Of a stretch of 64,000 nt of DNA, positions 1-64,000 are shown in pieces; the stretch's first letter is position 1; every line of letters starts with the position of its first letter. The notes under the pieces are model-generated. The model did not search any database. It saw nothing but the letters and a program-made list of their open reading frames with translations, and was not told where the DNA came from. This DNA is from Bacteroidales bacterium. GTDB taxonomy: Bacteria; Bacteroidota; Bacteroidia; Bacteroidales; UBA1715. Location of the stretch: contig JAITUU010000037.1 of assembly GCA_031286165.1 (NCBI GenBank), forward strand, positions 1-64,000. Reading direction: 5' to 3'. A program made the translations under genes and the position numbers.

Positions 1-759
1 TCGCCAAGCCGCTACGTAGATTGGCACGATGCCGGCATAGACACCGTGTATGTGTATGAACGCACATGGGCAGGTTGCGAAGGCTTCGATACACTTGTAG
101 TGCAAGTTGCACCCTATCCCGAAGCATACTTCACATGGAGTTTACCCGGCGCAGGCACTACCATAGAGTTTTTAGATAGTTCCTATCAAGCACCTATTGT
201 GAGCAAATACGACCCAAGCGCACCGCCGATTAACCTGTCGTACACCATGGCATGGAATTTCGATAAAGTGCCGGGCACGCCGAAAACACACATAGATACC
301 ATAGTGGAATTTGAAGACCGCTTCCGCCCAATTTGGGTGCGCGAATATACCTACGGCTACAAAAATCCAATACTCACCGTTACCAACGAATACGGCTGTT
401 CGAGCAGTTATTCAACAGAAATTTTTGTGGACATTCGTGCCGGCGTATATATTCCAAACGCATTCAGCCCTACCAATGCTGCTGCCGGAGTTCGCACCTT
501 CAAACCGCTCGCCTTCAATTTGGAATCTATCAAATTCTCGGTGTTCGACAAATGGGGTAACTTACTCTACTACTCCGAAGATATACAAGACGGCACCTTC
601 ACCGGCGCATGGGACGGAACCTACAACGGCGAATTGCTCCAAAGCGATGTATATATTTGGAAAATGGAAGCAAAATTCTTAGACGGTACCACATGGGCAG
701 GTCAAAAAACCGCTCTCGGCGGCTACACTAAGTTCGGTAACGTTACTTTAATACGCTAA
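1..759 (+). CDS. T9SS type B sorting-domain (gliding motility-associated C-terminal) protein, 5' partial
   Basis: The reading frame is open from base 1, so the protein begins outside the window and only its C-terminal ~252 residues are visible. The last ~100 residues are a type B T9SS sorting domain (CHU_C): IPNAFSPTN, then FSVFDKWGNLLY, GAWDGTYNGE, DVYIWKMEAKF and the terminal FGNVTLIR. The part before it looks like PKD/Ig-type beta repeats ending in Y-x-C-x-x-x-Y. By family knowledge such proteins are exported by Sec, cross the outer membrane by T9SS and remain at the surface or are released. The passenger function is outside the window. A strong terminator follows the stop codon. The listed GTG start at 46 is an artefact of the window edge. 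Confidence 0.9.
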   Translation, partial: SPSRYVDWHDAGIDTVYVYERTWAGCEGFDTLVVQVAPYPEAYFTWSLPGAGTTIEFLDSSYQAPIVSKYDPSAPPINLSYTMAWNFDKVPGTPKTHIDTIVEFEDRFRPIWVREYTYGYKNPILTVTNEYGCSSSYSTEIFVDIRAGVYIPNAFSPTNAAAGVRTFKPLAFNLESIKFSVFDKWGNLLYYSEDIQDGTFTGAWDGTYNGELLQSDVYIWKMEAKFLDGTTWAGQKTALGGYTKFGNVTLIR

Positions 760-776
760 TGTGCTACTATGCTACT

Positions 777-813
777 AAAACCCCCAATCGAAATGTTTCG
801 GTTGGGGGTTTTT
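777..813 (+). terminator. Rho-independent terminator
   Basis: A nearly perfect stem of about 17 bp with arms AAAACCCCCAATCGAAA and TTTCGGTTGGGGGTTTT around a minimal loop, ending in a T run, 17 bp after the stop codon of the T9SS type B gene. Confidence 0.92.
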
Positions 814-825
814 AGTATATCTCAC

Positions 826-850
826 TACTTGATACTTATTACTTGATACC
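826..850. repeat. Heptanucleotide-phased repeat (TACTTGA/TACTTAT)
   Basis: TACTTGA, TACTTAT and TACTTGA follow one another at exactly 7-bp steps, then TACC. It lies in the intergenic region between the first terminator and the decarboxylase gene. It is one of several 7-bp periodic intergenic tracts in this window. Confidence 0.6.
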
Positions 851-953
851 ATATTAGCATATTGGCATATTTTCACATTTTTTATCCCTCATTCCGAAAA
901 AAAATGTTTCTTTGCAAAAAATATGTAATTATCAGTGATATACGTACACAACT

Positions 954-2372
954 ATGAAGAACACCTATTTTAATTTGATTGAGCAAAGTTTCTACTTTCC
1001 TCAGGAGGGTTTCGACCTCCGCGATGGTTTTTTGTCGTTTCAGGGCGTTTCGTTAAAGTATTTGATTGACAAATACGAAACTCCCTTTCGATTTATTTAT
1101 TTGCCCAAAATTGGCGAACAAATCAAAAAAGCACGCAATCTTTTTAATAAGGCTATCAAATATTACAACTACAAAGGTTCGTATCAATACTGCTATTGCA
1201 CCAAGTGCAACCACTTTTATCATGTTATCAACGAGGCACTCAAACACAGCGTGAATTTAGAAACCTCATCGTCTTTCGACATTGATTTGATACTAAAACT
1301 CTATCAAGAGAAAAAAGTAGATAAATCGCTCATAGTGATTCACAATGGCTACAAAACCGATGATTATTTGAAAAAAATCATTCTTCTGCGTGATTTAGGT
1401 TTCAAAAATACCATTACCGTGCTCGATAGCACCGAAGAACTCAACCGCTTGGAAAAAGTACTCGGTCGCAAAAAAATTCAAATCGGACTGCGCATGGCAA
1501 TAGATGAAGAATCACAGTCGGCATACTACACCTCGCGTTTGGGCATTCGCCACAACGAAATTGTGCATTTTTACAATAAACGCATAAAACCCAAAAAGAA
1601 TTTAGAACTCAAAATGTTGCATTTCTTTGTAGATTCGGGCATTAAAGATAGTTTGTATTATTGGGGCGAATTTCAAAAAGCACTCAAACTCTACATTAAT
1701 CTAAAAAAACAGTGCGACACCCTCGACTCTCTCGATTTGGGCGGCGGTTTCCCTATTCGCAATCACTTAGGATTTGAGTACGACTACGAATATATGATAG
1801 GTGAAATTATAAAAAACATAAAAGAAGCCTGCGCAAAAGAAAAAATCAGCGACCCACATCTCTACACCGAATTTGGGAAATATACGGTGGGCGAAAGCGG
1901 TGCAATTATTTTCAAAGTACTCGAACAAAAACAGCAAAACGACACCGAAAGTTGGTATATTATCAACAATAGTTTGATGAACACCATTCCCGATGCGTGG
2001 TCAATTCACGAAAAATTTATTTTGCTGCCCGTGAATAAGTGGGACAACGAATATAAGCGCGTAAACATTGGTGGCATTAGTTGCGACCACTCCGACTACT
2101 ACAACTCCGAAGATTTGAATCAGGAAGTAATGCTGCCGGCGTATTCCGAAAAAGAAAAAGAACCGCTCTATATAGGATTTTTCCACACAGGAGCCTATCA
2201 AGATTCCATAAGCGGCTACGGCGGCATTAAGCACTGCCTCATTCCTTCGCCCAAGCACATTATTATAGACCGCGATGAAACCGGCAACATTATAGACTAC
2301 GTGTATCGCGAAGAACAATCTGCCGATGCCATGTTCAAAATTTTGGGCTATAATCGCGAAGAGAACAGTTAA
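954..2372 (+). CDS. speA: Arginine decarboxylase-like PLP enzyme (fold III)
   Basis: 472 residues matching the short Bacteroidota arginine decarboxylase-like family (alanine racemase fold, polyamine synthesis). The N-terminal barrel carries the probable PLP lysine at K84 in YCYCTKCNH. The phosphate-binding DLGGGFP is near residue 261, and EFGKYTVGESG lies near 306. GFFHTGAYQDS close to the C-terminus belongs to the second domain and supplies active-site residues in this fold. Start is ATG 954, consistent with a TTTCTTTG -7-like box about 45 bp upstream. The radical SAM gene starts 2 bp after the stop and the glycosyltransferase follows, so these three probably form one operon. The substrate (arginine versus another basic amino acid) is inferred from family annotation only; the symbol is tentative. 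Confidence 0.8.
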   Translation: MKNTYFNLIEQSFYFPQEGFDLRDGFLSFQGVSLKYLIDKYETPFRFIYLPKIGEQIKKARNLFNKAIKYYNYKGSYQYCYCTKCNHFYHVINEALKHSVNLETSSSFDIDLILKLYQEKKVDKSLIVIHNGYKTDDYLKKIILLRDLGFKNTITVLDSTEELNRLEKVLGRKKIQIGLRMAIDEESQSAYYTSRLGIRHNEIVHFYNKRIKPKKNLELKMLHFFVDSGIKDSLYYWGEFQKALKLYINLKKQCDTLDSLDLGGGFPIRNHLGFEYDYEYMIGEIIKNIKEACAKEKISDPHLYTEFGKYTVGESGAIIFKVLEQKQQNDTESWYIINNSLMNTIPDAWSIHEKFILLPVNKWDNEYKRVNIGGISCDHSDYYNSEDLNQEVMLPAYSEKEKEPLYIGFFHTGAYQDSISGYGGIKHCLIPSPKHIIIDRDETGNIIDYVYREEQSADAMFKILGYNREENS

Positions 2373-2374
2373 AA

Positions 2375-3142
2375 ATGCCCACATTTCTATTCCACGATAT
2401 TATAATAGGACCTATTCGCAGTCGGCGCATGGGGCTATCGCTGGGGGTGAATTTACTACCCACCGACCATAAATTTTGCAATTTCAACTGCATTTATTGC
2501 GAATGTGGGCTAAATGAACAGGTACCCAAAAACTATGTGCCACACCTGCCCTCGCACAAAGAAGTGATAGAACACTTGGCGGTGAGTTTGCAAACGGTAG
2601 AACAAAAACCCGATGCCATAACCTTTGCCGGCAACGGCGAACCTACCATTCACCCCGAATTTGCCGAAATTATACACGATGTGATTGTGCTACGCAATAC
2701 TCACTCGCCCCAAAGCGAAGTGGTGGTACTCACCAACGCCACACAACTGCATAAACCACATATTTTGAGTGCATTACAAGAAGTAGATAGATGTATGTTC
2801 AAACTCGATTCGGCTATTCCCGAAACCATTGCGGCTATCAATCAACCGGCACAGAGAGACTATTTGGAAAACTTCGTGCACAATATACAAGCCTTCAAAG
2901 GCAAAAAAATTATTCAAACCATGTTTTTGCGCGGCACTGTGTGCGGAAAAACCATAGATAACACCACCGATACGGAAATTGATGCCTTGATAGCACTCTA
3001 TAAAAAACTCCGTGCAGACGAAGTATTTGTATATTCTATTCAGCGCGACACTCCGCTCCCACTCAAAACCGTGTCGCACGAAGAATTGAGCAGCATTGCG
3101 CAAAAAATACAAGCCGCCGGTATTGTGGTGCGCATTTCGTAA
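2375..3142 (+). CDS. Radical SAM protein (COG0731-like)
   Basis: 255 residues. The CxxxCxxC motif that binds the 4Fe-4S cluster is C35-NFN-C39-IY-C42, followed directly by a fourth cysteine (C44). The preceding GPIRSRRMGLSLGVNLLP is typical of COG0731 Fe-S oxidoreductases. GNGEPT near residue 86 is the GGE-type SAM-binding motif. Members of this group include TYW1-related proteins, but nothing here identifies the substrate. It starts 2 bp after the decarboxylase stop codon and is followed 13 bp later by a glycosyltransferase, so it is likely co-transcribed with both. The reaction catalysed is unknown. Confidence 0.8.
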   Translation: MPTFLFHDIIIGPIRSRRMGLSLGVNLLPTDHKFCNFNCIYCECGLNEQVPKNYVPHLPSHKEVIEHLAVSLQTVEQKPDAITFAGNGEPTIHPEFAEIIHDVIVLRNTHSPQSEVVVLTNATQLHKPHILSALQEVDRCMFKLDSAIPETIAAINQPAQRDYLENFVHNIQAFKGKKIIQTMFLRGTVCGKTIDNTTDTEIDALIALYKKLRADEVFVYSIQRDTPLPLKTVSHEELSSIAQKIQAAGIVVRIS

Positions 3143-3155
3143 ATTCCCCTACCCC

Positions 3156-4172
3156 ATGCAGCATATAGAAAACTCCACCGTGATAGTTGCTCCGCTCGAT
3201 TGGGGATTGGGGCACGCAAGTCGCTGTATTCCAATCATTAAAACACTTCTTGCGCACAATAATCGCTGTATTATAGCATCTTCGGGACGAGCACTCGCTC
3301 TCCTTCGTTTGGAAGTTCCCGCACTCGAATACGAAGAACTTCCTGCGTACAATATTCGGTACGGACGGAATACATTCTCTACCTTTTTCAAACTGCTGGC
3401 ACAAATACCCAAAGCACTGAAAATCAAACAAAAAGAACAAAACATTGCCAATACGCTCGTGCAAAAATACCACGCAAACTATATTATTTCCGACAATCGT
3501 TTCGGCATGTATTCGCCGCTATGCACCTCTATTTTTGTAACGCATCAAATTCGTATTCGCCTGCCACTGCTGCTGCAAGCATTTGAATATCTATTTTTTA
3601 TGGCAAACAAACGCATGATTGCGCACTTCAATGAATGTTGGATTCCCGACTACGAAGGCTCACAAAATCTTTCGGGCATACTTTCGCATAGTTGGAAAAT
3701 TCCCAATACCTATTATATAGGTATGCTTTCGGCACGCGAACGAGTGAACGTATCGAAAAACTATGATATTGTGTGCATACTTTCGGGACCCGAACCGCAA
3801 CGCGGACTATTTGAAACAGCACTTCTCGAAATTCTGCCGCAATTACCCTACACATCGTGCGTGGTGCAAGGAATTGTGAGCGAAGAACATACAACAACAC
3901 ACACAGGAAATTGCGAAATCCGCCCTTTTTCCACCAATAAAGACATCAACCAACTGCTTTGCAGCGCAAAAATCATTGTTTCCCGCGCAGGATACAGTTC
4001 GCTCATGGATTACGAAAAACTACACCTTCGGGCGATTTTAGTGCCCACTCCGGGTCAAAGCGAGCAGAAATATTTGAGTAAATATGTAGGTAAAAATCAT
4101 CGCTATTTTCATATTTCACAGCGCGATTTGCGCAAAAAACTACCTGTATTATTACACAAAATTGTACAATAG
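3156..4172 (+). CDS. MurG-like (GT-B) glycosyltransferase family protein
   Basis: I choose ATG 3156 (338 aa) because the longer ORF start at 3096 overlaps the radical SAM gene and adds residues that do not fit the fold. The protein opens with APLDWGLGHASR, the glycine-rich loop seen in GT28/MurG-like and UDP-glucuronosyltransferase-like enzymes. The C-terminal half has SRAGYSSLMD (residues 276-285) and PTPGQSEQ (298-304), the usual nucleotide-sugar contact region. There is no signal peptide, so it is probably cytoplasmic or peripheral. The acceptor is unknown. It is the third gene of a compact operon. The domain call is solid; any specific pathway would be a guess. Confidence 0.72.
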   Translation: MQHIENSTVIVAPLDWGLGHASRCIPIIKTLLAHNNRCIIASSGRALALLRLEVPALEYEELPAYNIRYGRNTFSTFFKLLAQIPKALKIKQKEQNIANTLVQKYHANYIISDNRFGMYSPLCTSIFVTHQIRIRLPLLLQAFEYLFFMANKRMIAHFNECWIPDYEGSQNLSGILSHSWKIPNTYYIGMLSARERVNVSKNYDIVCILSGPEPQRGLFETALLEILPQLPYTSCVVQGIVSEEHTTTHTGNCEIRPFSTNKDINQLLCSAKIIVSRAGYSSLMDYEKLHLRAILVPTPGQSEQKYLSKYVGKNHRYFHISQRDLRKKLPVLLHKIVQ

Positions 4173-4295
4173 TACTGAGCAAAATAATATTGAACATTGC
4201 CGAGAATCATAAAAAAAATACTGCAAGAGCGAAGAAAATGATATACCTTCGCAAACGAAAACGAACACCAATTACAAACTGAAATTCAGCAAATC

Positions 4296-5228
4296 ATGAA
4301 ACCCTTCCTTACCTTAGCACTCTGCGCTTTGTGCGCCATACATACTGTGGCGCAAGACGTACAACCTGCGCTTGATACACAAAATTCACAACAAGCGCAA
4401 AAACCTGTAATCGGCATAGTGCTCGGCGGCGGTGGTGCGTTGGGATTTGCCCACATTGGCGCACTCAAAGCCTTAGAAGAAGTTGGCATACGCAGTGAAT
4501 ACATTTCGGGGGCAAGCATGGGTGCCATTATTGGTTCGCTTTATGCCTTTGGCTATTCGCCCGATGAAATTGTGCGTTTGGTAGAAGAACAGGAAGCCTA
4601 CAAAATCAGTAAAATCATGAATTTCAATATTTTTAATTCCACAGGAATATCAAATCAAAAGAAACTTTCGCAAATTCTGACAAATATTCTGCCAACCGAC
4701 AGTTTCGATTCTCTGCGCTGTTTTTACGCACTTTCCATGACCGATATTGTGAATTTGGAACCGCACTACGTGTGGAGCGGCGATAATTTGCGCACGCACA
4801 TTATGGCTTCGGCGGCTATTCCGGCAGTGTATGAACCCATAGAACTGAACAATACTGTGTATGTGGACGGCGGCGTAACCGATAATCTGCCCATAGAACC
4901 GCTCATTGGGCGATGTTCTGCCATTATTATGCTCGATGTGGATTATCACACTATGGATTGTGCGGAATATTCCAAAAAAACACTCCTTTTGCGCACCACT
5001 GCGGCAGCACTCAAACAAGCAAATTTGCCACGCATAAAAAAAGCAAATTACTACGTACAATTCCCCGCTCTCGGCAATTACACCATGTTCGATTTCAAAC
5101 AGTTCAAAACCATTGTGGAAATTGGCTACAATGGCATGAAACAATACTTGGAGGAAAATCCCGAATTGGTGCAGTTAGCACAAAGTATGCAATCAACAGC
5201 AACGCCTTCGGCTGCGGTGGCGCAGTAA
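4296..5228 (+). CDS. Secreted patatin-like phospholipase
   Basis: 310 residues with a Sec signal peptide (cleavage likely after HTVAQ, residue 20). The patatin catalytic set is complete: oxyanion loop GGGGALG (44-50), nucleophile S74 in GASMG, and the dyad aspartate D191 in VDGGVTDN. Patatin-fold enzymes hydrolyse acyl esters of phospholipids. A periplasmic or outer-membrane-associated enzyme is inferred. There is no C-terminal barrel as in PlpD-type proteins; the chain ends soon after the patatin domain. Its stop codon abuts, with no gap, the stop codon of the convergent hypothetical gene. Confidence 0.85.
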   Translation: MKPFLTLALCALCAIHTVAQDVQPALDTQNSQQAQKPVIGIVLGGGGALGFAHIGALKALEEVGIRSEYISGASMGAIIGSLYAFGYSPDEIVRLVEEQEAYKISKIMNFNIFNSTGISNQKKLSQILTNILPTDSFDSLRCFYALSMTDIVNLEPHYVWSGDNLRTHIMASAAIPAVYEPIELNNTVYVDGGVTDNLPIEPLIGRCSAIIMLDVDYHTMDCAEYSKKTLLLRTTAAALKQANLPRIKKANYYVQFPALGNYTMFDFKQFKTIVEIGYNGMKQYLEENPELVQLAQSMQSTATPSAAVAQ

Positions 5229-5945
5229 TTATTCTTGCGGCGCGGACGTTTGCGCCTCGCGTTCATAAGGGCGAAATACATAGCACAGCCCGTATTCCTC
5301 CGCTTTTTGACGTTTTTCGTCAGCCGGCAGGTGAGCAAATGTGTGTTCCACATTGTTCCAAATTTCGAGAATCAGTTCGTCTGCCTCATCGCGCAATTTT
5401 TGAATATATTCCGAGCCGTTTTCTTTGGTGTCGTGATTGAATTGCGTGCTTTTGAGTTTTATGGCATACTTATTATATATTACACTCAGCACCGAAATTC
5501 TGGGGTTCGACATAGGTGTACCGCCGTCTTGCACGCGCTGTTCTTCGCCGTCTATCAGTTTTTTGCCCCACAGCAGCAAATCCTCATCGGTTTTCAGTTT
5601 CGGGAATTTTTTACCGTTTTTTTCTACATCGTAGTATCGCCACGCATCGACAGGAATTTCGCCGCGCTGAATACTCATACTCAGCACTTGCAAAAAATGC
5701 GTAATGTACATACGAATTTGCTTTTGCAAATGGGTCAATTCACCGTTTTTTTCCACATAATGTTCGCTGTTTTCACGATGATTGCGAATACTTGTTTTAA
5801 ACGTGGGCAAAAAAAACTTTGCACGAGTGAGGGTTTTATAATCGAAGGCAATGTCGGAAGGGTGCATTCCCAGGGTTATATTTATGGCTTTACTAATGGC
5901 GCGAGTGCGTGCAGCATCGGTATTGGGCAATCTTCGGTAAGGCAT
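5229..5945 (-). CDS. Hypothetical protein, conserved-looking
   Basis: 238 residues starting MPYRRLPNTDAAR. No signal peptide or membrane segment is visible. Composition is mixed and charged with long probable helices, for example YIQKLRDEADELILEIWNN. I recall similarly opening hypothetical proteins in Bacteroidota but know no function. It is convergent with the patatin gene, stop to stop. A 645-bp intergenic region with strong inverted repeats lies upstream of its start. Codon use resembles its neighbours, so it looks like a genuine resident gene. Confidence 0.65.
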   Translation of the reverse strand: MPYRRLPNTDAARTRAISKAINITLGMHPSDIAFDYKTLTRAKFFLPTFKTSIRNHRENSEHYVEKNGELTHLQKQIRMYITHFLQVLSMSIQRGEIPVDAWRYYDVEKNGKKFPKLKTDEDLLLWGKKLIDGEEQRVQDGGTPMSNPRISVLSVIYNKYAIKLKSTQFNHDTKENGSEYIQKLRDEADELILEIWNNVEHTFAHLPADEKRQKAEEYGLCYVFRPYEREAQTSAPQE

Positions 5946-6056
5946 TATGGCGTGTTTTTATTTGTGTACAGCAATAATACGCAAACATTTGCACTGCGAA
6001 TGCAAAAATCACAATAAAAAATCAACAGGTTTTAAACCATTCGCAGGAAATCAGAC

Positions 6057-6192
6057 AGCAAAAAAACCACCAAAATCATAAAAGCACTTTCGGAGCAATG
6101 AATGCGCTTTGCAAGCCACACCTGCTTGCGTCCTTCGCGTGCAAGGTATTCGCGTATAATGTTCCCTATATGTAAAGTGGTGGTTTCTTGCT
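6057..6192. repeat. Imperfect inverted repeat (outer arms AGCAAAAAAACCACCA)
   Basis: AGCAAAAAAACCACCA at 6057-6072 is the near-exact reverse complement of TGGTGGTTTCTTGCT at 6178-6192. Between the arms are smaller hairpins, for example CTTGC...GCAAG around 6125-6145. No ORF with coding character crosses it. It is the left half of the 5946-6590 intergenic region; a small RNA or a short non-autonomous element are both possible. Confidence 0.5.
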
Positions 6193-6224
6193 TAAAAAAA
6201 AGCGTAAACTATTTCGTAATGCGC

Positions 6225-6357
6225 TTATTTTATCTGAGGTTCGGCAAAACCTTTGTATGCAATTAAGCACGAAACAGCCCACGCCAAACGGCGCGAAGCT
6301 TCGCAAACTTATTCTTGCATACGTTTGAAATTTTGCCGATTTCAGATAAAGAATGAA
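6225..6357. repeat. Long segmented inverted repeat, candidate structured RNA or MITE-like element
   Basis: Three perfectly complementary segments are stacked in order: TTTATCTGA (6229-6237) with TCAGATAAA (6342-6350); TCGGCAAAA (6241-6249) with TTTTGCCGA (6331-6339); GTATGCAA (6255-6262) with TTGCATAC (6315-6322). They are separated by small internal loops. The apex holds CGCC-AAAC-GGCG (6282-6293) and the 12-bp palindrome GCGAAGCTTCGC (6293-6304). The strand of any transcript cannot be told. Apart from this element, its left neighbour and a weak GCAGG...CCTGC hairpin (6412-6438), I see nothing else in 5946-6590 except the -7 box of the next gene. Confidence 0.6.
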
Positions 6358-6566
6358 GCGTTGAAGTTCTAATTCAATATGGTATGTTTTTTAATTTTCT
6401 ATTTTTCGTTGGCAGGGTGGTTTTTAATTCTTTCCTGCAAATATAGTGTTCTTTTTTAAATTACCAACTTCCTATTTCCGAACCACTCATCACTAACTCT
6501 CTTAAACGGTTTATAACTATTTTATAAAAAGTAGAAGCATTGCACAATAAAACCGAATAAAGTATG

Positions 6567-6574
6567 TACTTTTG
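6567..6574 (+). promoter_or_regulatory. -7 box TACTTTTG for the DUF4271-hemD operon
   Basis: TACTTTTG matches the Bacteroidota TAnnTTTG element. It lies only 16 bp before the TTG start, implying a very short 5' leader. No well-spaced -33 TTTG is seen. Confidence 0.55.
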
Positions 6575-6590
6575 CAAAAATTTTTGAGCA

Positions 6591-7700
6591 TTGGAATTAC
6601 TGATTGTAAATACAAGGAAAAAAATAGCAAAAACGCAGGTAAAATCGCCCGCTACAACGCAGGAAATTCCTGATAGTTTGGGGGTTATTTCTTTCCAAGA
6701 AGTAGAGCGTTCGCCCAAGCATTTGACCTACCCTTTGCAATCGCTTACGCACCCTGTTGCTCCCATAGATACCGCAACTACTCTCGCTCCTATTCAAGAA
6801 ATAAGCGACAGCGTGGCAATTTCCGCCCCACTTTCCGTACCCGAAACGAATACTGCACTCATTCAACCGCCATTTACGCACCGAAATTCCTTTGCTCCCG
6901 ATTTTAGCATCTCGCTTTTCGACCACGCCGGAGCACTTCCCATGAATCTTCGCAATTTTGGCGCACAACCCACGCTTTCGCAGGATTTTAAGGAAAAAGT
7001 ATTTGTAATCAATTACAAAAAAATCAACGACACGAGTAATAATTGGGCATTTTGGCTCATTTTCGGCTGTTTGGCATTGTTGTGCTTTGCTCGCATACGC
7101 TATCGCAAGCAGTTTAATTCCTTTTTATCGTCTATTTTTCATTACAATTTATTGCTAAAAACCATTCGCAACGGCGGAGAAAACACCAAACAACTTTCTA
7201 CCATACTGCAAATTCTGTTTTCAATCAATACCTCACTATTTTTGTATCAAACCGTGAATTATTTCTTAGCCTTACAAGTGTCGGGTTTGCAGAATATGGC
7301 ATGGGTGGGTGCCGGAGCGGTGGTATTATTTCTATTGTACGTACTCAAAAGCGCGTTTTTACGCGCATTGGGTGGTGTATATCAGCAAAGTTCTTATGTA
7401 CAGAAATATTTATTCAACGTATTTTTATACAACAAAGCCATCGGGCTGTTTCTCTTCCCCGTAGTTATTTGTTTTGCCTTTGTTCAGCCGCACATTATAG
7501 GTCATGGCACCATTATAGCCATAGGAGTTGCTCTCATTGCATTTTTCTATCTTTTGCGCATCATTCGCGGCGTTTCCATGAGTTTAAAATCCGGCATATC
7601 GCCATTTTACATACTACTTTTTATTTGCCTGCTCGAATTTTTGCCTCTCGCATTACTTGCCAAAATCACTACCATAGTACTCAATTCTCTCAGTTTATAA
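6591..7700 (+). CDS. DUF4271 integral membrane protein
   Basis: 369 residues. The first ~140 are a low-complexity, cytosolic-looking tail rich in P/S/T. From about residue 150 there are some six hydrophobic helices, typical of DUF4271. The proposed start is TTG 6591: there is no in-frame ATG until about residue 119 and the -7 box lies just upstream. The order DUF4271-hemD-rnpA is a recurrent arrangement in Bacteroidota, which supports the family assignment. Function is unknown. The hemD ATG follows 14 bp after the stop, so the two are likely co-transcribed. Confidence 0.75.
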   Translation: MELLIVNTRKKIAKTQVKSPATTQEIPDSLGVISFQEVERSPKHLTYPLQSLTHPVAPIDTATTLAPIQEISDSVAISAPLSVPETNTALIQPPFTHRNSFAPDFSISLFDHAGALPMNLRNFGAQPTLSQDFKEKVFVINYKKINDTSNNWAFWLIFGCLALLCFARIRYRKQFNSFLSSIFHYNLLLKTIRNGGENTKQLSTILQILFSINTSLFLYQTVNYFLALQVSGLQNMAWVGAGAVVLFLLYVLKSAFLRALGGVYQQSSYVQKYLFNVFLYNKAIGLFLFPVVICFAFVQPHIIGHGTIIAIGVALIAFFYLLRIIRGVSMSLKSGISPFYILLFICLLEFLPLALLAKITTIVLNSLSL

Positions 7701-7714
7701 TCTCTGTATTTATT

Positions 7715-8461
7715 ATGAAAATTAAGAAAATTCTTGTAACTCAGCCCCGACCTCAAATTGAAAAATCACCGTATTTTGATTTGGAGAAAAACCACAACGT
7801 TCATGTGGACTTTCGCCCGTTTATACACGTGGAAGATATTGCTGCGAGCGAATTTCGCCGTCAAAAAATTGCAATTTTAGACCACACTGCGGTAATTTTT
7901 ACCTCGCGCATTGCCATAGACCACTTTTTTCGCTTGGCAAAAGAAATGCGCCTTACCATACCCGAAACCATGAAATATTTCTGTATTTCGGAAGCCACCG
8001 CTTTTTACCTGCAAAAACACATAACCTACCGCAAACGTAAGATTTTTTACGCCAACGGTACTTTCGATGATTTGATTACAATAGCAAAAAAATACAGTAA
8101 CGAGAATTTTTTTCTCCCCCTTTCCGATATTCACAAACAAGAAATTCCCGATAAACTCACCAAAGAAAAATTTAAGTTTTCCAAAGCAATTTTGTATAAA
8201 ACCGTAAGCAGTGATTTATCTGATTTACAATGTGATAGTTACGATGTAATAGTGTTTTTTACTCCAGCAGATATTGCTTCACTCAAACAAAATTTTCCGA
8301 ATTTTCAGCAAAACGATACGCTCATAGCATCGTTTGGAACTACCACCGCCAAAGCCGTAACAGACGCCGGTTTCCGATTGGATATTCCCGCTCCGGCACC
8401 AAAAGCACCTTCTATGGCTACCGCTTTGGAACAATTTATTAAAAAACACAATAAGAAATAG
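7715..8461 (+). CDS. hemD: Uroporphyrinogen-III synthase
   Basis: 248 residues from ATG 7715. The longer track ORF from 7301 overlaps the membrane-protein gene and is a frame artefact. The sequence opens MKIKKILVTQP and has the two-lobed HemD pattern, with conserved pieces such as AVIFTSRIAIDHFF in lobe one and YDVIVFFTPADIASL followed by IASFGTTTAKAVTDAGF in lobe two. HemD cyclises hydroxymethylbilane with inversion of ring D, giving uroporphyrinogen III for haem, sirohaem or corrinoids. HemD is poorly conserved, but neighbours on both sides (DUF4271, rnpA) match its usual Bacteroidota context. Confidence 0.85.
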   Translation: MKIKKILVTQPRPQIEKSPYFDLEKNHNVHVDFRPFIHVEDIAASEFRRQKIAILDHTAVIFTSRIAIDHFFRLAKEMRLTIPETMKYFCISEATAFYLQKHITYRKRKIFYANGTFDDLITIAKKYSNENFFLPLSDIHKQEIPDKLTKEKFKFSKAILYKTVSSDLSDLQCDSYDVIVFFTPADIASLKQNFPNFQQNDTLIASFGTTTAKAVTDAGFRLDIPAPAPKAPSMATALEQFIKKHNKK

Positions 8462-8464
8462 ATA

Positions 8465-8541
8465 TTAGTAATTAGTTGTTAGTGATTAGAAAAACAATAA
8501 TTCAAACACATAACAACTAACAACTAACAACTAACAACTAC
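8465..8541. repeat. Opposed heptanucleotide arrays (TTAGTnn)4 and (CAACTAA)4
   Basis: TTAG recurs at 8465, 8472, 8479 and 8486 (7-bp steps). CAACTAA recurs at 8514, 8521, 8528 and, with CAACTAC, at 8535. The two arrays are roughly reverse complements, so the hemD-rnpA gap can also fold into a hairpin. The right array runs up to 3 bp before the rnpA TTG start. Confidence 0.75.
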
Positions 8542-8544
8542 TCA

Positions 8545-8910
8545 TTGTTTTTACAATCGCATCGCATACAGTCTAAAAAAGAGCGGGAAACACTTTTTAC
8601 GCAGGGAAATTCCTTTGTAGAATATCCCTTTAAGTTTGTGTGGACTTGTGCGCCGGCACCTGCTTTTTCGGCAAAATTGCTGGTGAGTGTTCCCAAAAAA
8701 CGCCTGCGCCATGCCGTGGATAGAAATTTTGTAAAACGCCGCATTCGTGAAACCGTGCGATTATTTGAAAAAGAACATTCTGCACAATTGCCCCATAGTG
8801 AACTGCGCGTTGCTGTTATTTTTTTAAGCGAAAACGCGCTACAATGCCCACAGAATTATGAAAATTTACGCAAAGGATTACAAAAAATCTTCTTTCCCGC
8901 AGTAAATTAA
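8545..8910 (+). CDS. rnpA: Ribonuclease P protein component
   Basis: 121 residues. The diagnostic RNase P protein motif is R60-N61-FVKRRIRE, preceded by the beta strand KLLVSVPKKRLRHAVDR. It binds the 5' leader and the RNA subunit during pre-tRNA processing. The TTG at 8545 is used because an in-frame TAA lies at 8518-8520 and no ATG or GTG occurs before the conserved SKKERETLF. The last 4 bp overlap the end of the convergent LysM gene. The RNase P RNA gene itself is not in the window. Confidence 0.92.
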   Translation: MFLQSHRIQSKKERETLFTQGNSFVEYPFKFVWTCAPAPAFSAKLLVSVPKKRLRHAVDRNFVKRRIRETVRLFEKEHSAQLPHSELRVAVIFLSENALQCPQNYENLRKGLQKIFFPAVN

Positions 8911-10634
8911 TCCACGTTCACAAAAATTTTCTCGTAATTTTTGGTGTATTGAATAATATTCACCGAAGTATTTACCACTCCCAAACTACCGATTTCGCGT
9001 TTGAGTAAAAAATTCTCACTCAATCCTTGATGCGGATTGCGAATCACGTAATCACTCAGCGTTTCCGATTGATTTTTATGTGCCAACGCCTGCACAAAAT
9101 ACAACACGTGGTCGAATCCTTGAAATGCAAAACGGGTAGGTTCGCTTCCAAACGTATCGCGATATTTTTGCACAAAAGATTTCACCGCATCGCGCGAATA
9201 GTCTATATATCCGGTGGCGGCAAACTGAAATTGCATATCGAAAAGGAAATCGAGTTCCACATTTTCGTAGCGTTCCCACTGCGGCTGCCCTATGAGTTGC
9301 ACATCGTAGCGGCGTGCAAATTGGTACATTTTGGTAACAAAATTGTTCACAAACGCCTGATTGCTCGAAAACACCATCACAATATTGCGTTTACCGGCAG
9401 TCATTTGTTTTTCCACCTCAGCCATGCCTCCTTGCGGAAAAAACACTTCGGTCATCACTATATTGTTGGTTTTCATAGCAGTAGCGTGCTGTAAATTCAT
9501 TACACGTTTGAATGCCAGCACATTGGCACCTTCCAAATCTTTGGAATTATACACAATTATCAAATTCACATTGTGCTGCTGCGTTATCAAATTCGCCATA
9601 CTTTCGTAGCGGTACTGCTGCTGCGTATTCATTTGTATAATCGAAGCATTGTTTTTTACCGGTAAATCCTCCGAAGAAAGCGGCGACACTATGGGAATAC
9701 TATTTTTGCGGGCAAATCCGCTTGCTATGGAAAATGTTTCTTTGAACACCGGACCAATAATCAAATCAATGTCCGAAGGATTCAATTTTTTCACTATGGA
9801 ACGCACGGTGGTGGTATCTTTTTGCGTATCGAATACCGTAAATGTGAGCGAAATTCCCAATCGTTTCAGCGAATCGAGTGCCAAAAGCGCACCTTCGTAA
9901 TATTGCAAAAACGGATAGGAATCGGGATTGATTTCTATTTTATTACTCACCGGCGCGTCTGTTTTTTCTTTGTTCAAAAACAACGGCAACATAAGCACCA
10001 CGTGCATATTTCTATCGGCGGCAATGCCTGTTTTTGTACCCGAATTTGCATCGAATACCGAGTAAGGCGTTATTTGTTGCTCACTCGCGGCGTTTTTTTT
10101 TTCGGTCGCCGAAGTGCTGTCGGTTGTTGCTTGCGTATCGCTTTTGAGCGGCGGATTTTGCAATTCGCTCAATCGCTTGCAATTATTGCAGGGAATAAAC
10201 ACCACCTGATTGATAGCCAAATTGGTGTCGATTCCCGAATTGGCATCTAAAATATCACGCACCGTAACGCCATACATTCGCGCCAAAGAATAGAGTGTTT
10301 CGCCCGGTTCCACTATATGCTGCGTGTAACTTTCGTATTGTTTGCGCACTTCCACCGGTTTGTTTTCCGGCACGGGAATCCGCAATAATTGCCCTGCTTT
10401 CAATTTTTCAGCATCGGCATTGGGGTTGGCAATAATAATATCGCGAGCCGAAACTCCGTACAATCGCACAATAGAATACAAGGTTTCTTTGGGTTTCACG
10501 GTGTGTACATAGTAATTTTTTCCATCCACTTGTTCTATCACCACACTGCGAAGGTCGGCGTTATCTTGCGCCATTGCTGAACCGGCACTTGCGCACAAAA
10601 ACATAAAAACACTGATAAATAATAGATTTTTCAT
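8907..10634 (-). CDS. LysM and periplasmic-binding-domain protein
   Basis: 575 residues. A signal peptide (MKNLLFISVFMFLCASAGSAMAQ, cut near 23) is followed by two LysM domains at about 40-85 (YYVHTVKPKETLYSIVRLYG) and 105-150 (QHIVEPGETLYSLARMYG), a Ser/Thr-rich linker, and from ~205 a type I periplasmic-binding (ABC substrate-binding-like) fold. LysM binds peptidoglycan N-acetylglucosamine. The binding-protein half is related to amino-acid receptor and LpoA-like folds, so a role linking a ligand or partner to cell-wall synthesis is possible. No transporter genes are adjacent. Ligand unknown. The gene overlaps rnpA by 4 bp at the stop codons. Confidence 0.82.
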   Translation of the reverse strand: MKNLLFISVFMFLCASAGSAMAQDNADLRSVVIEQVDGKNYYVHTVKPKETLYSIVRLYGVSARDIIIANPNADAEKLKAGQLLRIPVPENKPVEVRKQYESYTQHIVEPGETLYSLARMYGVTVRDILDANSGIDTNLAINQVVFIPCNNCKRLSELQNPPLKSDTQATTDSTSATEKKNAASEQQITPYSVFDANSGTKTGIAADRNMHVVLMLPLFLNKEKTDAPVSNKIEINPDSYPFLQYYEGALLALDSLKRLGISLTFTVFDTQKDTTTVRSIVKKLNPSDIDLIIGPVFKETFSIASGFARKNSIPIVSPLSSEDLPVKNNASIIQMNTQQQYRYESMANLITQQHNVNLIIVYNSKDLEGANVLAFKRVMNLQHATAMKTNNIVMTEVFFPQGGMAEVEKQMTAGKRNIVMVFSSNQAFVNNFVTKMYQFARRYDVQLIGQPQWERYENVELDFLFDMQFQFAATGYIDYSRDAVKSFVQKYRDTFGSEPTRFAFQGFDHVLYFVQALAHKNQSETLSDYVIRNPHQGLSENFLLKREIGSLGVVNTSVNIIQYTKNYEKIFVNVD

Positions 10635-10686
10635 ACAAAAAATATTTTTTCAAAAATAACGAATTTTATTGAGAGCGAAGTATGCT

Positions 10687-11025
10687 TTACATGAAAAGTT
10701 TTTTTAGTTTACCCGGCTTTTTATTGCTGTTCTGCATCGCCGATTTTTTTTTGTCTTTTTTCATGCGTTTGCGCACTTCTTTGGTTTGTATGCGGTCGTG
10801 ATGTTTTTCGTAGGTTTGTTCACTTGCTTTCTCGCGTTCACGCATACCGCGCCGCGCCTGCGCTTTATTCATCGGTTTTTGATTCAATTCCCGTGCCTGC
10901 GCCTCCATTTTCTGAATTTCGGCTTCGGGCACTACCGTAGGAATTGCGGCTTTTTGCCGCGAAGCACAGGAAACGCACAGCACAAAAGTTGCAAAAACTA
11001 AGGCAATAGAAATATTTTTTTTCAT
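10687..11025 (-). CDS. Small basic lipoprotein, unknown function
   Basis: 112 residues: a signal peptide with a lipobox (CVSCAS, modified Cys at 20), then a highly charged Lys/Arg/Glu-rich, helix-prone mature part with KEVRKRMKKDKKKSA and KKPGKLKK at the end. No known domain recognised. It lies upstream of the LysM gene on the same strand, separated by 52 bp, so the two may be co-transcribed. The strongly basic mature chain would suit binding to anionic envelope polymers, which is only a suggestion. Confidence 0.6.
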   Translation of the reverse strand: MKKNISIALVFATFVLCVSCASRQKAAIPTVVPEAEIQKMEAQARELNQKPMNKAQARRGMREREKASEQTYEKHHDRIQTKEVRKRMKKDKKKSAMQNSNKKPGKLKKLFM

Positions 11026-11100
11026 TTTGTTTCGTTTATCAAAAAGTGAATGTACTTTTACCGGTGCAAAGGTATAAAAATATTATAGGTATAACACAGA

Positions 11101-11568
11101 ATGAAACACAATTATTGCCCATTACAAGTCCTTGTCATACTCTTTTTGAGTGTGGTGATACTCGCTTCCTGCGGAAAACGCGAAAATCCCGTGCCGCTTA
11201 CAGAAGTAAATTTCACCATTCAAAACATAGAATACGACCCGCAATACGGCATACTGCGCATGGTGGGGCAGTCGGTATTTATGCGCAATTCGGCGCAGTG
11301 CTGGGGCTATAATTGCAACGGAATTATAGTGTATCGCTACAAAGCCGACTACGATTGGGACGATTTCCGGGTATTCGATGCCACCTGCCCACACTGCTTG
11401 GGAGCGCAGGCATTTGTAATAGATGCTGCCTTCCCCGACATGGCGAGTTGCCCCCGCTGCGGCTCCATATTCACCATGCACGGCGATTATATGCTGCAAG
11501 GTCCGGCACGCCACCCACTGCGCCTCATTCGCAGTTCTTTTATAAACGGCGATTTGCATATTGATTAA
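11101..11568 (+). CDS. Rieske-like lipoprotein with CPHC...CPRC ligand set
   Basis: 155 residues with a type II signal peptide (VVILASCGK, lipid Cys 24). The C-terminal part aligns by eye with the Rieske cluster-binding fold: C96-P-H98-C99, then C117-P-R-C120-GSIF, then LQGPARHPL at ~132-140, the usual GPA-PL tail. A canonical Rieske site is CxH...CxxH. Here the second motif ends in Cys rather than His, giving a four-cysteine arrangement, with extra C67 and C72. The protein may therefore bind zinc or a modified cluster. I recall Bacteroides lipoproteins with a similar CPKCGS-GP pattern. The Fe-S carrier gene mrp follows 37 bp later. Confidence 0.68.
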   Translation: MKHNYCPLQVLVILFLSVVILASCGKRENPVPLTEVNFTIQNIEYDPQYGILRMVGQSVFMRNSAQCWGYNCNGIIVYRYKADYDWDDFRVFDATCPHCLGAQAFVIDAAFPDMASCPRCGSIFTMHGDYMLQGPARHPLRLIRSSFINGDLHID

Positions 11569-11605
11569 AAATCCTTACCTTCGCACTACACTTTTACGCC
11601 AAATT

Positions 11606-12646
11606 ATGGAAAAACACATTCGCGCCATTTTAACAAAAATACTGCTGCCGCAAAGTTCTCAAAATCTGATAGATGCCGGTGCGGTAGATTCTATTCTCGT
11701 AAAAAATAATGAAATAACGGTGCAACTGCGCCTTCCGTTGGCAATAGCAAAATTTGCGAAAGCAGTGGAACATACCGTGCACGGCGCACTCGCAAAAGAA
11801 TTGCCGTTTTCCGGCGAAATTCACGTGCTCGCAGCAGTGCAAAAAGCAAACGAAGGTGCAAGCGCGGGCGGTGTGTCGCAAGTAAAACACATTGTGGCAG
11901 TGGCAAGCGGCAAAGGCGGTGTGGGGAAATCTACCGTGAGTGCCAATCTCGCAGTATCGTTGGCACAAAGCGGATATAAAGTAGGTTTGCTCGATGCCGA
12001 TATTTTCGGACCCTCCATTCCCAAAATGTTCAATGTAGAAGATGCTCGACCGGTGGCGCACACTATTGGCGACAAAGATTTTATAACACCCATAGAACAG
12101 TATGGTGTAAAAATTCTTTCCATCGGTTTTTTTGTAGATAGTTCGCAAGCCGTTATTTGGCGCGGACCTATGGCTGGCAATGCCCTCAAACAATTACTCA
12201 CCGAAGCCGATTGGGGCGCACTCGATGTACTTTTGATAGATATGCCGCCCGGCACAAGCGATATTCAACTCACGCTTTCGCACATAGTAACCCTCTCCGG
12301 CGCAATTATGGTGAGCACACCGCAAGATGTGGCACTGATAGACGTGGCAAAAGGTATGGATTTTTACGAAAAACAAACGCCGCCCACACCCATTTTGGGC
12401 ATTGTGGAAAATATGGCGTGGTTCACTCCTGCAGAATTGCCCGGCAATAAATACTATATTTTCGGCAAAGGCGGCGCACAGCAATTAGCCGCGCAAAAAC
12501 ACATTCCTTTTTTAGGCGAAATTCCCATAGTGCAATCAATTCGCGAACATGCCGACAACGGTACTCCGGCTGCTTTACAAGAAAATTCTCTTGTGGCAGA
12601 ATATTATCGCGCTATTGCAAAACAGGTTATGAATCGGTTAAAATAA
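11606..12646 (+). CDS. mrp: Mrp/ApbC Fe-S cluster carrier ATPase
   Basis: 346 residues from ATG 11606; the track start at 11561 would overlap the lipoprotein gene. Residues ~5-85 form the DUF59/MIP18-like domain. Then comes the deviant Walker A SGKGGVGKST at 101-110 and the ParA/MinD-type ATPase core with DIFGPSIP and DMPPGTSDIQLT. Mrp proteins carry 4Fe-4S clusters to apo-targets. The usual C-terminal CxxC after ENMAWF is replaced by TPAELP; this appears to be normal in Bacteroidota homologues. A neighbouring Rieske-like gene fits a loose Fe-S theme. Confidence 0.92.
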   Translation: MEKHIRAILTKILLPQSSQNLIDAGAVDSILVKNNEITVQLRLPLAIAKFAKAVEHTVHGALAKELPFSGEIHVLAAVQKANEGASAGGVSQVKHIVAVASGKGGVGKSTVSANLAVSLAQSGYKVGLLDADIFGPSIPKMFNVEDARPVAHTIGDKDFITPIEQYGVKILSIGFFVDSSQAVIWRGPMAGNALKQLLTEADWGALDVLLIDMPPGTSDIQLTLSHIVTLSGAIMVSTPQDVALIDVAKGMDFYEKQTPPTPILGIVENMAWFTPAELPGNKYYIFGKGGAQQLAAQKHIPFLGEIPIVQSIREHADNGTPAALQENSLVAEYYRAIAKQVMNRLK

Positions 12647-12666
12647 CGAGAATTATTTTCTCGTAT
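12646..12666. terminator. Candidate hairpin terminator between mrp and lepA
   Basis: ACGAGAA-TTATT-TTCTCGT forms a perfect 7-bp stem starting at the last base of the mrp stop codon. The T run afterwards is weak, so efficiency is doubtful. Confidence 0.35.
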
Positions 12667-12690
12667 CTTGCTACTTATTGCGAAAAAAAC

Positions 12691-14481
12691 TTAATCATTA
12701 ATTTTCAAAACAGCCAAAAACGCTTTTTGCGGTACTTCCACGTTACCCACTTGTTTCATGCGTTTTTTTCCTTTTTTCTGTTTTTCAAGCAATTTGCGTT
12801 TACGCGAAATATCGCCGCCGTAGCACTTAGCGGTAACGTCTTTGCGCACGGCTTTCACCGTTTCGCGGGCTATAATTTTAGTACCTATTGCTGCCTGAAT
12901 TGCTACATCGAACTGTTGGCGCGGAATTAATTCTTTCAGTTTTTCGCAAATTTTCTTACCAAATTCATAGGCATTGCTCTGATGAATGAGTGCCGAAAGC
13001 GCATCAACCGATTCGCCGTTGAGCAAAATATCGAGTTTTGCAAGTTTCGATTCGCGGAAACCAATTAAGTGATAATCGAAGGAAGCGTAGCCTTTGGAAA
13101 TACTCTTGAGTTTGTCGTAAAAATCGAACACAATTTCACCGAGCGGCATTTCAAAGGTAATTTCCACACGATTGCCGGTCATGTAGGTTTGCGATTTCAA
13201 AATCCCGCGTTTGGCAATGCACAGGGTCATAATACCGCCAATATAATCGGCTTCGGTAATAATTTGCGCGGCTATGTAAGGTTCTTCTATATAATCAATT
13301 TTAGTAGGGTCGGGCAGGTCGGTGGGATTATTCACCAACAATTTTTCGCCTTTTTTGGTGTAGCAATAGTAGGAAACGTTTGGTGTGGTAGTTATCACAC
13401 TCATATCGAATTCTCTATCAAGGCGTTCTTGAATAATTTCCATGTGGAGCAATCCCAAAAATCCGCAACGGAAACCAAAGCCAAGTGCAGCACTTGATTC
13501 GGGTTCATAGGTAAGCGAAGCATCGTTGAGCTGGAGTTTTTCCATACTCGCACGCAATTCCTCGTAGTCTTCGGTGTCTATGGGGTAAATGCCGGCAAAC
13601 ACCATCGGTTTTACGTCCTCAAATCCGGCAATAGCACTATCGCAGGGATTTTCTACGGTAGTAATAGTGTCGCCCACTTTCACTTCCTTCGAGGTTTTTA
13701 TGCCCGAAATTATGTAGCCCACATCACCGGTTTTCATAATTGGTCGCGGTTCCGTATCAAGACGCAGCACCCCCACCTCATCGGCTTCGTATTCCTTTTT
13801 GGTATTGATAAATTTTACCTTATCACCTTTTTTAATTTCGCCGTTCACAATTTTATAATAGGCTATAATTCCTCTAAACGAATTGAACACCGAATCGAAA
13901 ATCAATGCTTGCAACGGTGCTTTGGGGTCGCCTTTTGGCGGCGGCACTCGGTGTACTATTGCTTCCAAAATTTCGGGCACGCCAAGTCCGGTTTTTCCGC
14001 TGGCGGCTATAATTTCTTCGTCTTTGCAACCTATAAGGTCTATAATTTGGTCTTTCACCTCATCGGGCATTGCGCTTGGCAAATCCATTTTATTGAGAAT
14101 AGGAATAATTTCCAAATTATTTTCAATAGCCAAATATAAATTAGAAATCGTTTGCGCCTGAATACCCTGCGTGGCATCTACAATAAGCAACGCACCCTCA
14201 CAGGCGGCTATGGAACGCGATACTTCGTAAGAAAAATCCACGTGCCCCGGCGTGTCTATCAAGTTGAACACATATTTTTCGCCTTTGTATTCGTAATCCA
14301 TTTGTATGGCGTGGCTTTTAATGGTAATCCCACGCTCACGCTCCAAATCCATATTGTCCAAAATTTGCGCCTGCGCCTCGCGTTGCGAAATTGTGTTGGT
14401 ATATTCCAAAAGTCGGTCAGCCAGCGTGCTTTTGCCGTGGTCAATATGTGCTATAATGCAAAAATTGCGAATGTGCTTCAT
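12691..14481 (-). CDS. lepA: Elongation factor 4 (LepA)
   Basis: 596 residues from the ATG at 14481 ([19 protein letters not shown]); the track adds seven residues upstream. It contains the GTPase P-loop AHIDHGKST, the DTPGHVDF switch, the NKMD specificity motif, and the LepA-specific C-terminal region ending [19 protein letters not shown]4 acts on the ribosome, promoting back-translocation or biogenesis. A -7 box TATTTTTG lies 19 bp upstream of the start. Length and all motifs are normal. Confidence 0.97.
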
Positions 14482-14499
14482 GTATGTTTTATTTTGAGG

Positions 14500-14507
14500 C
14501 AAAAATA
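14500..14507 (-). promoter_or_regulatory. -7 box TATTTTTG for lepA
   Basis: Reads TATTTTTG on the minus strand, 19 bp before the lepA ATG. No clear -33 box at the right distance. Confidence 0.5.
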
Positions 14508-14519
14508 CACAATAATTAT

Positions 14520-14548
14520 CAATTACGAAGTAAAAATTACGAATTGCG
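14520..14548. repeat. Heptanucleotide-phased repeat (ATTACGA)
   Basis: ATTACGA, AGTAAAA, ATTACGA and ATTGCGT follow in 7-bp phase upstream of lepA. The 15-mer CAATTACGAAGTAAA at 14520 recurs exactly at 36637. ATTACGA is the reverse complement of the heptamer repeated at 54297. Confidence 0.55.
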
Positions 14549-14556
14549 TGTTCAAG

Positions 14557-14856
14557 TCATTGTTTCAAAAAATGGTGTAATACCACCTGCGGTGCATAAA
14601 AAATCATGCGCTTGCCTGCAAATCGCATAATTGCACGTATTTGTTCTCGCATTTCGGGTTTGTAGCAGTGTACTGTGCAGCGTTTACACTCCGGTTTTTC
14701 GTTACCATATTTACACGCATCTAAGCGAAAATGTGCATAGTGAATAAGGTTGCAACACCGCTCGCACAATTCTGTATTTCCCTCGGCGCAGCGGCAATAT
14801 AGTCCAATCATAAACGCCACCATGCGTTTTTCTCGTTCTATTTGATTGGTTTTCAT
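14557..14856 (-). CDS. YgbA-like cysteine-rich protein (nitrous oxide-stimulated promoter family)
   Basis: 99 residues from ATG 14856. The cysteine pattern matches the YgbA_NO family: YCRC (20-23), LCERCCNLIHYA (30-41), RLDAC (44-48), KPECKRCTVHCYKP (54-67), then MREQIRAIMRFAGKRM. In Enterobacteria ygbA is induced by nitric oxide through NsrR and supports growth under nitrosative stress. The cysteines suggest metal or Fe-S binding. It stands alone here, upstream of lepA on the same strand with a heptamer repeat in between. No operator is evident. Confidence 0.75.
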   Translation of the reverse strand: MKTNQIEREKRMVAFMIGLYCRCAEGNTELCERCCNLIHYAHFRLDACKYGNEKPECKRCTVHCYKPEMREQIRAIMRFAGKRMIFYAPQVVLHHFLKQ

Positions 14857-15029
14857 ACTCTGCGTTTTACTATGCAATACTATCAAAAAAAAACAAAAAA
14901 CGATTAATTCCGTTTTTTGTTTTTCAACACTCGAATAACACAGAAAATGCAGGTTTTCGCGTTCAATATCTATACAACTTTATTTCTGCAAAAATCCACA
15001 CAATCTGTGTTATTGTGGTGCTTTTTCTA

Positions 15030-17597
15030 TTATTTCACCATTTTTACGGTTGTTTTTGCGGTTTTTAGCACATACACGCCTTTGGGCAATGCTGCTGTTT
15101 CTATACGATTTTCTCCGATATGCACCTGAGTTTTCAGCACTACTGCACCCAAAGCGTTGGTAATTGTTGCCACACCTGTTTCGCTACTATTCACCACTAT
15201 GTAGTCTGCAAACGGATTTGGATATGCCGCAATAATTTCTGTTGAAAGCGTTTCAATTGCAGTAGGGTTTGGGTCGGTTTGTTTTTCTTTCAATCGAATT
15301 GCAATGTCGGGCAATGCGCCAAAGTACGCAGTGCGCAGACCAACGTTCGTTTGTGTGGGTGTGCGATGCGTACCATAAGGACTACCGTTGCCGGTTGTTT
15401 TAATCACACCCTTGTTCAGCACAAATTCGTCTGCCGAAAAATCTGCCGGAATGGTGATTTTATATTCCTGCGCTTTGCTCGCAAAAGTGTATTGATTTGC
15501 ACCAATAAGCGCAAACTCGGCTTCGCCACCATTAGCATATTGTATGCCGGCACTCATGTTGTAAATTCCTGCAAGTTTGTTTGCCGGGTGATAGAGCGTA
15601 TTGAATGTTACCGAAACCTCATCGCCCGGCATAATTTTCCCGTTCGGATTACTCAAATTGCTCACGGTGTAATTCACTGCTTTTGCGGTTAAAACTTGAA
15701 ATTCCGCACCGCTTGCCGAAGTGAGTTTTACAATATTGCGCCCTTCTATCAAAGGTAGGGTGTAACTTCCGTCCGCATTTTTTGAAATAGGTTCAAATCC
15801 CGTGAATGTCAATGTATTGTTAGAAATTTCCGGCGATGCCAACAATACGGAACTAACGTTTGCAGAAGGCGTAAAGGTATAATTATAAGCACTCTCGTTT
15901 TCCGCATAGTAGAACACGTCCAACTCGGCATCAACAGCAGAACCTGCCAATTTTGCACTTGCGTCTGTATTATTGTCGGCATTAATGGTCATTCCCGAAG
16001 CAATATTTGCGTCTGCGGCATCTACCGAAACCATAAACACGCCGGTATTTTCAACCCACAATGCACTCCAAAACGCGCCGCCTACCGCTTGCGGAAAATT
16101 CATGGCATCGTAGGTTACAAGCACAATCGCAGTTCCGTTGCCCACAGCAGTGAGTAATCCTTTTTCGTTCACTGTAAGCACGCTATTATCGAGATTTCCG
16201 CTTTCGTTGATTACCGTGTAATGAAAATCAGGTTCTATAAAATAATTGTTCACAATAGAATTTGTGAGTTGCCATGTGCGAAAATTTTGTAATTGATAGG
16301 TATCGTTTTTTGCAAGTTTTAAATATCCTTTTTCGTTGATATTCAACAAAATATCCGCAACATTATAACCTGCATTACTTTGCACATCGTGGTTAATTTC
16401 TTGCGGACTATGTGCATAGAGTTCTTCGTTAGTAATTTCCAAACTTGAAGCAGTAGCACTTGGCGTAAAAAGTCCTACCTGCGTTACAGCACCTTCTTTG
16501 CTCACGCGATAATTGTGCTGACCCGAAATATTGTAATAATAAGTAGTTTTTCCTTCATTCGTTTCAATGGCAACCGCCGGTTTTTCGGTAAAAGGCACAT
16601 AGTGATTGCTGCCTTTTGACCCTACAAACACGTTTGCACCTTCGGGCGCAGTAATCGCGTAGGTGTATTCTACGGGTGTTCGTTTTTCAACCTGCAATTT
16701 ATCCATGCAAAAAAACGCAGCAGTATTCATACCATAAAATCCCACATCGGAAGATGCCATAGTATAGCGCAATCCGCCAATTTCGCCAAGCGAAGATAAA
16801 TCAACCCATTCCCAATTTGGACTTTGAGTGAGCGTACCGCCTTCATTTTTTGCCAAATAATATTCCACTGTTTTTCCGCTATCGTCATAATTTTCATCTA
16901 AACCGTGAATAATCAATTTGAAATAATCGCCATCTTTATCGAGCGCACGTGCAAATCCATCGCCATGCAAATTGCCCCAATACGTCCACGCACTACTATT
17001 CACATACATTCCCACAGCGTAGTAGGTGTCATACAAAATAGTTTGCAACGAAGGCGTAGTAACAGGAACACCAAGCATACCGCCCACCCAACTCATATCG
17101 CTGATAAAACCTACCAAATACGGCACATTCGGGTCGGTAAGCACCACGCCGTTGGCATCTTTCAGCACATTCCCTTCAGCATCGGTTTGTATGCCGCCAC
17201 CTGCCATATTGCCCCATTGATTGGCAAACCAATTACTTTGTTCGGAATTATCAGCATTTTTCGACATAGTAAAACCGTCCCACGAAGCATCGGAAAGCCC
17301 CATCATATCTATCAAATCTTCGACAATTTCCTCATAACCGTTATCGGCAAGGTCTATAGCAAGTTGAAATACCGTATTTTTGTGCGAAAATGCCATGTCA
17401 TCAAACTCAATAAAGGGATATTCCTTCCAATCATACGTTTTTGTCCACACGCCGCTTGCATTGTAGTCAAAGGTTTCGGGATTTGTGGACCGGCGTAAAT
17501 TCAAAGTACGTGTATTACGTGCGTAAGTCGATTGCTGCGCAAGCATTTGACTGAGAGCACAAAAGCATAATAAAATGAGTACCGTTATTTTCTTCAT
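15030..17597 (-). CDS. DUF4465 surface protein with T9SS type A sorting domain, cobalamin-riboswitch controlled
   Basis: 855 residues. Signal peptide cut near LAQQ (residue 21). Residues ~60-310 show DUF4465 features: DYFKLIIHGLDENYD, GKTVEYYLA, WEWVDLSSLGEIGGLRY and SSDVGFYGMNTAAFFCMDKL. Ig-like modules and a Big_2-like segment follow, and the last ~75 residues are a type A T9SS sorting domain (AYPNPFADYIVV ... GVYVLKTAKTTVKMVK). The cobalamin riboswitch upstream indicates expression when B12 is scarce. DUF4465 lipoproteins of gut Bacteroides have been linked to B12 capture (BtuH-type, as I recall). This looks like a T9SS-delivered equivalent; binding is inferred, not shown. No btuB is next to it. 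Confidence 0.8.
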   Translation of the reverse strand: MKKITVLILLCFCALSQMLAQQSTYARNTRTLNLRRSTNPETFDYNASGVWTKTYDWKEYPFIEFDDMAFSHKNTVFQLAIDLADNGYEEIVEDLIDMMGLSDASWDGFTMSKNADNSEQSNWFANQWGNMAGGGIQTDAEGNVLKDANGVVLTDPNVPYLVGFISDMSWVGGMLGVPVTTPSLQTILYDTYYAVGMYVNSSAWTYWGNLHGDGFARALDKDGDYFKLIIHGLDENYDDSGKTVEYYLAKNEGGTLTQSPNWEWVDLSSLGEIGGLRYTMASSDVGFYGMNTAAFFCMDKLQVEKRTPVEYTYAITAPEGANVFVGSKGSNHYVPFTEKPAVAIETNEGKTTYYYNISGQHNYRVSKEGAVTQVGLFTPSATASSLEITNEELYAHSPQEINHDVQSNAGYNVADILLNINEKGYLKLAKNDTYQLQNFRTWQLTNSIVNNYFIEPDFHYTVINESGNLDNSVLTVNEKGLLTAVGNGTAIVLVTYDAMNFPQAVGGAFWSALWVENTGVFMVSVDAADANIASGMTINADNNTDASAKLAGSAVDAELDVFYYAENESAYNYTFTPSANVSSVLLASPEISNNTLTFTGFEPISKNADGSYTLPLIEGRNIVKLTSASGAEFQVLTAKAVNYTVSNLSNPNGKIMPGDEVSVTFNTLYHPANKLAGIYNMSAGIQYANGGEAEFALIGANQYTFASKAQEYKITIPADFSADEFVLNKGVIKTTGNGSPYGTHRTPTQTNVGLRTAYFGALPDIAIRLKEKQTDPNPTAIETLSTEIIAAYPNPFADYIVVNSSETGVATITNALGAVVLKTQVHIGENRIETAALPKGVYVLKTAKTTVKMVK

Positions 17598-17690
17598 ACG
17601 AAATCAAGTTGCGGATTTACACCGCGCCACTCCTTACATGGCATTTTTGTATTATTGTTATTTACTGTTTACAACGTGTATAAAAACATG

Positions 17691-17722
17691 AAAAGCCGTT
17701 TAAATTCCTTTTAAACAGCCTT
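17691..17722 (-). terminator. Intrinsic terminator between riboswitch and DUF4465 gene
   Basis: On the minus strand AAGGCTGTTTAAA and TTTAAACGGCTT form a long stem around a short loop, followed by TTTT. It sits about 95 nt after the aptamer and 95 nt before the start codon, so it could be the attenuator controlled by the riboswitch. Confidence 0.6.
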
Positions 17723-17816
17723 CGATACAATAAAATCGGGGGAAAATAACGCAACATTGCTCAGCAACACCTGCTCAGTTCCTCGCCGGCTCCATTCCTC
17801 GAAAGCCTCAAAACTT

Positions 17817-17999
17817 ATTTTTGGCAGGTCTTCTGACTTATTCAAGAGCCTCTTCCAACGGGTATCCGTCTTTCTCCTCCCCTTGTGGGGTGTTGGGCGG
17901 GGGCTTTGAATTTACAGCAGCGGGTCTGTTCAGGATTTTCACCTGATTCCCTTTTTCAGCACCTTATTTTCCGAAACGAAAAACGGTGCCACCAAAAAT
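17817..17999 (-). promoter_or_regulatory. Cobalamin (AdoCbl-type) riboswitch
   Basis: On the minus strand the aptamer has the class-defining core: AAGGTGCTGAAAAAGGGAA, then TCAGGTGAAAATCCTGAACA, the B12 box-like GACCCGCTGCTGTAA, and GTCAGAAGACCTGCC at the 3' side. P1 is formed by ATTTTTGG (17817-17824) with CCAAAAAT (17992-17999). It lies 219 bp upstream of the DUF4465 T9SS gene, with a terminator in between, so repression by bound cobalamin is expected. A -7-like TAATTTTG occurs just upstream at 18014-18007. Confidence 0.93.
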
Positions 18000-18051
18000 T
18001 CGAGAGCAAAATTAGAATTTATTTTTACAAATCCATGATTTTTGACATAAA

Positions 18052-18084
18052 AAAAACTGCCTCCCGACATGGAAAACAGTTTTT
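18052..18084 (-). terminator. Terminator after rubrerythrin
   Basis: On the minus strand AAAAACTG pairs with CAGTTTTT, followed by more T residues, 31 bp after the rubrerythrin stop codon. The loop is large but GC-rich inside. Confidence 0.5.
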
Positions 18085-18114
18085 CGATTGAGTATCAGCA
18101 CCCAGTGCCACGTA

Positions 18115-18669
18115 TTATTTAAAATAACGGTTAAAAAGTCCCTCAAAACCTTTGCCATGACGGGCTTCGTCTTTCGCCATTTCGTGCACGGTGTCGTGTA
18201 TGGCATCTAAATTCTGCTGTTTGGCAAGTGTTGCTATGCGTTTTTTATCTTCGCAAGCACCGCTTTCAGCGTGCATACGTTTTTCGAGGTTGGTTTTGGT
18301 GTCCCACACCACTTCGCCGAGCAATTCGGCAAATTTGGCACAGTGTTCTGCCTCCTCAAAAGCATAGCGTTTGAATGCTTCGGCAATTTCGGGATAACCC
18401 TCGCGGTCGGCTTGACGGCTCATAGCCAAGTACATACCCACTTCGGTAGCCTCGCCCATAAAGTGCGCCTGCAATCCGTCTAAAATTTCCTTACTCGCTC
18501 CTTTGGCAACGCCTATAACGTGCTCATCGGCAAATTGCAAAGCACAGCCGCAGCCTTCTTGCAACTCTTTGAACTTATCCTGAGGTTGTTTACATTGCGG
18601 GCAATGTTCGGGAGCCTCATTCCCCTCGTGTACATAGCCGCATACGGCACAAATCCATTTTTTTGTCAT
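18115..18669 (-). CDS. rbr: Reverse rubrerythrin (NADH peroxidase type)
   Basis: 184 residues from ATG 18669. The domain order is rubredoxin first: C7-AVC10-GYVHEG and C23-PQC26 bind one iron. A four-helix ferritin-like di-iron domain follows, with [18 protein letters not shown] and [10 protein letters not shown] supplying Glu/His ligands. Reverse rubrerythrins reduce hydrogen peroxide in anaerobes. The gene lies 31 bp downstream of perR on the same strand, so it is most likely co-transcribed and de-repressed by peroxide. The track start at 18777 would overlap perR and is rejected. Confidence 0.92.
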
Positions 18670-18700
18670 TGTTTTTTTTATTTTTAGGTTGTTTTTAAAA

Positions 18701-19123
18701 TTATTTGTTGTTTGTTCTACATTTTTCGCAAAATCCTTTGTAATACAAGTGTGTTTCTGTAATGTGTACATTTTCACTGTTTTGCATTTCTACCTGTACC
18801 TTGCTAACAGGCAAATCAATCACACAGTCGCAGATATTGCATTTAAAATGCGCGTGCAGAGCAATATCGGCATCGTAGCGCAAATTTTTATCATCTATAC
18901 ATATCGTTTGAATCACGCCACTATCCGATAAGGTTTTTACCGTATTATATACAGTAGTTTTTGAAAGTGTGGGAATTTTCGCACTCAATCCGTTGTAAAT
19001 CATATCAATAGTAGGATGTATGCGATTTTCCAATAAAAATTCCATAACTGCCATGCGTTGCACCGATGGGCGAATATCTGCCCGCTGTAATCGCTCTTGT
19101 ATTTCTTTTATTTTTGTAATCAT
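18701..19123 (-). CDS. perR: Peroxide-responsive repressor, Fur family
   Basis: 140 residues from ATG 19123. Winged helix near 20-80 ([17 protein letters not shown]). Candidate regulatory metal ligands H36, D84, H90, H92 and D103 line up with Bacillus PerR H37, D85, H91, H93 and D104. The aspartate in the last position points to PerR rather than Fur. The structural zinc site is C95-C98 and C132-C135. PerR with Fe(II) is oxidised at its histidines by peroxide and leaves DNA. A 17-bp palindrome covers its own start codon, and rubrerythrin follows in the same operon, so autoregulation is likely. Confidence 0.9.
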
Positions 19124-19129
19124 TACAAA
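19113..19129. promoter_or_regulatory. PerR-box-like operator overlapping the perR start codon
   Basis: TTTGTAAT-C-ATTACAAA is a perfect 8-1-8 palindrome, close to the PerR consensus TTATAATnATTATAA. The perR ATG (minus strand, 19123-19121) lies in its centre. Confidence 0.75.
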
Positions 19130-19542
19130 TATGTATTTATTGCAAAAAAAAAAAACAATTATTATAATCGCCAAATTTTTTGAGCACTTTTTTATCTATA
19201 CCCTAAAAATTTTTTTAAACGAAGGTTGGTAAAAATGGTATTTAAAAAAAATAATACACTTATAATCAAGACATAACAATTATTTTTATGTACAGTTTCA
19301 TTTGTATGAAATTGTCTGCTCGCAAAGCATGAGATACAACATAGTGAGGTATGCCTAAATAATTAAGAAAACCACAAAAAATAAATAGCGAAATATTTGC
19401 TTTGGACTTTGCGGTTTTATATGTTTACAGTCCCCTACCGTAGAAAAAATGCGTAGTTCTTGCACAAGGTTGCAACTAAACATAGTGTGTAGCAATACAA
19501 TAGTAATATTCCTTTGAGCGTTTGAATATAAAATCATTGCGT
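19130..19542. other. AT-rich intergenic region, no gene seen
   Basis: A divergent upstream region shared by perR and the large T9SS protein gene. It holds poly-A/T tracts, a small hairpin (CAGTTTCAT...ATGAAATTG near 19292) and an inverted pair AAAACCaCAAA / TTTGcGGTTTT near 19369-19416. No ORF with coding character and no recognisable RNA gene. Confidence 0.5.
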
Positions 19543-22500
19543 ATGAAAACACGGTACTTCTTGGCTGAATTTTTTACAGTAAAAAATTGCCGCAAATTTT
19601 TACTATTCTTTTGCACCATACTTTTTGTAGGGGTGAGTGGGGTGAGTGGGCAGGTAACATTTTCCAATCCAAATAGTTGCTCTTTGGTAGGTTCGGTTGT
19701 AACTTGTGGGGCTTCTTCATATCAAGAAATTCTGCCAAGTGCATGGAATAAAGGAAGTGTCAATATAAAAGTGAATGGTACGGACGTAGCTCAATCCGGT
19801 TGGACGTACACGAATTGCACTTGGCTTAATTGGGGCGCATGTCAAATTGAAAATAATACTTCATCAGGGCAAAATCCTGTGTCATACTACGTAGTAGTGA
19901 ACCCAACGGCGAAAACAGTAGAATTTACAACTACAAAACCTGTTTGCGGCGGAGTTATTACCACAAGTAGCACTGCATTATCTAATTTTTCCACCTGCCC
20001 CACTGCTGCATCGGCATCGCAAAGTTTTACCGTGAGCGGCACGGGATTAACTGCTGCTATTACTGTTTCGGCACCACCTGCCGGATACGAAATATCTGCC
20101 AACGGTACTACTTGGAGTACAAACGCACTTACTTTCAATCAAACAAGCGGTTCTGCAAGCGGAACAGTGTATGTGCGCTTAGCAAGCGGCGGTACTGCCG
20201 GCACGAAATCGGGAAATCTTATCATTTCAAGTACAACTGCCGGAACAGCAAATCAAACCGTATCATTAAACGGCACCGTGCTTGCGGGGGCAACTATTAC
20301 TCTCAATCCCACATCGCTCACCGGACTTGGCTATTCGCTTGGAGGAAATTCTACTGCGAAAACGGTGGCAGTAACCGCATCGTGCCTCACAGGGAACGTA
20401 AGTATAGCAGCACCGGCAGATTTTGAAGTTTCCACAAATGGTACTACATGGGGAAACTCCACCACACTTACCTCCGCCGGCGGCACGCTGTATGTGCGCC
20501 TCAAAAGCGGACTTGCGCAAGGAACATATAGTGGAAATGTAACGGTGGCAAGTACCGGAGTAAGCACGAAAAATATAGCGGTGAGCGGCGATGTTACTAT
20601 TACTCCGCGCGATTTTTACTACACCGGCACCGGCGATTGGAACAATCCTGCAAATTGGTATAAAAGTTGCGGAAATACCGGAGCTGCCAATAAATGGAAT
20701 GCGGTGCCAAATGCGTGGGACAATGTGGTGCTTTGCGGCGGCTCCGATGTAACAATTTCTTCTACTACGAGTGTTACTCGCACAGGAAATTTCCTCATTG
20801 CCGGCAATGGCAATAGTGCTACACAAAATACCAATCCTGCAAAACTCAAAGTTATCGGCGAATTGCATTTGCCCAATGGGTTCAATATGAAAACAGGGCA
20901 ATTAACCATTGACCCTACGGGATTACTTGATGTTACAGGGATTTTTACTTTTAAAACAGCCGACAATGCCGATTGGGGCAACCAACAACCGGTAATTATA
21001 GATAATAAAGGAACTATCGAACTTGCCAATGGCAGTTTTACTATGAATAAAAACACCAATAGTGCCGATAATACTAATATGGGCGCGTATTTCAGTAATT
21101 CGGGAAATTTCAATATTAGCAACTCCGATTTTGAAATTAAAGACGGTCCGGGAGTATTCTTTTACAACGAAAATCAAGGAATTGTTCACATAAACAATCC
21201 TGTGGGCAACACCAAAAAAGTAACCATAACAGGATTGATAGGAATTGATGAAAATTGCACTTCTACCGTTTCCGACTATTATTGCAATGGAACACTCGAC
21301 CCTCACACAACACCCTGTATGGATAAATCTCCTACAAATGACAATGTAAAAGAACACATGATTGCGCAACTTGACATTCCCTACGTTCCTTGGAATGGAG
21401 GCAATGACAATAAAATACTCGAAGGCACACATTCTCGCATATTTTTCAATGCAGGCAGTCAATTTATAGTGGAAAATACAAACGTGGAACTTACTACCGA
21501 AGGTTCTTCGCGCACCAATACCATTGCAGGAAAAATATTTGTACGCGATGCTAATTTACGATTATATTCATCGCAAGGAGGACTTCGTTTTAAAGTAAAA
21601 ACGGGCGGTGGAATTTATGTGCACTCCCCCAACAATATTTCTGACATGGGACGTTTACTCATAGACGGTAACGGCGGAGGTAGTCAAGTATGGGTGGAAG
21701 AAGGCGGACAAGTGTTTTCTCGTGGTTTTGAAGGCGATAGCAAAGGCAGCGGCTGTCATGCCATGAATATAGAAGAGGGCGGACATGGATTTATTGGCGA
21801 TATAGCCGCTACTGCAACCGACCAATTTAAAATACACGTACTTGATGGCGGTACGCTGTACTATTGCGGAAACAAAGAACACCCTATGGGCGACCAAATA
21901 GGGTTTATATTCGATGGCGGTAAGTTACACTATGCCAACGATTTTTATGCCGCACACCCAAGCCAAGCCACCGGCGAAGATAATCCTCTTATGCACATAG
22001 GAAGTTGCGACGGCGCAACTATTAATCCGGAATTACACGCAGCAGGAATACACACCTGTCAAGATTTTTACTTACTCGGTGGCGCACAAGCACAGCAAGT
22101 CCTTCAAATTCAATGGAGCACTACCGAAGCCTGTCAAGCCGATTTCGATAAATCGGTAACGGTGGGCAATATAACCTTCTTACCGGTGGAACTCACAATC
22201 TTTACCGCCGAACGCACCGGTACACACGTGAACCTTGCATGGACTACCCAAAGCGAAACCGATAACGATTACTTTACCGTACAACGTTCTTCAGACGGTG
22301 TAAGTTTTCACAACGTGGGCGAAGTTACCGGTGCCGGCACCACTTCCACCGCGCAACATTATACGTTTATAGACAATGCCCCGCTTGCAGGCGTGTCGTA
22401 CTATCGCTTGCGCCAAACTGATTTCAATGGCAAATCACACTATTCTGCCGTAGTACCTGTATTGTTCTATGCGGCACACACATCGTTTGAAATTCGTTAT

Positions 22501-22725
22501 ACTACTCTCTACGGCATTACTCGTTTTGAATGTTCTTTTGCCGATGCTGCACACAGCAATACGGTGAGCATACATTCCGTAACCGGCAAATTGCTCTACG
22601 AAACAACCGTAAAAGCAGGCGATCCCGATTATGCGGTGGAACTAACTCTTCCTGCGGGCGTGTATTTGGTAAGCAACATAAGCAATGGCATAAAAACGGT
22701 GCGCAAAGTATTGCTTTCGCACTAA
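19543..22725 (+). CDS. Large secreted T9SS type A sorting-domain protein
   Basis: 1060 residues from ATG 19543 (the track uses TTG 19522). Signal peptide ends near GVSGQ (~35). Two ~85-residue Ig-like repeats sit around 130-370, each with a xYEISxNGTTW or FEVSTNGTTW core and a GTVYVRL/GTLYVRLKSG strand. Then comes DFYYTGTGDWNNPANWY, a segment common in Bacteroidota surface proteins with beta-helix-like passengers (residues ~380-880, rich in Asn, Gly and short strands). The C-terminal ~190 residues contain a fibronectin-like module (LTIFTAERTGTHVNLAWTT) and a type A sorting domain ending VYLVSNISNGIKTVRKVLLSH-type. Likely an adhesin or matrix protein; function not known. Confidence 0.8.
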   Translation: MKTRYFLAEFFTVKNCRKFLLFFCTILFVGVSGVSGQVTFSNPNSCSLVGSVVTCGASSYQEILPSAWNKGSVNIKVNGTDVAQSGWTYTNCTWLNWGACQIENNTSSGQNPVSYYVVVNPTAKTVEFTTTKPVCGGVITTSSTALSNFSTCPTAASASQSFTVSGTGLTAAITVSAPPAGYEISANGTTWSTNALTFNQTSGSASGTVYVRLASGGTAGTKSGNLIISSTTAGTANQTVSLNGTVLAGATITLNPTSLTGLGYSLGGNSTAKTVAVTASCLTGNVSIAAPADFEVSTNGTTWGNSTTLTSAGGTLYVRLKSGLAQGTYSGNVTVASTGVSTKNIAVSGDVTITPRDFYYTGTGDWNNPANWYKSCGNTGAANKWNAVPNAWDNVVLCGGSDVTISSTTSVTRTGNFLIAGNGNSATQNTNPAKLKVIGELHLPNGFNMKTGQLTIDPTGLLDVTGIFTFKTADNADWGNQQPVIIDNKGTIELANGSFTMNKNTNSADNTNMGAYFSNSGNFNISNSDFEIKDGPGVFFYNENQGIVHINNPVGNTKKVTITGLIGIDENCTSTVSDYYCNGTLDPHTTPCMDKSPTNDNVKEHMIAQLDIPYVPWNGGNDNKILEGTHSRIFFNAGSQFIVENTNVELTTEGSSRTNTIAGKIFVRDANLRLYSSQGGLRFKVKTGGGIYVHSPNNISDMGRLLIDGNGGGSQVWVEEGGQVFSRGFEGDSKGSGCHAMNIEEGGHGFIGDIAATATDQFKIHVLDGGTLYYCGNKEHPMGDQIGFIFDGGKLHYANDFYAAHPSQATGEDNPLMHIGSCDGATINPELHAAGIHTCQDFYLLGGAQAQQVLQIQWSTTEACQADFDKSVTVGNITFLPVELTIFTAERTGTHVNLAWTTQSETDNDYFTVQRSSDGVSFHNVGEVTGAGTTSTAQHYTFIDNAPLAGVSYYRLRQTDFNGKSHYSAVVPVLFYAAHTSFEIRYTTLYGITRFECSFADAAHSNTVSIHSVTGKLLYETTVKAGDPDYAVELTLPAGVYLVSNISNGIKTVRKVLLSH

Positions 22726-22751
22726 CAGAACTATTCGAGTGAGCATAATGC

Positions 22752-22788
22752 AAAAAAACTGCTACCCACAGCGGATAGCAGTTTTTTT
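22752..22788. terminator. Bidirectional terminator between T9SS gene and ilvC
   Basis: AAAAAAACTGCTA and TAGCAGTTTTTTT form a 13-bp stem around CCCACAGCGGA. The A and T tracts let it serve both convergent genes. Confidence 0.92.
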
Positions 22789-22810
22789 ATACAATACATC
22801 GTTTGATTTT

Positions 22811-24289
22811 TTATTTTACAATCGCTTTCATAGCAGTCATAGCCGAACGCAATTCTTCGCCTATTACTTCAACAGCATGGTAGCGTATTGCTTCATTGAT
22901 TTTCACCAATTCCATGTTGTCCACGTGTGCATCTTTGCCTGCGTTGAAATTTTTACCGATTACGTTGGTGTCGATTTTTTTCATAAAATCAGCCAAAAGC
23001 GGTTTGCATGCATGGTCGAATAGGTAGCAACCATATTCGGCAGTGTCGGAAATTACACGATTCATTTCGTACAATTTTTTGCGAGCAATGGTATTGGCTA
23101 TCAATGGGGTTTCGTGCAATGATTCGTAGTAAGCACTTTCGTCTTTAATTCCGGCATCGGTCATGGTTTCAAACGCCAATTCCACACCGGCTTTCACCAT
23201 TGCCACCATAAGCACGCCATTGTCGAAATATTCTTGTTCGGCTATATCTACTGCACCGGCAGGAGTTTTTTCAAAGGCAGTTTCGCCGGTTGCTTTGCGC
23301 CAAGTAAGAAGGTTAATGTCATCATTTGCCCAATCTTTCATCATAGTTGATGAAAATTCACCCGACATAATGTCGTCCATGTGCTTTTCAAAAAGCGGAC
23401 GCATAATCATTTTCAACTCTTCTGCCAAATAGAAGGCTTTGAGTTTTGCAGGATTTGAAAGACGGTCCATCATATTGGTAATACCACCTATTTTAAGGGC
23501 TTCGGTAATGGTTTCCCAGCCGTATTGAATCAATTTTGAGGCGTAGCCTGCGTCAATTCCTTTTTCAATCATTTTGTCGAAACAAAGAATAGAGCCGGTT
23601 TGCAACATACCGCAAAGAATAGTTTGCTCGCCCATAAGGTCTGATTTTACTTCGGCTACGAAGGAAGAATGCAAGCAACCTGCGCGGTCGCCGCCGGTAG
23701 CCACTGCGTAGGCTTTGGCATACGTCCACCCTTTTCCTTCGGGGTCGTTTTCGGGGTGTACAGCAAGCAACGTAGGTACGCCAAATCCGCGTACATACTC
23801 AGCACGAACTTCGGAGCCGGGACATTTTGGAGCCACCATAATTACAGTAATATCTTTGCGAATTTGCATTCCTTCTTCCACAATATTGAAACCATGTGAA
23901 TACGAAAGCGTTGCACCTTGTTTCATAAGCGGCATTACGGCTGCCACCACTGCCGAATGTTGTTTGTCGGGAGTAAGATTTACCACCATGTCGGCGGTAG
24001 GAATAAGTTCTTCATAGCTTCCTACTTTAAAACCTTCGGCAGTTGCATTCACATACGATGCGCGTTTTTCGGCAATAGCCTCTTTGCGCAATGCGTAAGA
24101 AATATCAAGTCCCGAATCGCGCATATTTAAACCTTGATTCAAACCTTGCGCACCGGCTCCTACAATCACAATTTTTTTGCCCAACAGCGCGTTCACGCCA
24201 TCGGCAAATTCACTTTTATCCATAAACTCGCATACGCCGAGTTGTAATAGTTGCTCACGCAATGAGAGCGTGTTGAAATAATTTGCCAT
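22811..24289 (-). CDS. ilvC: Ketol-acid reductoisomerase, class II
   Basis: 492 residues, the length of the class II (plant/E. coli-like) enzyme with duplicated knotted domain. It converts 2-acetolactate or 2-aceto-2-hydroxybutyrate to dihydroxy acids with NADPH and Mg2+ in branched-chain amino-acid synthesis. The Rossmann motif is [19 protein letters not shown]; substrate/metal-binding runs such as [16 protein letters not shown] and EITxxALK-like helices are present. No other ilv gene is nearby, so it is an orphan locus. It ends against a shared terminator. Confidence 0.96.
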
Positions 24290-24384
24290 ATCTTTTTTTA
24301 TTTTAGTTGAATAATTGAATACTCGATTAATTACTGCAAAGAAACATCAATTAATTGTAAAATACTTATACTTTGCAATAAATT

Positions 24385-25272
24385 TTAGGTGGTTTTCGTG
24401 GATTTTATTCTGAACGAGAGAGGTGTTTCGCCGGTCATTTTTTTGAAAAACTTGGTAAAATACGATTGGTCGGAAAAATTGAGATGCGCCGAAATTTCGG
24501 TTGCACTCAAATTGGTATAGGTTAAAAGTCGCTTAATTTCAAGAAGTTGCTTTTCTTGAATGATACGGCTTGCTGTTTTTCCTGTCAGTTCTTTTACGAT
24601 TTGCGTAAGGTGATTGGGCGTTACAGCAAGTTGCGAAGCGTAGTCGTTCACCGAATTATTGTTTTGGTAATTTTCCTCTAAGAGTTGTAAAAATCGTTTC
24701 ACGAGAATATGTCCTTTGCCTTTTACAAGCATGGTATCGGTAGCAAAATAGCGGGCGTTGCAAAAATTCAAAATCACATCGAGCAGCGAACGAAGCATTT
24801 CGGTTGAGTGGTTGTGTTCTCTATGCAATTCGCTTATGGCTGCCGAAAAAATACTTTGCAAAAACAGCGTATCTTCCTTATTTTCAATTTGCAAAGGCGG
24901 ATTGTTTTGTTTTACGGTAAAGAAAAATGGAAATTCAAGCAAGCGGTTTTGGTTATTTTGATTGTAGAGATAAAAATCGGCGGTGAAAGTAAAAATGTAG
25001 CCTTCAATATCTTCGGAAAGTTCAATTTTGTGTGCCTGACCGGGTGAAAGAAAAAACACGCAAGGAGGCTGCACGGCATACACATTACCATCTATAATGT
25101 GCCTACCCGACCCTTTGGAGAGAAACAAAATCTCGAAAAAATCGTGTCGGTGCGGATATTCCACTGCAAAATGACGATTGGCATCGAAAAGCTCCACCTG
25201 AAATTGCCGATTGAGTTGCTCGCGGCTGAAATTTTGCAACGAATACGTGGGAATAGAATTTTTTTGTTTCAT
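24385..25272 (-). CDS. AraC-family transcriptional regulator
   Basis: 295 residues. The N-terminal half is a cupin-like ligand-binding domain (FAVEYPHRHDFFEILFLSKGSG, then PPCVFFLSPGQAHKI). The C-terminal ~100 residues form the double helix-turn-helix, with SVNDYASQLAVTPNHLTQIVKELTG and LSATEISAHLNFSDQSYFTKFFKKMTG. Such proteins usually activate a nearby catabolic or transport operon. Here the neighbours are ilvC (same strand, downstream) and a small membrane protein, neither an obvious target. Effector unknown. Confidence 0.88.
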   Translation of the reverse strand: MKQKNSIPTYSLQNFSREQLNRQFQVELFDANRHFAVEYPHRHDFFEILFLSKGSGRHIIDGNVYAVQPPCVFFLSPGQAHKIELSEDIEGYIFTFTADFYLYNQNNQNRLLEFPFFFTVKQNNPPLQIENKEDTLFLQSIFSAAISELHREHNHSTEMLRSLLDVILNFCNARYFATDTMLVKGKGHILVKRFLQLLEENYQNNNSVNDYASQLAVTPNHLTQIVKELTGKTASRIIQEKQLLEIKRLLTYTNLSATEISAHLNFSDQSYFTKFFKKMTGETPLSFRIKSTKTT

Positions 25273-25300
25273 ACCTTAGGTGTAAATCACTAAAAATCAA

Positions 25301-25672
25301 TCACATCGCTCTTTGTGAGAGAAAATTGCCTTTTGCATTATATATATACACCGTATTTTGTTTTCTTACAGAATAGGTAGTACTTGTGTAACCTTGTAGC
25401 ATACCATTGTCTATACTGCGCACCGACACAAGCCCTCCGCGTTCGTTATATACATATATGCTATTGCCTTTTTGAATTACCGAAGCAATTATTTCGTTTT
25501 GTGTTTGTTGCGCTTTTTGCTCATTTGCTTGTTTTTCTGCCGCTTTATTTGCAGAACGCAAGAGAGAAAAAATACCGCTTAATACTACAAAAATTATTTT
25601 CAGTATAAACCACAGAACTTTTCCAATTCCTTTGAGAATGGCAATTGCAATATGTTCTTTTTTCTGAGACAT
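25301..25672 (-). CDS. Small membrane-anchored protein, unknown
   Basis: 123 residues from ATG 25672 (MSQKKEHIAIAIL), which is preferred to the longer track ORF because the extra residues overlap the divergent mnmD promoter. One hydrophobic helix lies at about 10-38 (LWFILKIIFVVLSGIFSLL). A Gln/Ala-rich linker follows, then two similar beta motifs, IYVYNERGGLVSVRSID and VYIYNAKGNFLSQRAM. The duplicated YxYNxxG pattern suggests a small beta-sheet unit. No family recognised. Confidence 0.55.
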   Translation of the reverse strand: MSQKKEHIAIAILKGIGKVLWFILKIIFVVLSGIFSLLRSANKAAEKQANEQKAQQTQNEIIASVIQKGNSIYVYNERGGLVSVRSIDNGMLQGYTSTTYSVRKQNTVYIYNAKGNFLSQRAM

Positions 25673-25720
25673 ACAAGTGCAAAGGTAATGGTAAAATGTA
25701 TATTTCCTCAAATTTATATC

Positions 25721-25728
25721 TATTTTTG
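25721..25728 (+). promoter_or_regulatory. -7 box TATTTTTG for mnmD
   Basis: TATTTTTG lies 24 bp before the mnmD ATG; no -33 box at the usual spacing. Confidence 0.45.
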
Positions 25729-25751
25729 GCAAAAATTCACGATTTTTTATC

Positions 25752-26432
25752 ATGGAAGATGTACAACACGTAGAATTGGAATTATGCGCCGATGGCACGC
25801 ATACGCTTTTTGTGCCTGCACTCGAAGAACACTATCACTCCACGCGCGGAGCGGTACAGGAATCGCTCTATGTGTATATAGAACGCGGATTGCAACATTG
25901 TGCCGAAAATCCCTGTACGGTACTGGAAGTGGGATTTGGCACGGGTTTGAATGCCCTGCTTTCGGCAATATATGCCATAGAACACAATCGCAACGTTCAC
26001 TTCGTGAGTTACGAAAAATTTCCACTCGCGCCGGAAATCGCCACGCAACTCAACTACGCCGATTTTGTAGAAACGCAGTATGCACCGCTTTTAGCAAAAA
26101 TTCACCGTGCCGCGTGGAACGAAGTTATAGAAATTACACCGCAATTTACGTTGCACAAAATCCACAGCGACCTCACGCTCCTGCCGCCGCTTATTCCCTG
26201 CAACCTTATTTATTACGATGCCTTTGCGCCGGGTAAACAACCCGAAATGTGGAGCGAAAAACTTCTGAGCCACGTGTGTTCAGCGTTACAAGCAAACGGT
26301 TTTTTGGTAACATACTGCGCACAAGGACAAGTGCGGCGCACGCTCAAATCTTTCGGATTACACATAGAACGCTTACCCGGACCTCCCGGAAAATGGGAAA
26401 TGCTGCGAGCCACAAAAATCATGGACATTTAA
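25752..26432 (+). CDS. mnmD: tRNA 5-methylaminomethyl-2-thiouridine methyltransferase (MnmD)
   Basis: 226 residues corresponding to the stand-alone methyltransferase half of MnmC. It transfers methyl from SAM to nm5(s2)U34 of tRNA wobble bases. SAM-binding motif EVGFGTGLNALL is at 59-70, the family signature YDAFAPGKQPEMW near 158, and GQVRRTLKSFG plus LPGPPGKWEMLRA at the C-terminus. The oxidase half of bifunctional MnmC is absent, as is usual in the MnmD type. It overlaps the convergent lamin-tail gene by 4 bp. Confidence 0.9.
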   Translation: MEDVQHVELELCADGTHTLFVPALEEHYHSTRGAVQESLYVYIERGLQHCAENPCTVLEVGFGTGLNALLSAIYAIEHNRNVHFVSYEKFPLAPEIATQLNYADFVETQYAPLLAKIHRAAWNEVIEITPQFTLHKIHSDLTLLPPLIPCNLIYYDAFAPGKQPEMWSEKLLSHVCSALQANGFLVTYCAQGQVRRTLKSFGLHIERLPGPPGKWEMLRATKIMDI

Positions 26433-28825
26433 TGTAACACCGTGCACACAAGTTTTTCGCCGCTATACCGCTTGCCGTTGCGGAATAATTCCACGTGCAG
26501 TATATAAATACCGGCATCTACTACCTCGCCGCCTTCATTGGTGCAATCCCACGTTATACTGCCTTCACCGGCGGGAATAAGATTATTTGCAAGCGTTTTT
26601 ACCGGCAATCCTGCCGAAGAAAATATGCGAATACTCAATGTGTGCGATTCATCAAATGGCAATTGATAGTGAATAATTGCCTGCTCGTAGAGTGGTGCAG
26701 CAGGATGTACGTTGGGTTTTTCGAGCGAAAATCCACTACTCGAAACTTCATTCAATGCGTGCGAATTTTGGCAACCGGCACTATGATTTTTTTGCGGCGA
26801 AAGTGCTGCCGAATACCAATTATTCGCCACGTGCGTAGGTTTTTGGTAATCCAAGCGTTCGAGCGAAACATCTATTTTCTGCGACAAATACGGCGAATGC
26901 CATGTAGCAAAATAGCAGAGCGAATCTATGGTGTGTCCCCATTTATTTGCTAACAGCAGCGTACCCTTCGACTGCGCCAAACTCGGCATATTCGCAGGCT
27001 GAATCCACAATACATCGCCGGCACAATCACTTTGCACATTACTCACGTTTTTACTTACCACCGCGTAACTATGCGGCGGAAAAAGCAGTGCTTCGGTGCT
27101 TAATTTATATACTGTTTTTACATCGTTATTCGCTGTATCTATGTTTGTTAGATAAATTTCGGCACAATTAAAATAAGAGTTACTATTGTTATAGAGTTCT
27201 ATAAATTTTTCGTTTTTTGCCGAAGTGTGAAAGAGTATTTCAGTGAAAATAACCGCATTGCGAGCAAGTAAGGAATCGGTGCGAGCAAAATCAATTTGCA
27301 ACTGCGGGCAATAATTTCCTGCATGGTCTTGTAAAATTCCATCGGTAAATAATTGATACAGTGCACCATAGTCCACTGTATTGGGAACTACAAGATTGAA
27401 TTTCGTATGTTTATTATCTACGTGTTCTACACGCACAATATTGCTATGCGAAACATAACAATGCTGCCACAAATCCTCGCATGTCATATTTTTATTTGTA
27501 GTAATTTGTATAGTACTGTCGTTCAACACACTCACACTTTCTATACGCGGAAGATGTGTATCGAAATTTTGCGCCAAAACCGAATTTGCAGCACCCGGCG
27601 TTCCTCCCGAAAAACTTTCGCTTGCTCGCCAATTCGCCGCCAATTCCGATACATTGTCTAAATCAATTTTTTCCAAACTCCACCCACCCTGCTGTTTTTT
27701 GAATGACGAAGCATACCACGAATCGGAATAGGTAAGCGAAGTTATCAACCGATGCTCCTTACTTTTTAGCGCAATCGTTTGCGAAGTATTGTTCAATGCA
27801 GGAAAGGAACGCAGAAAACAGACATTCTCCGGTATATTTTCTGCTGAACTTGCATTTGCGGAAATAATATATACGTAACTTTTTGCCGGCAATACATAGT
27901 TGGGCAGTTGATGTGCATTTGTGCCAACAAACAACTCTAAATCAGAAAGTTGAACCATGCAATCGCTGCGATTGTAGAGTTCTATATATTCGTAATTGGG
28001 TAGTCCATATTCTCCGGAAGGCGCAATCATGAGTTCGCTGAACACCACATCGAGTTCGCCAACGGGTGCAAATTGCAGAATTGCCCACGAAGTATCGGGA
28101 GCAAAGCGAGTGAGAGCACTTGTATCGCCCACGTGAGTTATAAATATTGAAAATTCGCCGCACTGTGCAGGGTTCAGGTCTATGGTAATAGTGGTGGAAT
28201 CTATTGCCACCGCACGTGCAACATTGGGCGGATTGGTAAAAATAGTTGCTTCACTCACTGCGTAATTGTACGCGATTTGTATGCGATTTTCATTGTGAGT
28301 AATTTGCTGTAATTCAAATGGGAACAGAGGTTTTTCGGCATATTCAAAGCATATATTATCTATGGTAATTTGCCCCGAAGTAGATTTTGCCTGCACAATT
28401 TTTATCACACAATCGCCCGGAATGGCAATGTTTTCGAGTTCAAAATACTGCGTAATTTTTTGCTGTGCGGTAGAAATGAGTTTTCCCACGCAACTATCGT
28501 TGATATACACTTCAGCATTGCAATTGGTGGTAAGTGCCTGCTCCCATTCAAAAGAAAGCGAGCGAATACCGTTGCGAATGGTGTCGGAAAATAGGCAGGC
28601 ATTGGCGGCTTTATTCAAACTTGCGGCAGCATTGCCACTCGCCGTAGTTTTTTGATTTCCTCGCGCGTTTACATAATTCCACAGCAACCCACCGGCACTT
28701 ACAAACTGCCCGGTAGAATATGAAGTAGGAATTTTCGACTGCGAAAAATCTTCGCACACCTGCTGAGAATGTGCAAAAAGTGTACACAGAGTCATTAAAA
28801 TCGTTGCAAAACCGTGCCGTTTCAT
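26429..28825 (-). CDS. Secreted lamin-tail-domain protein
   Basis: 798 residues with a signal peptide (cut near AHSQQ, residue 22). Two lamin-tail domains are visible. The first, ~240-400, contains VVFSELMIAPSGEYGLPNYEYIELYN and SAENIPENVCFLRSF. The second, from ~520, contains VIFTEILFHTSAKNEKFIELYN. The C-terminus resembles a FlgD Ig-like domain (LSIRIFSSAGLPVKTL ... GGEVVDAGIYILHVEL), a common end for exported Bacteroidota proteins. Lamin-tail domains are often joined to nucleases or calcium-binding modules; no nuclease is seen here. Probably surface or extracellular; function unknown. Confidence 0.78.
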   Translation of the reverse strand: MKRHGFATILMTLCTLFAHSQQVCEDFSQSKIPTSYSTGQFVSAGGLLWNYVNARGNQKTTASGNAAASLNKAANACLFSDTIRNGIRSLSFEWEQALTTNCNAEVYINDSCVGKLISTAQQKITQYFELENIAIPGDCVIKIVQAKSTSGQITIDNICFEYAEKPLFPFELQQITHNENRIQIAYNYAVSEATIFTNPPNVARAVAIDSTTITIDLNPAQCGEFSIFITHVGDTSALTRFAPDTSWAILQFAPVGELDVVFSELMIAPSGEYGLPNYEYIELYNRSDCMVQLSDLELFVGTNAHQLPNYVLPAKSYVYIISANASSAENIPENVCFLRSFPALNNTSQTIALKSKEHRLITSLTYSDSWYASSFKKQQGGWSLEKIDLDNVSELAANWRASESFSGGTPGAANSVLAQNFDTHLPRIESVSVLNDSTIQITTNKNMTCEDLWQHCYVSHSNIVRVEHVDNKHTKFNLVVPNTVDYGALYQLFTDGILQDHAGNYCPQLQIDFARTDSLLARNAVIFTEILFHTSAKNEKFIELYNNSNSYFNCAEIYLTNIDTANNDVKTVYKLSTEALLFPPHSYAVVSKNVSNVQSDCAGDVLWIQPANMPSLAQSKGTLLLANKWGHTIDSLCYFATWHSPYLSQKIDVSLERLDYQKPTHVANNWYSAALSPQKNHSAGCQNSHALNEVSSSGFSLEKPNVHPAAPLYEQAIIHYQLPFDESHTLSIRIFSSAGLPVKTLANNLIPAGEGSITWDCTNEGGEVVDAGIYILHVELFRNGKRYSGEKLVCTVLH

Positions 28826-29022
28826 ACTAAACAGATATAAAATTATGCAACATAATATTTCGAGGGCACGAAGTAAAAGTAGTATTTTTAACAGGTAGTG
28901 TGCGCATTTTTACACCGGTAATTAGCACCTATGCACATGAATTTGTGCAGATTATTTTCTCTTGCAAAGCAGTATTTATTGCTTCATTGCAACATAAATG
29001 TATGAATTTGCATGAAGTGATA

Positions 29023-29051
29023 TTGTAAATTACAATTAAATAGTATTTTTG
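29023..29051 (+). promoter_or_regulatory. Promoter for asd-folB (TTG-N18-TATTTTTG)
   Basis: A -33 TTG at 29023-29025 and a -7 TATTTTTG at 29044-29051 are 18 bp apart, fitting the Bacteroidota sigma-ABfr type promoter. The ATG follows 38 bp later. Confidence 0.7.
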
Positions 29052-29089
29052 TGGTAAATTTTTTTATAACATACAAAAAATATTACATT

Positions 29090-30100
29090 ATGAAAATTGC
29101 AATTGTTGGCGTAAGTGGCGCAGTAGGGCAGGAATTTTTGCGAATTTTGGAAACTCGCAACCTTGCTTATGATGAATTGGTATTGTTTGGTTCGGCTCGC
29201 AGTGCCGGAAAAACGTACACTGTGAAAGGAAAAACCTACACCGTGAAGGAATTGCAACACAACGATGATTTCAAAGGAGTAGATATAGCACTTGCTTCGG
29301 CTGGAGCGAGCACTTCAAAAGAATATGCCGACACTATTACAAAATATGGCGCAATTATGATAGATAATTCCAGCGCGTTCCGCATGGATAGCGATGTGCC
29401 GCTGGTGGTACCCGAAGTGAATGCTGCCGATGCAAAAAATGCTCCGCGCAAAATTATTGCAAATCCAAACTGTACCACTATTCAAATGGTGGTTGCTCTC
29501 AAAGCACTCGAAAATTTATCGCATATTACCAAAGTGCACGTATCTTCGTATCAGTCGGCAAGCGGTGCAGGTGCTATGGGTATGGCAGAATTGGAGCAAC
29601 AAGTGAAAGATTATGTTGCCGGAAAACCGCTGACGGTTGAAAAATTTGCACATCAGTTGTTGTTCAACGTTATTCCACACATTGACGTATTCCAAGATAA
29701 TGGCTACACAAAAGAGGAAATGAAAATGTACTACGAAACGCGCAAAATTATGCACTCTGATATTCATGTAAGTGCCACCACTGTGCGAGTGCCGGTAATG
29801 CGTGCACACAGCGAATCGGTGTGGGCAGAAACCGTAGAACCCGTGTCGCCCGAAGCCTTCCGCGCCGAATGTGAAAAAACCAAAGGAATTACTGTGATAG
29901 ATAATCCTGCACAAAAAGAATATCCCATGCCTTTCGACCTCGCTGGAAAAGACGATGTGTATGTAGGACGTATTCGCAAAGATTTGGCAAACCCGAATGG
30001 CATTACGTTTTGGTGCGTGAGCGACCAAATTCGCAAAGGTGCGGCACTCAATGCCGTGCAAATTGCCGAATATTTGATAGCCGAAGGTGTTGTTAAATAA
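29090..30100 (+). CDS. asd: Aspartate-semialdehyde dehydrogenase
   Basis: 336 residues from ATG 29090. It reduces aspartyl-phosphate with NADPH on the way to lysine/DAP, methionine and threonine. NADP motif [14 protein letters not shown] (7-20), [11 protein letters not shown] (70-80), active-site C128 in ANPNCTTIQ, and the C-terminal GRIRKDL region. Length is normal. The stop codon overlaps the folB ATG by one base (TAATG), so translation of the two is probably coupled. Confidence 0.95.
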
Positions 30101-30462
30101 TGGGAATTATAGAACTCGAAAATATTGAAATATATGCCCATCACGGTTGCTTTGAAACAGAGCGCGTGGTGGGCAATAAATTTGTGGTGCAAGTTCGCTT
30201 ACTCGCCGATTGCAGCAAAGCCGCCAAAACCGATAATTTGAGCGATGCGCTGAATTATCAAACGGTGTACGATATTGTAGAACGAGAAATGAAAATTCCT
30301 TCCGCACTCATTGAACACGTTGCCGGGCGCATATTAAACGCGCTGTTTGCGGAATTTCCGCACCAATTGGAAGAAGCGCGAGTTACCGTTTCCAAAATTG
30401 CTCCTCCTTTGCGCGGACACGTGCAAAAAGCAAGTGTAACCTTAGAAAAACGAAGACAATAA
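30100..30462 (+). CDS. folB: Dihydroneopterin aldolase
   Basis: 120 residues. It converts 7,8-dihydroneopterin to 6-hydroxymethyl-dihydropterin plus glycolaldehyde in folate synthesis. Family landmarks are YAHHGCFETER near the N-terminus (including the pterin-site Glu), LNYQTVYDIV in the middle, SALIEHVAGRIL and the C-terminal SKIAPPLRGHVQKASV. It overlaps asd by one base. The next step of the pathway, folK, is in the same window at 49.5 kb but not linked. Confidence 0.93.
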   Translation: MGIIELENIEIYAHHGCFETERVVGNKFVVQVRLLADCSKAAKTDNLSDALNYQTVYDIVEREMKIPSALIEHVAGRILNALFAEFPHQLEEARVTVSKIAPPLRGHVQKASVTLEKRRQ

Positions 30463-30465
30463 TTG

Positions 30466-32937
30466 CTATATCCGCATACCTGCTTTTGCCTCCATAGGAT
30501 TGTCGGGCCAGCGATGTTTTTTATAGCGAATGCGTAAATCTTTGCGCACATCGAAATAGGCTTTTGTCCAAAAACTGCGTAAATCACTCGTTACCTGCAC
30601 CAATTTAAGTCCGGGAGAAAGCAAGTGCATGATTACTTTTACTGTACCATTATTCACCGTAGGGGTATCAGTCATACCAAAACATTCTTGTAATTTCACC
30701 GAAAGTTCGGGTGCCGAGCCGTCTGCAAAATAGGTGAGCGGCGCGTGCGTGCCACTTGGCATCGGCATTTTTTCGGGCGCGAGCGCGTCTGACAACTGCT
30801 GCTGTTCGGGTGGTAAGGAGTAATACAATATATTGTAGAGTGGTAATTTTTGCATATCTTCGTTTGTTCGCACATGTTCTAAATACGGACGAAGCCACGA
30901 ATCGGCAGTAGCACACAAATTTTCGGTGGTCATATCAGCCCACTGCTGCTGCGGATTCCACTTTGCAAGTGATTGTATGCGATTTTGCAACTGCACGCTG
31001 CGCTCTGTCCACTGCACCATAAACTGCCCTTCTTTTGCCATTGCGGCAATAATAGTATCTTTAATAATTTCTTTATCAGAATTTTGCAATGGATTGGTTT
31101 GCAATACAATAGAACCTATGCGCAATTCTGTGTGTGCCACCAAACCGCCTTTTTTTCTATTCCATGTTATTATATCTTTGCGCAGTACCAATTCTTTCAA
31201 ATCGGAAGGGTCGAGCGGAGCCGCCAAAAATATTTTTCCACCGTTTTCGCGTTCATTCACCGCAGCCACCGCTATCCACGCATGATTGGCAAGTTCATCG
31301 GTATGCGGCATAGATGCAATACTGCCGTTTGCCAACAAAAATTGTGCATTATTGCCTACCCGCGCCGATGCTACACGTTCCGGAAAGGCATACGCCAAAA
31401 GCAGTCCGAGTTCGTATTCATCTACACTTTCGTTGTTTTCGGCAGTTTTAAGAATTGCGCGATACTGTTCGGCAATTTTTGCAATACGGACAAAGGCAGG
31501 TTTCCCTCGTTTTGTGGCACGAAATCGGCGCAGAGCATTCATGCGTAAGGCAAGATTTGTTTCCTGCGTTTCTTGCAACAAAGGGTCGCGTTCCGAAAGG
31601 AGGGCGGCTATGTCGCAGGCTATATGGGCAGCGTGTTTCGCATGCGCTTTGAGTATCATGTGTGCAAGTCGCGGATGTGCTGCTATGGTTTGCAGTTCTT
31701 TTCCGTGTGGGGTAATGCTATTGTTTTCTATTGCGCCAATGCTTTCGAGCGTGTGCAATGCTTGAAAATAATGTGCTTTGGGCGGCGGCGAAATCCACTG
31801 CAACTGCGTGTAATCGAGTGTGCCCCACTGCGCGAGTTCGAGCACAAAGGAACACAAATCGGCGTGTTCAATTTCGGGCGTGCGGTGCGCGTGCAGTTGG
31901 TGTTGCGTTCCCATAGACCACAGTCGCAGGCAGTGTCCGGCGGCGGTTCTTCCGGCGCGTCCGGCACGTTGGTCGGCAGCATCTACCGAAATTTTCTGTA
32001 ATTTCAGTTGTGTAAGTCCGCTCACGGAATTAAACTGCGCTACACGCTCCAAACCGCTGTCTATCACTATGCGTATTCCTTCTATGGTTATAGACGTTTC
32101 GGCAATATTGGTGGCGAGCACAATTTTTCGTTTTCCTGTGGAATTTGGTCGCAAAGCGGCTTGTTGCTGCGCTGGAGGCAGTTGCCCGTACAAACAATGA
32201 ATGACACAGTCGGGCATAGGTTTCAGTATTTCTTCGCAGGCGCGAATTTCGCCCTCGCCGGGCAGAAACACCAATATATCGCCCTCGTGCGATTGGAAGG
32301 CGTTGCGCACAGCAAGAGCGGTATGCTCGGCAATAGCAAAACTATCGCAATCTTGAGAATACGAAATTTGCACGGGAAATTGCCTACCACTGCTCTCAAT
32401 AATAGGAACTTGCAATGCTGTTTGCAATGCGGCGGCATTGAGCGTAGCCGACATAATCACGAGGCGCAATTCGGGGCGCAAGGTTGATTGTACATTGCGG
32501 CACAAAGCCAGTCCAAGTTCGGAATGAAGATTCCGCTCGTGAAATTCATCGAACACCACGCAACACACACCTTCGAGTATAGGGTCGGTTTGCAACATTC
32601 GCGTTAAAATTCCTTCAGTAACAACCTCTATGCGCGTGCGTGAAGAAATTTTTGTTTCAAAACGAATGCGATAACCCACCGTTTCGCCCACCGTTTCGCC
32701 AAGCAAATCTGCCATGCGAGCGGCAATGGCGCGAGCAGCAATGCGCCGCGGTTCGAGTACTATAATTTTTCCGCCTTCTGTCCACGCTTCTTCGAGCAAA
32801 CACAACGGCAGCACCGTACTTTTACCTGCACCGGGTGCTGCCTGAATTATGCACGTACTATGCCGAGCGAGGTGTTGAACAATCTGCGGAATGACATCAC
32901 AAATGGGAAGTTGTGTTTTGTTGTAATTGAAGAGCAT
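30466..32937 (-). CDS. hrpB: ATP-dependent helicase HrpB
   Basis: 823 residues, the normal HrpB length. A DEAH-type helicase: Walker A AAPGAGKST (33-41), Walker B in the variant FDEFHERN, SAT motif MSATLN, and motif VI DQRAGRAGRTAAGHC. A DUF-like C-terminal domain specific to HrpB follows (from ~480, ending PWPxNPxEA-type KKHRWPDNPMEAK). The physiological substrate in bacteria is poorly known. It is divergent from the S1-domain gene and convergent with folB, with 3 bp between stops. Confidence 0.93.
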   Translation of the reverse strand: MLFNYNKTQLPICDVIPQIVQHLARHSTCIIQAAPGAGKSTVLPLCLLEEAWTEGGKIIVLEPRRIAARAIAARMADLLGETVGETVGYRIRFETKISSRTRIEVVTEGILTRMLQTDPILEGVCCVVFDEFHERNLHSELGLALCRNVQSTLRPELRLVIMSATLNAAALQTALQVPIIESSGRQFPVQISYSQDCDSFAIAEHTALAVRNAFQSHEGDILVFLPGEGEIRACEEILKPMPDCVIHCLYGQLPPAQQQAALRPNSTGKRKIVLATNIAETSITIEGIRIVIDSGLERVAQFNSVSGLTQLKLQKISVDAADQRAGRAGRTAAGHCLRLWSMGTQHQLHAHRTPEIEHADLCSFVLELAQWGTLDYTQLQWISPPPKAHYFQALHTLESIGAIENNSITPHGKELQTIAAHPRLAHMILKAHAKHAAHIACDIAALLSERDPLLQETQETNLALRMNALRRFRATKRGKPAFVRIAKIAEQYRAILKTAENNESVDEYELGLLLAYAFPERVASARVGNNAQFLLANGSIASMPHTDELANHAWIAVAAVNERENGGKIFLAAPLDPSDLKELVLRKDIITWNRKKGGLVAHTELRIGSIVLQTNPLQNSDKEIIKDTIIAAMAKEGQFMVQWTERSVQLQNRIQSLAKWNPQQQWADMTTENLCATADSWLRPYLEHVRTNEDMQKLPLYNILYYSLPPEQQQLSDALAPEKMPMPSGTHAPLTYFADGSAPELSVKLQECFGMTDTPTVNNGTVKVIMHLLSPGLKLVQVTSDLRSFWTKAYFDVRKDLRIRYKKHRWPDNPMEAKAGMRI

Positions 32938-32976
32938 GGAATATCAAGCATTTCTTTGTGCGCAAAGGTAGGGAAT

Positions 32977-33006
32977 TTTGTGCGGAAATAAAAAAGCGTA
33001 TCTTTG
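32977..33006 (+). promoter_or_regulatory. Promoter for S1-domain gene (TTTG-N18-TATCTTTG)
   Basis: A consensus -33 TTTG (32977-32980) and -7 TATCTTTG (32999-33006), 18 bp apart, 17 bp before the ATG. One of the best-matching promoters in the window. Confidence 0.8.
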
Positions 33007-33023
33007 CAGAAAACAAAATCGCT

Positions 33024-33854
33024 ATGTTGCAAATAGGAAGAAAAAACACACTCGAAGTGTATAAATTCGTGGATTTTGGGCTGTATTTAGATGGCGAACA
33101 GTACGGACCAATTCTGCTACCCAAACGCTATGTGCCCGAAAATGTGGAGGAGGGCGATGAAATTGAGGTGTTTATTTATTTAGATTCCGAAGACCGCTTG
33201 GTAGCCACCACCGAAACTCCCAACGTGCAGGTGGGCGAATGTGCCTATTTGCAAGCGAAAGATAGCAACGATTTTGGGGTGTTTATGGATTGGGGATTAC
33301 AGAAAGACCTTTTTGTGCCGTTTCGTCAGCAAAAAGAAGCAATGACGATAGGAAATTTTTATTGGATTTATTGCTTTTTAGACGAAAAAACCGACCGCAT
33401 AGCCGCAAGTGCCAAAATCGACAAATACCTACTTGAAGTCAATCCCGAATTTGCCGAAGGTGCGGAGGTAAGCATACAAATTCACTCCAAAACCGCGCTG
33501 GGCTACAAAGCAATTATAGAAAATAACTGCTGGGGACTACTCTTTGCCAACGAAATATTTGAACCGCTCGCAGTGGGCGACCGCCGCACAGCATACATAA
33601 AAACGGTGCGCGAGGACGGCAAAATAGACCTTTCTCTGCAACGCATAGGCATAGTGCGATTTGACGATGTACAGCAAAAAATTCTCGATGCTCTCCGAGC
33701 GCAGGGTGGATTTCTGCCGCTACACGACAAAAGCGATGCAGCCGAAATTCAAACGCAACTCGGCATGAGCAAAAAGAATTTTAAAGCCGCCATAGGTATG
33801 CTTTTCAAAGCAAAAGTGATTGCAATACAAGAAAACGGTGTAAAGTTACTATAA
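33024..33854 (+). CDS. CvfB-like S1 RNA-binding protein
   Basis: 276 residues from ATG 33024, chosen because the promoter -7 box lies inside the longer track ORF. The layout matches the CvfB/YitL family: an N-terminal S1-like segment (LEVYKFVDFGLYLDG), a second S1 domain (~65-130, NDFGVFMDWGLQKDLFVPF), a third (~145-205) and a C-terminal winged helix (GFLPLHDKSDAAEIQTQLGMSKKNFKAAIGMLFKAK-type). CvfB binds RNA and modulates virulence gene expression in Staphylococcus; the role here is unknown. Confidence 0.85.
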   Translation: MLQIGRKNTLEVYKFVDFGLYLDGEQYGPILLPKRYVPENVEEGDEIEVFIYLDSEDRLVATTETPNVQVGECAYLQAKDSNDFGVFMDWGLQKDLFVPFRQQKEAMTIGNFYWIYCFLDEKTDRIAASAKIDKYLLEVNPEFAEGAEVSIQIHSKTALGYKAIIENNCWGLLFANEIFEPLAVGDRRTAYIKTVREDGKIDLSLQRIGIVRFDDVQQKILDALRAQGGFLPLHDKSDAAEIQTQLGMSKKNFKAAIGMLFKAKVIAIQENGVKLL

Positions 33855-33865
33855 AAACTGCCTTC

Positions 33866-35575
33866 CTACCGAAATCCCACCGCAGTACGGGTAGTTATTT
33901 TCTCTTCTGCACAGAGCGTTTCCAAATCAGAAAACTGCGGTGTGTTCCCAAAAATAATTTCGTTGATTGCCGTTTTGCGTACAATGTTGTCGATTTCACC
34001 ACCCGAAAAATCATACTTATTTGCCAAGCGCATACTTTCTTCATCAAATAAATGCGGCATTTTGCTTTGCCAAATTTTTTGCTTTGCAATCACACTCGGT
34101 TTTTCAAATTTAATTTTATACACAAATCGGCGTTCAAAGGCGGCATCTAAATTATTGGTAAGGTTGGTAGTGGCTATCAAAATTCCGTTGAGCGTTTCCA
34201 TTTCTTGCAAAATAATGTTTTGAATGGCATTTTCGGTTTGCGCCACATTGCTGCTCGAAATATCTTTTCGTTTGCCAAACACCGCATCGGCTTCGTTGAA
34301 GAGCAAAATGGGCGTAATTTTCGAGTTTTTCACCATACCTTTGTAGCGCACAAAAATTTCTTTGATTTTCTTTTCGCTCTCGCCAAACCACATACTTTTG
34401 GTGGCAGCAATATCTACCATATAAATATCGCGACCGCTTTGTTTGGCAAGCTGCAGCACCGATTCTGTTTTTCCCGTACCGGGCGAACCGTAGAATAAAC
34501 ACGCAAATCCTTGCGGCAAACCTTTTCCCTTCATGCGTTCCTGCACAGAGGCAAAATAATCGGGCGAAAGCAATTTTTGGAGTTCTCCCACTTGTTTTCC
34601 TTCTTTTTCGTTGTAAAACAAAGGTTTTTCCACAATATTTTCACACACTATAAAATCTTTTTTGCGTTTGGAGTACTTCAAATTCAATTCTGCCAAAAAT
34701 TCCTCTTTTGCAGTATCGGTCAATCGCACCGCACTGCGTTTTGAAACCTCGCCATCACCGGCAAATTCTACTAAATTCTCTGCGAAAAGTAGCGTACTGC
34801 GTTGTTTGAAAAAATTTTTCAATCGAACTTGTTCTGTATTTTCAAAAAAATCTTCCAAATCAGAGAACCCAACAGAATCATCATCGTCATAAATAAATAA
34901 TCGGCACATATATATAAACACGAGTGTATCGAAACGATTTAAATCACTACGTTGTAGTTTTTTTACAAATTCAAAGTGCGAATAATCGCGAAGTAAATTA
35001 TGTATTTCTTCTTCGAGTGAAACAGAATCTCTTTCTCTTTCAAAGTTACGATGAAATCTATTGCTATTGTTTTCAACTTCTGCCATACAATCGTCTATTG
35101 CATCGAACCAATCCGACAATGTTTCAATGTCGTGCGTTACAACAATCCCTTCATACACTTCATTTTTTTTGAGCGAAATCATTACATCTTTGGGAATTAT
35201 GAAAGCATCGTCATTATCATCACTTCGTTTTAGACCTATCAATTTGCGCTTTTTCAATTCCTCAAAATCGCTATCCATGCGGAATAAGCGTGTTTCTTTA
35301 CAATCAAAAAATCGCGCAAGCGTGCTCACCGATGCTCTGCGATTGGCAGAAAAATTCACGATTGCCGAAAATAACAATGCTTGATTGGGCGTAATACTCA
35401 ATTCCTGCGCAAGTGCCTGCAACTGCGGCTCGGTTTTTTGCACAAGCACTTCGTCCAATTTCGATTTTTCAGTTGTTTCAATAATTGTTTCAATCGTTTC
35501 CAAAAGATTGATAGATGATTTCTTTACTGCTTTTTGCTCCATTTCTCCGCGTTCTGTACAAACTTCTTTTTCCAT
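33866..35575 (-). CDS. AAA+ family ATPase with NE-type Walker B
   Basis: 569 residues. The N-terminal ~310 are a long, helix-rich region without recognised domain. The AAA core has Walker A GSPGTGKT (363-370), sensor-like ATTNLTNNLDAAFERRF and a typical AAA lid. The Walker B is LLFNEAD (424-430), with Asn where Asp is usual; the catalytic Glu remains. I recall this NEAD form as typical of a Bacteroidota/Firmicutes ATPase subfamily, so it need not mean loss of activity. FTSH/CDC48-like core, no protease domain. The adjacent WYL regulator is divergent. Substrate unknown. Confidence 0.78.
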   Translation of the reverse strand: MEKEVCTERGEMEQKAVKKSSINLLETIETIIETTEKSKLDEVLVQKTEPQLQALAQELSITPNQALLFSAIVNFSANRRASVSTLARFFDCKETRLFRMDSDFEELKKRKLIGLKRSDDNDDAFIIPKDVMISLKKNEVYEGIVVTHDIETLSDWFDAIDDCMAEVENNSNRFHRNFERERDSVSLEEEIHNLLRDYSHFEFVKKLQRSDLNRFDTLVFIYMCRLFIYDDDDSVGFSDLEDFFENTEQVRLKNFFKQRSTLLFAENLVEFAGDGEVSKRSAVRLTDTAKEEFLAELNLKYSKRKKDFIVCENIVEKPLFYNEKEGKQVGELQKLLSPDYFASVQERMKGKGLPQGFACLFYGSPGTGKTESVLQLAKQSGRDIYMVDIAATKSMWFGESEKKIKEIFVRYKGMVKNSKITPILLFNEADAVFGKRKDISSSNVAQTENAIQNIILQEMETLNGILIATTNLTNNLDAAFERRFVYKIKFEKPSVIAKQKIWQSKMPHLFDEESMRLANKYDFSGGEIDNIVRKTAINEIIFGNTPQFSDLETLCAEEKITTRTAVGFR

Positions 35576-35691
35576 ATTTCTACTATTTTAAATGTTCGGT
35601 GCAAAAATAAAAAGCGATAACGCCAAACCATGTCGCAGAAAAAAACACAACGAAAAAAAATACAGCGACACCCTTTGACGTTGTTATATTT

Positions 35692-35699
35692 TATCTTTG
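35692..35699 (+). promoter_or_regulatory. -7 box TATCTTTG for the WYL regulator
   Basis: TATCTTTG lies 39 bp before the WYL-gene ATG. A TTTG is 14 bp upstream, which is shorter than the usual spacer. Confidence 0.5.
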
Positions 35700-35738
35700 C
35701 ACTATACTTTTTCATTTTCAACTTTCAATTTTTATTCT

Positions 35739-36650
35739 ATGTCGAAACTCGCTTCAACTACTCGCCAACACAAAATCATTGAAAAACTCCGCTCGGCAAA
35801 ACAAGCATCGTTTGAGGAAATCAACGATTACTTGCAGTATCAATCGGAAATTGTGGACGAAGACCTCTGTATTTCGCAGCGCACCTTTCAGCGCGATATA
35901 AGGGAAATTGAATCTCTGTATGGTATTTACATTGCCTATAATCGTTCGGAAAACTGCTATTACATAGAAGAAGAATACGAACAAGAATCGTACAATCGTT
36001 TGGTTGATGCTTTCAACGTGGCAACGGTGCTGAAAATTCACGACCAACATCAGCCCTTTATTCATTACGAAAAACACCAAGAGCAAGGTTCGCAGTATTT
36101 AACCGACCTTCTCTATGCCATAAAAAATCAAATGTATGTGTCGTTTTTATACCGAACGCAATACGAAGAACCGGCATCAAAACGCACCGTGGCACCGCTC
36201 GCGCTCAGGGAATTTAGAAAACGCTGGTATGTGATAGCACACAATGCGGCAGACGAAAAAATCAAAACCTACGCTTTGGATAGAATGCAGAATATAGATG
36301 TTTTGAAAAAGAAATTTCAGAACAATTTCGATTTCAACATTGAAAACATGATGAAACATAGTTTTGGAATTATCACACCGAACAATAAAAACCCCGAAAC
36401 TGTTGTACTTTCATTCACTCCGCAGCAAGGAAGATACATAAAAGCCCTGCCGCTGCACGAAACGCAGGAAATTCTAACCGACAACAACCACGAACTACGC
36501 ATACGCCTGAATATTTACTTAGAACACGATTTTAAAATGGAAATTCTCAGTTTGGGCGACACGGTAACAGTGATAGAACCTACGCATTTTGCCGGCGAAA
36601 TTCGCGATATGTATGCCAACGCATTAAAAAAATACACAATTACGAAGTAA
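35739..36650 (+). CDS. WYL-domain transcriptional regulator
   Basis: 303 residues from ATG 35739. An N-terminal winged helix (RQHKIIEKLRS ... ISQRTFQRDIREIESLYG) is followed by a WYL domain (~135-205, KRTVAPLALREFRKRWYVIAHN and KTYALDRMQNI) and the WCX C-terminal extension. WYL proteins sense nucleotides or other ligands and often control stress or defence genes. It is divergent from the AAA ATPase and 3 bp upstream of a phosphoesterase gene, with the Abi gene following, so it might govern this small island. Its last codons (TITK) are encoded by heptamer-type sequence CAATTACGAAGTAAA. Confidence 0.88.
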   Translation: MSKLASTTRQHKIIEKLRSAKQASFEEINDYLQYQSEIVDEDLCISQRTFQRDIREIESLYGIYIAYNRSENCYYIEEEYEQESYNRLVDAFNVATVLKIHDQHQPFIHYEKHQEQGSQYLTDLLYAIKNQMYVSFLYRTQYEEPASKRTVAPLALREFRKRWYVIAHNAADEKIKTYALDRMQNIDVLKKKFQNNFDFNIENMMKHSFGIITPNNKNPETVVLSFTPQQGRYIKALPLHETQEILTDNNHELRIRLNIYLEHDFKMEILSLGDTVTVIEPTHFAGEIRDMYANALKKYTITK

Positions 36651-36653
36651 ATT

Positions 36654-37247
36654 ATGACCATACTCCACCTCTCCGATACGCACAACAAACACAATCTGCT
36701 GAAAGATTTGCCCAAATCCGATATTATCATTCATTCCGGCGATGTGTCGGAAGACGGCACAGAGAGCGAAGTTTTGGATTTTTTGCAGTGGTTTTGCAGT
36801 TTGAATTATGCGCATAAAATTTTTATAGCAGGCAATCACGATTTTTGCTTAGACGGTGGACTGATTGAAGGTTTGCCCGAAAATGTGCATTACCTCTGCC
36901 ATACGGGCGTAGAGATTGCCGGAATAAAATTTTGGGGCGTACCCTCGCTCCTTTCCAGCGAATTACATGGCAGCACTGCACACGAAATCGCACAAATCCC
37001 TCAAAATACCGATGTTTTGATAAGTCATCAACCGCCCTACGGTATTTTGGATTACAAACACAATCTTCATTTTGGCAACCCCGAATTACTAAAAGCCGTT
37101 GAGCGAATACAGCCTCGCTATCATTTATTTGGGCACATTCACAAAAATTACGGCATACAGAAAATTGGAGCAACAACGTTCGTAAACGCTGCCATAACGA
37201 GCGGAAAAAGCAAAATCATGAATACTCCGTTTTTGCTGGAAATGTGA
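36654..37247 (+). CDS. Calcineurin-like metallophosphoesterase
   Basis: 197 residues with the complete motif set of the family: SDTHNKH (di-metal Asp/His), HSGDVSEDG, AGNHDFCLDGG, ISHQPPYG and FGHIHKNYG. It resembles the small MPPED/YfcE-like phosphodiesterases. Substrate not predictable. It starts 3 bp after the WYL gene, so the two are probably co-transcribed. A separate promoter for the next gene lies just after its stop codon. Confidence 0.85.
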   Translation: MTILHLSDTHNKHNLLKDLPKSDIIIHSGDVSEDGTESEVLDFLQWFCSLNYAHKIFIAGNHDFCLDGGLIEGLPENVHYLCHTGVEIAGIKFWGVPSLLSSELHGSTAHEIAQIPQNTDVLISHQPPYGILDYKHNLHFGNPELLKAVERIQPRYHLFGHIHKNYGIQKIGATTFVNAAITSGKSKIMNTPFLLEM

Positions 37248-37256
37248 AACGAGAAA

Positions 37257-37287
37257 TTTGATTGTGCGAAAAAAAACAGTATGTTTG
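37257..37287 (+). promoter_or_regulatory. Promoter for Abi-family gene (TTTG-N19-TATGTTTG)
   Basis: TTTG at 37257-37260 and TATGTTTG at 37280-37287, 19 bp apart, the consensus arrangement. It predicts a ~110-nt leader before the Abi ATG. Confidence 0.8.
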
Positions 37288-37303
37288 CACTACTAAAAAC
37301 AAA

Positions 37304-37337
37304 ACCCTGAAGTGTGCGCACGCAGGGACAACAGGGT
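37304..37337 (+). promoter_or_regulatory. Hairpin in the Abi-gene leader with two competing 3' arms
   Basis: CCCTG (37305-37309) can pair with CAGGG at 37323-37327, enclosing the palindrome GTGCGCAC, or with a second CAGGG at 37332-37336. The duplicated CAGGG arms give two alternative folds early in the predicted mRNA. Confidence 0.5.
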
Positions 37338-37404
37338 ATTACAATGCAAATATAATACATTTTGTGCGAAAAAGCAAGTAAAACGAGATAAAAATTACAT
37401 TTTC

Positions 37405-38079
37405 ATGAAATACAGCGACTACGAAACTGCTTTTTCAACGCCTCGTATTGGCAAATATTTATATGCTTGCAATGGCGATAAAAATAAAACCGTAATCTTG
37501 TATAGATACAATATTAAATTATGTCAGAAATTTTACGGTGTTTTAAGCGTATTTGAAATTGTATTGCGGAATGCCATTGACACTCATTTTAAAACACAAT
37601 TACATGATAACGATTGGCTATCTACACAGTCTCAAAATGGATTTCTTCTGAATTATCAAGATACTGTATTAAAAGAACGCGATAAATTGATTAGCAGCGG
37701 AAAATACACTCACGATAAATTGCTTGCTTCATTGAGTTTAGGTATTTGGACCTTCCTATTTTCGCGAAATTGCTATAAAAATTCCGGCAAAACGCTTTTG
37801 CAAATATTTCCAAACAAAACTCATGGATTAAATCAACGAAATATATACGCTGAATTAGATGAAATCCGAATATTTCGCAATCGTATTGCACATCACGAAC
37901 CCCTCTGTTTCAACAAAGAAGGAGTGATTACGACTACGTATGCACAAAATATTTTTTTCTTGATTGATAAATATATTAATTTCCTCGGTTACAATTCCAA
38001 AGAACTTTTATATGGAGTAGAAAATCCGTTGTGCACAATGACAAGTATAGAAAAATTAAGCAATTCCATAGTTTCATAA
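37405..38079 (+). CDS. Abi-family (AbiD/F-like) HEPN protein, putative phage-defence gene
   Basis: 224 residues from ATG 37405; the longer ORF start would lie in the structured leader. It resembles the Abi_2 family: an N-terminal YxxRLxxY-like helix bundle with FYGVLSVFEIVLRNAIDTHF, a central SLGIWTFLFSR and the HEPN RNase motif R158-NRIA-H163 in FRNRIAHHEP. HEPN Abi proteins cleave RNA after phage infection and arrest growth. There is no obvious antitoxin ORF next to it. Preceding WYL regulator and phosphoesterase could belong to the same accessory island, but this is inference. Confidence 0.78.
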   Translation: MKYSDYETAFSTPRIGKYLYACNGDKNKTVILYRYNIKLCQKFYGVLSVFEIVLRNAIDTHFKTQLHDNDWLSTQSQNGFLLNYQDTVLKERDKLISSGKYTHDKLLASLSLGIWTFLFSRNCYKNSGKTLLQIFPNKTHGLNQRNIYAELDEIRIFRNRIAHHEPLCFNKEGVITTTYAQNIFFLIDKYINFLGYNSKELLYGVENPLCTMTSIEKLSNSIVS

Positions 38080-38093
38080 AAAACTAAAATCCC

Positions 38094-39068
38094 ATGCACA
38101 TAGGAAACATAGAATTTGAACAATATCCCATTTTTGCAGCGCCCATGGAAGACGTGAGCGAGCCATCGTTTCGCTATATGTGTAAAAAACACGGTGCCGA
38201 CCTCCTCTATTCCGAATTTGCCGCCGCCGATGCGCTTGTGCGTTCTATCAATCAAACTATGCGCAAACTCATTGCTTTTGAATACGAACGCCCCTTTGCC
38301 ATACAAATATTTGGCAACAATGCGCACACTATGGCAGAAGCGGCAAAAATTGTAGCCGAAGTGAAACCCGATAGTATCGACATCAATTTTGGCTGCCCTG
38401 TAAAAAAAATTGCCGGCAAAGGTTCGGGCGCGGGTCTTTTACGCGATATTCCCAAAATGATTTCCATTGCCGATGCGGTGGTGAAAGCAGTGAATATTCC
38501 CGTAACCGCCAAAACTCGACTTGGCTGGGACGCCACCGATATGCCCATAGTATCCGTAGCCGAAGCACTGCAAGATGTAGGCATACAAGCACTCACCATT
38601 CATGGACGTACACGGGCGCAAATGTACACCGGCGAAGCCGATTGGCGGCTCATAGGCGAAGTAAAACGCAATCCGCGCATGCACATTCCCATTATTGGCA
38701 ATGGCGATATTGACAGTCCGCAAAAAGCAAAAATGGCGTTTGATACCTTTGGTGTAGATGCGGTAATGATAGGCAGAGCAAGCATAGGTGCGCCTTGGAT
38801 TTTCCGCGATGTAAAACATTTTTTGCGCACCGGCGAAATTCTTCCACCCATGAATGTACGCCAACAAGTAGAAGAACTGAAAGAATACACCCTCAAATCA
38901 GTGGAATTTAAAGGACTTCCGGGTGGTGTAATTCACATGAGGCGGCAGTTTGCCAAAGCATTTAAAGGACTTGAAAATTTCAGAGATACGCGCATAACCC
39001 TGCTCACCAAAAGCGATTTGCAAGAAACCCTCGATTTGCTCGATTGTATTGCCCAACGTTGGGGATAA
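38094..39068 (+). CDS. dusB: tRNA-dihydrouridine synthase B
   Basis: 324 residues. FMN-dependent reduction of U to dihydrouridine in tRNA D-loops. Landmarks: APMEDVSEPSFR at the N-terminus, INFGCPVKKIAGKGSGAGLLRD containing the catalytic Cys, TAKTRLGWD, LTIHGRTRAQMYTGEADW, GNGDI and GRASIGAPWIF. Normal length. It begins 14 bp after the Abi gene, so read-through is possible. A bidirectional terminator separates it from pnp. Confidence 0.94.
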   Translation: MHIGNIEFEQYPIFAAPMEDVSEPSFRYMCKKHGADLLYSEFAAADALVRSINQTMRKLIAFEYERPFAIQIFGNNAHTMAEAAKIVAEVKPDSIDINFGCPVKKIAGKGSGAGLLRDIPKMISIADAVVKAVNIPVTAKTRLGWDATDMPIVSVAEALQDVGIQALTIHGRTRAQMYTGEADWRLIGEVKRNPRMHIPIIGNGDIDSPQKAKMAFDTFGVDAVMIGRASIGAPWIFRDVKHFLRTGEILPPMNVRQQVEELKEYTLKSVEFKGLPGGVIHMRRQFAKAFKGLENFRDTRITLLTKSDLQETLDLLDCIAQRWG

Positions 39069-39104
39069 AAAAATGGCAACCGATGTTTCGATTGCCATTT
39101 TTTA
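39067..39104. terminator. Bidirectional terminator between dusB and pnp
   Basis: AAAAAATGGCAA and TTGCCATTTTTT pair around a short GC-rich apex with flanking A and T tracts; it serves both convergent genes. Confidence 0.9.
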
Positions 39105-39110
39105 TACATA

Positions 39111-41237
39111 TTATTTTGCTTCGGGTCGCGGAGGACGCGGCAACAATGCTTTTCTCGAAAGTTTGTATTTGCCTTTGTCTATTCCCAAAAGTTTTACTTC
39201 TATTTCTTGCCCTTCGGTAAGTTCATCGCTTACTTTTTCCACTCGTTTCCAGTCGATTTCCGAAACGTGAAGTAAGCCTTCGCGCTGCGGCATAAATTCT
39301 ACAAACGCACCAAATTCTACAATTGATTTCACTTTTGCAGTGTAAACGGCTCCCACTTCGGGTTCTTGTGCAATTCCTTTAATGTATTCTTTTGCTGCGT
39401 CCATACCGGCTTTGTCGTTACCGCAAATTTCCACAATTCCTTTGCCGTCAATTTCTTCTATGGCAATGGTTGTGTTGGTACGTGCTTGCAATTCTTGAAT
39501 ATTTTTACCGCCCGAACCAATAATTGCACCTATATAATCTTTGTCGATTATCAATTTTTCAATACGTGGTGCATGAGGTTTCAAATCAGGACGTGGAGCA
39601 GCGAGTGTATCGGTAATTTTTCCTAAAATGTGCATACGACCTTCTTTTGCTTGCGCAAGTGCTTTTTCCAAAATCTCAAACGAAAGTCCATCAACTTTAA
39701 TGTCCATTTGCGTAGCGGTAATACCGTCTTTTGTGCCGGTTACTTTAAAATCCATATCGCCCAAGTGGTCTTCATCGCCCAAAATATCGGAAAGTACGGC
39801 ATAATTTGTTCCTTTTTTCTCAGAAATCAATCCCATAGCAATACCCGATACCGGTTTTGAAATATTCACACCGGCATCCATAAGTGCAAGCGTGCCGGCA
39901 CACACAGTAGCCATAGACGAAGAACCGTTTGATTCCAAAATATCGGAAACAATACGAATTACATAGGCGTAATCGGCAGGAATAACGGCTTTCAACGCAC
40001 GATGCGCCAAATTTCCGTGTCCTATTTCGCGGCGACCTACGCCGCGTGCAGCACGCGCTTCGCCCGTAGAAAATGGAGGAAAATTGTAGTGCAACAAAAA
40101 TCGTTCTTTTCCTTGTGTAAGCACTTCGTCTATCAGTTTTTCATCGTTTTTGGTACCCAGCGTTACCGTAGTAAGCGATTGCGTTTCGCCACGAGTAAAC
40201 ACCGCCGAACCGTGAGCCATTGGTAAATAATCTACCTCAGCCCAAATCGGACGAATTTCAGTGGTTTTTCTACCGTCCAAGCGTTTTCCTTCGTCTAAAA
40301 TTGCACGGCGCATAGCCTCTTTTTCCACAGCGTGGTAGTATTGACCTATCAAAAATGCTTTTTCTTCGGCAACTTCCTCGCCTAATTGTTCGCAATATTC
40401 GTTTTTGATTGCTTTGAAGGCATCGCCGCGAGCGTGTTTATTGGCATTGCACGAAGATGCTACCGCATACACTTTATCGTAGGTTTTTGCCCAAATATCT
40501 TTTTTTAGTTCTTCGTCGTGTTCTTCGTGGCAATACTCGCGTTTCACGGTTTTTCCCACTTCTTGCATCAATTCTATTTGTGCGCGGCAGTGATTTTTAA
40601 TTTCTTCATGCGCCACTTTAATTGCTTCGAGCATTTCGGCTTCCGAAACTTCTTTCATTTCGCCTTCCACCATCATAATATTGTCGATAGTTGCGGCTAC
40701 AATTATATCAATATCAGCACGTTGCAACTCCGAAGAAGTTGGATTTACGCAATATTTCCCGTCAATTCGCGCCACGCGCACTTCCGAAATCGGTCCGTTG
40801 AAGGGAATATCGGAAACTGCCAATGCTGCCGAAGCCGCAAGTCCTGCAAGTGCATCGGGCATATCTTCGCCATCGGCAGAAATAAGGAGTACGTTTACAA
40901 ACACATCGGCGTGATAATCATCGGGGAAAAGTGGGCGAAGTGCGCGGTCGATTAAGCGCGACACCAAAATTTCGTAATCGGAAGCACGACCTTCGCGGCG
41001 AGTAAATCCGCCGGGAAAACGACCTGCTGCACCAAATTTTTCTTTGTATTCTACGGTAAGCGGCATAAAATCAGTGCCCGGTTTTGCTTCGGCAGCCGCA
41101 CACACAGTGGCAAGCAACATGGTATTACCCATTTTTACAACCACCGAACCATCGGCTTGTTTTGCCAATTTTCCTGTCTCTATTTCAATGGTTTTCCCAT
41201 TGCTCAGAGCAATATTTTTTTTAATTCCTTGTATCAT
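39111..41237 (-). CDS. pnp: Polyribonucleotide nucleotidyltransferase (PNPase)
   Basis: 708 residues. Two RNase PH-like domains ([12 protein letters not shown] in the first, [27 protein letters not shown] in the second), then a KH domain ([19 protein letters not shown]) and an S1 domain ([20 protein letters not shown]). It degrades RNA 3' to 5' with phosphate and can polymerise NDPs. The S15 gene lies immediately upstream, as in many bacteria, with an internal hairpin between. Confidence 0.97.
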
Positions 41238-41287
41238 ATTGTTTCTTTTTTACGATTTTGAACTCTTCACTGCATTACTAAATACCA

Positions 41288-41316
41288 AAAAAGGCAACGC
41301 ACACACATTGCCTTTC
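41288..41316 (-). terminator. Attenuating terminator between rpsO and pnp
   Basis: On the minus strand AAAGGCAA pairs with TTGCCTTT, followed by TTT, 27 bp after the rpsO stop. It likely partially uncouples pnp from rpsO transcription. Confidence 0.75.
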
Positions 41317-41342
41317 TGTAAGTATATAATCGCACGAGTGAA

Positions 41343-41612
41343 TTATTTACGAAGATTTAATTCTTTGATAAGCGCACGATATTCTTCAATATTGTGTTCT
41401 TTCAAATAGTTTAACAATTGACGACGTTTACCCACCATTTTCAAAAGTGAACGTTGAGTAACAAAATCTTTTTTGTTGGTTTTTAATTTTCCTGTCAAAT
41501 AATTGATTTTTTCAGTAAATACTGCTACTTGACCTTTTGTTGAACCGGTATCTTTCTCAGATGTGCCGAATTTTTTGAAAATTTCAGATTTTTTTTCTGC
41601 TGTTAAATACAT
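41343..41612 (-). CDS. rpsO: 30S ribosomal protein S15
   Basis: 89 residues, standard length. Contains the 16S-binding core FGTSEKDTGSTKGQVAVFTEKI and LLKMVGKRRQLLNYL. It binds the central domain of 16S rRNA as a primary assembly protein. Linked to pnp downstream. Confidence 0.97.
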   Translation of the reverse strand: MYLTAEKKSEIFKKFGTSEKDTGSTKGQVAVFTEKINYLTGKLKTNKKDFVTQRSLLKMVGKRRQLLNYLKEHNIEEYRALIKELNLRK

Positions 41613-41711
41613 ACGTATAAATTTTTCTTTCTTGTAACTCTATAAATTTGGCGCAAAGGTAACTTTTTTTTGTTAAAAACAATACAAAATTGCTTTTTTT
41701 TTGTTTTTCTG

Positions 41712-42692
41712 TTACATAAACTTTGCTGCCACGGTCAGCGCGAAAAGCACTATGCTAATGAGATTGATAAACCACGTGCGGCGAAAATTATCTAAGTAAT
41801 TGCCTATAAAAAATACTGCCGGCACTATGGCAAAATAAAAAATATCAACTCCTACCCACGGAAATACAACATAGCACGCTAGTATGAAACACACGAGCAA
41901 CACTAAAATAAGGTAATATTTTTGAATTGCTACTTTTTTCACCAAAGTGCCCATAAATACAAAGCAAAATGCCAAAATAAAAAGCAAAGAACTCAGTACC
42001 ACAAATGCCGAATGAAGATAGGAAAACGAAACAGTACTTGCAGCATCTATGGTATTGTTTTGCAAAATTTCCACAAAAGAATCGAATTGATTAAAAATCA
42101 AAAGCCACGAAAAGAGAAAAATCAATGGCGTGAGTATGCCAAACAGTGCCGAAATCCACTGCCGCCAATTAAACGGAAGCAGGATGATAAGTCCCAAAAA
42201 TATGATGAGTGTGAGCGCATACACATTCACATATATCAATCCTGCGGTAGAAAATAGCAAACCTGCCTCATATGCGCTCTGTAAATTTCGTTCGTTTTTA
42301 TACAATTTAAAAATCGAAATCAAACCGCACAACACCAGCAATAGTGCGAACATCATGGGATTAAACTGTTGATAGAGCGGAAAAAATGCGGTGAACAACA
42401 TTCCTAAAAAAATATAAAGCGATGAGCGTTTTTCAATCAATCGAAACTGCCCATTGATAGTGGAAAGCAGGAAAATAATAAGTCCCAAACAGGCAAATTG
42501 CAACAATACTCCTATATGTGGATTGAATTGAAAAATACTCAAAAGAGGTTTATATAGCGGCATAGGGTGCAGGTCGTAGAACTGCATATTCATAATAGGA
42601 TTGAGCGCGTAGGGCAGCCAGAGCACAATTCCCACAAGTACCAACAGTATCACCGGCGCAGCCGATTTTTTTTGTAAAACGGTGTATATCAT
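41712..42692 (-). CDS. DUF6427-family integral membrane protein
   Basis: 326 residues with about nine to ten hydrophobic helices throughout and short basic loops. The pattern (N-terminal LWLPYALNPIMNMQFYD loop, central RNLQSAYEAGLLFSTAGLIY, C-terminal RRTWFINLISIVLF) matches DUF6427, found in Bacteroidota next to purine genes. It starts 6 bp after the purD stop and is likely co-transcribed. A cell-envelope role is guessed from its hydrophobicity; function unknown. Confidence 0.7.
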   Translation of the reverse strand: MIYTVLQKKSAAPVILLVLVGIVLWLPYALNPIMNMQFYDLHPMPLYKPLLSIFQFNPHIGVLLQFACLGLIIFLLSTINGQFRLIEKRSSLYIFLGMLFTAFFPLYQQFNPMMFALLLVLCGLISIFKLYKNERNLQSAYEAGLLFSTAGLIYVNVYALTLIIFLGLIILLPFNWRQWISALFGILTPLIFLFSWLLIFNQFDSFVEILQNNTIDAASTVSFSYLHSAFVVLSSLLFILAFCFVFMGTLVKKVAIQKYYLILVLLVCFILACYVVFPWVGVDIFYFAIVPAVFFIGNYLDNFRRTWFINLISIVLFALTVAAKFM

Positions 42693-42698
42693 AGTGTT

Positions 42699-43973
42699 CT
42701 ATAAATCAAATCCTATATCGCGGCGAAAATACATGGCATCGAAGTGAATGTTGCTGATGGCTTGATAGGAAAGCGCAAGCGCATTGTTTTTACTATCGGC
42801 AAGCGAAGTTACGGCTATTACCCGTCCGCCGGCGGTGCTCAATTCTTCGTTCTCCCGTTTTGTTCCGGCATGAAACACCAAACTCGGAGCCGTAGCACCG
42901 GTAATGGTTATGTGTTTCCCGCTTTCATAATCCTGCGGGTAGCCGCCCGAAACAAGCATCACAGTAGTAGCCGTTTGCGGATTAATGTCAATCGTTTGCC
43001 CAGCCAAATTCTGCGTAGCCGCCGCGTGGCAGAGTTGCAGCAAATCGGAATTAATACGCGGAATTACCACTTCGGTTTCGGGGTCGCCCATGCGCACATT
43101 ATATTCTATCACTTTGGGCACGCCATTATTCACCATCAATCCTATAAATACAAAACCGCAATAGGGAATATTTTCTTTGTGAAATCCGTCAATGGTGGGT
43201 TTCACAATTTCGCGTTCTATGCGCTGCATAAGTGCTTCGCCTGCAAAGGGTACGGGCGAAACTGCGCCCATACCGCCGGTATTCAGCCCTGTATCGCCCT
43301 CTCCCACTCGTTTGTAATCCTTCGCTTCGGGCAAAATCACATAATCTTTTCCATCGGTAAGTACAAAAACCGACATTTCTATGCCGTGCAAACATTCTTC
43401 TATAACCACTTTTCGGCTTGCTGCGCCAAATTTTCCTTGCAACATTGCTTGTAATTCCTGCTTAGCAGTTTCCAAATCGGGAATAATAAGTACTCCTTTT
43501 CCGGCTGCCAAGCCATCGGCTTTGAGCACGTAGGGCGATTGTTGCTGTTCCAAAAATGCAAAACTTTCCTGCAAATTTTCGGCAGTAGCCGTGAAATGCG
43601 CTGCGGTGGGAATAGCATTGCGAATCATGAATTGTTTCGCAAATTCCTTGCTGCCTTCAAGCGTGGCAGCGTATTGTTGCGGTCCCAGTACTTTCACGCC
43701 TTGCGCCTGCAATTGGGCATCTGCCAGCACAAAATCGTGAACACCTTTTACCAACGGGTCTTCGGGTCCCACAATTACCAGCGTAATATTTTTTTCTATA
43801 ATTGCGAATTTGAGTGCTTCAAAATCAGTTGCCGCAAAAGGCAAATTAGTACCCACTTGGGCTGTACCGGCATTGCCGGGTGCTATAAATAATTCGGTTA
43901 ATAACGGGCTTTGAGCCAATTTCCACGCTATGGCGTGTTCTCTACCGCCCGAACCTAAAAGTAATACATTCAT
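42699..43973 (-). CDS. purD: Phosphoribosylamine--glycine ligase (GARS)
   Basis: 424 residues. Second step of purine synthesis: ATP-dependent joining of glycine to phosphoribosylamine. ATP-grasp fold with N-terminal LLLGSGGREHAIAWKL, VIVGPEDPLVKG, YVLKADGLAAGKGV and the Mg/ATP site EYNVRMGDPETEVV. Normal length. No other pur genes are near. DUF6427 follows in the same operon. Confidence 0.97.
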   Translation of the reverse strand: MNVLLLGSGGREHAIAWKLAQSPLLTELFIAPGNAGTAQVGTNLPFAATDFEALKFAIIEKNITLVIVGPEDPLVKGVHDFVLADAQLQAQGVKVLGPQQYAATLEGSKEFAKQFMIRNAIPTAAHFTATAENLQESFAFLEQQQSPYVLKADGLAAGKGVLIIPDLETAKQELQAMLQGKFGAASRKVVIEECLHGIEMSVFVLTDGKDYVILPEAKDYKRVGEGDTGLNTGGMGAVSPVPFAGEALMQRIEREIVKPTIDGFHKENIPYCGFVFIGLMVNNGVPKVIEYNVRMGDPETEVVIPRINSDLLQLCHAAATQNLAGQTIDINPQTATTVMLVSGGYPQDYESGKHITITGATAPSLVFHAGTKRENEELSTAGGRVIAVTSLADSKNNALALSYQAISNIHFDAMYFRRDIGFDL

Positions 43974-44139
43974 ACAAAACTATCTGAATAATTGAATAAC
44001 TGAATAACCGTACAAAAATACAAATTTAATTGTTACTGCTTATCGCCTCCATAGTAATTATTTGCAAACGCTCCTCAAATCCCTCTTGCGAGGGACTTAA
44101 AGAACAGTTGGTGGTATTTGGAGTTCGTAAAGCGGAAAT

Positions 44140-44379
44140 TTATACATACGCTGTGTGCTGCGAGCCATTGCCAAGCAGCGATACAGAAAACGCATCGTGT
44201 ACGGTGCTGAGGCAGTCGTGGCACAAGCAGTCGGCATAGTTGAGTTTAATGTAGGTGTGCATCAGTACGTCCAACACTACAGACGAGCAGTGGCAGTTTA
44301 CAATGTCGCCATGCCGACACTCAAACTTATAACCGCAACGCGGACAGGTTTTTATTTCCACCACACTATTCATACACAC
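44140..44379 (-). CDS. Cysteine-rich CWC-family small protein
   Basis: 79 residues (or 77 from the second Met). Cysteines come in pairs: TCPRCGYKFEC at 11-21, NCHCSS at 28-33 and DCLCHDCL at 50-57, the CWC pattern and probably one or two metal sites. No signal peptide. It begins 3 bp after the ThiF-like gene on the same strand, so translational coupling is likely. Family function is unknown; its tight link to an E1-like enzyme suggests it is a partner, perhaps a metal-dependent subunit or target. Confidence 0.75.
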   Translation of the reverse strand: MCMNSVVEIKTCPRCGYKFECRHGDIVNCHCSSVVLDVLMHTYIKLNYADCLCHDCLSTVHDAFSVSLLGNGSQHTAYV

Positions 44380-44382
44380 TAT

Positions 44383-45135
44383 TTATAATTGTTTAAAATA
44401 AAATTCCGGAAATAGTTTTATGTCTTTTCCGGTTGCCAATCGGAACAAAATATCGGTGCAAATACCGGCAGTAATCCACGAGGCTACCGAAAGTTGCGGT
44501 GCCGGCAATGCTTCTTCTTCGTTTTTATAATCCTCTATCAATTTTTGTAGCCACTGCGTATTTTCACCGTTTTGTGCGAGTTTTTGTATTACCCAATCTA
44601 TAAATTGCATTTCAAAACCCTGCGGATTCGGAGAAATATGCGAAAGGCGTTCACTCATTTCGTGTACCACAAATACACAACTTGCCCAACCAATATTATA
44701 GGGGTGCAATACGGGAATCCCTTGCGACACACAGCAATCATCGAACACAAAAGGCACGTTTGAGGTGAAATCCATAGCATTGATAGCAACTTTTACATCG
44801 TGCGACACACGCAAAAACGGAGCAACAGTGTCGCCGGTAATAAAACAATTAAACACCGTAATTTCGGCATGAGGATTAATACTTATTAAACGTTTTTTTA
44901 GGGCTTCAACTTTAAGCATACCCACATCGGAGCGCGTATAATTCTGTCTGTTCAAATTACTTTCTTCCACCACATCGCCATCTACTATGGTAATACGCTC
45001 GAAACCCAAGCGCAGAGCGCACTCGGCTATTACACTACCCAAGCCGGCACCGGCAAGCACTATGTGAAAGTGCTTAATCGCTGCTTGTTCTTCGGGGGTA
45101 ATATAGATTCTGTTTCGGTTATACATATTACACAC
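44383..45135 (-). CDS. ThiF/MoeB/E1-like adenylyltransferase
   Basis: 250 residues (M1 or M4). The E1-like nucleotide-binding core is clear: VLAGAGLGSVIAECALRLGF (26-45), DGD (52-54), SNLNRQ (59-64), K75 in the GMLKVEALKKRL helix and INAMDF with the metal-binding Asp near 122. The zinc-binding CxxC pairs of MoeB/ThiF and an obvious C-terminal thioester cysteine are not apparent, and the RYSRQ N-terminus of thiamine ThiF is replaced by YNRNRIYITPEEQ. It therefore activates a carboxylate on an unknown substrate or protein tail. Its own promoter carries a striking inverted repeat. Confidence 0.8.
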   Translation of the reverse strand: MCNMYNRNRIYITPEEQAAIKHFHIVLAGAGLGSVIAECALRLGFERITIVDGDVVEESNLNRQNYTRSDVGMLKVEALKKRLISINPHAEITVFNCFITGDTVAPFLRVSHDVKVAINAMDFTSNVPFVFDDCCVSQGIPVLHPYNIGWASCVFVVHEMSERLSHISPNPQGFEMQFIDWVIQKLAQNGENTQWLQKLIEDYKNEEEALPAPQLSVASWITAGICTDILFRLATGKDIKLFPEFYFKQL

Positions 45136-45169
45136 GTATTTTTGTGATATTCCTCATAATTTAGCATGA

Positions 45170-45201
45170 CAAATATATCATTATTTATACATATATATCA
45201 A
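45170..45201 (-). promoter_or_regulatory. Promoter for thiF-like/CWC operon (TTG-N21-TATATTTG)
   Basis: Minus-strand -33 TTG (45201-45199) and -7 TATATTTG (45177-45170). The -33 box abuts the ATACTCC inverted repeat. Confidence 0.65.
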
Positions 45202-45218
45202 TACTCCAAAAGGAGTAT
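45201..45218. promoter_or_regulatory. Perfect 7-4-7 inverted repeat, putative LuxR-type operator
   Basis: ATACTCC-AAAA-GGAGTAT, centred about 46 bp upstream of the predicted thiF-like transcription start. A LuxR-type activator overlapping the -33 region would sit here. As a terminator it makes sense only on the plus strand, where the T tract follows, but no plus-strand gene ends nearby. Confidence 0.5.
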
Positions 45219-45291
45219 TTTTTTATGCATATTTTTGGTTGTTTTTTTACTAATGTACTAAAAATAAGTGCAATACAGAAACATGATAATT

Positions 45292-45921
45292 TTATACAAA
45301 AAAACACAAGTGCTTGTATTCTTCTACAAAACTGTGCAATTCACTACTTTTTATATACACAGGTATTGTTTCACTCCCAAGTTCTATTTTTGTGTTTCCT
45401 ATTGGCATAAAATGTAAATGAAGTAATTGCAATATTTTAAATAAATTTTCATCTAATTCTGCCAAAACAATAGATTTATTATATAAATAAGGAATATACA
45501 ACGCTGTTACCATAAGTGATTTAAACAATGTTGTAGATAATCGTTTCATTTCTTGTTCCGAAACAGCAAAACGCCCTATATGAAACACCTGTTCATACTG
45601 CCTATTACGCAAAAAATCGCGCATATTCACATTGAATTTCGCTTCCGCGGGCAGCGTCCATTCTTCCTGCCACTGCACGGCGCGTATGCAACCCACCACA
45701 CGCTGCGAATGTGTATTGCGCAGCACGTAGAACCACGAATAAGGCGCATAGCGCAATTCTTCGACATACACCTCAGCAATTTCTTCTTCCACCGAAGGCG
45801 GCAAGGATCTGCAATGATGTCTATAATTCGTTTCTACCACAAGTCGACATAGTTCCAATAGTAGGTCGCAGTTACTTGCAGAAATACGTTCGCAAGAGTA
45901 TAAATTGGAAAAATCATTCAT
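45292..45921 (-). CDS. LuxI/FeeM-like GNAT acyltransferase
   Basis: 209 residues. The layout follows autoinducer-synthase-like GNAT proteins: RVVGCIRAV (74-82) resembles the GCIRLL strand, VFHIGRFAV (112-120) resembles the hallmark WEISRFAV, and AELDENLFKILQLL (154-167) plus the final GSETIPVYI strand match the C-terminal half. The strict LuxI residues cannot be checked fully by eye, so FeeM-type N-acyl amino-acid synthase is as likely as acyl-homoserine-lactone synthase. It is divergent from a LuxR-type regulator and upstream of the E1-like/CWC genes on its own strand. Likely product: a small acylated molecule. Confidence 0.65.
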   Translation of the reverse strand: MNDFSNLYSCERISASNCDLLLELCRLVVETNYRHHCRSLPPSVEEEIAEVYVEELRYAPYSWFYVLRNTHSQRVVGCIRAVQWQEEWTLPAEAKFNVNMRDFLRNRQYEQVFHIGRFAVSEQEMKRLSTTLFKSLMVTALYIPYLYNKSIVLAELDENLFKILQLLHLHFMPIGNTKIELGSETIPVYIKSSELHSFVEEYKHLCFFV

Positions 45922-46002
45922 TGAAATTGTGAATAAAAAATCAAATGAAAATCATTTTTTTGAAAAAAAAGTGTAAAAAAAAAAAAATAGAAATTTTATT
46001 CG

Positions 46003-46010
46003 TATATTTG
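46003..46010 (+). promoter_or_regulatory. -7 box TATATTTG for the PAS-LuxR gene
   Basis: TATATTTG 31 bp before the ATG. The -33 region is a poly-A tract, without TTG, consistent with a weak or activated promoter. Confidence 0.5.
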
Positions 46011-46041
46011 TTCATTACACACAAAAAAAACACTATTGCCT

Positions 46042-46812
46042 ATGGGAACAAATCTACCTATAACTGAACAATTTTTTGAACCCGTGCCATGCGGTACTAT
46101 AGAAAAAGAAGCATACTCACAATTTGACTTAACCCTTCCGCTCTTGTGCGAAAAAATGTCGCGCATGTGCAATAAAAGTATTTATGTAATAGATTATATA
46201 AAGCGAGGATTCTTGTGGGTTTCGGAGCACCCTCTCTTTTTATGCGGCTACTCAGCCCAAGAGGTGCAAGAAATGGGCTACAATTTTTATGAAACAGTGT
46301 GTTCCCACGAAGATGTGGAAATGCTTTTAGAAATCAATAAATTCGGTTGGGCTTTATTCGATTCTGAAAAACTTCCTATCTGGGAAACCAAAAATGCGTG
46401 TTTTTCCTACGATTTTTTCATTCATCACAAAAATGGTTCGCGCACATTGATTGAGCACAAACTTTCGCCCCTCTTGCTCTCCCCCGACAATAAAATGTGG
46501 CTTGCTCTGTGTACAGTGAATTTATCATCGAAAAAAGGGAGTGGTAATGTAGTATTCACGTTGGGAAACGTGGAAGAACACTATACCTATAATTTCAATA
46601 CCAAAACAATAGAACCCTACTCTACCGAGAAATTATCGAAACGAGAAGAGGAAATTCTATCGTTTATTATACGCGGATACGATGACTCGCAAATAGCAGA
46701 AGAACTGAACATTAGCAGTCTCACCGCAAAAACACATCGCAAAAACATTATGCACAAACTTAAAGCCTCCAATATGATAAATGCCGCAACAGCCTATCAA
46801 TCTATTTTTTGA
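46042..46812 (+). CDS. PAS-like and LuxR-type HTH transcriptional regulator
   Basis: 256 residues from ATG 46042 (the track TTG at 46036 is rejected). Residues ~45-160 form a PAS-like sensor (YVIDYIKRGFLWVSEHP, then YDFFIHHKNGSRTLIEHKLSPL). Residues 197-245 are the LuxR/FixJ HTH: LSKREEEILSFIIRGYDDSQIAEELN ... AKTHRKNIMHKLKA. The family is widespread in Bacteroidota and differs from the autoinducer-binding domain of classic LuxR. It is divergent from the GNAT gene with ~115 bp between, a typical regulator/target arrangement. Ligand unknown. Confidence 0.85.
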   Translation: MGTNLPITEQFFEPVPCGTIEKEAYSQFDLTLPLLCEKMSRMCNKSIYVIDYIKRGFLWVSEHPLFLCGYSAQEVQEMGYNFYETVCSHEDVEMLLEINKFGWALFDSEKLPIWETKNACFSYDFFIHHKNGSRTLIEHKLSPLLLSPDNKMWLALCTVNLSSKKGSGNVVFTLGNVEEHYTYNFNTKTIEPYSTEKLSKREEEILSFIIRGYDDSQIAEELNISSLTAKTHRKNIMHKLKASNMINAATAYQSIF

Positions 46813-46831
46813 GAAAGAGTTCGCGGTAATT

Positions 46832-46850
46832 GAAAACTGAAAACTGAGAA
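46832..46850. repeat. Heptanucleotide-phased repeat (GAAAACT)
   Basis: GAAAACT, GAAAACT and GAGAAGC in 7-bp phase, between the LuxR and proA stop codons. Confidence 0.5.
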
Positions 46851-46866
46851 GCAACTTTTAATTGAA

Positions 46867-48144
46867 TCAAAGTTTTTTGTGCGTAAATTGTTTTTCGCCT
46901 TTGGCGTAGGGTGCCACAATGTGCCCCTGCCCTTTGAGTTTCCACTTATAAATCAGCAATCCCTCCAAGCCCACCGGTCCGCGAGCGTGAATTTTATTGG
47001 TACTAATGCCTACTTCGGCACCAAGCCCGTAGCGAAAACCATCGCTGAAACGCGAACTGCAATTCCAGAACACATTGCCCGAATCGGCACGGTTCATAAA
47101 AGTTTCGGCTTTTTGCGCACTGCGCGTTATAATTACTTCGGTGTGTCCACTACCATAGGTATTGATGTGTTGCAGGGCTTCTTCTTCAGAATCCACCACT
47201 TTTATAGAAACTTTGTAATCCAAATATTCGGTTTTCCAACTTTCGGGCGTAGCAGCTTGGCAGTCTATTATATTTTGCACGCGCTCATCACCAAAAATTT
47301 CAAGATTGTATTGTGCGGTTGCGTGCGCAAATTTGGGTAAAAATTCCTGAGCCACAGCACTATGCACCAAAATTGTTTCGGCAGCATTGCACACCGCCAC
47401 ATATTGACATTTGGAATCGGTAGCCACCGCAACTGCCATGTCCATATCGGCTTCGCTATCTACATACACATGGCAAATACCATCGGCATGACCAAGCACC
47501 GGAATATTGGAATTATTCATAATATATTGTACAAACTCATTGCTTCCGCGCGGAATAATCAGGTCTATGTATTCGTCCATTTTGAGCATTTCGTTCACAT
47601 CATTGCGCGTTTCAAGCAATTGAATCCACCCTTGGGCAATTCCGGCTTCGGCACTTGCTTGGGCTATAATACGCGCCAGCACTCGATTGGTTTCCAAAGC
47701 CTCGCTGCCGCCTTTGAGCAACACGGCATTGCCGCTTTTGAGGCAAAGTGTGGAAATCTGCACCAGCGCATCGGGGCGACTTTCAAAAATCACTCCTATA
47801 ACTCCTATGGGGCAACTCACTTTGTAGAGTTCCAAACCTTTGTCGAGTTCGGTGCTCATAAGGGTTTCTCCCACCGGTTCGGGCAGCGTTATCAAACTGC
47901 GAATGCCCTGCACCACATCGGCAACTTTTGCTTCATCGAATTTCAAGCGTTTGAGCAGTGGTGTAGCCAAATTTTCGGCTTCGCTGCGAGCGAGGTCTTT
48001 TGCATTTGCTGCCGCAATTTCGCCGGCGTGCTCTTGCAATCGCTGCGCTATACGTTCAAGTGCTGTTTGTTTTATGTTGGTTGGCGTTGCCGCAAGTTCT
48101 ATTGATGCTCGCTTTGCCTCTTGTGCTGCTTGTTGTATATTCAT
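46867..48144 (-). CDS. proA: Gamma-glutamyl phosphate reductase
   Basis: 425 residues. Second step of proline synthesis: NADPH-dependent reduction of glutamyl-5-phosphate. Aldehyde dehydrogenase-superfamily fold with VIGVIFESRPDALVQ, NAVLLKGGSEALETN, PRGSNEFVQYI and the active-site cysteine in YVAVCNAAETILVH. The C-terminal FWNCSSRFSDGFRYGLGAEVGIST is standard. No proB next to it. Confidence 0.96.
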   Translation of the reverse strand: MNIQQAAQEAKRASIELAATPTNIKQTALERIAQRLQEHAGEIAAANAKDLARSEAENLATPLLKRLKFDEAKVADVVQGIRSLITLPEPVGETLMSTELDKGLELYKVSCPIGVIGVIFESRPDALVQISTLCLKSGNAVLLKGGSEALETNRVLARIIAQASAEAGIAQGWIQLLETRNDVNEMLKMDEYIDLIIPRGSNEFVQYIMNNSNIPVLGHADGICHVYVDSEADMDMAVAVATDSKCQYVAVCNAAETILVHSAVAQEFLPKFAHATAQYNLEIFGDERVQNIIDCQAATPESWKTEYLDYKVSIKVVDSEEEALQHINTYGSGHTEVIITRSAQKAETFMNRADSGNVFWNCSSRFSDGFRYGLGAEVGISTNKIHARGPVGLEGLLIYKWKLKGQGHIVAPYAKGEKQFTHKKL

Positions 48145-48147
48145 AAT

Positions 48148-48170
48148 TTAGAAGTTAAGGGTTAAGGAAA
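48148..48170. repeat. Heptanucleotide-phased repeat (GGTTAAG)
   Basis: AGTTAAG and GGTTAAG in 7-bp phase just upstream of the proA start. Short; listed as a weak member of the heptamer class. Confidence 0.35.
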
Positions 48171-48327
48171 CAGTACAAAGTGTTTTCTTTTTTTCGTTTA
48201 ACATACCAATTTGGCATCTTAAACACTATTGTTTCTGCAAAAGTACACATTTTTACGAAAAAACAAGTGTGCTGCACAATGGCACACAGTAATTACACTT
48301 TTTCTAGCGCATGTGCGTAAAAAACAC

Positions 48328-48335
48328 TACTTTTG
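48328..48335 (+). promoter_or_regulatory. -7 box TACTTTTG for thiH
   Basis: TACTTTTG 29 bp before the thiH ATG. No TPP (THI-box) riboswitch was found in the 219-bp region between proA and thiH. Confidence 0.5.
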
Positions 48336-48363
48336 GCGTACAATTTCCACTAAATTTCATGCA

Positions 48364-49485
48364 ATGGATTTTATAGAACAACTCAATACCTACGATTGGC
48401 AACAGGTGCAAGAGCAAATTTACACTAAAACCGCTCTCGATGTGGAGCGTGCACTTTCCAAAAACCGATTAAACACGCAGGATTTTATGGCTCTCATTTC
48501 GCCGGCGGCAGCGGCATATATAGAATCTATGGCGCAAGCGAGCCGAAATTTTACCCAACAGCGATTTGGAAAAACCATACAATTATATGTACCTCTTTAT
48601 ATAACCAATTCTTGCATCAATCACTGCGTGTATTGCGGCTTCAATCACAGCAACACTATTCACCGCATTATTTTGAGCGATGAACAAATTTTACAAGAAG
48701 TGGCGGCAATTAAGAAAATTGGTGATTTTCAGCACATTTTGTTGGTTACAGGCGAAAATCCCCGCGAAGCGGGAATTGACTACATAGAACACGCCATAGA
48801 ACTTGTAAAACCACACTTTGCGTCAATTTCCATAGAAGTGCAACCTCTCAAAGAAGACGAATACAAGCGGCTTTCGGCAGCAGGATTGAATGCGGTGTAT
48901 TGCTATCAGGAAACCTACAACAAAGAAAAATATCGTTCGTATCACCCCAAAGGCATGAAATCGAATTTTGAGTGGCGGCTGGGCACTTACGACCGCATGG
49001 GGCATGCCGGCGTGCGCAAAATGGGTCTTGGAGTACTCATAGGGCTGGAAGATTGGCGATGCGAATCACTCATTATGGCGCAACATTTGCGCTATTTGCA
49101 AAAACACTATTGGCGCAGCAAATATTCCATTTCATTTCCACGTATGCGCCCTCACGAGGGCAAAGGATTTCAGCCGAATGTGGTAATGAGCGACAAAGAA
49201 TTGGCACAACTCGTGTTTGCCTTCCGCATATTCGACCACGATATTGAAATAGCACTTTCCACTCGCGAAAACCACTATTTTCGCGATAATATGACCACGC
49301 TGGGGATTACTTCACTCAGTGCCGGCTCAAAAACCGACCCCGGAGGCTATGCCGTGTATAAAACCGAATTGGAACAATTTTCGGTGAATGACAACCGCTC
49401 GCCGCAAGAAGTGGAAACCGCCGTGCGTGCGCAGGGTTACGATGTAATTTGGAAGGATTGGGATTTGAGTTTGCAACACGATTGA
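48364..49485 (+). CDS. thiH: 2-iminoacetate synthase (tyrosine lyase)
   Basis: 373 residues from ATG 48364; the track ORF adds 45 residues that lie over the promoter. Radical SAM motif C84-INH-C88-VY-C91, VTGENPREAG, and the C-terminal STRENHYFRDNM, LSAGSKTDPGGYAVY typical of ThiH. It cleaves tyrosine to dehydroglycine and p-cresol, supplying the thiazole nitrogen of thiamine. The other thi genes are absent here, and no THI-box precedes it, so its regulation differs from the usual thi operon. folK follows 5 bp later. Confidence 0.92.
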   Translation: MDFIEQLNTYDWQQVQEQIYTKTALDVERALSKNRLNTQDFMALISPAAAAYIESMAQASRNFTQQRFGKTIQLYVPLYITNSCINHCVYCGFNHSNTIHRIILSDEQILQEVAAIKKIGDFQHILLVTGENPREAGIDYIEHAIELVKPHFASISIEVQPLKEDEYKRLSAAGLNAVYCYQETYNKEKYRSYHPKGMKSNFEWRLGTYDRMGHAGVRKMGLGVLIGLEDWRCESLIMAQHLRYLQKHYWRSKYSISFPRMRPHEGKGFQPNVVMSDKELAQLVFAFRIFDHDIEIALSTRENHYFRDNMTTLGITSLSAGSKTDPGGYAVYKTELEQFSVNDNRSPQEVETAVRAQGYDVIWKDWDLSLQHD

Positions 49486-49490
49486 ACCCT

Positions 49491-49961
49491 ATGAACACCG
49501 CCGTACTGCTTTTGGGTGCAAATTTAGGAAACGAAGAAATGATTTTTTCGCAGGTGCGCAGTTTGTGCACAGAGCGCGTAGGCAACATTGTGGCGCAATC
49601 GAAAGTTTATAGCAGCGCGGCATGGGGATTTGAACACGAAAACCTTTTTTATAATCAAGCACTTGTGGTGCAAACTCATAAAACCGCCCACGAAACGCTT
49701 GCCGAATGTTTGCGCATAGAAACAGAACTTGGAAGAACTCGCACGAAATCAGGAATTTACGAAGCGCGAATAATAGATATTGATATAGAATATTTTAACA
49801 GCGAAATTATTGACACTCCCGATTTGCATATTCCCCACCCGCTCATTCAAGTGCGTGAATTTGCGCTTATTCCTTTGTGCGAAGTTATTCCCGATTTTGT
49901 GCACCCGGTATTGCAACAAACACAACGGAAATTGTTGGAAATTCTAACAACTAACACCTAA
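49491..49961 (+). CDS. folK: 2-amino-4-hydroxy-6-hydroxymethyldihydropteridine diphosphokinase
   Basis: 156 residues from ATG 49491, 5 bp after thiH. HPPK transfers pyrophosphate from ATP to hydroxymethyl-dihydropterin in folate synthesis. LLLGANLGNEE at the N-terminus, YSSAAWGFEHENLFYNQAL, RIIDIDIEYF (metal-binding Asp pair) and IPHPLIQVREFALIPL. The last codons (LTTNT-stop) are formed by the repeat CTAACAACTAACACCTAA, so the reading frame ends inside a heptamer array. Confidence 0.94.
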   Translation: MNTAVLLLGANLGNEEMIFSQVRSLCTERVGNIVAQSKVYSSAAWGFEHENLFYNQALVVQTHKTAHETLAECLRIETELGRTRTKSGIYEARIIDIDIEYFNSEIIDTPDLHIPHPLIQVREFALIPLCEVIPDFVHPVLQQTQRKLLEILTTNT

Positions 49962-49968
49962 TCACTAT
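49944..49968. repeat. Heptanucleotide-phased repeat (CTAACAA) at the folK 3' end
   Basis: CTAA recurs at 49944, 49951 and 49958. The repeat covers the last folK codons and the stop. Confidence 0.65.
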
Positions 49969-50462
49969 TTTCTCTCATACTCTATCACTTGCATACTCTG
50001 CGCTTTGCCGGCATGGAGCGTAAGCAGCAACATTGTGCGCACTGAGTGAAATCCCTGCGAGCCAATTGCTCCCGGATTGATATACAAAAGATTGCGCTTG
50101 GTGTCGGGCATCACTTTGAGAATGTGTGAATGACCACCCACAACAATGGTAGGTTGATATTTTGCAATTTCTTTCACCACATCGGGCATATATTTGGGCG
50201 GATAGCCGCAAATATGCGTAATGAGCACTCGCACATCTTCGCTTTCAAAGGTAAGAATTTTGTGCGTGAGCACACGAATCTCCTGAGAATCCACATTGCC
50301 ATACACCGCTCGCACAACGGGTGCGCAGGATTGTAATTTTTGTAATACTTCCAAAGAACCAATATCGCCGGCGTGCCAAATTTCATCAACGTTGCGGGCA
50401 TATTTCTCCATACCGGCATCGAAGTGCGCGTGCGTATCAGAGAGTATCAATACTTTTTTCAA
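49965..50462 (-). CDS. YfcE/MJ0936-like metallophosphoesterase
   Basis: 165 residues from the TTG at 50462 (MKKVLILSDTHAHFD); the longer ORF would overlap siaC further. Motifs: LSDTHAHFD, HAGDIG, VYGNVDSQ, ITHICGYPP, VVGGHSHILK and NPGAIGSQG. This is the YfcE-type phosphodiesterase family; natural substrate usually unknown. It overlaps the end of siaC by about 26 bp, so the two are translationally linked. The TTG start choice is moderately sure; TTG 50471 is the alternative. Confidence 0.85.
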   Translation of the reverse strand: MKKVLILSDTHAHFDAGMEKYARNVDEIWHAGDIGSLEVLQKLQSCAPVVRAVYGNVDSQEIRVLTHKILTFESEDVRVLITHICGYPPKYMPDVVKEIAKYQPTIVVGGHSHILKVMPDTKRNLLYINPGAIGSQGFHSVRTMLLLTLHAGKAQSMQVIEYERK

Positions 50463-50826
50463 TGAGTTCAAAGGGTAATTTGAGAATTTTGGAATATTGC
50501 TCTCCCATATTAAGCATATCGGTATCTTCCGGCTCATACATCCAGCGCACGATAAGGGTGTGCTTATCTATAAATTTTTCCATCATGAGCAACATTTTCA
50601 CAATCTGCTTGCTCGAAGCAGTATTGAAATATTCAAAGAAAAATTCAAAAATATACGGTTGCGGTTCCGATTCAGAGAGCAATTGCTCACTCCACGCAAG
50701 TATAGGCGCGTAAAAATCTATTGCATTTTCGGGGAGCGAACGACCGGTGAGTTTGAAAACACCCGTTTCTATATTATAATCCACTGCGGGAGTTTCTTCG
50801 GTAGCCTGTATAAATAATGATTCCAT
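50437..50826 (-). CDS. siaC: SiaC-family (DUF1987) regulatory phosphoprotein
   Basis: 129 residues with the SiaC pattern: TGRSLPENAIDFYAPILAW, EFFFEYFNTASSKQI and MLNMGEQYSKI. T69 in FNTASS corresponds to the phosphorylated Thr of Pseudomonas SiaC, which when unphosphorylated activates the diguanylate cyclase SiaD. The partners SiaA, SiaB and SiaD are not adjacent. A partner-switching role is therefore by family, with the target unknown here. It is followed by an overlapping phosphoesterase gene. Confidence 0.85.
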   Translation of the reverse strand: MESLFIQATEETPAVDYNIETGVFKLTGRSLPENAIDFYAPILAWSEQLLSESEPQPYIFEFFFEYFNTASSKQIVKMLLMMEKFIDKHTLIVRWMYEPEDTDMLNMGEQYSKILKLPFELIEKSIDTL

Positions 50827-50908
50827 TTTTGCGTATAAAAATTGACATTAGAGAACGCAAGTTATTGAATTTTTTAATACTTCGATACTTTTTTGCACTT
50901 TTTTTAAC

Positions 50909-50941
50909 AAAAAAAAGCCGCCCAAGTAATTGAGCGGCTTT
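50909..50941 (-). terminator. Terminator after gapA
   Basis: AAAGCCGC and GCGGCTTT pair (with a further CAA/TTG) and a T run follows on the minus strand, 24 bp past the gapA stop. Confidence 0.92.
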
Positions 50942-50964
50942 GTATAAAAATTGCTTTCTGCGGA

Positions 50965-51981
<1,017 letters not shown>

Positions 51982-52014
51982 TTAGAATTTTTAAATGTTT
52001 TAATTTTTGCGCCA

Positions 52015-52022
52015 CAAATATA
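52015..52022 (-). promoter_or_regulatory. -7 box TATATTTG for gapA
   Basis: Minus-strand TATATTTG about 46 bp before the gapA ATG; no clear -33 box. Confidence 0.45.
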
Positions 52023-52085
52023 TGGAAATATTTAATTCGGCATAAAAATTCTTGGGTTTTTTCTTGGGAAAATAATTTTCAACTT

Positions 52086-52790
52086 TCAAATCGTATGAAA
52101 CACTACTTCCAAAATAGAAAGCGTGCGAGTCATATCAATTTTTTTGGTATGCAGCGAAAAATAGTGTAATAATAAGTGTAATATATCTCTCCGCTGGGCG
52201 GAAGTGAAATTGGAATAATTTTTTGTAAGTGCTCTGTGCATGAGCGCACTGCTCTCGCGGTTGCAAGTGGTAGCCGAAGTATATGTCGCAAAATTTCCGC
52301 GCGTGCTATCAAAATAGCAACACTCTGTATTATAATTATTTTGCGGACTAATGCCGCACAAATCGGCAAAATCTATCAGAAAATCTATGTGCGCATTGTT
52401 ACAGGGGTCGGTGGCGCAATCGAGCGCGACCACAAAATCGCGCAAAAATTCATACACGTAGCCATTTTCTTCTTTATTCACAAAACTGTGATACAAAAAC
52501 TCACTCACAAACAGTGCAATGGTAGATTTTTGAATATTCCGGTGCAACGACACCGGTACATGGGCAAAGGAAATTTCTTTAATACGGCTTAGAGAAGACT
52601 TCGGGTGTTCATAATATTCAAAATTCACAATGTGCAAGGGTTGAAAAAACGCCGCCTGCGACCGTTTGCTGCGGGCATTGCCTATAATAAATGATGCAAT
52701 ACCCTCGTGGCGGGTGTAAATGTGAACTATAAAACTCGTTTCGGAATATTTGATACGATGCAATACAATTCCTTCGGTTTTTTTCAGCAT
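52086..52790 (-). CDS. recO: DNA repair protein RecO
   Basis: 234 residues from ATG 52790 (MLKKTEGIVLHRIKYSETS). The N-terminal OB fold is recognisable by GIVLHRIKYSETSFIVHIYT and GNARSKRSQAAFFQPLHIV. A helical domain follows. RecO works with RecR in loading RecA onto SSB-coated single strands. The usual zinc-binding cysteines are represented by a Cys pair near ECCYF. It starts 14 bp after the TetR gene and may be co-transcribed with it. Confidence 0.85.
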   Translation of the reverse strand: MLKKTEGIVLHRIKYSETSFIVHIYTRHEGIASFIIGNARSKRSQAAFFQPLHIVNFEYYEHPKSSLSRIKEISFAHVPVSLHRNIQKSTIALFVSEFLYHSFVNKEENGYVYEFLRDFVVALDCATDPCNNAHIDFLIDFADLCGISPQNNYNTECCYFDSTRGNFATYTSATTCNRESSALMHRALTKNYSNFTSAQRRDILHLLLHYFSLHTKKIDMTRTLSILEVVFHTI

Positions 52791-52804
52791 AGCGGGTGCA
52801 ATTT

Positions 52805-53401
52805 CTATTGTGCCATTTTTTGGGTGTAGTACTCCAATCCTTGCGGCGTGGCTATGGCACACATATAAATCCGCAAAATTTCGTTGAACACGTCCTTGCC
52901 CTCAAACGAAGAAATTCCCTGAAAATCTTTGATTACCGTGTTGGCAAAAATAAACAATACCAAGGGCGCATTTATATCGCTGCGGTACAAATTTTCTGCC
53001 TGCCCCTGTTGCAAATTTTTCTCCAAAATCGTGTATTTCTGCTGCCGTTCTTTTTCGTATATTTTTTCAAACACACTCGGATAGTGAAGTTGTAAATCAT
53101 TGAGCATAAGCGGATTTACAACCGTATGCGTTTGCAAATATTCTATAATCGAAAAAAAGTAATCAATGGCATTTTTTTTCTCTGCCAAGCCATATCCCTG
53201 CGCCCATGCAGCAAATTCCATTGCAAGATAATCTACAAAAATTCGCTCCAGCAGTTCCTCTTTATTGGTAACGTATTTATACAACGTAGCCTTTGAAATT
53301 CCTATTTCGCGACACAAATCGTCCATAGAAACACTTTTTATTCCAAATTTTGTGTAAACTTGTAGAGCATTTTTTACTATCAATAAAAATTTCTCGTCCA
53401 T
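52805..53401 (-). CDS. TetR/AcrR-family regulator
   Basis: 198 residues from ATG 53401, which fits the promoter just upstream. N-terminal HTH: IVKNALQVYTKFGIKSVSMDDLCREIGISKATLYKYVTNKEEL, the classical TetR pattern, here 2-44. The C-terminal ligand domain is family-specific and includes LQTHTVVNPLMLNDLQLHYP. Possible targets: itself and the divergent DUF3108 gene. recO lies downstream. Ligand unknown. Confidence 0.88.
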   Translation of the reverse strand: MDEKFLLIVKNALQVYTKFGIKSVSMDDLCREIGISKATLYKYVTNKEELLERIFVDYLAMEFAAWAQGYGLAEKKNAIDYFFSIIEYLQTHTVVNPLMLNDLQLHYPSVFEKIYEKERQQKYTILEKNLQQGQAENLYRSDINAPLVLFIFANTVIKDFQGISSFEGKDVFNEILRIYMCAIATPQGLEYYTQKMAQ

Positions 53402-53430
53402 GCCGTTTTGTAATTTCGTAATTGAAACCA

Positions 53431-53461
53431 CAAAGATACACATTTGTATGGTATGGCACAA
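53431..53461 (-). promoter_or_regulatory. Promoter for tetR (TTG-N20-TATCTTTG)
   Basis: Minus-strand -33 TTG (53461-53459) and -7 TATCTTTG (53438-53431), 20 bp apart, 29 bp before the ATG. Confidence 0.7.
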
Positions 53462-53518
53462 TAATTGTTTTATAAAAAAGTTAAACAAAGTGCAAAACAT
53501 TATAAAAAATCACAGGTT

Positions 53519-54289
53519 ATGAAAAAATTTGGTATCATAGTATTCACTGCGCTCCTTGCCATGTCGTTTGCAAGCACCGATAGCGAAATCGGCAATTCGC
53601 AAGCCTTCAAAGCCGGTGAAGAACTGCACTACGTATTGTATTACGGGCTGGTAAACGGCGGTGCGGCTACCATTACGCTGCGCGAAACCACCATGAACAA
53701 TAAACAAGTGCTCCATGCCAAAGCAAGCATGAAAACTACCGGTATGGCAGATTGGATTTTTGGCATAGAAGACGTGTATGAAAGTTATTTTGACGATGCC
53801 AATAAGTGCAAACCGCTGAAAGCAATTCGCAATATTAAAGAAAATAAATACCGCTACTACGAAGAAGTAACCTTCGACCACGCAAAAAAAACCGTTACCA
53901 GCACCAAAAACGGCACCATTTCCACTCCAACAAATATGTACGACCTCATTTCGAGCCTTTACTACATACGCAAAGAAGGCTTGAAAAACCTCAAAACCAA
54001 TGATACTATCAGTATGCTCATTTATTTTTCCGATGAAGTGTATCCCTATAAATTAATTTACAAAGGGCGCGAAAAAATTTCCACCAAAATGGGAAAATAC
54101 AACGCGCTAAAACTGCAACCGCTGGTGGAAGTGGGCAGAATTTTTAAAACCAAAGACGATGTGAGTTTTTGGGTGAGCGATGACGTAAATCACGTGCCGC
54201 TCCGCGTGGAATTTAACATGACACTCGGTTCTCTCAAATGCGATTTGGTATCGTACAAAGGTTTAGAACAGCCTCTGCAAAAGTTGTGA
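53519..54289 (+). CDS. DUF3108-domain exported protein
   Basis: 256 residues from ATG 53519. A signal peptide (MKKFGIIVFTALLAMSFAS) precedes a DUF3108 domain with GEELHYVLYYGLVNGGAATITL, then the beta-rich core and VSFWVSDDVNHVPLRVEFN. Family members are periplasmic beta proteins of unknown role, found near outer-membrane or lipid functions. It is divergent from the TetR gene. Heptamer repeats follow its stop codon. Confidence 0.8.
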   Translation: MKKFGIIVFTALLAMSFASTDSEIGNSQAFKAGEELHYVLYYGLVNGGAATITLRETTMNNKQVLHAKASMKTTGMADWIFGIEDVYESYFDDANKCKPLKAIRNIKENKYRYYEEVTFDHAKKTVTSTKNGTISTPTNMYDLISSLYYIRKEGLKNLKTNDTISMLIYFSDEVYPYKLIYKGREKISTKMGKYNALKLQPLVEVGRIFKTKDDVSFWVSDDVNHVPLRVEFNMTLGSLKCDLVSYKGLEQPLQKL

Positions 54290-54296
54290 GCAAAAA

Positions 54297-54322
54297 TAAT
54301 TCGTAATTCGTAATTCGTAATT
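54297..54322. repeat. Heptanucleotide tandem repeat (TAATTCG)3.7
   Basis: TAATTCG repeats at 54297, 54304, 54311 and 54318. It ends 7 bp before the TATTTTTG -7 box and covers the expected -33 region of the next promoter. Confidence 0.8.
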
Positions 54323-54328
54323 ATTTCG

Positions 54329-54336
54329 TATTTTTG
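54329..54336 (+). promoter_or_regulatory. -7 box TATTTTTG for the oxoamine synthase gene
   Basis: TATTTTTG 33 bp before the ATG; the -33 position falls within the TAATTCG array. Confidence 0.5.
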
Positions 54337-54368
54337 CTTTTTTAAAACCTTTATTATACTATACACAA

Positions 54369-55619
54369 ATGGATATTTTTGAAAGAGTAAAAAACAATCG
54401 CGGTTCGCTGGGAATCTGGCAAAAAGATGCGCAAGGATATTTTATGTTTCCAAAATTGGAAGGAGAAATAGGTCCTCGCATGAAATTTCGCGGAAAAGAA
54501 GTACTAAATTGGAGTTTGAATAACTATTGCGGATTGGCAAATATGCCCGAAGTTCGCGAAATAGATGCGCAGGCAGCAAAAGATTGGGGTTTGGCTACTC
54601 CTATGGGTGCCCGCATGATGAGCGGACAAACTACGCATCACGAACGTGTGGAGCAAAAATTAGCCGCTTTCGTAAAAAAACCGGCTGCTTATCTCTTGAA
54701 TTTCGGCTACCCCGGTATGGTTTCTATCATTGATTCGCTTTGCTCACGCAAAGATGTGATTGTGTATGATTCGGAATCGCACGCCTGCATTATGGACGGT
54801 ATTTTCTTGCACAAAGCAAAAGGTGGAAAAAGTTATGTATTTCCTCACAACGATATAACACGCTGCGAAAAAATGCTCGGCTTTGCCAAAAAAGTTGCCG
54901 ATGAAACCGATGGCGGTATTTTGGTAATCACCGAAGGAGTATTCGGCATGGCTGGCGATCTTGGAAAATTAGATGAAATTGCCGCACTCAAAAGTAAATT
55001 CGACTTCCGCTTGTTGGTGGACGATGCACATGGTTTTGGCACAATGGGGCACGATGGTAGTGGTACCGGAACGCACTTTGGCGTACAAGATAAAATAGAT
55101 ATTTATTTTTCTACTTTTGCCAAAGCCATGGCTTCGGTGGGTGGTTTTGTGGCTTCCGAAGAAGGAATTATAGATTACTTAATGTACACCATGCGTTCGC
55201 AAATTTTTGCAAAATCGCTCCCAATGCCGCTTGTGCTTGGTGCCGAAAAACGCTTGGAATTACTGCAAACTCGCCCGGAATTGCGCGAAAAATTGTGGAC
55301 AATAGTAAATGCACTACAAAATGGTTTCCGCGAGGCAGGTTTCAATATAGGCAACACTACTTCGCCGGTAACGCCCGTATTCTTGAACGGAACACCGCAA
55401 ATGGCAGCAAATTTGGCTCTCGATTTACGCGAAAATTACAATCTCTTCTGCTCTATTGTAATTTATCCGGTGGTGCCAAAAGACGTAATTATGCTCCGTA
55501 TTATTCCTACCGCCGTGCACACGCTCGACGACGTGAAATACACCATAGAATCGTTCAAAGCAATCAAATCGAAATTAGATGCCGGCGCATACGCCAAAGA
55601 CGAAATAAAATTCAACTAA
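54369..55619 (+). CDS. Alpha-oxoamine synthase (KBL/SPT-like PLP enzyme)
   Basis: 416 residues. A class II aminotransferase fold: LNWSLNNYCGLANMP, LNFGYPGMVSIIDSL, SESHACIMDG (His stacks on PLP), LVDDAHGFGTMG and the PLP-lysine in FSTFAKAMASVGG. The family condenses an amino acid with an acyl-CoA: serine palmitoyltransferase, KBL, ALAS or BioF. This Bacteroidota type, with a longer N-terminus (GPRMKFRGKEV), resembles enzymes annotated SPT or KBL; sphingolipid synthesis is possible but not certain. A terminator follows. Confidence 0.85.
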   Translation: MDIFERVKNNRGSLGIWQKDAQGYFMFPKLEGEIGPRMKFRGKEVLNWSLNNYCGLANMPEVREIDAQAAKDWGLATPMGARMMSGQTTHHERVEQKLAAFVKKPAAYLLNFGYPGMVSIIDSLCSRKDVIVYDSESHACIMDGIFLHKAKGGKSYVFPHNDITRCEKMLGFAKKVADETDGGILVITEGVFGMAGDLGKLDEIAALKSKFDFRLLVDDAHGFGTMGHDGSGTGTHFGVQDKIDIYFSTFAKAMASVGGFVASEEGIIDYLMYTMRSQIFAKSLPMPLVLGAEKRLELLQTRPELREKLWTIVNALQNGFREAGFNIGNTTSPVTPVFLNGTPQMAANLALDLRENYNLFCSIVIYPVVPKDVIMLRIIPTAVHTLDDVKYTIESFKAIKSKLDAGAYAKDEIKFN

Positions 55620-55637
55620 CAACGAATGACCTATTTT

Positions 55638-55674
55638 TAAAACGCAGTTAAATACTTTTTAACTGCGTTTTTTT
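55638..55674 (+). terminator. Terminator after the oxoamine synthase
   Basis: AAACGCAGTTAAA and TTTAACTGCGTTT form a 13-bp stem, then a T run. Confidence 0.92.
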
Positions 55675-55681
55675 AATACAA

Positions 55682-55745
55682 GAGATTGCTTCACTACGTT
55701 CGCAATGACGGACAAAAAGCGTAGTTGCAAGAAACGAAGCAATCC
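55682..55745. repeat. REP-like inverted repeat (GATTGCTTC...GAAGCAATC)
   Basis: GATTGCTTCACTACG and CGTAGTTGCAAGAAACGAAGCAATC are roughly complementary, with CGCAATGACG in the middle. The CGTCATTGCGA/GAAGCAATC type is a common intergenic palindrome in several phyla. Only one copy is in this window. Confidence 0.5.
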
Positions 55746-55776
55746 ATACATAAAAATAATTAACTATGAAATAACC

Positions 55777-56034
55777 ATGAAACAATTATTTATAATTCTG
55801 TGTGGAACTGCACTCGCAATATCCTGCACACCCACCGCCGAATCGGTAAAAAAAGAGTGCTTAAAAAACGAAGATTTTGCCGTATTCTATGGCGAAAAAT
55901 TGGAAAATTACTGCTCTTGCGTGGAGCAAAAACTGCAAGAAGTAGAAAAAACCATGCCTTTGCACGATAGCATAGTGCAAAACGCTACACAAGCCTGCGC
56001 AGTGGAATTTACTACCTTAGATACGGATTTTTGA
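55777..56034 (+). CDS. Small lipoprotein, unknown
   Basis: 85 residues from ATG 55777. Signal peptide with a lipobox (LAISC, Cys 17), then a short mature part with ENYCSCVEQKL and a Cys near the end (TQACAVEF), so possibly one or two disulfides. No family recognised. It stands between the REP-like element and tRNA-Pro. Confidence 0.6.
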   Translation: MKQLFIILCGTALAISCTPTAESVKKECLKNEDFAVFYGEKLENYCSCVEQKLQEVEKTMPLHDSIVQNATQACAVEFTTLDTDF

Positions 56035-56058
56035 GATTGAAAAGTGAAAAATTATTGC

Positions 56059-56086
56059 TAATCACTACCAACTAACAACTATTTTT
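56059..56086. repeat. Heptanucleotide-phased repeat (CTAnnnA)
   Basis: CTAATCA, CTACCAA, CTAACAA and CTATTTT at exact 7-bp steps, ending 3 bp before the tRNA-Pro -7 box and covering its -33 region. Confidence 0.65.
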
Positions 56087-56088
56087 AT

Positions 56089-56096
56089 ATATTTGC
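56089..56096 (+). promoter_or_regulatory. -7 box TATATTTG for tRNA-Pro
   Basis: TATATTTG 22 bp before the tRNA 5' end. Confidence 0.55.
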
Positions 56097-56117
56097 ACAC
56101 TCTTTTCGAGCAACATT

Positions 56118-56192
56118 CGGGATGTAGCTCAGCCCGGTTAGAGTACACGTCTGGGGGGCGTGGGGTCGCCTGTTCGAATCAGGTCATCCCGA
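56118..56192 (+). tRNA. tRNA-Pro (anticodon GGG)
   Basis: Cloverleaf folds by eye: acceptor CGGGATG/CATCCCG, D stem GCTC/GAGT, anticodon stem CACGT/GCGTG with loop CTGGGGG (anticodon GGG), T stem GCCTG/CAGGT with TTCGAAT loop. Discriminator A. CCA is not encoded. GGG reads CCC and CCU codons. A -7 box lies upstream and a hairpin terminator directly follows. Confidence 0.95.
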
Positions 56193-56193
56193 C

Positions 56194-56235
56194 AAATTCC
56201 TTGTAATTACAAAATTAATTGCAAGGAATTTTTAT
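56194..56235 (+). terminator. Terminator after tRNA-Pro
   Basis: AAATTCCTTG and CAAGGAATTT pair around an AATT-containing inner stem, followed by TTT; it starts 2 bp after the tRNA. Confidence 0.85.
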
Positions 56236-56309
56236 TTTCACACCAATCCATACAATATTTTCTGCATTCATTTGTCTGCATGAGTAGAGCGTATTTCTAA
56301 AAAAACAAT

Positions 56310-56432
56310 ATGAAAACAAAAGAACTTGTGTTACCCATAGAACTTTTGGCGGTAATAGCCGCAGCAAGTGTGCTGGTAGCAGCATTGTGGAACTATGTGA
56401 TGCCTGCAATGGCGGGATTATGGAATTTTTAA
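56310..56432 (+). CDS. 40-residue membrane protein with LWNxxMP motif
   Basis: Missing from the ORF track because it is short. The ORF reads MKTKELVLPIELLAVIAAAS, then a hydrophobic stretch to LWNYVMPAMAGLWNF and TAA. The segment ALWNYVMPA resembles LLWNWLMPAIFG in the gene 22 bp downstream, so the two are related. One transmembrane helix. It seems the first gene of an operon with the larger relative and an ECF sigma factor. Coding status rests on the homology and conserved frame, not on length. Confidence 0.65.
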   Translation: MKTKELVLPIELLAVIAAASVLVAALWNYVMPAMAGLWNF

Positions 56433-56454
56433 GTACTAATTACAATATACGAAT

Positions 56455-56844
56455 ATGAGAAAATTACATTTTTTAGTGCCAATAGGATTTTTGGCAGTGG
56501 TAGCAGGCGGCAGTGCCGCAGTAATGTTGCTATGGAATTGGTTGATGCCTGCAATTTTCGGCGTAAACACCATTAGTTTTTGGCAAGCCTTAGGATTATT
56601 TGCCTTGTGCCGAATTTTATTCGGAAATTTTAGACATAAACACCATCGCCGACATGGATTGTGCTGCGGCAAATACAAGAGAAATTTTCACGAAGCACAC
56701 GAGAAATGGGCGGAAATGACTCCCGAACAGCGCGAAGAATTTGTTGCCAAACGCAAAGAACAGTGGCGCAAATGCGGTTTTGGTCGCGAAGCGCGTTTTG
56801 ACGATTTTGCTGCAAACGAACGCAATCCACGCAGCAATGAATAA
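56455..56844 (+). CDS. Small membrane protein with LWNWLMP motif
   Basis: 129 residues. The N-terminal ~60 carry two hydrophobic helices (VPIGFLAVVAGGSAAVMLLW and FWQALGLFALCRILFG) around LWNWLMPAIFG. The rest is a His/Lys/Arg-rich cytosolic tail (NFRHKHHRRHGLCCGKYKR, then a charged helix with EMTPEQREEFVAKRKEQWRKCG). The ECF sigma ORF overlaps its end by 8 bp. It could be a sensor or anti-sigma-like partner of that factor; I know no characterised relative. Confidence 0.72.
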   Translation: MRKLHFLVPIGFLAVVAGGSAAVMLLWNWLMPAIFGVNTISFWQALGLFALCRILFGNFRHKHHRRHGLCCGKYKRNFHEAHEKWAEMTPEQREEFVAKRKEQWRKCGFGREARFDDFAANERNPRSNE

Positions 56845-57400
56845 TAGCAAAGAAGCCCACGCAGTAATTTCCAAGTATCAACCGCAACTAACATCGTTTA
56901 TCCGCCGCCGTGTGCGCAGTAACGAAGATGCCGAAGATATTTTGCAGGACGTGTGGTATCAATTTCTGAAAACACTTGAAACTTCGCTCAATCCCATTGA
57001 GCACGTGTCGGCATGGCTCTACAAAGTAGCGCGAAATGTAATAATCAATAAAGGCACCAAAAAGCGCGAGGAAGAAATGCCGGTATATGCCGGCGAAGAC
57101 ACAGAAGGCGACACATGGGGCGATTTTGCGGAAATTTTGTTTGCCGCCGAAACATCACCATCGCCTGAAACAGAGTATTTGCGCTCGCTCTTTTGGGAAG
57201 AATTAGAAACAGCCTTAGCCGAACTTCCTGCTGAACAGCGGCACATTTTTGAACTCACCGAATTGGAAGGCAGAGCGGTGAAAGATGTTGCAGAAACCAC
57301 CGGTGTTTCGGTAAATACCCTGCTTTCGCGCAAACACTATGCCGTGAAACACCTGCGCAAACGATTGGAGCGATTGTATGAGGAGATTTTGTTTGATTGA
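56837..57400 (+). CDS. ECF-type RNA polymerase sigma factor
   Basis: 187 residues from ATG 56837, inside the end of the previous gene (ATGAATAA overlap). Region 2 contains SFIRRRVRSNEDAEDILQDVWYQFLKTL, and region 4 contains LPAEQRHIFELTELEGRAVKDVAETTGVSVNTLLSRKHYAVKHLRKRL. The acidic linker between the regions is longer than usual. Upstream genes encode two small membrane proteins instead of a classical anti-sigma factor, which makes them candidate regulators. Confidence 0.9.
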   Translation: MNNSKEAHAVISKYQPQLTSFIRRRVRSNEDAEDILQDVWYQFLKTLETSLNPIEHVSAWLYKVARNVIINKGTKKREEEMPVYAGEDTEGDTWGDFAEILFAAETSPSPETEYLRSLFWEELETALAELPAEQRHIFELTELEGRAVKDVAETTGVSVNTLLSRKHYAVKHLRKRLERLYEEILFD

Positions 57401-57502
57401 GAGATGAAAGCAATAAATACTTCGCAAAACACGCTACGCAGATAAATACCTGCGACAACACATTCCTTTTTATCGGTGTTTATAGCACTCCGGGTCGGCT
57501 AT

Positions 57503-58225
57503 CTATTTTCCTTTCTTCTTTTCCACAAAATACAGAATAACCGAAGTGGCAATATATACACCAATGATAGCCGGAAGAGCCGCTAATTGAAATACACACA
57601 ATGCAACAAAACTCACGGAGAGAAATACGTAGCGCACTTTATTTTCGTGCCATGCAAAGGTTTTGAATTTGAGTGAAAACATAGGAATTTCGGCAACGAG
57701 CAAAAAGGAAAACAATACGCTCAAAAATGCCAAAAGCAAGGGTGAAAGTTCGGGATAAAATACCAACGATGCAAAAAACAGCGCACACGCCGGCGTGGGA
57801 AGTCCTATAAATGTGTGGTGCTGACGTTCGTCTATATTGAATTTTGCCAAACGCAATGCTGAAAACGGCACTATAATAAACGGTGTGATTATCAACACAT
57901 ATTCTTGCCACACAAGCGAAGTGGTGGAAGAATATTCAAAAAATGTAACGCCGAACAATATGTGCTGAATAACCGCCGAAAGCATGGCAGCCGGAGCAAA
58001 TCCAAAGGTTATGAGGTCGGCAAACGAATCCAATTCTTTACCAATGGGCGAGGCGGCTTTGAGCAAACGGGCTGCAAATCCATCGAAAAAATCGAAAACC
58101 GCACCGCAAAAAATTAAAATAGCCGCCGCCGAATATGACGCGCCACCCGAAATCACAATAATTACCGCCGCAACTCCGCACATTAAATTGCAAAGCGTTA
58201 TCAAATTTGGAATATGTTTTTTCAT
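57503..58225 (-). CDS. pssA: CDP-diacylglycerol--serine O-phosphatidyltransferase
   Basis: 240 residues with about seven transmembrane helices. The CDP-alcohol phosphatidyltransferase motif is exact: D45-FF-D48-G-FAA-R53, eight residues, G62-KEL-D66-SFA-D70. It makes phosphatidylserine, precursor of phosphatidylethanolamine. The family also includes related enzymes with other alcohols, but NLITLCNLMCG and the length fit PssA. Convergent with the sigma-factor gene. Confidence 0.9.
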   Translation of the reverse strand: MKKHIPNLITLCNLMCGVAAVIIVISGGASYSAAAILIFCGAVFDFFDGFAARLLKAASPIGKELDSFADLITFGFAPAAMLSAVIQHILFGVTFFEYSSTTSLVWQEYVLIITPFIIVPFSALRLAKFNIDERQHHTFIGLPTPACALFFASLVFYPELSPLLLAFLSVLFSFLLVAEIPMFSLKFKTFAWHENKVRYVFLSVSFVALCVFQLAALPAIIGVYIATSVILYFVEKKKGK

Positions 58226-58252
58226 TTCACTTGTTTTGGCAAAGATACAGAA

Positions 58253-58283
58253 TAGTTGTTAGTTATTAGTGATTGGTGGTTAG
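58253..58283. repeat. Heptanucleotide-phased repeat (TAGTnnT)
   Basis: TAGTTGT, TAGTTAT, TAGTGAT and TGGTGGT follow at 7-bp steps between pssA and pgk. Confidence 0.65.
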
Positions 58284-58350
58284 ATTTTATTTTGTAATTC
58301 ACTATTACAATAATTGTGGTTGAAAAAGTTCGCCGTTATAAGTTTTTTTG

Positions 58351-58358
58351 TACTTTTG
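58351..58358 (+). promoter_or_regulatory. -7 box TACTTTTG for pgk
   Basis: TACTTTTG 40 bp before the pgk ATG; -33 match weak. Confidence 0.5.
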
Positions 58359-58397
58359 AACGCTCGAAAAAAGTATAAACCTTAAAAAAATAATACA

Positions 58398-59663
58398 ATG
58401 CAACTAATTGACAACTTTAATTTTGCAGGCAAAAAAGCAATCGTTCGGGTTGATTTTAATGTGCCTTTAAACAAAGAAACCGGTGAAGTGAGCGATGAAA
58501 CTCGTATTCGCGGTGCTTTACCCACTATCAATAAAATATTGAAAGATGGCGGAGCGGTAATTTTAATGTCGCACATGGGACGACCAAAACAAAATCCCGA
58601 CCCAAAATATTCGCTCAAACAAATCATTCCGGCTGTTTCTAAAAATTTAGGCGGAAAAGAAATCAAATTTGTAGATGACTGCATGAAAGCCGGCGATGCT
58701 GCAAAAGCACTCAAAGCGGGAGAAATTCTTTTGTTGGAAAACCTCCGTTTCTACGAAGAAGAAGAAGGAAAACCACGTTTGGCAGACGATGCTACCGATG
58801 AAGAAAAAGCCGCTGCGAAAGCAAAAGTAAAAGCATCGCAAAAAGAATTTACCAAAACACTTGCAAGTTATGCCGATGTGTATGTGAACGATGCCTTTGG
58901 AACTGCTCACCGTGCACACGCTTCTACTGCCCTTATTGCCGATTATTTCACTCCCGAAAATAAAATGTTCGGTTTCCTTATCAACAGCGAATTGCAGGCT
59001 ATGGATAAAGTGTTGCAATCGAACGATAAACCAAAAACTGCCATTATGGGCGGAGCAAAAGTTTCCGATAAAATCCAAATCATTTCACGCCTTTTACCAA
59101 CTATCGACAATTTGATTATCGGCGGCGGTATGACCTACACCTTTATAAAAGCACAAGGCGGACACATTGGAAATTCACTCTGCGAAGCCGATAAACTCGA
59201 CCTTGCTCTCGATATTTTGAAAAAAGCGAAAGAGCACAATGTGAACGTGTATATTCCTACCGATGCGGTGAATGCCGATAAATTCGATGCAAATGCAAAT
59301 ACCTGTATTTCAAAAACCAACGAAACTCCCGAAGGCTGGATGGGCTTAGACATTGCCGATGAAACGATTGCAACCTTCTCAGACGTAATCGCAAAATCGA
59401 AAATCGTACTTTGGAATGGTCCTATGGGTGTATTTGAAATGGATAAATTCTCAAAAGGAACTTCGGCAATAGCGCAAGCACTCGCAAAAGCAACTGCAAA
59501 CGGTGCCTTTACCCTCATTGGCGGTGGCGACTCGGTGGCTGCTATCAATAAAAACAAACTTGCCGACAAAGTAAGTTATGTTTCTACCGGTGGTGGTGCT
59601 ATGCTTGAATACATGGAAGGAAAAGTACTTCCGGGTATTGCTGCCATTCGCGGTGATAAATAA
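58398..59663 (+). CDS. pgk: Phosphoglycerate kinase
   Basis: 421 residues. Glycolytic ATP-forming enzyme. Landmarks: [15 protein letters not shown] at the N-terminus, [56 protein letters not shown] and the C-terminal GGGDSVAAI ... [15 protein letters not shown]. High-expression codon use like gapA. A strong terminator follows. Confidence 0.97.
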
Positions 59664-59682
59664 GATTTTTCTTTCCCCCAAC

Positions 59683-59720
59683 AAAAAAGCAGAATGTTTT
59701 TATACCATTCTGCTTTTTTT
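59683..59720 (+). terminator. Terminator after pgk
   Basis: AAAAAAGCAGAATG and CATTCTGCTTTTTTT form a 14-bp stem; A/T tracts on both sides let it serve the convergent HNH gene too. Confidence 0.93.
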
Positions 59721-59739
59721 ATACATTACTATTTCATTC

Positions 59740-60354
59740 TCACACGGTTATATGCCCCCAATTTTCGCCGGTTTTTATGCGGTGAAGTTGCATTTCGGTA
59801 ACACCAAATTGTTTTGCCAACATTTTTAGGCGTGTTTTTCGATTGGGATCGAGCAGTTTTTTCTTCAATCGCATTACTTCTGTTTCTGTTAATTTACTGC
59901 CGCCGCGTGCTTCCCGCAATTTTGGCATATAGTCTTTCCTCGCTTCTATCACACGCGGACTATAATAGCGGTGGGCTATCATTTCATTATAGGTAGCCCA
60001 GCGTAAATTTTCAACCCAATCATTGGCTCGCACATAGTTTATGTGTAGCAGATAGGTGTGTTCGGGTGAAGGTTGCGGCACAAAATATTCCGCCACAAGT
60101 TTATATAAAAATCGACAGCGATTATACACTTTTTTGCTGTCATTGCCGGCGGAAATTTTGTATCGCCACACACGATAGCCGTCTTGCAATCCACCTTTTA
60201 TAATTCTACCCGTTTCCGGCGTTTCGGTATAACTCACAAGCCGTCCTCGATTAGAAATTGCATACGAATTTTTCAACTTTTGGTCATCTTCTCCCAAAGA
60301 AATTTGTTTAAAAACTTCGTTGGGCAACAATCGTATTTTTTGCGCTTGCAACAT
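59740..60354 (-). CDS. NUMOD4/HNH homing-type endonuclease, free-standing
   Basis: 204 residues from ATG 60354. An N-terminal NUMOD4-like segment (NEVFKQISL ... YAISNRGRLVSY, GYRVWRYKI) leads into an HNH-type core with LLHINYVRANDWVENLRWATYNE (H104, N106, N116), then a C-terminal HTH (GGSKLTETEVMRLKKKLL ... LAKQFGVTEMQLHRIKTGENW). It starts 10 bp after the alkaline phosphatase stop, so it shares that transcript. Free-standing homing endonucleases are mobile genes; no intron or intein accompanies it here. Activity cannot be judged. Confidence 0.72.
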   Translation of the reverse strand: MLQAQKIRLLPNEVFKQISLGEDDQKLKNSYAISNRGRLVSYTETPETGRIIKGGLQDGYRVWRYKISAGNDSKKVYNRCRFLYKLVAEYFVPQPSPEHTYLLHINYVRANDWVENLRWATYNEMIAHRYYSPRVIEARKDYMPKLREARGGSKLTETEVMRLKKKLLDPNRKTRLKMLAKQFGVTEMQLHRIKTGENWGHITV

Positions 60355-60364
60355 GTACTGTATA

Positions 60365-61813
60365 TTATTTTGATTTTTGCTTGATAGATTTTTTCGGCGG
60401 TTGCAAGTGCGCATATAGTTTGCGGAAAATATCGGTATTGTCGTAATATCCGCTAAACGCTTCGGCACCACTACCCAAGGCATATACAGGAATGCGCGTG
60501 CCGGAGTGCGCAAAAGTAGTCCACCCGATTCCTGCTTTTTCGGCAAGAATGGTATTTATGGTAATAATAATGGCAGATGCACGTTTTTCATTGTTTTTTT
60601 CGTCCGCCTTCATATAGTATCGGCGCGTAGCCTCTTCATCGCTCATGCGCGTGGTTTTGCCAAGTGCAAATTGTATTGCTTCTTTTATGCGCACACTATC
60701 GTAAGCGTGAAGTTGAAATCCGTTTTCCACGTTCACATCGTAGTACTGTGCAAGAAATTGCAAACAGGTGTCTATGGAAAAGAGCGGCGTAGTTTCAATT
60801 TTTCGCGCAAGCAGCGGCGTAAGGCTTGCATACGAACTATGCTGACTTTGCAACACCGGCACGTTCATGTAATAGGGATTAATTGCCGCTCCCATAGCCA
60901 TACCGCCCGTTTCGTGGTCGCCGGTAACTAGTATGAGTGTTTCATTCGGATTTCGCGTATAAAATTCCACCGCTTGGCGAATTGCTTTGTCGAACTCCGC
61001 CACTTCATGTACAGCACTCGCAGCATCATTGGCATGACACGCCCAATCAATTTTTCCGCCTTCTATCATCATAAAAAATCCCTGCGGATTTTCCAGCGTT
61101 TGTATGGCAGCGTGCGTAACTTCGGCAAGTGAAAAATCCTTATCTGTTTTTTCTATTCCCCACGCAAATTCCTTATTTTCAGCGAGTATGGCTATGGGAC
61201 CTTCCATAGTGGAAGCAAGTATTACGCTATCAGGGTCGGTAATAATTGTAAATGAATGATTTGCCATCACTTCGTAGGCATCGTTCATACCCTTGAAAGG
61301 TTGCACAAAATCGCCGCCGGCAAAAAAATCAAGCCCCGAAACACCCAACTGCATGGCTATTTCGTTGAAATTATTGCGGTCGTTCGTATGCGCATAAAAA
61401 GCCGCTGGCGTGGCGTGGTCTATGGGCACATTGGTAAGTACGCCCACTTTATAACCCCAGTCTTTGGCAAAATAAGCAATACTTTTGAGGGTATCTTTTA
61501 CATCGGCACCAAGCCCTATACGCCCTACGGTAGTTTTTTGCCCGGTGGCAAGAGCCGTGCCCGCCGCAGCCGAGCAGGTAATTTTGGAACTCAGCGAATA
61601 GGTTGTTTGCATTCCTTTCACAGGAAATTGTACAAAAGAAAGACTATCGCCGCGCGTGCTGCGCACAAAATCATCGGCAATTTGCGCCTGCACCTGCCCC
61701 AAACCATCGCCAATAAAAAGGAATACGTATTTCGGTTTGGTTGATTTTCCGCTTTGCGCACACACTACGGAGCACACACAGAGGCAAAGCAGTGAAAAAA
61801 CAAATCGTTTCAT
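60365..61813 (-). CDS. phoA: Alkaline phosphatase, exported
   Basis: 482 residues from ATG 61813. Signal peptide cut near VCAQ (20). Metal ligand D36 in FIGDGLG, nucleophile S81 in ITCSAAAGTALATG, EGGKIDWACHANDAA, VTGDHETGG and the late FAHSGTRIPVYA (zinc His). In E. coli PhoA the residue before the serine is Asp (TDSAAS); here it is Cys80. Many distant homologues vary here. It hydrolyses phosphomonoesters in the periplasm. No PhoB box recognised. The HNH gene is downstream in the same transcript. Confidence 0.88.
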   Translation of the reverse strand: MKRFVFSLLCLCVCSVVCAQSGKSTKPKYVFLFIGDGLGQVQAQIADDFVRSTRGDSLSFVQFPVKGMQTTYSLSSKITCSAAAGTALATGQKTTVGRIGLGADVKDTLKSIAYFAKDWGYKVGVLTNVPIDHATPAAFYAHTNDRNNFNEIAMQLGVSGLDFFAGGDFVQPFKGMNDAYEVMANHSFTIITDPDSVILASTMEGPIAILAENKEFAWGIEKTDKDFSLAEVTHAAIQTLENPQGFFMMIEGGKIDWACHANDAASAVHEVAEFDKAIRQAVEFYTRNPNETLILVTGDHETGGMAMGAAINPYYMNVPVLQSQHSSYASLTPLLARKIETTPLFSIDTCLQFLAQYYDVNVENGFQLHAYDSVRIKEAIQFALGKTTRMSDEEATRRYYMKADEKNNEKRASAIIITINTILAEKAGIGWTTFAHSGTRIPVYALGSGAEAFSGYYDNTDIFRKLYAHLQPPKKSIKQKSK

Positions 61814-61877
61814 AGTTGCTATTTTTTTTGATAACGCAAACATACGGATTTTTGTATAAAAAGAGTAGATTTGTGCA

Positions 61878-63023
61878 ATGAAAACACTCAAAAATCATAT
61901 CGTTTCACTCATGGTAGTGGTAGTTTTTTGTAGCATTTCACACTATTCTACTGCGCAAATAACCACCGAAGATGACCCAGCGGCTTTTCTCTCAAAAACA
62001 AATCAGTATGCACGCATTGAGGCAAAAGCACTCGCGGGTTTTGTGCTGCCGCATTATTCGTTTATGAATTTTTTGAGCGAAGGTTGGCAAAAAGGATTTG
62101 CCTTGCATTACACCATATTTCCTGCGCAGCAAACGCTGTACGACACGCTGTGGAAACACCCAAGTTATGGCATAGGTGCGCGATATATTACGCTGGGCAA
62201 TACCAAAAAACTCGGCACTCTTTCGGCACTCTACGCAGTGTTCAATGGGCAATTTTTTCGCAGAAAATTATACAATCACATTGATTATCAAATTAATACG
62301 GGATTAGGATTTGCACACAAAAGTTTGCGCCATTCTGTATATAATACCGTTATAAGCAGTCCGCTGAATTTTTTTGCAGCAATTAATTGTGGGGCAACGT
62401 TTCGGGTGCACAATAATTCATGGCTTCGCTGTGGCGTGGAATTGCAACATATATCAAACGGAAAAACTACTACCCCAAATTTGGGGTTTAATTCATTGTT
62501 ATTCAGTCTGTCATACTTTTACGGTGTAGTGCATCACCGTGAAAAAACAATTTTGCATACTGTTCCGCGTCCGCCAATCGAAGCACATCGCATCAATGTT
62601 CTTGCGGCAGGATTTTTCAAAACAGACGATTTTATGACTGAAAAAAAATATTTCACCGGCACCGCGTTGGCAGAATACGAATGGCTCAGTCCCTTCCGCT
62701 GGTGGGGAGTGCACGCCGGCGGCGATTATTTTTACGACCGCAGCATTGCAGCACTCAAACCCTCACCGCAATCGTGGGCAGAACAGCGGCAATTAATGAA
62801 CGTGGGCGTACACACCGGAGCATTTGTGAAATATTCTCACGTAGTGTTTTTGGTGCAGGTGGGGCAATACATAGCATCGAACACTCAATCAAGCAATTTT
62901 TTTACTCGCGCCGCACTGCGCTACGAGTGGCAACGGCTCTTTGCCAACGTATCGCTACGAGCACACGGCGCAGTTGCCCAAAGTATAGAAATGGGAATTG
63001 GCTACAAATTACGCTTTCAGTAG
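61878..63023 (+). CDS. Acyloxyacyl hydrolase (PagL-like lipid A deacylase)
   Basis: 381 residues. Signal peptide to about STAQ (27). The central ~200 residues form the PagL-like beta-barrel region, with the catalytic triad area in VELQHISNGKTTTPNLGFNSL (His and Ser of HxSNG). An extra C-terminal barrel-like half, from ~240, suggests an outer-membrane position. PagL removes a 3-O acyl chain from lipid A. The enzyme is divergent from the alkaline phosphatase gene with ~64 bp between starts. Confidence 0.8.
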   Translation: MKTLKNHIVSLMVVVVFCSISHYSTAQITTEDDPAAFLSKTNQYARIEAKALAGFVLPHYSFMNFLSEGWQKGFALHYTIFPAQQTLYDTLWKHPSYGIGARYITLGNTKKLGTLSALYAVFNGQFFRRKLYNHIDYQINTGLGFAHKSLRHSVYNTVISSPLNFFAAINCGATFRVHNNSWLRCGVELQHISNGKTTTPNLGFNSLLFSLSYFYGVVHHREKTILHTVPRPPIEAHRINVLAAGFFKTDDFMTEKKYFTGTALAEYEWLSPFRWWGVHAGGDYFYDRSIAALKPSPQSWAEQRQLMNVGVHTGAFVKYSHVVFLVQVGQYIASNTQSSNFFTRAALRYEWQRLFANVSLRAHGAVAQSIEMGIGYKLRFQ

Positions 63024-63060
63024 TGAGTACAGGGTAATGAGATGCAAGAAAAAGTGAAAA

Positions 63061-63089
63061 TTTACAATTTACAATTTACAATTTACAAT
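63061..63089. repeat. Heptanucleotide tandem repeat (TTTACAA)4
   Basis: TTTACAA at 63061, 63068, 63075 and 63082, exact copies. It ends 8 bp before the frr -7 box and covers its -33 region. Confidence 0.85.
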
Positions 63090-63096
63090 TAAAGTG

Positions 63097-63104
63097 TATT
63101 TTTG
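63097..63104 (+). promoter_or_regulatory. -7 box TATTTTTG for frr
   Basis: TATTTTTG 17 bp before the ATG; the -33 position falls in the TTTACAA array. Confidence 0.55.
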
Positions 63105-63120
63105 CAAAAACTTTAAACCC

Positions 63121-63684
63121 ATGGAAGAAGAAATAGAATTGATATTAGACGATGCGAAAACTCGCATGAATGGTCCCTTACACCGATTAGACCAAGAATT
63201 GGTAAAATTACGTGCCGGCAAAGCAAGCCCTTCAATGCTGGAAGGCGTGAAAGTAGATTACTACGGCGCACCCACTCCTTTGAGCCAAGTAGCAAACATT
63301 AGCACTCCCGATGCTCGCACACTTATAGTACAGCCATGGGAAAAATCCATGATTTCACCCATTGAAAAAGCAATTTTAGCAGCAAATTTGGGTTTAACCC
63401 CTATGAATGACGGTGTTTTGATACGCATTTCTATACCCATTTTAACCGAAGAACGCCGCCGCGACCTTGTGAAACAAGTGAAAACCGAAGCCGAAAATGC
63501 CAAAGTAGGTATTCGCAACATTCGCCGCGATGCCAACGAAATGCTCAAAAAACTGCAAAAAGACGGTTTGAGCGAAGATGTACTAAAAGACAAAGAAGCA
63601 GAAGTTCAAAAATTTACCGATGCTGCCATTGTAAAAGTAGATGAAAAAGTAGCACTCAAAGAAGCCGATATTATGAAAATATAA
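63121..63684 (+). CDS. frr: Ribosome recycling factor
   Basis: 187 residues from ATG 63121. It splits post-termination ribosomes with EF-G. Family markers: LDQELVKLRAGKASPSMLEGVKVDYYGAPTPLSQVANIS, QPWEKSMISPIEKAI, DGVLIRISIPILTEERRRDLVKQ. Standard length. A terminator follows. Confidence 0.96.
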   Translation: MEEEIELILDDAKTRMNGPLHRLDQELVKLRAGKASPSMLEGVKVDYYGAPTPLSQVANISTPDARTLIVQPWEKSMISPIEKAILAANLGLTPMNDGVLIRISIPILTEERRRDLVKQVKTEAENAKVGIRNIRRDANEMLKKLQKDGLSEDVLKDKEAEVQKFTDAAIVKVDEKVALKEADIMKI

Positions 63685-63707
63685 GGTTTTCGGATATTCA
63701 AACTTTC

Positions 63708-63740
63708 AAAAAGCGAGGTGTTTTTCACTTCGCTTTTTTT
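63708..63740 (+). terminator. Terminator after frr
   Basis: AAAAAGCGA and TCGCTTTTT with an inner GTG/CAC pair, followed by a T run. Confidence 0.9.
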
Positions 63741-63858
63741 GTGTGAATATGAGGTATATCACACCATATCATTGCCAAAACCATACACAAACACCTTGCA
63801 GTCTGTGGCAAATTCGCTTTCTTTGATAAGTAATACAAAACACCTCTATTGCCCACTC

Positions 63859-64000
63859 ATGAAACGAATTTGTATAACTCTATTGCTTATTGTTGCAACT
63901 ACTCCGCTGCTTTTTTCACAAGGAATCGACACTCTTTCGCTTTCGCTGCGCGAGTGTGTGCGCATTGCTGTGAAGGAAAATATCACCATTCGCACGGCAA
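63859..64000 (+). CDS. TolC-like outer-membrane efflux protein, 3' partial
   Basis: Only the first 47 residues are present and the frame is open to the window end. MKRICITLLLIVATTPLLFSQ is a signal peptide; LSLRECVRIAVKENITIRTA is the usual first helix of TolC-family proteins (LSLxECIxIAxxNN). Probably the outer-membrane part of an efflux operon that continues beyond the window. Not listed in the ORF track because it is truncated. Confidence 0.7.
   Translation, partial: MKRICITLLLIVATTPLLFSQGIDTLSLSLRECVRIAVKENITIRTA

Follow-up and report, generated by a model that had tools for sequence, protein, structure and literature searches.

A cobalamin riboswitch lies upstream of a gene for a large exported protein in the window (the whole 64-kb stretch of Bacteroidales DNA that was analyzed), which raises the question of whether this product is a B12-capture protein, how it would reach the outside of the cell, and what its unusual parts might do.

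Riboswitch and transcription unit

The first-pass annotation had described a cobalamin aptamer at this locus and proposed a covariance-model search as a check. The search (cmscan) bore this out, with the full RF00174 model (1–189) matched at 86.5 bits against a gathering score of 31.5 (E = 6e-20) at positions 18011–17806 of the minus strand, the single Rfam match within the window; the B12 box, AAGTCAGAAGACCTGCC, lies at 17823–17839. The span annotated earlier ran from the ORF stop codon to 17999, and the 5′ end of the aptamer lies 12 nt beyond it. The aptamer core, L4, L5 and the B12 box are intact, and the score falls inside the range of the relatives' aptamers (58.6–132.2 bits). The P6 extension (17840–17917, minus strand) lacks both the CACTG and the GGGAAGG box, the sole double loss among the 78 aptamers compared (0/77 others); CACTG alone is missing in four of those 77 and GGGAAGG alone in three. 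The class I signature, a P6 extension with both boxes as conserved in the compared relatives, is thus absent, and its place is taken by a G/C-rich substitute in which a 10-bp P7-like stem closes the arm. An origin of the P6 arm as a dispersed repeat was ruled out, the arm being single copy. Because functional B12 riboswitches without the P8–P12 extension exist and respond to B12 (PMC11260477), this aptamer may have an altered ligand preference.

The 3′ end of the aptamer is followed after 208 nt by the ATG (17597) of an 855-aa ORF (17597–15030, minus strand), and the co-directional neighbor upstream is a rubrerythrin gene that ends at 18115. The ORF had been described as the only gene behind the aptamer; it is indeed the first, but a YgbA_NO family gene (14886–14557) starts 143 nt downstream of it on the same strand, and since no terminator-like site was found between the two, read-through into this second gene may occur. 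No Bacteroidota −33/−7 promoter pair of strict consensus was found at the locus. Farther upstream of the riboswitch unit, past the rubrerythrin and Fur-family genes, the window also encodes a large exported protein of 1067 aa (19522–22725, plus strand), whose weak match to the T9SS tail (19.9 bits) does not reach the cut-off.

A terminator-like hairpin of doubtful function is positioned between the aptamer and the start codon (17723–17691, minus strand), 82 nt past the aptamer and not the 95 nt given earlier; only three of its 14 pairs are G-C. Such a site appears in 2.5% of shuffled versions of this leader and in 0/52 of the relatives' leaders (0.5 expected), and on the latter count we rejected the idea that these leaders have a terminator in common as a means of control. 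Transcription termination has been proposed in the literature for Bacteroides thetaiotaomicron; the sequence evidence for transcriptional control of the 855-aa gene, which the first-pass annotation had read from this hairpin, is weak. Right before the start codon (about 17600–17625, minus strand), a small hairpin, GCGGTGTAAATCCGC, resembles the aptamer P4/L4 element GGTGAAAATCC, a likeness that may be due to chance.

The DUF4465 domain and its ligand pocket

The 855-aa protein begins with a signal peptide of about 20 aa (MKKITVLILLCFCALSQMLA-QQ; 17538–17597, minus strand), read by eye and lacking a lipobox-type cleavage site. The DUF4465 domain spans aa 105–300 (16698–17285, minus strand) and matches PF14717 at 95 bits, against a curated cut-off of 25, in agreement with the domain call made earlier. 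B12 capture by this family, which the first-pass annotation had treated as partly established, is now well established: BtuJ1 and BtuJ2 bind cobalamin very tightly (PMC12751083), six further divergent members have been shown to bind B12, and DUF4465 genes are linked to transporters (PMC13398666).

Comparison of a predicted DUF4465 structure with B12-binding proteins had been suggested as a further check, and its outcome supports the assignment. The AlphaFold2 model of aa 21–306, built on a 56-sequence alignment, has a pLDDT of 89.1 and adopts an augmented jelly-roll fold that matches B12-bound structures. All nine of its best PDB matches are DUF4465 structures, representing six entries of which four contain bound B12, and the top match is the B12-bound structure 9HMU (E = 4e-14, TM 0.70 on the target). 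The model superimposes on these DUF4465 structures with a fairly high rmsd (3.9–6.9 Å) and at 16–27% sequence identity.

BtuJ1 residue numbering was obtained from a HMMER alignment and carried over via our own alignment of the family. Several pocket residues of BtuJ1 are retained, with Trp78 corresponding to Trp106, Asn241 to Asn291, and Thr242 to Thr292, and Asn143 is replaced by Ser201. The three tyrosines that form the BtuJ1 halo, Tyr97, Tyr146 and Tyr245, align with Phe124 (or Trp123), Trp204 and Phe295, respectively; three hydroxyl contacts are therefore predicted to be missing, and the pocket lining would have preserved its aromatic character. The hallmark tyrosine of the HI loop (NTPxY) is kept in 97% of homologues (PMC13398666), so it is typical of, but not required for, membership in the Pfam family; in the present domain the loop reads NTAAFF (aa 291–296; 16710–16727, minus strand), with the Asn and Thr kept and the hallmark position occupied by Phe295. 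Among 113 aligned members, Phe is found at the Tyr245 position in nine and Trp at the Tyr146 position in 24. Judged from the alignment and the model together, B12 binding by this DUF4465 copy is likely, though not assured.

A fused module of about 480 residues

Between the DUF4465 domain and the C-terminal tail lies an uncharacterized, mostly-β module (aa 303–796; 15210–16691, minus strand), in which no Pfam family scored over its cut-off. A profile of the module, searched across 393 genomes, found strong relatives in four others only, designated G078, G144, G239 and G385, where the module is part of exported proteins encoded mostly in B12-related loci. G144 is the sole relative to have the same DUF4465-module fusion (1051 aa, 51% identity over aa 301–855). 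In G078 the module is a separate gene right after the DUF4465 gene, within a riboswitch-btuB operon, while in G385 and G239 it occurs in proteins without DUF4465: one G385 copy follows riboswitch-btuB-btuG, the other lies behind a cobalamin riboswitch, and the G239 gene, whose product differs in its N-terminal part, has a riboswitch upstream. Five of the six module loci thus lie behind cobalamin riboswitches. The sixth, in G144, is on a 5-kb contig without a riboswitch, where the DUF4465 gene adjoins a T9SS-tailed homologue of PDB entries 8BLW and 7BIZ, which we take to be BtuG/BtuH-type B12 surface proteins.

Structure prediction was of little help for this region. The AlphaFold2 model of the module is poor (pLDDT 64.5, five sequences) and too weak for a fold call, Foldseek returned only uninformative chains of Ig domains, none with a TM score above about 0.2, and a convincing sequence relative was not found in the PDB. 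The module could be a stalk of Ig-like domains, the dull alternative, or a further B12-handling unit. We tentatively propose that it is an unrecognized component of cobamide acquisition that may contact the corrinoid, BtuG or BtuB, a suggestion that we consider possible but less probable than not.

T9SS export and distribution within the order

The C-terminal residues 792–855 (15033–15224, minus strand) match both type A T9SS sorting-domain models above cut-off (PF18962, 33.4 bits against 27; TIGR04183, 33 bits against 23), as the earlier annotation had recognized, so that the protein combines a signal peptide with the tail of a T9SS type A cargo. The same genome encodes SprA (2246.7 bits) and PorV (478 bits), so the T9SS translocon is present. 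Delivery by the T9SS instead of by lipidation represents a known class, since 229 of 824 non-redundant DUF4465 members carry the type A domain IPR026444 (PMC12751083).

We surveyed 247 genomes of the same order, the type of census of riboswitch-linked T9SS cargo that had been recommended. DUF4465 was found in 102 genomes; 111 DUF4465 loci were taken and scanned one by one with Rfam, the genome-wide Rfam listing containing best matches only, and 102 ORFs were complete at both ends. An aptamer no more than 350 nt upstream together with a T9SS-like tail was found for 33 of these 102 complete ORFs, with a TIGR04183 match in 33/33, and the arrangement is therefore common in the order. Another 22 complete ORFs have a near aptamer and no T9SS tail, and 17 of these show a lipobox-like pattern (by regular expression only). 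At least 19 of the 33 riboswitch-linked, tailed loci have btuB within 4 kb downstream, a lower bound given contig ends and the 4-kb limit, and detachment from btuB appears, with that bound in mind, to be the less usual part of the arrangement seen here. T9SS-tailed B12 capture under riboswitch control is hence widespread in the order and partly published, and is not a local oddity. The idea that capture here uses a T9SS cargo stands on the riboswitch, the DUF4465 domain and the tail, with a B12 binder the most likely product, but the idea is not new. What is new at this locus is the fusion of DUF4465 to the approximately 480-aa module, the Phe/Trp residues at the halo positions and the double box loss in the P6 extension.

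B12 uptake genes elsewhere in the genome and in relatives

The genome contains three cobalamin riboswitches. The second precedes genes for a btuB-like TonB receptor and a DUF5074/BtuG protein at a separate locus, so that the reported lack of a BtuB neighbor is true locally but does not extend to the genome; the best NCBIfam match of this receptor is the B12 receptor model TIGR01779 (E = 2e-27, below the curated cut-off). The third precedes the anaerobic ribonucleotide reductase gene nrdD (L006:8008–10095), and a cobalamin riboswitch is found before nrdD also in G248, a genome of the same family (L158:10506–12650). These other two aptamers of the genome are unusually long (L005:9991–10264, 274 nt; L006:10220–10510, 291 nt), their peripheral arms being enlarged by apparent inverted repeats of AATTACGAATT-like sequence. 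The genome encodes one FecCD permease, which resembles BtuC most, together with an ABC ATPase closest to corrinoid ATPases, each below the curated equivalog cut-off. This only BtuCD-like transporter (L168:4139–7600) is a divergent neighbor of the T9SS gene porV and has no cobalamin riboswitch. Two proteins with B12-binding domains are also encoded, which from their size and sequence we read as methylmalonyl-CoA mutase and methionine synthase.

The closest DUF4465 relatives sit in operons of the form riboswitch-btuB-btuG(DUF5074)-...-DUF4465, and close relatives that share the Trp at the Tyr146 position lie in B12 uptake operons. In G248, the arrangement riboswitch-200aa-289aa(T9SS)-DUF4465-btuB-btuG-cobO comes immediately after the nrdD riboswitch unit, and part of the nrdD neighborhood is common to G248 and the present genome. 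This layout fits a history in which an ancestral operon would have been split here and a riboswitch retained or acquired by each of the parts. Another candidate B12 accessory protein, small, exported and with a DITYWVGEGTNKAALVI-like start, is found in more than one B12-riboswitch locus (L158:8726–9595 and L179:11896–12765); the L158 copy has a PF18962 tail.

Proposed function and alternatives

The best explanation of the whole, to which we assign a probability of roughly 0.7, is that the 855-aa gene forms a transcription unit by itself within the B12 regulon and makes a T9SS-exported B12-capture protein. Plentiful intracellular corrinoid would bind the riboswitch and lower expression, and scarcity would turn the gene on, the direction known from the B. 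thetaiotaomicron btu operons, which are repressed by B12. The signal peptide would take the protein across the inner membrane and the T9SS across the outer membrane, with removal of the C-terminal tail, leaving the protein on the surface or released. The DUF4465 jelly-roll is predicted to bind B12 and other cobamides outside the cell and to pass them, directly or via BtuG, to the BtuB receptor, whose gene lies at another locus behind a separate riboswitch, after which BtuCD would finish import. Points against this explanation are that the gene adjoins no transporter gene, that the halo tyrosines and Asn143 of BtuJ1 are replaced, that the domain model superimposes rather loosely on the DUF4465 structures, and that the P6 extension of the aptamer is remodelled.

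Type A tails permit either attachment or release, and the cargo might leave the cell, free or on shed vesicles, and serve as a diffusible trap for B12 in place of an anchored surface receptor. We regard this alternative as unlikely, and the gene shows no linkage to vesicle genes. It draws support from B. thetaiotaomicron, where BtuJ on extracellular vesicles has a siderophore-like role (PMC12751083). A different proposal concerns the ligand: the domain may no longer bind cobalamin tightly, or may prefer another corrinoid or a hydrophobic ligand, with B12 control retained by descent. The replacement of all three halo tyrosines, including the uncommon Phe at the Tyr245 position, speaks for such a loss; we nonetheless hold it to be rather improbable, given the retained HI-loop Asn and Thr and pocket Trp, the preserved aromatic character, the recurrence of Trp at the Tyr146 position, including in relatives from B12 uptake operons, and the finding that shape and main-chain contacts provide much of DUF4465 binding (PMC12751083).

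The P6 arm, unique among the aptamers compared in lacking both boxes, might instead mark an aptamer that is decaying or altered, so that class I B12 control is lost and expression is either constitutive or subject to another kind of sensing. The intact core elements, the closing 10-bp stem, a score within the relatives' range and the precedent of functional riboswitches without this extension make that reading very unlikely.

Under the preferred reading of a B12-regulon capture protein, the locus represents a capture gene that lies apart from the btu operon and is served by a separate riboswitch. The recurring module becomes a well-defined new candidate for a part in B12 handling, and a pocket lined with Phe and Trp makes it possible to ask whether corrinoid binding requires the tyrosine halo. 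The observation made in the first-pass annotation is real and its outline correct, though most of what it describes belongs to a type already known; the parts worth following are the fused module and the altered pocket.

Comparison with known systems

BtuJ1 and BtuJ2 of B. thetaiotaomicron (DUF4465, IPR027828) resemble the present protein in their DUF4465 jelly-roll, their cobalamin-riboswitch loci and their role as exported B12-capture proteins. They are lipoproteins of about 250–300 aa encoded in operons with transporter genes, whereas the protein described here is an 855-aa T9SS cargo from a separate unit, with Phe/Trp in place of the BtuJ1 tyrosine halo and a fused module that BtuJ lacks. 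The published class of T9SS-tailed DUF4465 proteins shares both the domain and the type A tail; most of the surveyed members are 315–720 aa in length, and the present protein exceeds these and has no btuB neighbor. The btuB-btuG-...-DUF4465 operons of G078, G182, G193, G242 and G248, which belong to the same divergent DUF4465 subclade or, for G248, to the same family, are likewise under B12 riboswitch control; unlike in those operons, the gene here stands apart, behind a riboswitch of its own.
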